From contig CAMOVS010000001.1 of NCBI GenBank assembly GCA_946627575.1, positions 1 through 28,849 on the forward strand: DNA of 28,849 nucleotides. The letters run 5' to 3'. This document shows positions 1 to 28,849 of the stretch, piece by piece (position 1 is the first letter of the stretch; each line of letters starts with the position of its first letter). The translations under genes were made by a program, and so were the position numbers. A model generated the notes under the pieces. The model saw nothing but the letters and a program-made list of their open reading frames with translations, was not told where the DNA came from and did not search any database. The stretch comes from an uncultured Lachnospiraceae bacterium (GTDB taxonomy: Bacteria; Bacillota; Clostridia; Lachnospirales; Lachnospiraceae).

Positions 1-149
1 ATACCGGGCTCGGGACATTTGACGGTCTCGACGGAGAGATGATTATGGTCGATGGCTCAGTATACAAGGCAAAAGGGGATGGGACCGTTGAACTGGCAGA
101 CGACAGTGAGACGATACCCTTCTGCGGGATCACTTTCCCTCCTGTGTGA
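1..149 (+). pseudogene. Alpha-acetolactate decarboxylase-like fragment, truncated at its C-terminus
   Basis: The reading frame enters from outside the window (in frame from base 3) and ends at TGA 147-149. It reads GLGTFDGLDGEM, then a D-G-x-V-Y segment and TIPFCGITF. This is the conserved N-terminal third of acetolactate decarboxylase (GLGTFNxLDGEM...PFxxxTFF), the enzyme that converts acetolactate to acetoin. Family members continue for roughly 170 more residues, which include the His ligands of the zinc site. Here translation stops two residues after the TFP motif, and I see no continuation in any frame before the next gene. It is therefore probably a decayed gene or a remnant joined to something upstream. 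A genuine short protein with only this sub-domain cannot be excluded, because the start is not visible. Confidence 0.6.
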
Positions 150-202
150 CGTAACCTAAAAAGTGTGATAAAATGAAATCACGGTAAAAATTATGGTGTA
201 AG

Positions 203-221
203 CCCCCCTGATCGTGGGGGG
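203..221 (+). promoter_or_regulatory. C6/G6 hairpin just upstream of the amylase ribosome site
   Basis: Six C (203-208) and six G (216-221) form a perfect stem with a 7-base loop. It ends only a few bases before the purine-rich ribosome-binding stretch (225-238) of the GH13 gene at 241. It has no following T-run, so it is a poor terminator for the upstream fragment. It could stabilise the mRNA 5' end or influence ribosome access. The role is inferred. Confidence 0.4.
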
Positions 222-240
222 ATAAAGGAGAAAGGAAGCT

Positions 241-2085
241 ATGAAAAGATGGAAGTTACCGAAGGGTAATTCGATATTTTTGCCCATACTTATTATTTCC
301 GTGTGCGCTTTGATGCTGTGTGCCTGTGGAATTAACGATCAGAGTGCCGGCAAGGAGCCAGGCCAGATCAGTCCGACTGAAGGGACAGAGGAAGAGGAGG
401 GATCCCCGGTGTCTTCGGAGAATTTAAAATGGTGGCAAAAGACCATTGCCTATGAGATTTATGTGAAGAGCTTTAAGGATTCGGATGGGGACGGGGTCGG
501 TGACCTGAAGGGAATTACCTCCGAGTTGGACCATCTGAAGAGTCTGGGGGTCGGGGCGATCTGGCTCACGCCATGCTATGCTTCACCTCAGGCGGATAAT
601 GGTTACGATATCGCAGACTATTATCAGATTGACCCTGCCTACGGGACCATGGAGGATATGGACCAGCTGATTGAGGAGGCGGGCAAGAGGGATATCCGGA
701 TTGTCATGGACCTTGTTTTCAACCATACATCTGATCAAAATGACTGGTTTACCAGGTCCCGGTCCGGAGCGGACAATGATAAAAGCGACTGGTATATCTG
801 GGCAGACCCTAAGGAAGACGGGGGTCCGCCGACCAACTGGCGAAGCATTTTCGGGGGTTCGGCCTGGGAATACGACAAGGGACGTAACCAGTACTACCTC
901 CATACCTTCCTGCCCCAGCAGCCGGATCTTAATTGGGCCAATCCGGAGGTTCGTCAGGCCCTGATCGACGTGGCAAATTTCTGGGTGAAAAAGGGTGTGG
1001 GCGGCTTCCGCATGGATGCGATCGCCTATATAAAGAAGCCGGCAGAGTTTGTGGACGGCCAGCCGGATGCCAATGACGGGACAGTGAATGTTCATGCCAT
1101 GACAGCGAATTCCGAGGGTATTCTTGACTATCTCCATGAGTTCAAATCCGCTGTCCAGGAAGGAACCGATATTTTTACAGTAGGAGAGGCCAATGGAGTT
1201 TCCGCTGCGGATCTTCCCGACTGGGTCGGGCCGGAGGGCGTCTTTGATATGGTTTTTGAATTCGGTCATGTCCTGATCGACCTGGAGGATGAAAGCAACT
1301 GGTGCAAGACCCGGCGATGGAAGCTTACGGATTTGAAGGCTCTTTTTACCGCCAGCCAGGAAACCACGTTAAAGACCGGAGGATGGTATCCGGTCTTCCT
1401 GGAAAATCATGACCAACCCCGGTCGGTGAACCGTTTCCTTCCGGAGGGGGCTGACCGGGATGCGGGAGCGAAAGCCCTGGCAACCCTTCTTCTGACCATG
1501 CGGGGGACCCCCTTTATCATGGAAGGGGAGGAACTGGGTTTTGAAAATGTCTCATGGCCATCCATCGATGATTATGATGACATCTCCACAAAAAATCATT
1601 ATCAATTTGCCATAGACGAAGGATTTTCCCCGGAAGAAGCCTTAGACGGGGTTCACCGTTTTTCCAGGGACAGTGCCCGGACACCTATGCAGTGGGATAC
1701 ATCCGACCATGCCGGATTTACCACAGGCAAGCCCTGGCTGCCGGTCTATGATGACTATGCTGCATATAATGTAGCTGCCGAGACGGAAGATCCGGATTCT
1801 GTGCTGAACTGGTATAAAAGGCTGGCCGGAGTCAGAGAGGAGCACAGTGAATTTGCCGAGGGCGATTTCAGGATCCTCTTCCCTGAGGATGAACAGATCT
1901 TCGCTTATACAAGGGAAAATGAATCAGCCAAAGCGACCATCCTGATAAATCTTTCTGCCGAGTCCCTTTCTTATGATGCTTCCTGCGTGAAAAATGCCGA
2001 CCTGATCGCCGGAAGCCTGGGGGATAACCGGAAAGGGGAACTGGCACCTTTTGAAGCGGTCATCTATGAAGAACCCTCTCGCTGA
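241..2085 (+). CDS. GH13 family alpha-glucosidase / alpha-amylase, surface lipoprotein
   Basis: This is a glycoside hydrolase that cleaves alpha-glucosidic bonds of oligosaccharides. It has 614 residues. An N-terminal hydrophobic segment (about 12-28) ends in a lipobox LCAC with Cys29 as lipid anchor, followed by an acidic linker, so the enzyme sits outside the membrane. The (beta/alpha)8 barrel starts near residue 64. Visible landmarks are a calcium loop DSDGDGVGD (80-88), region I DLVFNH (157-162), region II GFRMDA with nucleophile Asp259, acid/base Glu316 in VGEAN, and NHD (389-391). QPDLNW at 227-232 is typical of the oligo-1,6-glucosidase/alpha-glucosidase branch rather than true alpha-amylases. 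All catalytic residues are intact. The start has a good purine-rich ribosome site. The nearest intact gene upstream is outside the window, and a terminator follows. Substrate preference cannot be settled from sequence alone. Confidence 0.93.
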   Translation: MKRWKLPKGNSIFLPILIISVCALMLCACGINDQSAGKEPGQISPTEGTEEEEGSPVSSENLKWWQKTIAYEIYVKSFKDSDGDGVGDLKGITSELDHLKSLGVGAIWLTPCYASPQADNGYDIADYYQIDPAYGTMEDMDQLIEEAGKRDIRIVMDLVFNHTSDQNDWFTRSRSGADNDKSDWYIWADPKEDGGPPTNWRSIFGGSAWEYDKGRNQYYLHTFLPQQPDLNWANPEVRQALIDVANFWVKKGVGGFRMDAIAYIKKPAEFVDGQPDANDGTVNVHAMTANSEGILDYLHEFKSAVQEGTDIFTVGEANGVSAADLPDWVGPEGVFDMVFEFGHVLIDLEDESNWCKTRRWKLTDLKALFTASQETTLKTGGWYPVFLENHDQPRSVNRFLPEGADRDAGAKALATLLLTMRGTPFIMEGEELGFENVSWPSIDDYDDISTKNHYQFAIDEGFSPEEALDGVHRFSRDSARTPMQWDTSDHAGFTTGKPWLPVYDDYAAYNVAAETEDPDSVLNWYKRLAGVREEHSEFAEGDFRILFPEDEQIFAYTRENESAKATILINLSAESLSYDASCVKNADLIAGSLGDNRKGELAPFEAVIYEEPSR

Positions 2086-2136
2086 TCGAAAGGATTCAGA
2101 GAGAGTGACGATACAGAAAACTATATAATACAAAAG

Positions 2137-2169
2137 TGCTCCGCCCTTTTACATGGCAGAGCATTTTTT
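2137..2169 (+). terminator. Terminator of the GH13 gene
   Basis: TGCTCCGCC (2137-2145) pairs with GGCAGAGCA (2155-2163) with one mismatch, and six T follow. It lies about 50 bases after the GH13 stop codon. Confidence 0.8.
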
Positions 2170-2309
2170 CTTGTCCGGACTATATTATTTGTTTTGCCAC
2201 AGAACATTCGCAGGCTCCGCAAAATCCGGTTCAGTTTGTTCACGGCAATGTCTAATTTTTATTTACATAAGATGAATACTATTCACGGTGGGAGTAGCCT
2301 CCGTATTGA

Positions 2310-2435
2310 ATCATAAGCAGTGAAATAATGCTTAAAACTGGTATTGAAAAAATTGGTGTCAATTTTGGTGTCAAACATATAAAATACCGCTTAAATAAGG
2401 GGTCTGTAGTTCAAGTCTTGTTATCCGCATACTGA
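2310..2435 (+). pseudogene. Possible C-terminal remnant of a tyrosine integrase
   Basis: A short open frame without a usable start or ribosome site contains IGVNFGVK, encoded by two direct copies of TTGGTGTCAA at about 2353-2375. As I recall, GVNFGV-type tails with this repeat occur at the extreme C-terminus of some Lachnospiraceae phage-type integrases, next to their attachment site. That fits the tRNA 3'-end scar at 2408-2429, which overlaps the end of this frame. The identification is weak and rests on context. The rest of the gap 2170-2659 holds no other convincing gene. Confidence 0.25.
2408..2429 (+). other. Attachment-site scar: 3' end of a leucine-type tRNA gene
   Basis: The stretch reads like a tRNA from the T-loop onward: GTTCAAGTC, then the T-stem 3' strand CTTGT (2417-2421), an acceptor 3' strand TATCCGC (2422-2428) and discriminator A (2429). 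The 5' half of the T-stem should be ACAAG but is TGTAG, which pairs at only two positions. No GCGGATA acceptor 5' strand lies upstream, so this is not a functional tRNA. A rho-independent terminator follows, as after a tRNA. A tRNA truncated exactly at the T-arm is the usual product of site-specific integration into a tRNA gene. A TATCCGC-A end suits leucine tRNAs. Call based on pattern; intact partner not in window. Confidence 0.5.
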
Positions 2436-2442
2436 TTTTGAT

Positions 2443-2486
2443 CCGGAGAATGGCTGTATAAGCCGCTCTCCGGTTTTTCTTTTTTC
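2443..2486 (+). terminator. Strong terminator after the tRNA-like scar
   Basis: CCGGAGA and GGCT pair with AGCC and TCTCCGG around a two-base internal mismatch (2443-2473), followed by a run of T interrupted by one C. Its position 13 bases after the tRNA 3' end suggests it was the original tRNA terminator. Confidence 0.8.
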
Positions 2487-2659
2487 GCATCTCTTTTGGC
2501 TTCTCATTCCTATGTACTTAATAGTCCTTTGCATAGTTCAGATCCTTCCAAATACCTCCCCCTCTCCAATTTTATAATATAGTTAAGCGAAGTCTCTTTA
2601 TTCATGGACAATCAGAGTGATCTCATACCAACCTATTATTGGATCGGAGGTTTTATCAT

Positions 2660-3076
2660 ATGCGCGTTGCTATATATCAGTTTCAGAATGCCCAGGGTAA
2701 TTGCCCCAGCTGTAACCAGGCCGGCAATCAGATGATCGCTATCGGCCGGGAGTCCTGTCAGGATAAGGCCCGTGAGCTGCTTGGAGAGGATTGCGAATTT
2801 ATCTTTTATCTTGACCGCAGCGAATCCCGGCTTACGGGAGACAGCATCCATACCGTGAAGAATCGTCCCCGTTTTTTGTCTCTTCTTAAGGATATTGAAA
2901 AGGGCGATATCGATGCGGTTATAGTGACCTTTATGGGCGAACTTAGTATAGAAGAGGCTTTTATCATTGATTTCTACCGGTTCCTTAAGGAACATGGCGT
3001 GAAGCTGATCACGGTTCGAGAAGGTTTCCGGATCATGGAAATGCTTGATACCGTATTGACTCTTTCTTCTTTTTAG
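2660..3076 (+). CDS. Resolvase N-domain-like protein lacking catalytic residues
   Basis: A 138-residue protein. The ATG at 2660 is preferred because CGGAGG (2645-2650) lies 9 bases upstream; an upstream in-frame ATG at 2639 would overlap that site. It begins MRVAIYQFQN and later has RPRFLSLLKDIEKGDIDAVIV, FLKEHGVKLITV and EG. This follows the order of a serine-recombinase catalytic domain (MRxxxYxRVS..., RPxFxxLLxDIExGxIDxVIV, L...GVxxIxVxEG). The catalytic Ser position reads Asn10 and the RVS Arg reads Phe8; the DRLsR stretch reads FMGELS. No DNA-binding helix-turn-helix follows. It is probably a degenerate or re-purposed domain that cannot recombine DNA. A CPSC pair sits near residue 14. 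The family assignment is by eye and distant. Confidence 0.6.
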   Translation: MRVAIYQFQNAQGNCPSCNQAGNQMIAIGRESCQDKARELLGEDCEFIFYLDRSESRLTGDSIHTVKNRPRFLSLLKDIEKGDIDAVIVTFMGELSIEEAFIIDFYRFLKEHGVKLITVREGFRIMEMLDTVLTLSSF

Positions 3077-3112
3077 CAAGAAACTTTTCTTCTTATATGA
3101 TTGCATAAAAAT

Positions 3113-3153
3113 ACGTCTTCGTAATCATTAACTGATTATTGAAGGCGTTTTTT
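3113..3153. terminator. Bidirectional terminator between convergent genes
   Basis: An imperfect 15-bp stem (ACGTCTTC-TAATCA against TGATTATTGAAGGCGT, with one bulge and a short loop) is flanked by A-rich sequence on the left and six T on the right. It can serve the resolvase-like gene (plus) and the transporter/DUF6472 pair (minus). Confidence 0.75.
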
Positions 3154-3180
3154 GGCTTATCATTTTTCTTTCGATGGCCG

Positions 3181-3357
3181 TCATATCTGCTTACGTACGA
3201 CCGCATACTCATCCCCGTTTCGGTAGTAAGGACAGCTTTTGCGGTGCGTCTGCAGGAGCTGATAGTAGTCATCTTCGTCCATATCAACGTCACAGATATA
3301 CTCTTCGTATTCCTCATCGTAGATATAATATGCACATTGCTGACATTGGTTTTCCAT
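3181..3357 (-). CDS. Small Cys-rich acidic protein, DUF6472-like
   Basis: A 58-residue reading frame starting MENQCQQCAYYIYDEEYEEY, then ICDVDMDEDD, SCPYYRNGDEY and ending VVRKQI. The ribosome site AAGGGAAG is placed just upstream, and the gene starts 13 bases after the stop of the SNF transporter, so the two form an operon. The pattern CxxC, YDEEY, D-x-D-E-D-D, CPYYRxGDEY, RKQ matches a small family I know from Lachnospiraceae as DUF6472. The four Cys (5, 8, 22, 42) could bind a metal. The function is unknown. It is too short for ordinary ORF calling but the family match is convincing. Confidence 0.8.
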   Translation of the reverse strand: MENQCQQCAYYIYDEEYEEYICDVDMDEDDYYQLLQTHRKSCPYYRNGDEYAVVRKQI

Positions 3358-3370
3358 TTCCGCTTCCCTT

Positions 3371-4726
3371 TCATCGAAGTCCTGAGATAAAGATAAAGAT
3401 GATCAATACCGGTAATACGAACTGAAAGTAGGGTTTGAGCCGGGAAGAGAACTTTATGCCTTTACCGGTGTTGCATTCGTTCAGATAATCGTCAAATCCC
3501 CATCCTGCTTTGGTGACACAAAATAGCAGGAAAACCAGAGATCCTGTCGGCAGCAGAAGGTTGCTGACGATGTAGTCCTCCATATCCAGTATGTTTTTGT
3601 TACCCATGAAGAGGACATTTTTCCAGACATTGAATCCCAATACGCAGGGCATGCTGCCCAGGAGAACGCTAACCAGATTAATACATACCGATTTCTTCCT
3701 GCTTATGCCAAAGGTGTCTGTCAGATAGGCGATCAGGTTCTCAAATACCGCGATTACCGTTGAGAAACTGGCGAAGGTCATAAAAAGGAAGAACATACTT
3801 CCCCAGATTCTGCCGCCGGCCATATTGACAAATACGTTAGGCAGAGTGACAAAGATCAGGGCCGGTCCCTGGTCCGGAGCTACACCGAAAGCGAAGCAGG
3901 CAGGGAATATGATCAGTCCGGCCATGATGGCTACAAAGGTATCCAGTATACAGATGGTTCCTGCTTCACTTGGAAGGGTATGGTCCCTGGACATATAACT
4001 TCCGAAGATCTCCATGGAGGCTATACCTATGCTAAGTGTAAAGAATGCCTGATTCATGGCTGCAGTTATTACTTTGTTGAGACCGATTTCACGTACCTTG
4101 TCTATATTGGGAACAAGGTAGAAGCTGAGTCCCTCTGATGCTCTTGGGAGCATCAGACTATGGACTGCCAGTATGATGATAAGTACCAGCAGAATGGACA
4201 TCATATAGGTACTGATCTTTTCGATACCGTTTTCCAGACCCTTGGCGCAGACCAGGAATCCTGCTATGACGGTTATGGCCATCCAGACACTCATTTCCAC
4301 CGGAGATGACTGCAACTGGTTGAAGACAGCTCCGATATCATCCGCTTCCATCCCCCTTGCAAAGGTCCCTGTGATGAATTTGAAGAAGTAGGCCAGCATC
4401 CATCCGGCTACCGTGGTGTAATAGACCATGAGCACAAAAGAGCCAAACAGGCAGATCCATCCGTGCAGGTGCCATTTGGTCCCGGGTTTTTCTAGAGTCT
4501 TGTAAGCCAGATAGGCGCTTTGCTTACTGGCTCTTCCCACAGACAGCTCCATGGTCAGAACCGGCAGTCCCATAATCACCAGAAAGAGAAGATAGAAAAA
4601 AACAAATATCCCTCCGCCATTTTCTCCTGCTACATATGGGAACCTCCATACATTACCAATACCTATGGCGCATCCTGCGCTTACAAGAATAAATCCTAAG
4701 CGGGATCCGAATCCCTCTCTTTGCAT
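3371..4726 (-). CDS. Sodium-dependent transporter, SNF/NSS family
   Basis: A 451-residue integral membrane protein that probably imports an amino acid together with Na+. The N-terminus FGSRLGFILVSAGCAIGIGNVWRFPY is split here for length: FGSRLGFIL, then SAGCAIGIGNVWRFPY, the TM1 signature of the neurotransmitter:sodium symporter family, followed by ENGGG in the TM1-TM2 turn. About 11-12 hydrophobic segments follow, as in bacterial LeuT/MhsT-type members. The ribosome site GAGGAG lies directly upstream of ATG. The small DUF6472-like gene follows 13 bases after the stop. The upstream gap (4727-4964), shared with a divergent AEC carrier, contains an 11-bp inverted repeat. Substrate unknown; tryptophan, tyrosine or branched residues are typical of the family. 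Confidence 0.92.
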   Translation of the reverse strand: MQREGFGSRLGFILVSAGCAIGIGNVWRFPYVAGENGGGIFVFFYLLFLVIMGLPVLTMELSVGRASKQSAYLAYKTLEKPGTKWHLHGWICLFGSFVLMVYYTTVAGWMLAYFFKFITGTFARGMEADDIGAVFNQLQSSPVEMSVWMAITVIAGFLVCAKGLENGIEKISTYMMSILLVLIIILAVHSLMLPRASEGLSFYLVPNIDKVREIGLNKVITAAMNQAFFTLSIGIASMEIFGSYMSRDHTLPSEAGTICILDTFVAIMAGLIIFPACFAFGVAPDQGPALIFVTLPNVFVNMAGGRIWGSMFFLFMTFASFSTVIAVFENLIAYLTDTFGISRKKSVCINLVSVLLGSMPCVLGFNVWKNVLFMGNKNILDMEDYIVSNLLLPTGSLVFLLFCVTKAGWGFDDYLNECNTGKGIKFSSRLKPYFQFVLPVLIIFIFISGLR

Positions 4727-4803
4727 AACTCTTCTCCTCTACGTCTCTTAGATTGTTTCCAGCGTTTATAAAATTCTGTTAAAGGGCATTCTTTTTCATA
4801 CTT

Positions 4804-4850
4804 GTATTGGTTCATTCAGATTGTTACGGGGTCAGACCTTGAACCAATAC
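4804..4850. repeat. 11-bp perfect inverted repeat in the divergent transporter promoter region
   Basis: GTATTGGTTCA (4804-4814) and TGAACCAATAC (4840-4850) are exact reverse complements around a 25-base centre that holds two TCAGA copies. It lies between the SNF transporter (minus) and the AEC carrier (plus). It could be a long-loop RNA hairpin in a leader or two half-sites of a looped operator shared by both genes. No T-run follows on either strand. Confidence 0.6.
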
Positions 4851-4964
4851 TACGATTACTTATTACCATTTTTATAGGCAGGCCTTGCTTGCATTATCTG
4901 TTTGATTTATTTAAAATATGATGATATAACTGATTCTCATCTGCAACCCAAGGAGGAAATACCC

Positions 4965-5900
4965 ATGAATCTAAGTCTTATGCTTCTTTCACAGATCATG
5001 GTGATGGCTATCTACATATTTTTCGGCTTTTTAGGCGTTCGTTTTCATGTGCTTGAAGAGTCTGACAGCTCCCATCTGGCTTCACTGGTCTTATACATCA
5101 TCAATCCTGCTCTGGTTTTTGATGCTTTTCAGATCAGCTTCTCCATGAATAAGGTACGTGGATTTTTTCTGGCGGTCCTTGCTTCCCTTCTGATGCACGT
5201 CCTCTTCCTGCTTTTTGTTCATCTGTTCAACCGATGTTTCCCGATGAATGCGATTGAGCGGGCTTCTCTGATTTATCCCAACTGCGGCAACCTGATTGTC
5301 CCCCTTATAGGCAGTGTGCTGGGCAAGGAATATGTGATCTATTGCTGTGCCTTTATGGGTGTGCAGCTTATCATTTTCTGGACTCACGGAGCATATATTA
5401 TAGGCGGCAAAGAAGCTATGAATCTAAAAAAAGTGATTGCCAATCCAAACATAATCGCCATGCTTTTGGGGCTGCTTTTCTTTTTCAATGGATGGAAGCT
5501 TCCGGAGATTCCTTCTCTGGCCATTGAGAGAACCGGCGCCTGTATCGCTCCTGTCAGCATGATTGTTATCGGCATTCTGATCGCTTCTTCGGACCTTAAG
5601 TCCGTCTTCTCGCGGAAAAGATCCTGGCTGGTCTGCCTGATCCGCCTGCTTCTCATGCCCATGCTCTGCATCTTTTTATTATGGCTGACCAGAATTCCCT
5701 GGATGATGGCCCGGGGTCCCGAGATTCTTTTTGTATCCTTTCTGGCGGCTGCTGCTCCTGTGGCGGTCAATGTGACCCAGCTTGCGGGCGTGTACGGGAA
5801 GGATTCTATTCTGGCAAGCAGCATTAATATCATGAGTGTCTTCCTCTGCATCCTGACTATGCCTCTGATGACCTTGGCTTATCAATGGATCATTATGTAG
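4965..5900 (+). CDS. AEC-family (auxin efflux carrier-like) transporter
   Basis: A 311-residue membrane protein. The ATG at 4965 is chosen because AAGGAGG lies 7 bases upstream; the open frame extends further 5' (to 4902) without a ribosome site. The sequence is a chain of about ten hydrophobic segments, with the AEC-typical NPALVFD in the N-terminal part and CGNLIVPLIGSVLG around residue 105, near the discontinuous helix of this fold. Family members export or exchange malate, malonate or other organic anions, and some are auxin carriers in plants; the substrate here is not predictable. It is divergently transcribed from the SNF transporter and ends one base before the convergent thioesterase gene. 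Confidence 0.88.
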   Translation: MNLSLMLLSQIMVMAIYIFFGFLGVRFHVLEESDSSHLASLVLYIINPALVFDAFQISFSMNKVRGFFLAVLASLLMHVLFLLFVHLFNRCFPMNAIERASLIYPNCGNLIVPLIGSVLGKEYVIYCCAFMGVQLIIFWTHGAYIIGGKEAMNLKKVIANPNIIAMLLGLLFFFNGWKLPEIPSLAIERTGACIAPVSMIVIGILIASSDLKSVFSRKRSWLVCLIRLLLMPMLCIFLLWLTRIPWMMARGPEILFVSFLAAAAPVAVNVTQLAGVYGKDSILASSINIMSVFLCILTMPLMTLAYQWIIM

Positions 5901-5901
5901 T

Positions 5902-6327
5902 TTAGCTTTGGGGAAGGGGGCTCTCATAAGTTCCCTTCATCCTGGCATATTCAAATAAGCCGATGGCCAGGAGTTTATCCCTGCTGTCATAGATTCTGAT
6001 TTCGCTGACGCTGATTTTCTTTCCTTCCTTAACTACCTCGGCCTTACAGACCAGCTTGTCTGTATTCATCGCTGCTGCCAGGTATTCCATATTACCGGAG
6101 GCCGTGGTCACCCGGTTGCCGTGGGTCGCAGCTGCTGCCCCGCCGATGGTATCGGCCAGGGCAAAAAGGACACCTCCGTGAACGGATCCGTTGATGTTGA
6201 GATGGTCCGGACGGACAGGCATCTGGCCCATGGCATAACCCTTACGAATCTCTTTGGTGTCGATCCCCAGGATGCGGGCAAAGGTATTGTCGTGGTTTCT
6301 GATCTCCCGGATCTTTTCGTAATTCAT
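5902..6327 (-). CDS. PaaI-type hotdog-fold acyl-CoA thioesterase
   Basis: A 141-residue cytoplasmic protein. The start at 6327 (MNYEKIREIRN) is preferred over an upstream in-frame start at 6399, because GAGGGG sits just upstream and the family normally begins near this point. Key features are the hotdog helix HGGVLFALADTIGGAA (the HGG-x-x-x-x-x-x-D signature with the catalytic-loop Asp) preceded by LNINGSVHGG, and TTASGNMEYL. Members hydrolyse aryl- or acyl-CoA and often act as housekeeping or phenylacetate-pathway thioesterases. The stop lies one base from that of the convergent AEC carrier, so the two mRNAs overlap at their 3' ends. Confidence 0.88.
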   Translation of the reverse strand: MNYEKIREIRNHDNTFARILGIDTKEIRKGYAMGQMPVRPDHLNINGSVHGGVLFALADTIGGAAAATHGNRVTTASGNMEYLAAAMNTDKLVCKAEVVKEGKKISVSEIRIYDSRDKLLAIGLFEYARMKGTYESPLPQS

Positions 6328-6373
6328 TTTCCCCTCGCTTCTAACATATCGTTGTTGATCTGTCAGGTCGTCA

Positions 6374-6418
6374 AAGAAAACAGGAAAGAAGCCCGGCAAT
6401 AATACCGGGCCTTTCCTG
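6374..6418 (-). terminator. Terminator of the trigger-factor-like lipoprotein gene
   Basis: CAGGAAAG (6381-6388) and GCCCGG (6391-6396) pair with CCGGGC (6405-6410) and CTTTCCTG (6411-6418), giving a 14-bp stem with a 2-base bulge. Read on the minus strand it is followed by TTTTCTTT. It sits about 100 bases beyond the stop at 6516. Confidence 0.65.
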
Positions 6419-6515
6419 CAAATAACTCTCTTATAATTCCTGCTGCTCCGGCCGGCTCTTACCTAGTCCCCCGGCCAACTGCCCTTACGGATCTTATATC
6501 AGATCTTTTCTTTTA

Positions 6516-7787
6516 TTATTTTCCGGCTTCGACGATCTTGTTATCCTTCTTCATCTGGTCAATCAGCAAATCGTTGATGACGATGTCCTTTATCTCATCC
6601 TTGGGAATTGACTCCATGGCATCGTCAACCGTTTCATAGCCCCATTCAGCGTACGTATCCTCCATGACTTCTTTGATCTGCGCATCCGTGGGATCAATCT
6701 TATACTCTTTCACCAGCAGGTCATAGACGCAGGTATACTTGAGGCTGTACACAGCATACTCATGAATATCCTTAAAATCAGAATAGTTTTCTTTAAAATA
6801 CTCATCAAAAGCCTGCTGCTGGTCTTCATCCATATTTTCTTCTATTTCAGCAGCTATGTCATCTGTCAGGTAATCTTCTTCCTGTTCAACCATATCTGTC
6901 GGAAAATCTTTTATCTGTTCTGCATTCTTTATGATCTGATCAAATAGATTTTGAATGGCTTCCTGTTCTGCATTATCTTTTTTCCAGGCCTCCAGGTCCT
7001 TCCTGATACTCTTGCGATATTCATCGACTGTCTTATACTCACCATTTGAGTATTCTTTTACATAGTCGTCTGAGAGTTTGGGGATTTCCTCTTTATTGAT
7101 GGAGTCAATGGTAATTGTTACTTCGCATTCCTTTCCTGCATATTGGGCATCTTCATCTTCTTCCCCCTCTTCAAAGGGCTCCTCGCCATCATCTTCCAGG
7201 CCTGCCTCACCCAGATCATCGGCACTCAGGGCATCGGCCTCGTCATCGTAATCGTCATAATCATACATTTCTTCATCGGCCAGATCATCAACAAAGCTGT
7301 TTTTAAGAGTGAACTGTTCTCCTACCTTTTTGCCGATCAGGTCCTTATCTATATCTTTCTTAAGAAAAGCAAACTCATTTTCCCCAAGATAGTACTCCCG
7401 TTCATCCTCCATATATCCGTCTATCGGTTCTCCATCCACGCTGATCTCATAGGAGATATAGAGTATGTCACCTTCCTTTACCGTATCACGGTCAGTAACT
7501 TCGACAATGTCCGGCGCCATATTGGACTTGATGTTTTCATCCACTTCCTTGTCAGATACCGTGGTATCGCTCTTAGTGACGGTTAATCCCTTATAGGTAC
7601 CAAGTTTCACATATTCTTCCGGCTTTTCAGGTCTGGGCTCTTCCGGTATATCCCCAAAAAGATCATCTAAAGATTCTGTCGATGCTTCTGATGCCTGTCC
7701 CTTATCTTTTTTGGAACTGCCGCTGCAGCCTGCCGCCATACTGAGCGACAGGGTCATGGCCATTATCAATGCTATTTTTCTCTTCAT
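6516..7787 (-). CDS. Extracytoplasmic trigger-factor-like lipoprotein (FKBP-type peptidyl-prolyl isomerase)
   Basis: A 423-residue protein with a signal peptide ending MAAGC (lipid Cys21), so it is exported and membrane-tethered. After a low-complexity linker, YKGLTVTKSDTTVSDKEVDE (64-83) matches the segment leading into the FKBP domain of trigger factor. The FKBP-like domain runs from about 105 (GDILYISYE) to 230 and is interrupted by an insert of some 50 residues (166-216) that is nearly all Asp/Glu. Residues 236-420 resemble the helical chaperone arm of trigger factor (LSDDYVKEYSNG..., FPTDMVEQE...). The ribosome-binding N-domain is missing, consistent with work outside the cell on exported proteins, like PrsA. 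AGGAGG precedes the start. Chaperone role is inferred from family. Confidence 0.85.
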   Translation of the reverse strand: MKRKIALIMAMTLSLSMAAGCSGSSKKDKGQASEASTESLDDLFGDIPEEPRPEKPEEYVKLGTYKGLTVTKSDTTVSDKEVDENIKSNMAPDIVEVTDRDTVKEGDILYISYEISVDGEPIDGYMEDEREYYLGENEFAFLKKDIDKDLIGKKVGEQFTLKNSFVDDLADEEMYDYDDYDDEADALSADDLGEAGLEDDGEEPFEEGEEDEDAQYAGKECEVTITIDSINKEEIPKLSDDYVKEYSNGEYKTVDEYRKSIRKDLEAWKKDNAEQEAIQNLFDQIIKNAEQIKDFPTDMVEQEEDYLTDDIAAEIEENMDEDQQQAFDEYFKENYSDFKDIHEYAVYSLKYTCVYDLLVKEYKIDPTDAQIKEVMEDTYAEWGYETVDDAMESIPKDEIKDIVINDLLIDQMKKDNKIVEAGK

Positions 7788-7889
7788 AAAAGCTCCTCCT
7801 CTTCCTCTATCCTGTCAACACCAATCAAAAAGCAAACTTCCTTTTTTCATTGTTTTCCTTCCTCAAAACCAGGAAGAATTATGCTTTCC

Positions 7890-9722
7890 CTACAAATCAA
7901 TCCTGGCTTTGCGATACCGGTTCAGGCAGGCATACAGTTCATGTTTCCTCACATAGACCGGATGCCCGCAGGAATACCCGCGAGGAATGACTGAGATCAA
8001 TCCATTTTCTTCGATCTGTTTATAGATGCTGTCAATAAGCTGCCGGATCGGAATGGTTTGTCTTGTCTTCTTTAGAATCTCCCCCATCAGGTAAGCCAGG
8101 CAGATGGTCTGTCCATTCTCGCTTAATTGCTCCAGATAACGGACGTCGATGGACTCCCGGTCAATCATCACGGTATCGGTTCCCGCCGCTTTCAGTTTGA
8201 TCCGTCCTTCTCCTCCTTTTCTATGGTCGCCGCCCCTGGCATGGTCTCTGCCTCTGCTATAATCATTTTCATTCCCTTGATCTTTGCCTCCAGGCAGCTT
8301 CCCTGCCGGGTTTAGATTCCTTGTCCTGCCTCGGATGGGAGCGTCCGTTTCAGGCCATGCACCCTCAATCCCTGCCTGCCGTACGACCTCCCGGGCCTTC
8401 CGGGTTACATCATAGACCCGGTAACGATCCATCTGCAGTACCAGGTCAGCCACGGAAAGATAATCTCCCGAGCTTCCTATAACAATAACAAAAGACAGGC
8501 CCTGCCCGCAACTAAGTCCCTTTATGTTCTTTAGCAAAGTGGTGATGGGCTCCTTGTCATCCGATACCAGACCGGCCATAACCTGGTCGCGAATCATGAA
8601 ATTTGTCGCTGAGGTATCTTCATCCAGGAGAAATATTCCTGCTCCGGCTTCCGCCGCCTCCACCAGATTGGCAGCCTGGGAGGTGCTGCCGCTGGCGTTT
8701 TCCGTCGAGAAGTCCCTTGTATCCTGGCCGTTGGGCAGATTGCGGATAAAAAGGGATATATCGGAATGCTTGACACTTCGTCCGTCCTCGGCCCGGATCT
8801 TCACAGCGTCATCTCGGGTCAGGACATATTCCCTGCCGTCTCCTGCTATATGATTATAAACACCCTGCTCCAGTGCTTTCAGAAGAGTGGACTTGCCGTG
8901 ATAGCCGCCTCCCACAATAACTGTAATTCCTTCAGGAATTCCCATACCGGTGATTCTTCCCCGGTGAGGCAGGTCCATCTCCACCCTCAGTCCCTCAGGG
9001 CTCTCAAAAGGTACACATTCTTTCATAGGCCGGTCAGAGACTCCGCTTTCCCTTGGGAGCCGGGCTCCATCCGCCACAAAGGCAAGCAGACCCTTCCTCA
9101 CAAGCTCCGCCCGGATCCAGTCCTGGTCATCTGCCAGTTCAAGCGCTTCTTTTAGTCGCTCCCGATCCTGCCCGGTCCAGTTCCTGTAAAAGAAACTGCG
9201 GGCAGCCAAATCGGGGATGATCCGGCATACAAGATCTATCATCTCCTGACCCAGAATGGTTCTTCCCCTGGCCGGAAAGCCCAGTTCGAACCGAAATTCC
9301 AATGCCTGATCGGTCAGGTGAACCGCGATTCTCTCCAGAACGGACTGGCCGGTCGGACAAGTGCTGATTCTCCCGCTCTTTCCGGACCCGCTTGTCCCGG
9401 ACATCCGGTCCCTTCCCCGGCCTGATTCCCCCTGAGAAAAAGACTTACCCAGGTTTCTATGAAAGACTCTTAGTATGCGGTCTTCCGCAGCGATTCTTCG
9501 GTGTCTCTTCCCGTAGGCATCTTTAGGAAAACCATGAACTCCTTCGGGAACCTCAATTCTAAGGCGGGAGGGAGAGGCAAAGGGGTCTCCCTGCACATGA
9601 TCAATGTGAAGGATAAAGTCACCAAACCGGTAAGAACCGGCCAGGCTCTTGTACATACCATAACTCTTGTGGTCTATCCTCTGTATGGCAGCCCGCAGCT
9701 CTTCTCTGTCTTTCACAGGCAC
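7890..9722 (-). CDS. Predicted ATPase of the ABC class (COG3044 family)
   Basis: A 610-residue soluble protein. It starts at GTG with AAGGGAG about five bases upstream; the nearest upstream ATGs run into a stop. The N-terminal domain carries SGTSGSGKSG (108-117) and GFPARGR (148-154), both usual in this family. Walker A is GGGYHGKST (271-279), a signature-like ASGSTSQAANL lies at 343-353, and Walker B is GIFLLDEDTSATNF (362-375). Unlike transporter ATPases it has no membrane partner nearby, and the family's role is unknown. Residues 462-512 are a Gly/Arg/Asp-rich low-complexity insert absent from shorter relatives as I know them. The 107-base gap to the upstream lysS gene, with no clear terminator, allows co-transcription. 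Confidence 0.87.
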   Translation of the reverse strand: MPVKDREELRAAIQRIDHKSYGMYKSLAGSYRFGDFILHIDHVQGDPFASPSRLRIEVPEGVHGFPKDAYGKRHRRIAAEDRILRVFHRNLGKSFSQGESGRGRDRMSGTSGSGKSGRISTCPTGQSVLERIAVHLTDQALEFRFELGFPARGRTILGQEMIDLVCRIIPDLAARSFFYRNWTGQDRERLKEALELADDQDWIRAELVRKGLLAFVADGARLPRESGVSDRPMKECVPFESPEGLRVEMDLPHRGRITGMGIPEGITVIVGGGYHGKSTLLKALEQGVYNHIAGDGREYVLTRDDAVKIRAEDGRSVKHSDISLFIRNLPNGQDTRDFSTENASGSTSQAANLVEAAEAGAGIFLLDEDTSATNFMIRDQVMAGLVSDDKEPITTLLKNIKGLSCGQGLSFVIVIGSSGDYLSVADLVLQMDRYRVYDVTRKAREVVRQAGIEGAWPETDAPIRGRTRNLNPAGKLPGGKDQGNENDYSRGRDHARGGDHRKGGEGRIKLKAAGTDTVMIDRESIDVRYLEQLSENGQTICLAYLMGEILKKTRQTIPIRQLIDSIYKQIEENGLISVIPRGYSCGHPVYVRKHELYACLNRYRKARIDL

Positions 9723-9829
9723 TTCAACTCCCTTCTTCCATTTCTTCCATTCCCGCCGGACCCTGCCGGCCCTGGGTCATTGCCGGGCTTTCTTCAAGTT
9801 TCGTATATTCTTCCTTTTATTATCAAGGT

Positions 9830-11887
9830 CTAGCTAATAGGCGTTCCCGGCGCAACGATATCGTCAGCAAAAAGGACCTTGCAGCCGTACTCTTCGCCAC
9901 TGGCCGCCAAAAGCATTCCGTTGCTCTGGATGCCCGACAGCTTGGCCGGCTTTAAGTTGGCTATTACAATGATTTTCTTTCCGATCAGTTCTTCCGGCTT
10001 ATAATCCTGCCGAATCGAAGAAACAATGACTCTCTCTCCAAATCCGTCATTCAGAGTCAGTTTGAGCAGCTTATTGGCTTTCTTCACGATCTCACATTCC
10101 ACAACTTCACATACTCGCAGATCGATTTTCTGGAAATCCTCCAAACTGATCTCCTCTTTCAAAGGGGGCAGGGCATGCCGTCTGGCTTCTTCCTCTGCTG
10201 CAGCTTTCTCAGCCGCGATCCTTGCCTCTTCTTCTTCTCTGGCTTTGCGAAGAGCTTCTTCCTTAGCCTTGGCCGCCAGCTCTCTCTCCTCCTCCGTCTG
10301 GGGTGTGGAGAAGTCAAGCAAGGGCAGGTAGCGCTGAGGCTCAACCGCATAAAGGAAGAGATATAGTCTGGGCCCGGCGTCTTTGCCGATCATCAGCCGG
10401 TAGGCATTGCGGAAGAATTCCGCCTGAAGCTGCTTTTTCTGCTCTTCGTTAAAGTCTTCCCTGGCTTCCTTAGGCACGGTATATATGAAGCTGTTGAGCT
10501 CATCCAGGTTATATTGACCCTTTTCGATAAAATCATGGAGAATACGGATTTCCTTCTTCTGGGACTCATCCATCTGCTCATAATACTCCCAATTGCGGTA
10601 GCCCAGAAGGGTATTCATATTCTCGGGAGAGCACTTCTCCAGCCAATAGCGGGCCAGGTCAAGTCTTTCCAGGAACTCTTCCTTCTTATAGGGAGTGCCG
10701 ATCTTCTCAAAGACCACCTCAAGCATGTCTGCATTAAAATCCACGACAGAGCCAAAATTTACGATCTGCTGCATGGGAACCGGATGAAGATCTCTGCCAT
10801 CAATCAGGCAGTTGTACATGATTCCCTCGATATTGTCAAAGTTCTTTCCCTTACCGGCCTGGTGGACCTTGAGCATTTTATCAAATTCAAAGTACTGGCG
10901 AAGGATCTCTTCATCAAAGCAGAAGTCAAAGGCCTTGTTGGGCTCGGCCCGGGAGTAGAGCCAAAGGATAACTTCCGGCTGGTAGATCTTAAGCAGAGTC
11001 TCCGGAGTCAGATTCAATCCTGTCGATCCGGACATCTTGCCGGTAGTCCCTTTGATGCCGATAAACTCATAGCCCTTGAACATGGGCGCCTTGGTATTAA
11101 AGATCTTCTTGGCTATGATCTTGCTGGTATCATAGCTTCCGCCGGGGCTGGCATGATCTTTTCCGCCTGGCTCAAAATCTACACCCTCGTACATCCAACG
11201 CATAGGCCAGTCAATCTTCCAGGCCAGCTTGCAGTTGAAATCCTTGCTAAAGTCCCAGCTTCCGCTGTGGCCGCAGGCACAGGTATACTCGGCGTGAACA
11301 CCATCCTCGCTGACAGATGTGATCCTGGTCTCATCCTTACCGCAGACCGGGCAATAGATGCTTACAGGATAATACGCTTCCCTCTCCTCCGGGGTAGCCA
11401 CCTGCTGACGGAACTTATCCAGTATATCAAAGATCTCTTTTCTCTTCTGAATGGCTTGGATGACATAGGGAGCATACTTGCCGCTTCTATAGTTCTCACT
11501 CTGTCTTCGGAAGTCCACCTCGATGCCGAACCGGGCCAGAGACCGTTCGAACTCCTTCTCAAAATGTTCCGCATAGGACCCGCAGCAGCCATAAGGATCT
11601 TTTACATCCACGTAAGGCTTGCCGATATCCTGCTCCAGCTCAGGCGCAATCTCCCGGACATTGACCGGGACCTTACGGAAGCGGTCGAACTCGTCCCAGG
11701 AAAAAAGAAGCCTTGCCTTCTTCCCTTCCTTTTTCAAAGCCTTATATACAAAATAGCTGGTGGCAATATCCCTGAAGTTACCGATATGAATGGAACCGGA
11801 CGGACTGATTCCCGCTGCGCATACATATTCTTCCTTATCCGGGGATCTCTTGATGATATCTTTGGCTATTCTTTCAGACCAGTGCAT
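9830..11887 (-). CDS. lysS: Class I lysyl-tRNA synthetase fused to a Trbp111-type tRNA-binding domain
   Basis: It charges tRNA-Lys with lysine. This is the archaeal-type class I enzyme, unrelated to the usual class II LysRS. The 685 residues show HIGN (34-37) within SPSGSIHIGNF, KMSGS (284-288), and a zinc-binding insertion with CPVC (179-182) and CACGH (203-207). After the synthetase body comes a long Ala/Glu/Lys-rich, probably helical linker (about 525-570), and then a C-terminal OB-fold domain (580-685: ISLEDFQKIDLRV, ANLKPAKLSGIQSNGMLL split here as two motifs). That domain is like the C-terminal Trbp111 domain of MetRS and should grip the tRNA elbow. Its own sigma-A promoter lies at 11990-12018; AGGAGG precedes the ATG. 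The fusion is the unusual part. Confidence 0.93.
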   Translation of the reverse strand: MHWSERIAKDIIKRSPDKEEYVCAAGISPSGSIHIGNFRDIATSYFVYKALKKEGKKARLLFSWDEFDRFRKVPVNVREIAPELEQDIGKPYVDVKDPYGCCGSYAEHFEKEFERSLARFGIEVDFRRQSENYRSGKYAPYVIQAIQKRKEIFDILDKFRQQVATPEEREAYYPVSIYCPVCGKDETRITSVSEDGVHAEYTCACGHSGSWDFSKDFNCKLAWKIDWPMRWMYEGVDFEPGGKDHASPGGSYDTSKIIAKKIFNTKAPMFKGYEFIGIKGTTGKMSGSTGLNLTPETLLKIYQPEVILWLYSRAEPNKAFDFCFDEEILRQYFEFDKMLKVHQAGKGKNFDNIEGIMYNCLIDGRDLHPVPMQQIVNFGSVVDFNADMLEVVFEKIGTPYKKEEFLERLDLARYWLEKCSPENMNTLLGYRNWEYYEQMDESQKKEIRILHDFIEKGQYNLDELNSFIYTVPKEAREDFNEEQKKQLQAEFFRNAYRLMIGKDAGPRLYLFLYAVEPQRYLPLLDFSTPQTEEERELAAKAKEEALRKAREEEEARIAAEKAAAEEEARRHALPPLKEEISLEDFQKIDLRVCEVVECEIVKKANKLLKLTLNDGFGERVIVSSIRQDYKPEELIGKKIIVIANLKPAKLSGIQSNGMLLAASGEEYGCKVLFADDIVAPGTPIS

Positions 11888-11989
11888 GTTCTATATCCTC
11901 CTCTGTCATTTCAAAATCGCTTCTGATGTATAATTGATGCTGCCCGCAAAGCAGGCACGAAAAGCCTGTAGATAAACAGTCAATTAATA

Positions 11990-12018
11990 ATTATAGCAAA
12001 AGAAAAAGAGGTTTTCAA
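11990..12018 (-). promoter_or_regulatory. Sigma-A promoter of lysS
   Basis: On the minus strand TTGAAA (12018-12013), a 17-base spacer and a perfect TATAAT (11995-11990). The leader to the ATG at 11887 is about 95 bases. The -35 box lies inside the terminator hairpin of the preceding carboxypeptidase gene. Confidence 0.75.
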
Positions 12019-12030
12019 CGAAAACCTCTT
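11997..12030 (-). terminator. Terminator of the D-Ala-D-Ala carboxypeptidase gene
   Basis: A perfect 10-bp stem, AAGAGGTTTT with AAAACCTCTT, and a 5-base loop, followed on the minus strand by TTTTTCTTTT. It ends about 70 bases after the stop at 12102. Confidence 0.85.
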
Positions 12031-12101
12031 AAACAACGGTTCTGCCAAATCCGTTTCCAATAAAATCGATCTGGAATGGACTCGGTTCAATCCTTGTTTC
12101 C

Positions 12102-12959
12102 TTAATTGGCCTGATTAACTTTGGCCCGGATGAAGCGATAAAGCTTGCGGCTATCACTTAAGCGCTTCTTCCCGCTTGAGCTTCCCAGAACAACCACCGC
12201 ATACCGATGTCCCTTATACTGGTAAACCGTAGCGATGCAGTTGCCTGCCAGACTGGTGGTTCCTGTCTTTCCGCCCATCACTCCGTTATACTTACCCAGC
12301 AGCTTGTTGGTATTGCGCATGTGAATCGTCTGATGCTTCTTCAGCGTTTTTGCCGTCCACTTTCGTGTACCCATATACTTTCTTACCGTCTCATTATTAT
12401 AGGCATAACGAAGAATCAGCGCAGTGTCATATGCACAGGTGTAATGGTTGCCGGACGGAAGCCCGTGAGGATTGGCATAATGAGTATGCTTGCATCCTAA
12501 GGCTTTGGCCTTCTTATTCATCTTCTTTATAAAAGCCTTCTGGCTTCCTGATGTCTTAATGGCCAGAGCCGATGCGCAGCCGTTGCTGGAAGGAAGCATG
12601 GCTCCGTAGGATAAGTCCTCTACCGTCCAGGAATCTCCAACTTTCATGGGAAAGCGGGAGAACTTGACCTTAGAAACTGTTTTATTGATGGTGAACTTTG
12701 CTGATGGAGAGTTGTTCTCTGCTGCCAGGGTCACCGTCATCAATTTGGTGATGCTGGCCTGGTTCCTTTTGGCATATCTCTTCTTTCCGTAAAGAACTCT
12801 CCCGCTATCCATATCCATAATGATCGCAGTCTTGGCGCTGATCTTAGGCCTTTTGACTTTGGAGGCGAATGCATGGACGGGACTGGATGTAAGAATCATG
12901 ACCAGGGCCAGTATCGAGACAAGGGCCTTCATCCGGCTCTTCTTATCTTTATTATACAT
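12102..12959 (-). CDS. D-alanyl-D-alanine carboxypeptidase (S11 family, DacA/DacF-like)
   Basis: A secreted penicillin-binding enzyme that trims the terminal D-Ala from peptidoglycan stem peptides. The 285 residues begin with a signal peptide (hydrophobic 11-25, cleavage near AFA at 30-32). The three active-site motifs are SITK (69-72, nucleophile Ser69), SSN (124-126) and KTG (231-233). NPHGLPSGNHYT near 163-174 is also typical. It stops soon after the transpeptidase domain, so it lacks the C-terminal beta domain and amphipathic anchor of PBP5 and may be released. AGAGGAG precedes the ATG at a good distance. It is a single-gene unit with its own promoter and terminator. Confidence 0.92.
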   Translation of the reverse strand: MYNKDKKSRMKALVSILALVMILTSSPVHAFASKVKRPKISAKTAIIMDMDSGRVLYGKKRYAKRNQASITKLMTVTLAAENNSPSAKFTINKTVSKVKFSRFPMKVGDSWTVEDLSYGAMLPSSNGCASALAIKTSGSQKAFIKKMNKKAKALGCKHTHYANPHGLPSGNHYTCAYDTALILRYAYNNETVRKYMGTRKWTAKTLKKHQTIHMRNTNKLLGKYNGVMGGKTGTTSLAGNCIATVYQYKGHRYAVVVLGSSSGKKRLSDSRKLYRFIRAKVNQAN

Positions 12960-13025
12960 ATTTATTTCTCCTCTGCTGTTTATGCTGGTAAGGTATATAG
13001 AGTCTTTCTCGGACGATCAAGGGCT

Positions 13026-13055
13026 ATACTAACACACCTTTTGCCCAATAATCAA
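13026..13055 (-). promoter_or_regulatory. Probable promoter of the carboxypeptidase gene
   Basis: On the minus strand TTGATT (13055-13050), an 18-base spacer and TAGTAT (13031-13026), about 65 bases before the ATG at 12959. Both boxes are imperfect. Confidence 0.4.
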
Positions 13056-13088
13056 GCTTCTTTTTTCTTTTTCTTTCGAAGAGACTTA

Positions 13089-13277
13089 TGTGGACAATGT
13101 GGATAAATCTGTGGATAAATCTGCATTTTTTCTCATTAAGAAAAAGTTCGATATGTTATGATTTGATCAAATAAGAAGAAATTTTAGTTTTATTGCCATT
13201 GATATTCACAGATTTCCATATGTTGTTTTACCTTAACAGAAGGAATAGGTCTTTATTCTTACAAAAAATGTGGATAA
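13089..13277. other. DnaA-box cluster in an AT-rich intergenic region
   Basis: Three perfect DnaA boxes TGTGGATAA (reverse complement TTATCCACA) lie at 13098-13106, 13110-13118 and 13269-13277. Near matches are TGTGGACAA at 13089-13097 and ATATTCACA at 13202-13210. The first three form a tandem, two of them on an exact 12-base repeat TGTGGATAAATC. The surrounding gap 12960-13431 is AT-rich with several T/A runs and contains no gene that I can support. The usual oriC neighbours (dnaA, dnaN, rpmH) are absent. It may be a DnaA titration or reactivation site, or a DnaA-regulated promoter region. Clustering is seen; function is inferred. Confidence 0.6.
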
Positions 13278-13292
13278 CTATTAAATCTCCTG

Positions 13293-13319
13293 TTGACAAA
13301 AAAATTGCCCTGTGATAAT
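13293..13319 (+). promoter_or_regulatory. Probable promoter of the glutathione peroxidase operon
   Basis: A perfect TTGACA (13293-13298), a 15-base spacer and an extended -10, TGT-GATAAT (13311-13319). The short spacer is off-optimum. A near-palindrome CAAATATAATTTTG (13331-13344) follows downstream of the -10 box and is a candidate site for the OhrR-like regulator encoded last in the operon. Confidence 0.5.
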
Positions 13320-13431
13320 TTATATTGTGTCAAATATAATTTTGTAATAGATTTATGTGCTTGGATATTTTATTACCTGCTTTGAGATTGGTTAAGGTAC
13401 AGCAGAAAAAAAAAGCAAAGGAGGATTCAAG

Positions 13432-13974
13432 ATGGGTTTTTATGATTATTCTGTAACAGATATGGAAGGAAAAGAAATCTCTATGAAGGAGTTCGAAGGG
13501 AAGGTTGTTCTGGTTGTCAACACAGCTACCGGCTGCGGCTTCACCCCCCACTATGAGGATATCGAGTCTATGTTTGAGAAGTATCATGACCAGGGCTTCG
13601 AAGTACTTGATGTACCCTGCAACCAGTTCGCCGGACAGACACCGGGGACAGATGAAGAGATTCATGAGTTCTGCACTCTGCACTATAACACTCTCTTCCC
13701 CCAGATGACCAAGTCTGACGTGAATGGAGAGAATGCCCTGCCCCTATTTACCTGGCTTAAAAGCCAGAAGGGCTTTGAAGGTTTCGGAAGGGGCCCTAAG
13801 GCTATGATGATGGCCGCTCTCCTTAAGAAGATCGACAAGAATTACAAGAACAATCCTGATATCAAGTGGAATTTCACCAAGTTCGTTATCGACCGTCAGG
13901 GTAATGTGGCGGCCAGATTTGAGCCTACTGCCAAGATGAGCGATGTAGAAGCCTGCGTTGCCGGTCTTCTTTAA
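13432..13974 (+). CDS. Glutathione peroxidase-family thiol peroxidase (probably thioredoxin-dependent)
   Basis: It reduces hydrogen or lipid hydroperoxides. The 180-residue protein has the peroxidatic Cys35 in TGCGFTPHY, Gln65 in PCNQF, and Trp146-Asn147 in KWNFTKF, so the Cys/Gln/Trp/Asn tetrad is complete, with Cys instead of selenocysteine. Cys63 and Cys81 (in HEFCTLHY) match the positions of the extra and resolving cysteines of plant-type, thioredoxin-dependent GPx enzymes. This fits the thioredoxin-reductase-like flavoprotein 62 bases downstream. AAAGGAGG gives a strong ribosome site. It is the first gene of a three-gene redox operon ending in an OhrR-type regulator. The protein is cytoplasmic (no signal peptide). 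Confidence 0.93.
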   Translation: MGFYDYSVTDMEGKEISMKEFEGKVVLVVNTATGCGFTPHYEDIESMFEKYHDQGFEVLDVPCNQFAGQTPGTDEEIHEFCTLHYNTLFPQMTKSDVNGENALPLFTWLKSQKGFEGFGRGPKAMMMAALLKKIDKNYKNNPDIKWNFTKFVIDRQGNVAARFEPTAKMSDVEACVAGLL

Positions 13975-14036
13975 AGCGGCAGCATAAGGCATAAGAAGTA
14001 TCGAGAAAGCGACCTTTTTATATATTGGAGGAAAAT

Positions 14037-14942
14037 ATGGAAAGAGTTGATATCGCCATCATAGGAACCGGTCCTGCGGGATTAGAGGCAGCGATCACCG
14101 CCCGGATCCGCAATAAGTCTGTTCTTTTGATTGGCAGTAAGGATTTCAGCAATAAGCTGGTAAAGGCAGAGTCCATCAAGAATTATCTGGGTTTCCCGGA
14201 CATCTCCGGACGGGATCTGGCTGACCGTTTTGCCTGCCATCTGGAAGAAATGGATATTGAAATCACCGAAGACAAAATCACCTCGGTCTACTCCATGGGA
14301 GATTATTTTGCACTTCAGAATTCAAAAAATGAGTTTTATGAGGCTTCAACCATCATTCTTGCAACCGGCGTTATGCAGGGTAAGCTTTATCCTGGCGAAG
14401 AGGAATTCCTGGGCAGGGGCGTCAGTTACTGTGCTACCTGCGATGCGCCCCTCTATCATGGAAAAACGGCTATCGTAGTGGGATCCTCAGAAAAGGAAGA
14501 GGCCGAAGCGGACTTTCTGGCAGAAGTGGCTGACAAGGTCTTCTATATTCCGACCTACGCCGGCGACATCCAGCTGAAGGATTCCGTGGAAGTCCTTCGG
14601 GAAAAGCCCAAAGAGATCTATGAGAGCGAGGGAAAGCGAGTCCTTAAGACCAATGCCGGTGATCATCCGGTTGACGGAATCTTTATCCTGAGAGAGAGTG
14701 TATCTCCTGCACAGCTGGTTCCGGGCCTGGCCACAGACAAAAACCATGTCAAGGTTGACCGGACCATGTCAACCAATATCCCCGGCTGCTTTGCTTGCGG
14801 AGACATCGTTGGTCAGCCTTATCAATATATCAAGGCGGCCGGCGAGGGCAATATCGCTGCTTTGTCTGCGGTCAGCTACCTGGCTCAAAAGAAGCGTGAA
14901 GCAGAGAAAAAAGCAAAGGAAGAAGAAAGCCATGGAAAATGA
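14037..14942 (+). CDS. Thioredoxin-reductase-like flavoprotein without NADPH-binding motifs
   Basis: A 301-residue protein; ATG at 14037 follows GGAGG closely (an upstream in-frame TTG at 14025 overlaps that site and is rejected). It has the FAD motif GTGPAG (10-15), the redox pair CATC (132-135) and the C-terminal FAD motif GCFACGDI (250-257), all as in low-Mr thioredoxin reductase. The NADPH part is altered: VVGGGDSA reads VVGSSEKE (147-154) and the HRR that binds the 2'-phosphate reads IPTY (171-174). Clostridial ferredoxin-dependent flavin thioredoxin reductases lose the same motifs, so ferredoxin or another donor is plausible. A charged tail (283-301) is added. The stop overlaps the start of the next gene by 11 bases. 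Confidence 0.88.
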   Translation: MERVDIAIIGTGPAGLEAAITARIRNKSVLLIGSKDFSNKLVKAESIKNYLGFPDISGRDLADRFACHLEEMDIEITEDKITSVYSMGDYFALQNSKNEFYEASTIILATGVMQGKLYPGEEEFLGRGVSYCATCDAPLYHGKTAIVVGSSEKEEAEADFLAEVADKVFYIPTYAGDIQLKDSVEVLREKPKEIYESEGKRVLKTNAGDHPVDGIFILRESVSPAQLVPGLATDKNHVKVDRTMSTNIPGCFACGDIVGQPYQYIKAAGEGNIAALSAVSYLAQKKREAEKKAKEEESHGK

Positions 14943-15402
14943 TTTCGATAAGCTATGTCAGCCCGATGAATCAGGTAATTATGACATGCTGAAACTGGAC
15001 AACCAGCTTTGTTTCCCTCTCTATGCCTGCTCCCGCAAAGTCGTCAGCCTCTACACTCCACATCTGAAAGAGTTAGGGATCACCTACACTCAGTACCTGG
15101 TCTTTCTGGTTTTATGGGAAAAGGACCACATCAGTGTCGGCGACCTGTGTCAGCGGCTCTATCTGGATACCGGAACGGTGACCCCTCTCCTGAAAAAGAT
15201 GGAGAAGGATGGCTTTATCAGCCGGGTTCGAAAAAAAGAAGACGAGCGGATCGTCATTGTCACCTTGACAGATAAGGGACTTTCTCTTAGAGACCGGGCA
15301 GCTACGATTCCCGCCAAAGTCGGCCGGAAGCTTCCTCTGGAGGAAAAAGATGCCCTTCGTCTTTATGAACTGCTTTACAAGGTACTGGGGCAGTGCACCT
15401 AA
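14932..15402 (+). CDS. OhrR-like MarR-family peroxide-sensing repressor
   Basis: A 156-residue winged-helix regulator. The ATG at 14932 lies within the end of the preceding gene and suggests translational coupling. The N-terminal helix reads LDNQLCFPLYACSRKVVSLY, with Cys27 in the QLCF position that is the sensing cysteine of OhrR, followed by the typical LGITYTQYLVFLVLWE. The recognition region is VGDLCQRLYLDTGTVTPLLKKM, then a wing with KKEDERIV. Additional cysteines at 9, 33 and later could form the disulfide of 2-Cys OhrR types. OhrR normally represses peroxidase genes until oxidised, so autoregulation of this operon is the likely role. A terminator follows. Confidence 0.88.
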   Translation: MENDFDKLCQPDESGNYDMLKLDNQLCFPLYACSRKVVSLYTPHLKELGITYTQYLVFLVLWEKDHISVGDLCQRLYLDTGTVTPLLKKMEKDGFISRVRKKEDERIVIVTLTDKGLSLRDRAATIPAKVGRKLPLEEKDALRLYELLYKVLGQCT

Positions 15403-15457
15403 AGGTTTGTTGAACGCCCTGGAAGTGTTAGCCAATAAAGATATTTCATCCTAAAAA

Positions 15458-15503
15458 AGCTGTGAAAAGAAACCCTGATTGTTTCTTTTTCACAGCTTTT
15501 TTT
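15458..15503. terminator. Bidirectional terminator between the redox operon and the YD-repeat operon
   Basis: AGCTGTGAAAAGAAAC pairs with GTTTCTTTTTCACAGCT (one extra T) around a 7-base loop. It is preceded by six A and followed by seven T, so it can stop transcription from both sides. Confidence 0.9.
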
Positions 15504-15572
15504 GCAGATATGATGTTAGTTCAAGTGTCAAATCTGTGCCTGCACGTCTTGAGGAGCGGCCTAAAGCATCGA

Positions 15573-17558
15573 TTACCGGATCTCATCCTCATCTACATCG
15601 TATGTGGTTACCGATGTTGAATCCTCAAAAGAATATTTACTGGTCTCCTTCCTCTTATGACCTGCGCTGTCGTATTCATATTGTCTCCAGGATGATACAC
15701 TGCCGTCCGCATCATAAGATGTCTCTTTTATCTCATTGTCATATTGATCAAACTCTGATTCGGTCCAATCTTTCAGTTTATTAGTATCATAATATGATCT
15801 TTTTACTATGTTGCCATGATCATCATAGGTATATTCAAGTCGGCTTTCCAGCTTTCTATTCTCACCATATGAGTAATATCCTGCATACCTTCCTTCGTTA
15901 TTATACTTTGTCTCTTCTGCTGATAAGACTTTTCCTGAAGCATCATAATTTGTTGTTTCTACTTTATGTCCTTCGGAATCATATGCTGATTCTTCTCTTT
16001 CAAGCAGCTTGTCCTGCTTGTCATACTTTTCTTCTGCAATTTGCTGGTATTTATCATTATATTTATAGATAGAATATCCTTCAACTTCTCCGGACTCCGT
16101 ATAATTAGTTTCTTTCGTTATCGTTGTTCCTCTTATGGTTGAGTATCCATTATTATACTTGTAAGGCTCATACTCTGAGACACTCTTGATATGTTTTCCT
16201 TCATCATAGTAACTGGTGCTTTTCAGTTCAAAGCCTTCCGGACTATTCTCGGATACATCATACCAGGACAATTCACCCTTAAAATAGTGAGCGGAGACAT
16301 TACAGCATCCATATTCATCATACTCTTTATATTCTTCTATGACATCTTTGGAATTACGTTCCGTCTTTTTATATATAAAGTCTCCTCTGAACTCATAGGT
16401 GGTTTTCTTATAGACGGTACCATCATCGATGGCTGTCTCACCTTTTGTTCTGTGTCCCTGTTTGTCGTATTCATAGGATTCCACAGAGCTTACCGTATTA
16501 TCAAAATGATAGTTGGTCTTCTTAATAAGACAGGCTTTGTCATCATATTCATAGGTGCTGATTGTATGGATGTCATCCCCTTTGTATTCAGTACTTTTCA
16601 CAAGCCAGCCCCGGTCGTCATATTCTTCCAGGCCTTTTGATAAATAAGGATCGTCAACCCATTCGTATTCTTCTCTTGTCATTACGCCCTGATCATTGTA
16701 TTCGTATTCGTAGCAATAATCAATCTGTCCGTCTTTATCGTAGGTCTCGTATCTTGATTCATTCTCCCTGTCATCATACCATGAGCAGGATTTCTTATGA
16801 CCATCTTGTGCAAAGGAGGCAGCCTTTGTTTTATTGCCTTCGGAGTCATATTCAATCTCTTGATATCCGGCAGGGCTGTCATCTGCCTCAAAACAGTTCC
16901 ACTTTACTGCATTTCCCTTCGAATCCAGTTCCGCCACCTTGTAATCTTCCAGATTATGATCCAGGTCATAGTAAGACCACCTGATAATATTGCCCTGGGC
17001 ATCCTGCTCTGTTTCTCCACTGTTTTTTACCTTGCCGTTCCCATAGTAGGAGACATATTTTGTTTCTGTCCCATTATCATCATATGTATAATCCGTCCAT
17101 CCTTTGAATGACCCTTCAGGAGTCCAGGAACTGCTCTTAATTAGATTTCCATCCTGGTCGTACTTCTCTTCCCTTTTGCTATAATCATCCACCTTGATAA
17201 TAGTTTTTCCCTTTTTATCAGCGTTAGCTTTGGTTTTCGCTGCTTTCTCCTGGGATTTACCCGCTTTGCCGGAAGAGAGATTCCCATAATTGCGGTATAG
17301 CAGAATTCCGCCAATTATAACGATAAACACTGCAAGAGCTGCCGCTATACCCAGCAGAAAGCTTTTTGCCGCAATACCTTCCTTACCGGGCTTTATCTGA
17401 CTGCTCTCTTCCCTGTATGGCCCATTCTGATAGGGAGAATGATCCTGCTCCGGGTAAGGCTGGCCGGAAAGATCAATCCCCTGCCACTGATCACGGTTAT
17501 TCTTCTTCCCTTCGGGCTTCCCGTCCCTCGAACGGTGATCTCTATAATCTGCTTGCAT
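15573..17558 (-). CDS. Membrane-anchored extracytoplasmic YD/RHS-like repeat protein
   Basis: A 661-residue protein. The first 65 residues are hydrophilic and probably cytoplasmic (rich in Gln, Asn, Arg, Pro). One membrane helix follows (about 66-88, start LLGIAAALAVFIVIIGG). After a Lys/Ala linker, residues 115-661 are an array of roughly two dozen degenerate repeats of about 20-25 residues, with the pattern Y-D-x-x-G-x-x-x-K-x-x-x-Y-D-x-x-G. Examples are YDSEGNKTKAASF and YDDHGNIVKRSYYD. They resemble YD/RHS and related Tyr-rich beta repeats that form wound beta structures outside the cell. There is no sorting signal or toxin domain at the end. Its ribosome site GAGGAG overlaps the stop of the upstream SCP2 gene, 13 bases away. 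Binding partner unknown. Confidence 0.8.
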   Translation of the reverse strand: MQADYRDHRSRDGKPEGKKNNRDQWQGIDLSGQPYPEQDHSPYQNGPYREESSQIKPGKEGIAAKSFLLGIAAALAVFIVIIGGILLYRNYGNLSSGKAGKSQEKAAKTKANADKKGKTIIKVDDYSKREEKYDQDGNLIKSSSWTPEGSFKGWTDYTYDDNGTETKYVSYYGNGKVKNSGETEQDAQGNIIRWSYYDLDHNLEDYKVAELDSKGNAVKWNCFEADDSPAGYQEIEYDSEGNKTKAASFAQDGHKKSCSWYDDRENESRYETYDKDGQIDYCYEYEYNDQGVMTREEYEWVDDPYLSKGLEEYDDRGWLVKSTEYKGDDIHTISTYEYDDKACLIKKTNYHFDNTVSSVESYEYDKQGHRTKGETAIDDGTVYKKTTYEFRGDFIYKKTERNSKDVIEEYKEYDEYGCCNVSAHYFKGELSWYDVSENSPEGFELKSTSYYDEGKHIKSVSEYEPYKYNNGYSTIRGTTITKETNYTESGEVEGYSIYKYNDKYQQIAEEKYDKQDKLLEREESAYDSEGHKVETTNYDASGKVLSAEETKYNNEGRYAGYYSYGENRKLESRLEYTYDDHGNIVKRSYYDTNKLKDWTESEFDQYDNEIKETSYDADGSVSSWRQYEYDSAGHKRKETSKYSFEDSTSVTTYDVDEDEIR

Positions 17559-17571
17559 GTACTATTCTCCT

Positions 17572-18366
17572 CTATTCTTCGGAATGCTTTTTCCTGCGTC
17601 CCACTTTCTTCTTTACCGAATCAGCTACTTCTCCTGCCTTCCCCTTGGCACTTCCGGCGGCTTCTTCCACCTTTCCTTTGGCTGAGCCGACCGCTTCCCC
17701 GGCTTTCTTTTTTACGGTTCCTGCTGCCTTCCCGGCTTTATCCTTTGCAGCGCCGGCGGCTTCCTCCACCTTTTCTTTGGCCGCTCCGGCGGCTTCTCCT
17801 GCCTTCTTTTTCACGGTTCCTGCCGCCTCGCCGGCTTTTTCCCTGGCAGCCCCGGCGGCTTCCTCCACCTTTTCTTTGGCCGCTCCGGCGGCTTCTCCTG
17901 CCTTCTTTTTCACGGTTCCTGCTGCCTTGCCGGCGGTTTTCTTGACAGCGTCTATATGAGGGTGACTCTTTTTCTTAGAATCAGATGCCAAATCGATATC
18001 GCTAGATGAAAGGTCTTCCTCTGCAGAAGCCTTTTCCTCTTCATCCCCAGCTTTCTTCATAGACAGATCTCTTAGGATAACAACTCTGGAAGCATCCCCT
18101 TCAACGCAGAGGTCTCCATATGTACAGGGATCAATCCTGCCGGCAGCAATACCCAGCAAAGTCTCTGCATCTGTACTTATAATGGTGTCTCTGTCATAAT
18201 ATTCAAAAGGTTCGATATGGATCTTTCCGTCATCGATCTCCATATAAAGGGCTCCATGCCCCTCCCCCCATATATTGAACTGAATGGCCACGTGCTCCTC
18301 TATGGCAGAAGCATCCTTGCTCTCATATACCTGGCGAAGTCTGTTCACTATTTGCTCATACATCAT
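17572..18366 (-). CDS. SCP2-like domain fused to ten 11-residue LEA/H1-like repeats
   Basis: A 264-residue protein. ATG at 18366 is chosen because AGGAGG (18375-18380) lies eight bases upstream; a GTG three codons earlier overlaps it. Residues 1-102 look like a sterol-carrier-protein-2 fold (FNIWGEGHGALYMEI, D-G-K-I-H-I-E-P, TIISTDAETLLGIAAGRIDP), a small lipid-binding domain. Then come an acidic Ser/Glu linker (105-130) and ten 11-residue repeats (142-251) such as KKKAGEAAGAA, KEKVEEAAGAA and KDKAGKAAGTV, ending in a basic tail KKKVGRRKKHSEE. The repeats would form a long amphipathic helix, as in LEA proteins or histone H1-like tails. It sits between the permease-GGDEF gene and the YD protein in one operon. 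No signal peptide, so it is cytoplasmic or membrane-surface bound. Confidence 0.8.
   Translation of the reverse strand: MMYEQIVNRLRQVYESKDASAIEEHVAIQFNIWGEGHGALYMEIDDGKIHIEPFEYYDRDTIISTDAETLLGIAAGRIDPCTYGDLCVEGDASRVVILRDLSMKKAGDEEEKASAEEDLSSSDIDLASDSKKKSHPHIDAVKKTAGKAAGTVKKKAGEAAGAAKEKVEEAAGAAREKAGEAAGTVKKKAGEAAGAAKEKVEEAAGAAKDKAGKAAGTVKKKAGEAVGSAKGKVEEAAGSAKGKAGEVADSVKKKVGRRKKHSEE
17614..17910 (-). repeat. Three 99-bp tandem repeats encoding the 11-mer triplets
   Basis: The 11-codon units are arranged as three 33-residue super-repeats (17812-17910, 17713-17811, 17614-17712). Each runs K-K-K-A-G-E-A-A/V-G-A/S-A, then K-x-K-V-E-E-A-A-G-A/S-A, then x-x-K-A-G-x-x-A-x-x-V. An older unit lies just before (17911-17943). 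The first two are nearly identical and the third is diverged, suggesting duplication by slippage or recombination. Confidence 0.85.
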
Positions 18367-18424
18367 ATGGTCCACCTCCTGACCTGTACTTCAGGTTATC
18401 TATCTATTATTTTCCTGATACTGC

Positions 18425-20656
18425 TTATCCCCGCGTCCGGGCTCCCATCCCCTTCAGCTCCTGCTTCCTGTCATACATAAGGCGGTCGGCCCTCTCAAAG
18501 ACCTGATGAAGACTTTCATCATGATCCGGATCAAATTCCGCCATACCACTCGCGATAACGACCTGATTCAGGCTAATATTGTCTTCAACCTGTTGGTTCA
18601 GCCTATCAAGCAAGCTATATCGATTCTCAAGATCTCGTCCCTCAAGCAGAACGACAAACTCGTCACCACCGATTCGGAAGACAGGACTATGCATGTAAAT
18701 CTCGCATATTAGTCTCCCGGCTGACTTTATGTACTCGTCTCCCGCTTTATGGCCCAGGGTATCATTAATATGCTTTAATCCGTTGACATCGCAGATCAAT
18801 AGACCGAAGAATTCCTGTTTTCCTTCTTTTATAGCCCGGTTCAGATACAATTCCTGCTCGGCATAGGCGTGCTTGCTCTTGACGCCGGTCAAAGGATCCT
18901 TGTTGGCCATCTCCCGAACGCTGCCCAGCTCCTTCTCACTCTCTCTTGCTCTCCGGCTCATAAGAGAATAGTTGTTCAGGAGAACCGCCAGAGACAGTCC
19001 CATCAGGCTGATCACCACCAGGATGCTCTTGGCATTGGTGCTGCGGACCACCGCCAGTTCCTTCATGATGATATCATCAGCCCCGGTGCTGACACCCAGA
19101 GAATGATAGTATTTATTGATCTCATCCATGGCTTTTGTAGCCGCATTCATATTGTTCTGGCTCATCCAGACCAAAGCCACGAAAAGGACAAGGGACAAAA
19201 GCCCGATCCAGACAATGATGGAATAACCGAACTTGCCTTCTTCATCCCTTCTCAGGATCAGACGGAAATAGAAGAAGCCCAGTATGGCCCAGATGACAAA
19301 GAGGAAGTAGGTCTCTGTTTCTATGGATCCGCTGGTAAAAAGATTAGGTACTAAAATATAAGCACCAAAGGCGATCATGAAAATAAGGCCGGCAAGACCG
19401 GTTGTTTTCTCCACCTTATCCCCACGGAAATCCGCTGTTTTCCATGCACATGCCGAAACAAATCCATAGATAATCGTGGCGCCGATGGTCGTCACATCCA
19501 CGATCCAGCCGATGGCTGTTCTCCCTACAAATGGAATCAATATGGATATTGCCAGGATCATGTAAACCGCTTTGCCGGGAATACCCTTTTTATTCAGGTC
19601 TGCGCAGCGGGCCGGCAGGATCCGGTCTCTTGCCAGGGAGTAAAAAAGTCTGCTCAAGGCCAGAATATTACCGATCAGGCTGGTGAGAATCAGGCAGAGC
19701 AGGACCGCCATCAGCAGGGTTACTCCTCCATTTCCCATATAATGGCGGGCTGCATAGAAAGCAGGAAGGCCTTCTATCCCTGACAGGTTGCCCCTGTCAT
19801 GTATGTACTCCAGCCAGTTGTTGTACTGGGGCGGATATGCCGTTACGGAAAGGAGAGTAACAGAGATGTAAAGGAGACTTGCCACGATGACTGCTGCCAC
19901 AAGAATCCGAAAAGCCTTTTTCCGATGAAAGGAGAACTCCTCCGTCGCATGGGATATATTCTCGAATCCGATGAAGGCCCATGGTGAGATGCAGGCGATT
20001 CTAACGATCTGAGCCAGGGCGGAATCATCCGGTACATAGGCCGGTGAAAAGGCAGAAGCAGCAGGAATATCAAGCCTCAGCATAGCCACAACAAAACATA
20101 TTGCGATGCCCAGGCAGATAATGGCTGCCATCCCGATCATCATATAGGCCAGGCACTTCTTGAGGAAGATACATGCCAGCCCTGCGAGGGCAAGAGCGGC
20201 AGCAGACAAAAGAAACTCTCCAAAATATACCCTATAGCCAAACAGGGTATACATATAGCCAAACTCAAAATAATTGCCGATAAAATATCGGGCAAAAAGA
20301 GGAAGAGAAGTGACATTGGCCCAAAGAATGGCCAAATAGGTCAGCGCTAAAAACCAGGCCGTCAGAAATCCATGATCATAGCCAAAGGTATCTCTGGAAT
20401 AAGCATAGGCCCCCCCTGCTTCCGGTATACAGCTCATCATATAATAATAGTTTCGGCTGATGACAAGCATGATGATTGTTCCGATCACCATACCAAGAAC
20501 CGATCCCATGGGTCCGGCCTGGGCCAGGTAAGTACTGCCGGTAACCACCAAGGATCCCCAGCCGATGCTTGTACCCAGAGCCAGAGCCCAGGCCGCGGCC
20601 GGCGATAAATAAGGACTGAGGCCCTGTTTATTTATATTAGAATCCATAGTCACCAT
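18425..20656 (-). CDS. APC-family amino-acid permease fused to a diguanylate cyclase (GGDEF) domain
   Basis: A 743-residue membrane protein. Residues 15-470 are a complete APC/LeuT-fold transporter of about 12 helices, with the broken TM1 motif GTSIGWGS (28-35) and IPEAGGAYAYSRD (77-89). Two more helices follow (478-498 and 544-562) and enclose an extracytoplasmic loop of about 45 residues. A short coiled segment then leads to a GGDEF domain (586-743): DPLTGVKSK, metal Asp623 in CDVNGLK, NDTLGHKAGDEY, and an intact GGDEF at 663-667. The RxxD inhibitory site is replaced by YMHS. It should make c-di-GMP in the cytoplasm, perhaps gated by transport or ligand binding. GGAAGGA precedes the ATG. 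First gene of a three-gene operon. The coupling of the halves is inferred. Confidence 0.9.
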   Translation of the reverse strand: MVTMDSNINKQGLSPYLSPAAAWALALGTSIGWGSLVVTGSTYLAQAGPMGSVLGMVIGTIIMLVISRNYYYMMSCIPEAGGAYAYSRDTFGYDHGFLTAWFLALTYLAILWANVTSLPLFARYFIGNYFEFGYMYTLFGYRVYFGEFLLSAAALALAGLACIFLKKCLAYMMIGMAAIICLGIAICFVVAMLRLDIPAASAFSPAYVPDDSALAQIVRIACISPWAFIGFENISHATEEFSFHRKKAFRILVAAVIVASLLYISVTLLSVTAYPPQYNNWLEYIHDRGNLSGIEGLPAFYAARHYMGNGGVTLLMAVLLCLILTSLIGNILALSRLFYSLARDRILPARCADLNKKGIPGKAVYMILAISILIPFVGRTAIGWIVDVTTIGATIIYGFVSACAWKTADFRGDKVEKTTGLAGLIFMIAFGAYILVPNLFTSGSIETETYFLFVIWAILGFFYFRLILRRDEEGKFGYSIIVWIGLLSLVLFVALVWMSQNNMNAATKAMDEINKYYHSLGVSTGADDIIMKELAVVRSTNAKSILVVISLMGLSLAVLLNNYSLMSRRARESEKELGSVREMANKDPLTGVKSKHAYAEQELYLNRAIKEGKQEFFGLLICDVNGLKHINDTLGHKAGDEYIKSAGRLICEIYMHSPVFRIGGDEFVVLLEGRDLENRYSLLDRLNQQVEDNISLNQVVIASGMAEFDPDHDESLHQVFERADRLMYDRKQELKGMGARTRG

Positions 20657-20754
20657 AAATGAAATATCCTTCCCATTCGCAGCGAATATAATACTATTGA
20701 TGTCTGAAAATGAGGCCTGCCCTAAAAGGATCCATGGCCTTGCTGAGTATATTT

Positions 20755-20783
20755 ATTATACCACATGCAAACTTCTATGCCAA
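20755..20783 (-). promoter_or_regulatory. Sigma-A promoter of the permease-GGDEF operon
   Basis: On the minus strand TTGGCA (20783-20778), a 17-base spacer and perfect TATAAT (20760-20755), preceded by TGG as an extended -10. The start ATG is about 95 bases downstream. A small palindrome ATTCGC-A-GCGAAT at 20675-20687 lies in the leader next to the ribosome site. Confidence 0.8.
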
Positions 20784-20806
20784 AACTCTTTCAGTTTATT
20801 CTGTGC

Positions 20807-20849
20807 AAATAAAGATAAACGACAGAGCCTTCCCTCAGGAAACACTCTG
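20807..20849 (-). terminator. Weak terminator after the ABC importer operon
   Basis: On the minus strand CAGAG (20849-20845) pairs with CTCTG, with an inner TTCC/GGAA pairing around a small loop (20823-20849), then a T-rich stretch interrupted by A and G. It lies about 20 bases after the ATPase stop. Imperfect. Confidence 0.4.
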
Positions 20850-20870
20850 CCGCCATCAAAGTCTATTCTT

Positions 20871-21629
20871 TTATAATACACTTTCGAGGAATTGCCTGGT
20901 CTTAGGATGCTGAGGGTAGGAAAACATAGACTGGGGATCCCTGTCTTCCAGAATCTCTCCATCCGCCATGAAGACCACCCGGTCAGCCACTTCTCTGGCA
21001 AAACCCATCTCGTGTGTCACCACGATCATTGTCATGCCCTGTTTGGCCAGGTCTTTCATTACATTGAGAACTTCTCCGACAAGCTCAGGATCCAATGCGG
21101 AGGTCGGCTCATCAAAAAGCATTATCTTCGGTTCCATAGCCAGGGCCCTGGCTATGGCTACACGCTGCTGCTGGCCTCCGGACAGCCTTCTGGGGTATAC
21201 ATCTGCCTTATCGGACAAACCTACCTTATCCAAAAGCTCCACGGCTTTTTTCTCAGCAATATCTTTATCATACTTTCTGACATGAATAGGAGCAAGCATT
21301 ACATTTTCTTTTACGGTTTTATGGGGGAACAGATTAAACCGCTGAAATACCATTCCCATCTCCAAAAGAGCCGCTTTGTGCTTATCAGGATCCATCGCAT
21401 CGACAATCTTACCGTTTTCCGCTTTGCAGAAAAGCTCATCTTCTATATAGATGGATCCTTCCGTAATAGTCTCAAGGGTATTCAAAGACCGAAGGAATGT
21501 TGATTTTCCAGCACCGGACGGGCCGATTATTACAATCACTTCCCCCTGGTTTATTTTCAGGTTGACATTTTTTAATACTTCTAAATCACCAAAGTTCTTA
21601 CACAAACCTTCTGTTCGGATAATCGACAT
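20871..21629 (-). CDS. Polar amino-acid ABC importer, ATP-binding subunit (GlnQ-like)
   Basis: A 252-residue ATPase that powers uptake of a polar amino acid. Motifs are Walker [10 protein letters not shown] (36-44), signature LSGGQ (149-153), Walker B IMLFDEP (169-175) and the switch His in VTHEMGFA. Preceding [16 protein letters not shown] is typical of the GlnQ/HisP branch. AGGAGGG precedes the ATG. It is the last gene of the binding protein-permease-ATPase operon. Directly downstream is the promoter of the permease-GGDEF operon. Confidence 0.95.
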
Positions 21630-21732
21630 ATCTCTTCCCTCCTATATAAACAATAGTTTATACACTTATCAAAACGTTCGGATGCTCGATTCCGTCACCG
21701 TGCCGCTTTGCTTACACGGACGCAATCGGCTC

Positions 21733-22395
21733 CTATTCATATACAGAGTTCTTCTTTTCCAGCGTATTGAATACAAAGGTAAAGAAGGCCGTGATGATCA
21801 GATAGATGATCATGGCAGGGATATAAACCAGCGCCGTGGCTGATGAAGAAGAAATAGCCCGGGTTACTTTGGTCAAATCGGCTAATCCAATGATAGCGAC
21901 CAGGGAAACATCTTTTAATACCATGATAAACTCATTACCAACGGGAGGAATCAGTCTCCGGATTGTCTGCGGTATAATTACCAGACGCATGGTCTGGCCA
22001 TAGCTCATACCCAAAGCTTTGGCTGCCTCAAACTGTCCGTGGTCAATAGACTGAATTCCGGCACGGATGTTTTCCGCCAGATAAGCGGCGGTATTCAAAA
22101 CATAGGCGATAAGGGCAGCTATAAAAGCACTCTGAATCGTCAATGCCCTGTTAAACTGGGGCAGTCCAAAATAAAGGAAGTAGATCTGCATAAGCAGGGG
22201 AGTTCCCCTGAAAAAGAAGATATAGGCACTGCAGGGAAGCCGCAGGATAGGATTCCGCGACATTTTGCCCAGAGCCAGGAAAACACTAAGGATGAGTCCA
22301 ATGCTTACGGAAAGAATTGTCAATATAATGGTCATCTTGGCACCATTCAAAAGCTGCGGCATCCAAATCGACATTTTTACAAATATATCATTCAT
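21733..22395 (-). CDS. Polar amino-acid ABC importer, permease subunit
   Basis: A 220-residue inner-membrane protein of the HisM/GlnP type with about five helices. The EAA loop, where the ATPase docks, reads QFEAAKALGMSYGQTMRLVIIPQ (in two parts: EAAKALGMSYGQTM and RLVIIPQ) and is well conserved. PVGNEFIMVLKDVSLVAIIG in the C-terminal part is also typical. Only one permease gene is present, so it probably works as a homodimer. AGGAG precedes the ATG. The ATPase gene follows after 103 bases, and the binding-protein gene lies 267 bases upstream, with a stem-loop in between. Confidence 0.95.
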   Translation of the reverse strand: MNDIFVKMSIWMPQLLNGAKMTIILTILSVSIGLILSVFLALGKMSRNPILRLPCSAYIFFFRGTPLLMQIYFLYFGLPQFNRALTIQSAFIAALIAYVLNTAAYLAENIRAGIQSIDHGQFEAAKALGMSYGQTMRLVIIPQTIRRLIPPVGNEFIMVLKDVSLVAIIGLADLTKVTRAISSSSATALVYIPAMIIYLIITAFFTFVFNTLEKKNSVYE

Positions 22396-22519
22396 CGTTA
22401 TCTCCTAATATAAATGAGTTACTATTGCTTTATCAGAAATCAGATTCCGGATACTTCCAAATCAGATCAGATCGGGGAGGATCTCTCCCCATCCGGCATA
22501 ATGCGCTTATCTCGCAAAA

Positions 22520-22557
22520 GAATTGCCGGACATGCTTTATGCATCATCCGGCAATTC
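22520..22557 (-). promoter_or_regulatory. Intra-operon stem-loop between binding-protein and permease genes
   Basis: GAATTGCCGGA (22520-22530) pairs perfectly with TCCGGCAATTC (22547-22557), with a further inner ATGC/GCAT pair. On the minus strand it is followed by TTTT. It most likely acts as a partial terminator or 3' protective structure that raises binding-protein mRNA over permease mRNA. A second small hairpin (GGGGAG/CTCCCC, about 22474-22490) lies closer to the permease gene. Confidence 0.65.
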
Positions 22558-22662
22558 AAAAACATGTCTGATCAATACCGGCAAAACCCGCCGGAAATCT
22601 TTTCACAAGTCAAACGTCTGTATCTTCCTGCTAAATATTATTCATAGCAGGGCCAGGCAGCC

Positions 22663-23469
22663 TTATTCCTCTACCTTGATCGGCTCGTCGTTGCCGAAAT
22701 ACTTCGTGGAGATCTCTGCCAGCTTGCCATTTTCTCTAAGATGCTGGAGGCTTGTCTCCATCTTTTCTTTTAAGGTATCATTGCCCTTCTTCATGCATAT
22801 GACGATAGGCTCTTTTGTCGGAGACTGCCATACTGTTTTATAATTGGACGCTTCATCACCCAGATAGTAGGCAGCTACTACGGAGTCTGTACATACGGCG
22901 TCAACACGGCCTGCTTTAAGCTCATCAAAAGCGTTGATTACCTTCTCATACTGTCTGAGTTCCGCACCAAGTTTTTCTTCGTCATTCTGCTTCTGAATAA
23001 TATAATCTGCGGTAGTCTCCATCTGAACAGCTACAGACTTACCGGCAAGATCCTTGATATCCGCAATCTTGGAGTCATTGGGAACTAAAAGGACTGGTGC
23101 ATTGGCAACATAGGGCTCGGACAGTGTATAGTTCTTATCTCTGTCCTCAGTATAGCTTACGCTGGACATAATTGCGTCATATTTGGATGTGTCAACACCG
23201 GCGAATATGCCGTCCCATGCGGTATCAACCAGGACGCACTCCACACCCATATCCTCAGCAATGGCCTTAGCCAGCTCTACATCAAATCCGATCTCGGTCT
23301 TGCCATCCTCATCAAAGTATTCCATGGGAGGATATCCAACCTCTAAACCGATCTGAAGCTTGCTATCATCCAGCAGGCCATTCTCCCCGACTGTACTTTC
23401 AGAACCACAGGCTGCCAGCAAAGCAGTCAGCATGGCACCGGTCAATAATATTGCCAATAACTTTTTCAT
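22663..23469 (-). CDS. Polar amino-acid ABC importer, substrate-binding lipoprotein
   Basis: A 268-residue solute-binding protein of family 3. ATG at 23469 has GGAGGAG upstream (an in-frame TTG at 23484 overlaps that site). The signal peptide ends LLAAC (lipid Cys21), so it is anchored on the outer face of the membrane. EVGYPPMEYFDEDG, GFDVELAKAIAEDMG and SYTEDRDKNYTLSEPY are the usual ligand-site segments of the lysine/arginine/glutamine/cystine-binding group. First gene of the importer operon. A 32-base dyad and a probable promoter lie upstream, suggesting its own control. The exact ligand cannot be read from the sequence. Confidence 0.95.
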   Translation of the reverse strand: MKKLLAILLTGAMLTALLAACGSESTVGENGLLDDSKLQIGLEVGYPPMEYFDEDGKTEIGFDVELAKAIAEDMGVECVLVDTAWDGIFAGVDTSKYDAIMSSVSYTEDRDKNYTLSEPYVANAPVLLVPNDSKIADIKDLAGKSVAVQMETTADYIIQKQNDEEKLGAELRQYEKVINAFDELKAGRVDAVCTDSVVAAYYLGDEASNYKTVWQSPTKEPIVICMKKGNDTLKEKMETSLQHLRENGKLAEISTKYFGNDEPIKVEE

Positions 23470-23527
23470 CTTACTCTCCTCCAATTAATAATTCTAATAC
23501 CCTGCCGGAATCTCAGCAGTTAAACTT

Positions 23528-23559
23528 ATCATGATATCAGCTTCTAAAGCTCTCATGAT
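23528..23559 (-). promoter_or_regulatory. Dyad in the leader of the amino-acid importer operon
   Basis: ATCATGA (23528-23534) and TCATGAT (23553-23559) form outer arms, with an inner AGCTT/AAGCT pair, around a 3-base centre. It lies between the probable promoter (23576-23604) and the start of the binding protein, suitable for an operator or an RNA hairpin. Confidence 0.45.
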
Positions 23560-23575
23560 TAAAACCATCTTTAAT

Positions 23576-23604
23576 AAATTACCATTCTGACAGGCTGTTG
23601 TCAA
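23576..23604 (-). promoter_or_regulatory. Probable promoter of the amino-acid importer operon
   Basis: On the minus strand a perfect TTGACA (23604-23599), a 17-base spacer and TAATTT (23581-23576) preceded by TGG, an extended but weak -10. The remainder of the gap (23605-23803) shows only AT-rich sequence and a small GCAGC/GCTGC dyad around 23755; I see no gene there. Confidence 0.45.
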
Positions 23605-23803
23605 TAATTATCCAGCTTCTTTTAGTAATAAACAGATTATTGATAACAATCTACTTTCCTATCATACATAAAACTAGTGTTCACTTATATTATTCTTAAT
23701 ATTTATGCATTTTTAAATTAGAACTTTCTTCACCACCTGCCCGCTGTTGTCGGGCAGCAGCTGCAACAGGCGCAGCAATATATCCGTCTAAAAGGAATCC
23801 ACA

Positions 23804-23844
23804 GAAAAAAATCCCGGAATGATTGAATTTCATTCCGGGATTTT
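23804..23844 (-). terminator. Terminator of the acyltransferase-like gene
   Basis: A 13-bp perfect stem, AATCCCGGAATGA with TCATTCCGGGATT, and a 7-base loop. On the minus strand it is followed by seven T. On the plus strand four T follow, so it may act in both directions. Confidence 0.9.
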
Positions 23845-23903
23845 GCATCCATCCTATGCAATTATGAAAGCTGCAAAGGCTTTTCACATCGAAAATGTTG
23901 GAT

Positions 23904-25235
23904 TTATCGGTCAATATCTCTGATAACCGGAAGCATTCCGACCCTTAATTTATCATTCTCAAAGGCTATGCCCAGCTCGTCCCTGATCAGCAGCCCTCTT
24001 TTAACAAAGGCTTCCTTGAGCTTCAGCGGGAAATAACGGTTGAAGCTTCTCTGGGTCAGGCTCACCGAGGTCTCCTTGCCCTGGGTCAGCAGGAAGATAC
24101 AGGGACAGTGGAAGATGTCCGGTCCATACATATCGGCCGATTCCACCAGCTGATCCATATCCGGGCCCAAGCCCAGTCTCCCAAGGTTGGTGGTAAAATA
24201 TGTCACATGAAGATCGGGGAGATTCCAGACATGATTCCTCAGCATGCGGAGTCCTTCCTCCACAGACAGCGGGAAAGTAAGCAGATCTGCCAGACTCCTC
24301 TTGCTCTCCTCGATCACCCCGTCAAAATTATCCCTGGTCAGCTGAGGCTCTTTGAATTCTTTCTGAATAATATGGGAAGCATCCCGATCGGAAAGGGCAA
24401 ACATGGCTTCCGGATAATAGATCCAGAAGAGCTCTCTCATATTCTGCAGGTAGCGGCTCTGATAATAAGGCCGAAGGTCAACGGCCCCCATGCCGGCGAT
24501 GGTCTTACCGCCGGTCTCATAGCTGTCATGAATAACCCTTGCAGCCAGAAGGTGGACGTAGGTGTCCACTGTGGTTCCTGTCTCGCGGGCCAGATCGCAC
24601 AATCTGTCAGTGTCCAAAGTATAATGGAAGATTCCGTAATGGCGGCAGTCATCGATCTCCCTGACCTTGTCCGGAATCTCATATATCTCTTTGTCCTCCC
24701 CTGCCTTAAAGGCATTGGGACAGGGTTCCGCCTCCGATTCAATCTCCAGAGGATCCGCCATCTCCGTAGAAACAGCCGCCACTTCCTCCGTGAGTATGCT
24801 CCCGTTATTCCGGATATCATAGCCGGCAAGGGTGAAATAATTATAAAGAAGGGACCGGGCAAACATCATATAACCCCGGCCGTCGCAGACGCCGTGGAAT
24901 ACGGAGATCCAGATCTTCTTTCCTTCATACATAACCCGGAAAAGAAAGCCCCTGGTATCTTCCGTCCTAAAGCAAACCGGATAGGGCTCATAGGCGTAGA
25001 CCTCAGCCTCCCGGCCGCTTTCCATCATATGTAGAAAACCCTGCTCATCCAGAACCGGCTGCCTCCTGAAATTAGGGAAACGCAGAAGGGTCTTATTCAG
25101 GGCTTTCTTCAATATCTCCCTCCGGACCCTGCAGTGCAAAGTAAGACGCAGAACAAGATTGCAGGTCTCATTCTCCGAAAAGAGATAATAAAATAGCTTA
25201 TCCGCATTATGAACCTGATAAAGTCTGCGCTCCAT
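23904..25235 (-). CDS. Condensation-domain / alcohol acetyltransferase-fold protein
   Basis: A 443-residue soluble protein with the CoA-dependent acyltransferase (CAT/NRPS condensation) fold. The active-site motif HxxxDG reads HGVCDG (114-119), so the catalytic His114 is kept. The N-terminal start (ADKLFYYL, then LTLHCRVRREILKKALNKTLLRFP in two segments) fits the acceptor-side half of the fold. The C-terminal half contains TYFTTNLGRLGLG, similar to the DFG-like latch region. Stand-alone members transfer acyl groups to alcohols, sugars or amines, or couple to peptide synthesis; none of the usual NRPS partners is nearby. It has its own sigma-A promoter (25347-25375) and a strong terminator, so it is a single-gene unit. 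Confidence 0.8.
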   Translation of the reverse strand: MERRLYQVHNADKLFYYLFSENETCNLVLRLTLHCRVRREILKKALNKTLLRFPNFRRQPVLDEQGFLHMMESGREAEVYAYEPYPVCFRTEDTRGFLFRVMYEGKKIWISVFHGVCDGRGYMMFARSLLYNYFTLAGYDIRNNGSILTEEVAAVSTEMADPLEIESEAEPCPNAFKAGEDKEIYEIPDKVREIDDCRHYGIFHYTLDTDRLCDLARETGTTVDTYVHLLAARVIHDSYETGGKTIAGMGAVDLRPYYQSRYLQNMRELFWIYYPEAMFALSDRDASHIIQKEFKEPQLTRDNFDGVIEESKRSLADLLTFPLSVEEGLRMLRNHVWNLPDLHVTYFTTNLGRLGLGPDMDQLVESADMYGPDIFHCPCIFLLTQGKETSVSLTQRSFNRYFPLKLKEAFVKRGLLIRDELGIAFENDKLRVGMLPVIRDIDR

Positions 25236-25346
25236 ACTGCTACCTCTGGGAAATAATCAAGGATCCTTGTACTGTTTTGATTACTATGTGAGGGTCAAAA
25301 GACAAAGGCGGCTTCCCCCGCTGCAAAACCTTTTTCCCCTGCTATC

Positions 25347-25375
25347 ATTATAAGGCAAGGGGCACTTCCGGTCAA
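25347..25375 (-). promoter_or_regulatory. Sigma-A promoter of the acyltransferase-like gene
   Basis: On the minus strand TTGACC (25375-25370), a 17-base spacer and perfect TATAAT (25352-25347). The leader to the ATG at 25235 is about 105 bases. Confidence 0.8.
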
Positions 25376-25451
25376 GAATCCCTTGCATAATCCGGGCCTG
25401 ATCTAAACGAATTGACCGAAGCCATGATCCAGATCAAATAATCGCCCTTTT

Positions 25452-25793
25452 TCACTCATCCGAATGGGTCATATGGATCAAAGCTTCTTCAATAATATCC
25501 ACGATGTGCTGATCATCTAAAGAATAATATATATTCTTCCCTTCTCTCCTGGACCGGACCTGGTGCATGTTCCTCATCACAGCCAGCTGGTGGGATACAG
25601 CGGATTTGGTCATATCCAGCAGGTCTGCGATATCCCCCACACACATCTCTCTTTCTTTTAAGGCAAAGAGAATCTTCATTCTCGTGCTGTCGCCCAGGAT
25701 CTTAAAGAAAGATACCACCTTTGTGGTATCCTCCTCTCCCGGCATACGGTTTCTTACATCATTAATTTCTTCAGGATTCATGTTTGTTACCAT
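25452..25793 (-). CDS. ArsR/SmtB-family zinc-sensing repressor (CzrA-type alpha5 site)
   Basis: A 113-residue winged-helix repressor. KILGDSTRMKILFAL (31-45) and the recognition helix DLLDMTKSAVSHQLAVMR (58-75 in part) are standard for the family. The C-terminal helix carries Asp94-x-His96-(10)-His107-xx-His110, exactly the spacing of the Zn/Co site of CzrA and SmtB. The alpha3 site is incomplete: MCVGD has one Cys where CadC has CVC. Zinc would release it from DNA. Its own promoter is at 25837-25865. No metal transporter is adjacent, but a Zn/Cd-type P-ATPase lies 2.6 kb away at the window end. The second Met (residue 5) could also be the start. Confidence 0.88.
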   Translation of the reverse strand: MVTNMNPEEINDVRNRMPGEEDTTKVVSFFKILGDSTRMKILFALKEREMCVGDIADLLDMTKSAVSHQLAVMRNMHQVRSRREGKNIYYSLDDQHIVDIIEEALIHMTHSDE

Positions 25794-25836
25794 CTTTTCT
25801 GATTACTATTCCGTTCACACCCTCTGAAACTATTTT

Positions 25837-25865
25837 ATTATAACGACAGAATCCATGGAATGCAA
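25837..25865 (-). promoter_or_regulatory. Promoter of the ArsR-type repressor gene
   Basis: On the minus strand TTGCAT (25865-25860), a 17-base spacer and perfect TATAAT (25842-25837). TTCA-(7)-TGAA follows near the transcription start, which may be an operator but is not the classical TGAA-(6)-TTCA order. Confidence 0.65.
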
Positions 25866-25883
25866 TAAAGGATTCCCGAGCTA

Positions 25884-25912
25884 TTGCCCTCCTATTCCCA
25901 TTATTGTACAAT
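25884..25912 (+). promoter_or_regulatory. Probable promoter of the HExxH metallopeptidase gene
   Basis: TTGCCC (25884-25889), a 17-base spacer and TACAAT (25907-25912), about 55 bases before the ATG at 25968. It is divergent from the ArsR-type promoter, with the two -35 regions about 20 bases apart. Confidence 0.55.
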
Positions 25913-25967
25913 GAAGCAAATGACAACATGGGGACGGTTTTACATTTCGTCTAGAAAGGTTATCCAT

Positions 25968-26906
25968 ATGAGCAATAAAAAGCGCCGTTATCTGAAAGCC
26001 CGTCACAAAAAGCAGAAAAAGCCTCTTATCGCCTGGCGCCTGGCCGGCCGGGAGGAAGGCGTCCGCCGTCTCCTAAGCCACAAATCCTATTATGAGGGTT
26101 TTTCGCAAAATGATCTTAACTTCCGCCTGCAGAAAAAGGGGGCCAGGCTCAGGGAATGGATCTCCTTCGCCGCGGATCAGGTTATGGACTTCTCAAAGGA
26201 AGAAAGCCGGCTGGTGGACTGGACCATGAGAATCATTCTCAGGATCTGCCAGATATGTCATTATAAGCTGCCGCCCACAAAACCCATTATCTTCATCAAG
26301 ACTTCATTAAAGGAAGAGTGCGAAGCGGCCGCCTACACCCACGGAACCGAGATCTACCTGGGCCAGGAGCTGATCCATACCGGCCTTGAGCCCGATGATG
26401 ACTGTAAAGAACACTTCCTCTGGACTGTAGCCCATGAATTATTCCACTGCTTTACAAGACAAAACCCCGGCTTTCGCCGGGGCATGTATGAATTGATCCA
26501 ATTTCATATCGAAGAAAACGAATTCGATTTCAGTTCGGAGCTTGCTTCCCTTATCATTCGGAACCCGGATGTGGAGCGGCATGATTCCTGGGCTTACTTC
26601 AGAATTCATGGACAGCCGACAGCCTGCGCTGCTGTCTTTACGACTGACCGCCCCTTCGAGAAAGGCGGGGACAGCTTCATGACTTCCATGAAAGCCGGCC
26701 TGGTTCCCATTGACCATCCTTCGATCCTCTATGGCCCGGAAGAGGCAGAGGACTTCTGGGAGATCTTCGGCAAAAACACGGAGTATGTGGTAGACCCGGA
26801 GGAAGTCCTGGCCGATAATTTTGCCTATGCTCTGATTATGGGGCCGGAAGGGTATGACTATGCTACACCCCAACTAATCCGGGATATACTGAATTATCTT
26901 AGCTGA
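25968..26906 (+). CDS. Uncharacterised zinc metallopeptidase-like protein (HExxH)
   Basis: A 312-residue protein; ATG at 25968 with AAAGG upstream. The open frame extends to 25884, but the extension covers the promoter. The N-terminus is very basic (MSNKKRRYLKARHKKQKK) and there is no signal peptide, so it is probably cytoplasmic and may touch nucleic acid. The zinc motif is AHELFH (155-160: His156, Glu157, His160). PEEVLADNFAYAL (277-289) some 120 residues later is a likely source of the third ligand (Glu278 or Glu279), in the manner of gluzincins. I do not recognise the family. It is divergent from the zinc-sensing repressor, which hints at zinc-linked expression, but this is only context. 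Confidence 0.7.
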   Translation: MSNKKRRYLKARHKKQKKPLIAWRLAGREEGVRRLLSHKSYYEGFSQNDLNFRLQKKGARLREWISFAADQVMDFSKEESRLVDWTMRIILRICQICHYKLPPTKPIIFIKTSLKEECEAAAYTHGTEIYLGQELIHTGLEPDDDCKEHFLWTVAHELFHCFTRQNPGFRRGMYELIQFHIEENEFDFSSELASLIIRNPDVERHDSWAYFRIHGQPTACAAVFTTDRPFEKGGDSFMTSMKAGLVPIDHPSILYGPEEAEDFWEIFGKNTEYVVDPEEVLADNFAYALIMGPEGYDYATPQLIRDILNYLS

Positions 26907-26955
26907 ACCGGCAGTTTACAACCTGCATAATCTCTTTCTTTTAACGGACAGCTGA

Positions 26956-28140
26956 TTACTTCCTAAGCAGTTCTACAAGCCTCCTCGATGCCTCCCGGGT
27001 GTCCTCCCGACTTCCGAAAGTGGAGAAGCGGAAATAGCCTTCCCCGCAGGATCCGAAGCCTTCTCCTGGAGTTCCTACCACCTGAATCTCATGAAGAAGG
27101 TAGTCAAAGAAATCCCAGCTTCCCATACCTTCCGGGCATTCCATCCAGATATAGGGGGAGTTCTTTCCACCGCAGTACCAGATTCCCAGCTGGTCAAGTG
27201 CTTCCATCAGCATGGCTGCATTGTCCTTGTAGACACGGATATTGTCCCGGATCTGCTTTTGCCCTTCCTCTGTAAATACAGCCCGGGCCCCTTTCTGAAT
27301 GATATAAGAGACACCGTTGGTCTTAGTTGTCCGGTTGCGAACCCACATGGCATTGAGGTTCATCCCCTGCCTCTCCAGATCTATGGGGATCACCGTATAA
27401 CCCAGACGGGTTCCGGTGAATCCTGCCGTCTTGGACAGGGAGCAGATCTCGATGGCACAGGTTCTTGCTCCCTCAATCTCAAAGATGCTGCGCGGCAGAT
27501 CAGGATCCTCGATAAAGGCTTCATAAGCTGCATCAAATAAGATCACGGCATCATGGCTATTGGCATAGTCCACCCAGGCCTTGAGCTGGCTATGGCCAAA
27601 TACCGCTCCGGTTGGATTGGCCGGTGAACAAAGATAAATGATATCGGCCTCCAGATCTTCCCTGGGTTGGGGCAGAAAACCGTTCTCCTTACCGGCAGGC
27701 AGATGGATGACTTCTCTGCCGGCGATAATGCTGGCATCCACATAAGCCGGATAGGCCGGTTCCATAACCAGGGCTGTGTTATCCCGGTCAAACAAATCCA
27801 GGATATCTCCCAGTTCATCACTGGCTCCGCTGGACACGAAGACTTCTTCCTCCGCCAGGCCAACGCCTTTCTTCTTATAATAATCCGCTATGGTCTTCCT
27901 TAAAGTCGGGTCACCGGTCTCAGGCATGTAACCGTGAAATGTATCCTTCTTCCCCTGATCGTCCACCGCTTCATGAAGGGCATCGATCACCACCGGACTC
28001 AGAGGCAGGGACACATCCCCGATTCCCATCCGGTAGAGCTTATGATCCGGGTGTTCTTGCAGGTAAGCCCTGGTCTTCTGGGCAATATTATAGAATAAAT
28101 AAGAGTCTTTCAGTTCTGCATAATTCCTGTTTGGCTTCAT
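26956..28140 (-). CDS. dapL: LL-diaminopimelate aminotransferase
   Basis: It converts tetrahydrodipicolinate to LL-diaminopimelate in one step in lysine and peptidoglycan synthesis, bypassing the acyl-DAP route. The 394-residue fold-type I aminotransferase has SSGASDELGDIL (103-114), CSPANPTG (171-178), an Asp in LFDAAYEAFI, and the PLP lysine Lys237 in SLSKTAGFTGTRLGY (split as SLSKTAGF and TGTRLGY). MGIGDVSLPLSP (38-49) and FHGYMPETGDPTLR are distinctive of DapL over other aminotransferases. The length equals that of the family (about 390-410). Upstream AGGAAAGG serves as ribosome site. The 275-base region before it is AT-rich with no clear promoter. Confidence 0.93.
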   Translation of the reverse strand: MKPNRNYAELKDSYLFYNIAQKTRAYLQEHPDHKLYRMGIGDVSLPLSPVVIDALHEAVDDQGKKDTFHGYMPETGDPTLRKTIADYYKKKGVGLAEEEVFVSSGASDELGDILDLFDRDNTALVMEPAYPAYVDASIIAGREVIHLPAGKENGFLPQPREDLEADIIYLCSPANPTGAVFGHSQLKAWVDYANSHDAVILFDAAYEAFIEDPDLPRSIFEIEGARTCAIEICSLSKTAGFTGTRLGYTVIPIDLERQGMNLNAMWVRNRTTKTNGVSYIIQKGARAVFTEEGQKQIRDNIRVYKDNAAMLMEALDQLGIWYCGGKNSPYIWMECPEGMGSWDFFDYLLHEIQVVGTPGEGFGSCGEGYFRFSTFGSREDTREASRRLVELLRK

Positions 28141-28337
28141 CGTCGGTCTCTTTCCTTTCCTGGGATGGCTTTTTCACCAGATTATGAATTTTTTATTCTT
28201 TCAAAATTCATTCTACCTCATTTTTTATCTTTTTTCCATATGTTTTATAGATATTTATGAAGTTTTTATATTCTTTTCTTTCTGTGTCCCATGTGTTGAA
28301 CAGAGACCTGCCTGGCCAAATCTGCCTGGCATACAAA

Positions 28338-28370
28338 GGCACCAGCCGGTTGAGCAATCCGGCTGGTGCC
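28338..28370 (-). terminator. Hairpin, probable terminator of the P-type ATPase gene
   Basis: A perfect 12-bp stem, GGCACCAGCCGG with CCGGCTGGTGCC, and a 9-base loop, lying about 45 bases after the ATPase stop. The tract after it on the minus strand (TTTGTA) is poor in T, so termination may be incomplete. Confidence 0.55.
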
Positions 28371-28415
28371 TGTGAGGAGGATTATGAGAAGAAGGCTATG
28401 TTCTTCTTATTATAT

Positions 28416-28849
28416 TTATTTCCTTCGTAAAATTCGAATGGAGTTAAGCAGACACAGAACCGATACACCGGTATCGGCAAATACGGCAAGCCACATATTG
28501 GCGAAGCCTACCAGTCCCAGAATCATGACGATAACCTTAATCGCCAGGGCAAAATAAACGTTCTGCCAGGAGATTCGGTTGGTCATCCTTGCTATGCTGA
28601 GGGACTCGGGTATGGCATTCATCTCCGAGTTCATGAAGACCACATCGGCCGCTTCGATGGCCGCATCTGCACCGCTTCCCATGGCAGCGCCCACATCGGC
28701 TCCGGCCAGAACCGGTGCGTCATTGATTCCATCACCGATGAACATAACCGCGCCATCTTTCTTCCGGATCTCCTGAAGCTCCGTCAGCTTATCCTCAGGA
28801 AGGAGCTTGGCATGAATTTCATCCACCCCGGTCTTGTCTGCAACGGCCC
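28416..28849 (-). CDS. Zn/Cd/Pb-type P1B ATPase, C-terminal part (runs off the window)
   Basis: About 144 C-terminal residues of a heavy-metal exporting ATPase; the start and the phosphorylation site lie outside the window. GDGINDAPVLAGADVGAAMGSG is the hinge motif of the P-domain (in parts GDGINDAP and VGAAMGSG). The last two helices contain a Lys in FALAIKV and an Asp in FADTGVSVL. This K...DxG pair is the metal-binding signature of the ZntA/CadA (P1B-2) branch, not the copper branch. The product would expel Zn, Cd or Pb across the membrane. The zinc-sensing repressor at 25452-25793 is a reasonable regulator, though not adjacent. Confidence 0.9.
   Translation of the reverse strand, partial: AVADKTGVDEIHAKLLPEDKLTELQEIRKKDGAVMFIGDGINDAPVLAGADVGAAMGSGADAAIEAADVVFMNSEMNAIPESLSIARMTNRISWQNVYFALAIKVIVMILGLVGFANMWLAVFADTGVSVLCLLNSIRILRRK

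Follow-up and report, generated by a model that had tools for sequence, protein, structure and literature searches.

Transporters that front signalling domains are known from several bacterial families. Published examples include SLC5-STAC transporters that carry a kinase or diguanylate cyclase domain; the SLC5/STAC proteins (CbrA, CrbS, RpuS and diguanylate cyclases) place a complete transporter, of the LeuT type in CbrA, in front of the kinase or cyclase. In the ammonium sensor kinase Ks-Amt5, a transporter module, in this case a trimeric Amt transporter, is reported to have taken on a new role as sensor for the histidine kinase output fused to it (PMC5764959). The 5TMR/S-component receptors likewise reuse a transporter fold, with one type of sensor reported to carry kinase, GGDEF and EAL outputs (PMC11109136). 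Transporter folds acting as receptors are described as rare (PMC11109136, PMC13022988).

The joining of a transporter to a cyclase is thus not new in principle, because SLC5-STAC diguanylate cyclases are in print. A search of the literature covering titles and the beginnings of abstracts, with most subscription journals outside its scope, found no description of a GGDEF fusion with an APC or amino-acid permease domain. Amt-GGDEF fusions are known as well, although none came up in the literature search. Here we analyse a gene of an uncultured Lachnospiraceae bacterium, contained in a stretch of 28,849 nt (hereafter, the window; GCA_946627575.1, contig CAMOVS010000001.1), that joins an APC permease to a GGDEF domain. 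As far as we have seen, its APC module, its hairpin linker, the range of outputs of its family and its partner gene are new.

Results

Architecture of the fusion protein

The gene is a single intact open reading frame for 743 aa, with an ATG start and free of internal stops. Pfam identified AA_permease_2 at residues 19-441 (106.8 bits, cut-off 27) and GGDEF at residues 584-733 (85.3 bits, cut-off 23.8), and the protein runs from a 12-helix APC core through two extra helices, which flank a 44-residue extracytoplasmic hairpin, to the GGDEF domain. Its features, all on the minus strand, are as follows.

18425..20656, minus: whole gene, APC permease-GGDEF fusion (P0001), 743 aa (open reading frame and Pfam)
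19247..20602, minus: APC / AA_permease_2 core, residues 19-470, 12 helices, LeuT fold
20549..20575, minus: TM1 unwound segment, residues 28-36 (GTSIGWGSL; alignment conservation)
19958..19987, minus: TM6 unwound segment, residues 224-233 (SPWAFIGFEN; conservation, and model break at 228-230)
19157..19222, minus: TM13, extra helix, residues 479-500 (hydropathy; model helix 479-520)
19025..19156, minus: extracytoplasmic helical hairpin, residues ~501-544 (model)
18962..19024, minus: TM14, extra helix, residues 545-565 (hydropathy; model helix 526-584)
18908..18961, minus: cytoplasmic signalling helix, residues 566-583, running on from TM14 (single-chain model)
18458..18907, minus: GGDEF (diguanylate cyclase) domain, residues 584-733 (Pfam)
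18656..18670, minus: GGDEF motif, residues 663-667

A single-chain AlphaFold2 model (mean pLDDT 92, pTM 0.81) has the LeuT fold with broken TM1 and TM6, the helix breaks lying at residues 31-33 and 228-230. Two long extra helices, 479-520 and 526-584, follow the core and lead into the GGDEF fold; the hairpin at ~501-544, for which hydropathy was also run, is modelled as helical at lower confidence (block pLDDT 67-87). Residues 566-583 likely form a coiled coil, a pairing that we infer from the single-chain model. When model residues 10-477 were compared with PDB structures, the APC-transporter fold and the helix breaks were the same, and a viral fold library matched the permease and the GGDEF domain separately. 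The GGDEF motif is intact, the I-site position reads YMHS in place of RxxD, and a cyclase lacking the RxxD site is not expected to be product-inhibited. These results bear out the initial annotation, made from the letters alone, of an APC/LeuT-fold transporter joined to an intact GGDEF domain without an RxxD inhibitory site through two extra helices and a loop of about 45 residues, the loop being the helical hairpin.

The protein thus shares its fold and helix breaks with APC transporters (GkApcT, AdiC, ApcT, CATs), which, unlike it, carry no signalling output; lysine 191 of GkApcT is also missing here. Mammalian CATs have 14 helices, and therefore two extra helices alone are not unique to the fusion; the structural comparison, which covered residues 10-477, yielded no fold match to the hairpin. 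In contrast to the SLC5/STAC proteins, the module is APC (AA_permease_2) rather than SLC5, and the Pfam matches of the fusion at E 0.001 include AA_permease_2 and AA_permease but not SSF (PF00474, the SLC5 transporter domain). The same holds for 5TM-5TMR_LYT (PF07694), absent at the same threshold; the 5TMR/S-component receptors differ from the fusion in having the S-component fold of ECF transporters and not APC (PMC11109136). Between transporter and output, where SLC5/STAC proteins have the STAC domain, the linker here is modelled as a TM13-TM14 hairpin plus a single continuous helix, with no match in a general Pfam scan at E 0.001.

Occurrence in relatives

The source genome is fragmented (354 contigs, 70% complete), which leaves room for the view that assembly or a frameshift joined two genes. 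Among 61 genomes, its own included, co-linear fusions aligning from residue 6-9 to 742 occur in three of the same genus (G004, G012 and G015; 52, 48 and 47% identity, respectively). Those of G004 and G012 are of a longer GGDEF-REC-GGDEF2-EAL type and that of G015 has GGDEF only; a further genome, G013, holds a 68-residue piece at a contig end. Six of the 24 genus genomes match at E 1e-100, output-bearing fusions being found in five (G000, G004, G006, G012 and G015) and a permease without output in the sixth (G003). At E 1e-60, with output-free permeases counted in, 52 of 397 genomes of the family match. Across the phylum the count is 7 of 398 genomes at 1e-100; two of these, from another family, carry tandem fusion pairs with kinase-like outputs according to custom profiles (L157, L158, L163 and L164; weak in L157).

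A scan of GTDB species genomes with the single protein as query gave no confirmed relative. Repeated with an alignment of eleven sensor modules, it matched at least 597 stretches, of which at least 579 encode relatives at E 1e-3, fusions and plain permeases together. The best 80 of these were kept, a sample that leans towards the window protein, and an output domain is in frame in 78 of them; the exceptions, L091 and L110, have broken frames. The records of these 80 loci are labelled as Lachnospiraceae, Erysipelotrichaceae, Coriobacteriia, Treponema, Anaerolineaceae/Chloroflexi and others, with 78 from MAGs or uncultured records and two from strains (AC2029 and AD3010).

A joining of two genes by assembly error or frameshift, which the initial annotation had named as a way to overturn the fusion, is rejected by the three same-genus, output-bearing, in-frame relatives and by the 78 of 80 scanned loci, including AC2029 and AD3010; we regard the chance of such an artefact as vanishingly small. 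Its other concern, absence from close relatives, holds in part: an output-bearing fusion is present in five of the 24 genus genomes and none was found at E 1e-100 in the other 19, many of which are incomplete.

A family with exchangeable outputs

We typed 131 APC reading frames, from the best 80 and other loci, with profiles built from Pfam-marked seeds, leaving out duplicate fetches (L002-L012, L113, L114) and permeases with BLAST E >1e-30 (e.g. L028, L029 and L032). The set comprised 52 GGDEF-only members, 32 GGDEF-REC-GGDEF2-EAL members and two more truncated at a contig end, 32 histidine kinase types, one EAL and 12 with no output by profile. These 12 resolved into two HD-GYP fusions (L048, L092), six permeases of 451-518 aa and four broken or cut pieces; in L103 and L122, typed as GGDEF only, PAS precedes GGDEF. 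Pfam analysis of 85 C-terminal parts of the 80 loci identified GGDEF in 77, receiver in 33, EAL in 30, histidine kinase in four, HD_5 in two and PAS in one. The same sensor part is joined to GGDEF, GGDEF-REC-GGDEF-EAL, HD-GYP or hybrid histidine kinase, and is the common element of a modular family. The initial annotation missed this wider family, of which the window protein is one output type. The outputs here, including GGDEF-REC-GGDEF-EAL and HD-GYP, are a further difference from SLC5/STAC proteins.

Two or three fusions lie side by side at L083, L111, L041 and L062. The genome of the window also holds a second family member, an APC-hybrid histidine kinase of 940 aa (G000:C20; L021 5974-8793, minus strand). 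In G004, a long APC-GGDEF-REC-GGDEF-EAL gene is broken by a stop (L018 3368-7680, minus). At another locus, the gene immediately upstream of an APC-hybrid histidine kinase encodes a chemotaxis receptor (sCache_3_3 + MCPsignal; L139 3167-4639, minus).

The catalytic signature is well kept across the GGDEF types. The GGDEF motif is present in 50 of 52 GGDEF-only members, the misses being L083, where the frame goes wrong, and L122, at a contig end, and in all 34 longer members (33 by script and L073 by reading). All 34 longer members also show the D..N.ND..GH..GD signature, as do 47 of 50 GGDEF-only ones, and none of 84 GGDEF-type members (83 examined by script, L073 by eye) has an RxxD I-site.

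A partner gene equivalent to the rest of the longer fusions

Of 47 GGDEF-only loci, 10 have a REC-GGDEF2-EAL gene adjoining the fusion on the same strand with a gap of <100 bp; it is not in the count for the other 37, including the window's own, and the neighbour counts omit some genes (e.g. those at L039, L046, L070 and L074) that were displaced by a longer antisense frame. The same neighbour occurs at none of 31 long fusions and at one of 32 histidine kinase fusions, and its kind makes up 16 of the 717 non-APC reading frames of these loci. Among annotated neighbours it alone stood out, most of the others being without annotation. The ten partners are 51-59% identical, over 481-709 residues, to the C-terminal parts of long fusions, so that the neighbour corresponds to what the longer fusion carries in its C-terminal half. 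As separate genes in some lineages and a single gene elsewhere, the two parts suggest a working pair of cyclase and phosphodiesterase under one sensor, with the receiver as a second input.

In the genome of the window, REC-GGDEF2-EAL occurs as two free homologues that share 61% and 57% identity with the L038 partner. GGDEF is above the cut-off in three reading frames, and PilZ gave no match at E 0.001 in this 70% complete genome.

Conservation of the sensor part

Conservation, expressed as the mean top-residue fraction in a 72-row alignment, was highest in the unwound segments of TM1 (0.84) and TM6 (0.92) and in residues 378-390 (0.95), compared with 0.65 for the APC core, 0.64 for GGDEF and 0.33 for the hairpin. 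In the 132-row tree alignment, G32, W33 and G34 are invariant in the rows with letters there (three are gapped), and G28 is invariant save in three histidine kinase rows. The linker measures 97-146 residues in 84 of 86 GGDEF-type members, 104 in the window protein, and only 78-79 in six histidine kinase fusions, whose hairpin is ~25 residues shorter. Because the TM1 and TM6 segments and residues 378-390 are best kept, the hairpin least, and the linker is shorter in histidine kinase fusions, the permease core appears the likelier sensor, although its conservation could equally reflect conserved transport.

At the position of GkApcT lysine 191, in the Na2 site of proton-coupled APC transporters, none of the 132 rows, output-free relatives included, has lysine. 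Phe occupies it in 77 of 88 c-di-GMP rows, and Leu in 24 of 32 kinase and 8 of 11 output-free rows; the window protein has Ile. We therefore rejected loss of this lysine as a mark of receptors, since output-free relatives are also without it.

Phylogeny

A quick tree of 132 permease cores was built with L030 and L143 as outgroup and without bootstraps; 46 of its 129 inner branches are open. It left out L091, L018, L110 and L134 (broken or cut), L135 (place of L148) and hits spanning <330 query residues, and seven permeases were added by hand (L143 and L148-L153). A branch with 99% SH-aLRT keeps all 120 output-bearing rows together, output-free permeases lying outside. Histidine kinase fusions branch first, and the c-di-GMP outputs form, together with two kinase rows, a 90-row group with 100% support, in which L130 is basal and L016 lies inside. 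L016 combines a kinase output with a TM1 like those of the c-di-GMP clade (T29, T39), the pattern expected from an output swap. The output labels need 13 changes on the tree, compared with 68.7 when shuffled. Three Treponema rows form one starred group, as do two Chloroflexi rows.

The closest output-free permeases, L022, L148 and L153 (466-471 aa), have nothing beyond TM12, and the hairpin therefore seems to accompany the outputs.

Genomic surroundings

The fusion gene follows, on the same strand, amino-acid-type ABC importer genes encoding binding protein, permease and ATPase, and starts ~215 bp downstream of the ATPase gene. Two features occupy the intervening region.

20806..20853, minus: terminator-like hairpin carrying a U-rich tail, in the gap from the ABC ATPase gene to the fusion gene
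20755..20783, minus: promoter-like site TTGGCA-17-TATAAT with TG before the -10 (extended -10), upstream of the fusion gene, 11 of 12 positions

In a 91-nt stretch of this gap the hairpin stability has a z of -3.55, none of 200 shuffles being equally stable, and a terminator pattern scan did not pick up the U-tailed hairpin at 20806..20853. The promoter-like site is a consensus match only, in a region with 37 such sites as compared with 17.1 in shuffles. Since the stable U-tailed hairpin and the promoter-like site separate it from the ATPase gene, the fusion gene probably has its own transcript. The importer does lie directly upstream, as first annotated, but neither a shared operon nor a link to the importer is supported. 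In neighbour clustering, the ATPase of the window was grouped with proteins of seven other loci. Seven grouped proteins from six loci were inspected: those at L015 and L133, directly upstream of a fusion, and that at L111, an opposite-strand neighbour, are exporter-like (ABC_membrane + ABC_tran), the two upstream ones thus not being binding-protein importers, and the remaining ones are ABC ATPases that do not adjoin a fusion.

About 50 bp downstream of the fusion lies a gene for 267 aa (17572-18375, minus) with SCP2, just above cut-off, and coiled matches. Further downstream on the same strand, a 661-aa protein (15573-17558, minus) has weak DUF2963/RHS repeat matches. Elsewhere in the window, a 443-aa reading frame (23904-25235, minus) has no Pfam or NCBIfam match at E 0.001, and a sodium:neurotransmitter symporter family protein (3371-4726, minus) is another LeuT-fold transporter. 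Rfam identified no element in the window at gathering thresholds.

Gene contexts of output-free relatives and other APC fusions

The output-free permease L148 ends a gene group in which (2S)-3-sulfopropanediol dehydratase scores 1543 bits (cut-off 1000) and the enzyme that activates it 571 (cut-off 500), and L153 is near SSS and BCCT transporter genes; the context of L022 gave no useful ligand clue. These two differing contexts, sulfopropanediol genes for L148 and SSS/BCCT transporter genes for L153, hint at a ligand class that may lie outside the amino acids. In G261, the group comprises genes for the dehydratase, its activating enzyme and an Fe-ADH, followed by the family-related APC transporter (L166 4008-8345 and L148 3365-5964), which is a candidate carrier for the sulfopropanediol pathway.

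At the weak end of the family search there were twelve long-frame hits of 726-989 residues, five of which were opened. We set the twelve apart from the family; L143, the one of them placed in the tree, falls outside. L143, L144, L145 and L146, in four genomes of the same family (G083, G290, G286 and G138), are APC fusions of ~880-960 aa whose C-terminal half reads, by eye, like iron alcohol dehydrogenase; L147 (G426; 154-2280, minus) is a 709-aa APC permease with, again by eye, a C-terminal look of cytidylate-kinase-type P-loop proteins.

Discussion

Our best reading of the fusion, drawn from sequence and predicted structure, is a receptor or transceptor. On balance we favour a membrane receptor of a modular family, in which a repurposed APC permease would bind a small solute and set the activity of the cyclase. 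The APC-type permease, with its LeuT fold, would have been turned into a sensor, holding the solute in a central site between the unwound TM1 and TM6. A conformational change of the permease would then pass via TM12-TM13, the hairpin and TM14 into the continuous helix, which would set how two GGDEF domains meet and so alter c-di-GMP synthesis, whereas removal of c-di-GMP would fall to partner EAL proteins. In this scheme we infer ligand gating, dimerisation, the side of sensing and catalysis, and the ligand need not be an amino acid. Against this reading, CbrA is reported to transport still, with activities not significantly affected by its substrate (PMC7096432), and thus an attached transporter need not gate the output.

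Alternatively, the protein could be a true transceptor, a working transporter in which flux or the transport cycle, and not mere binding, drives the cyclase. The complete 12-helix core and the conservation of both unwound segments are compatible with this, and CbrA, which combines an SLC5 domain with a histidine kinase, is reported to transport histidine (PMC7096432). We nevertheless consider it rather unlikely: the coupling lysine is absent, though it is absent in output-free relatives too, and Ks-Amt5, a repurposed transporter with a kinase, is described as having lost transport (PMC5764959).

Improbable, in our judgement, is an arrangement in which the hairpin is the sensor, or the GGDEF domain a c-di-GMP receptor that controls transport, with the permease as anchor or regulated target. 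Such a role would agree with the similar linker length (97-146 residues) of 84 of 86 GGDEF-type members and with the completeness of the permease core, but of the inner parts the hairpin is conserved least (0.33), the linker shrinks from the 104 residues found here to 78-79 in six histidine kinase fusions, 84 GGDEF-type members keep the catalytic motif and are without I-site, and kinase and HD-GYP outputs take the same place.

As to the history of the receptor family, we tentatively put forward, as a possible but somewhat doubtful course of events, a single origin from a transporter, with a kinase output first and c-di-GMP outputs later. The family would then have spread, as a general chemosensor, among anaerobes of the gut and rumen belonging to several phyla, transport being lost, and its ligands may be charged compounds other than amino acids, such as sulfonates or betaines.

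With one APC core, changing outputs and surviving output-free relatives, the step from transport to sensing becomes testable by swaps and mutation, and the family could also point to a nutrient that feeds into the c-di-GMP signalling of anaerobes living in gut and rumen.
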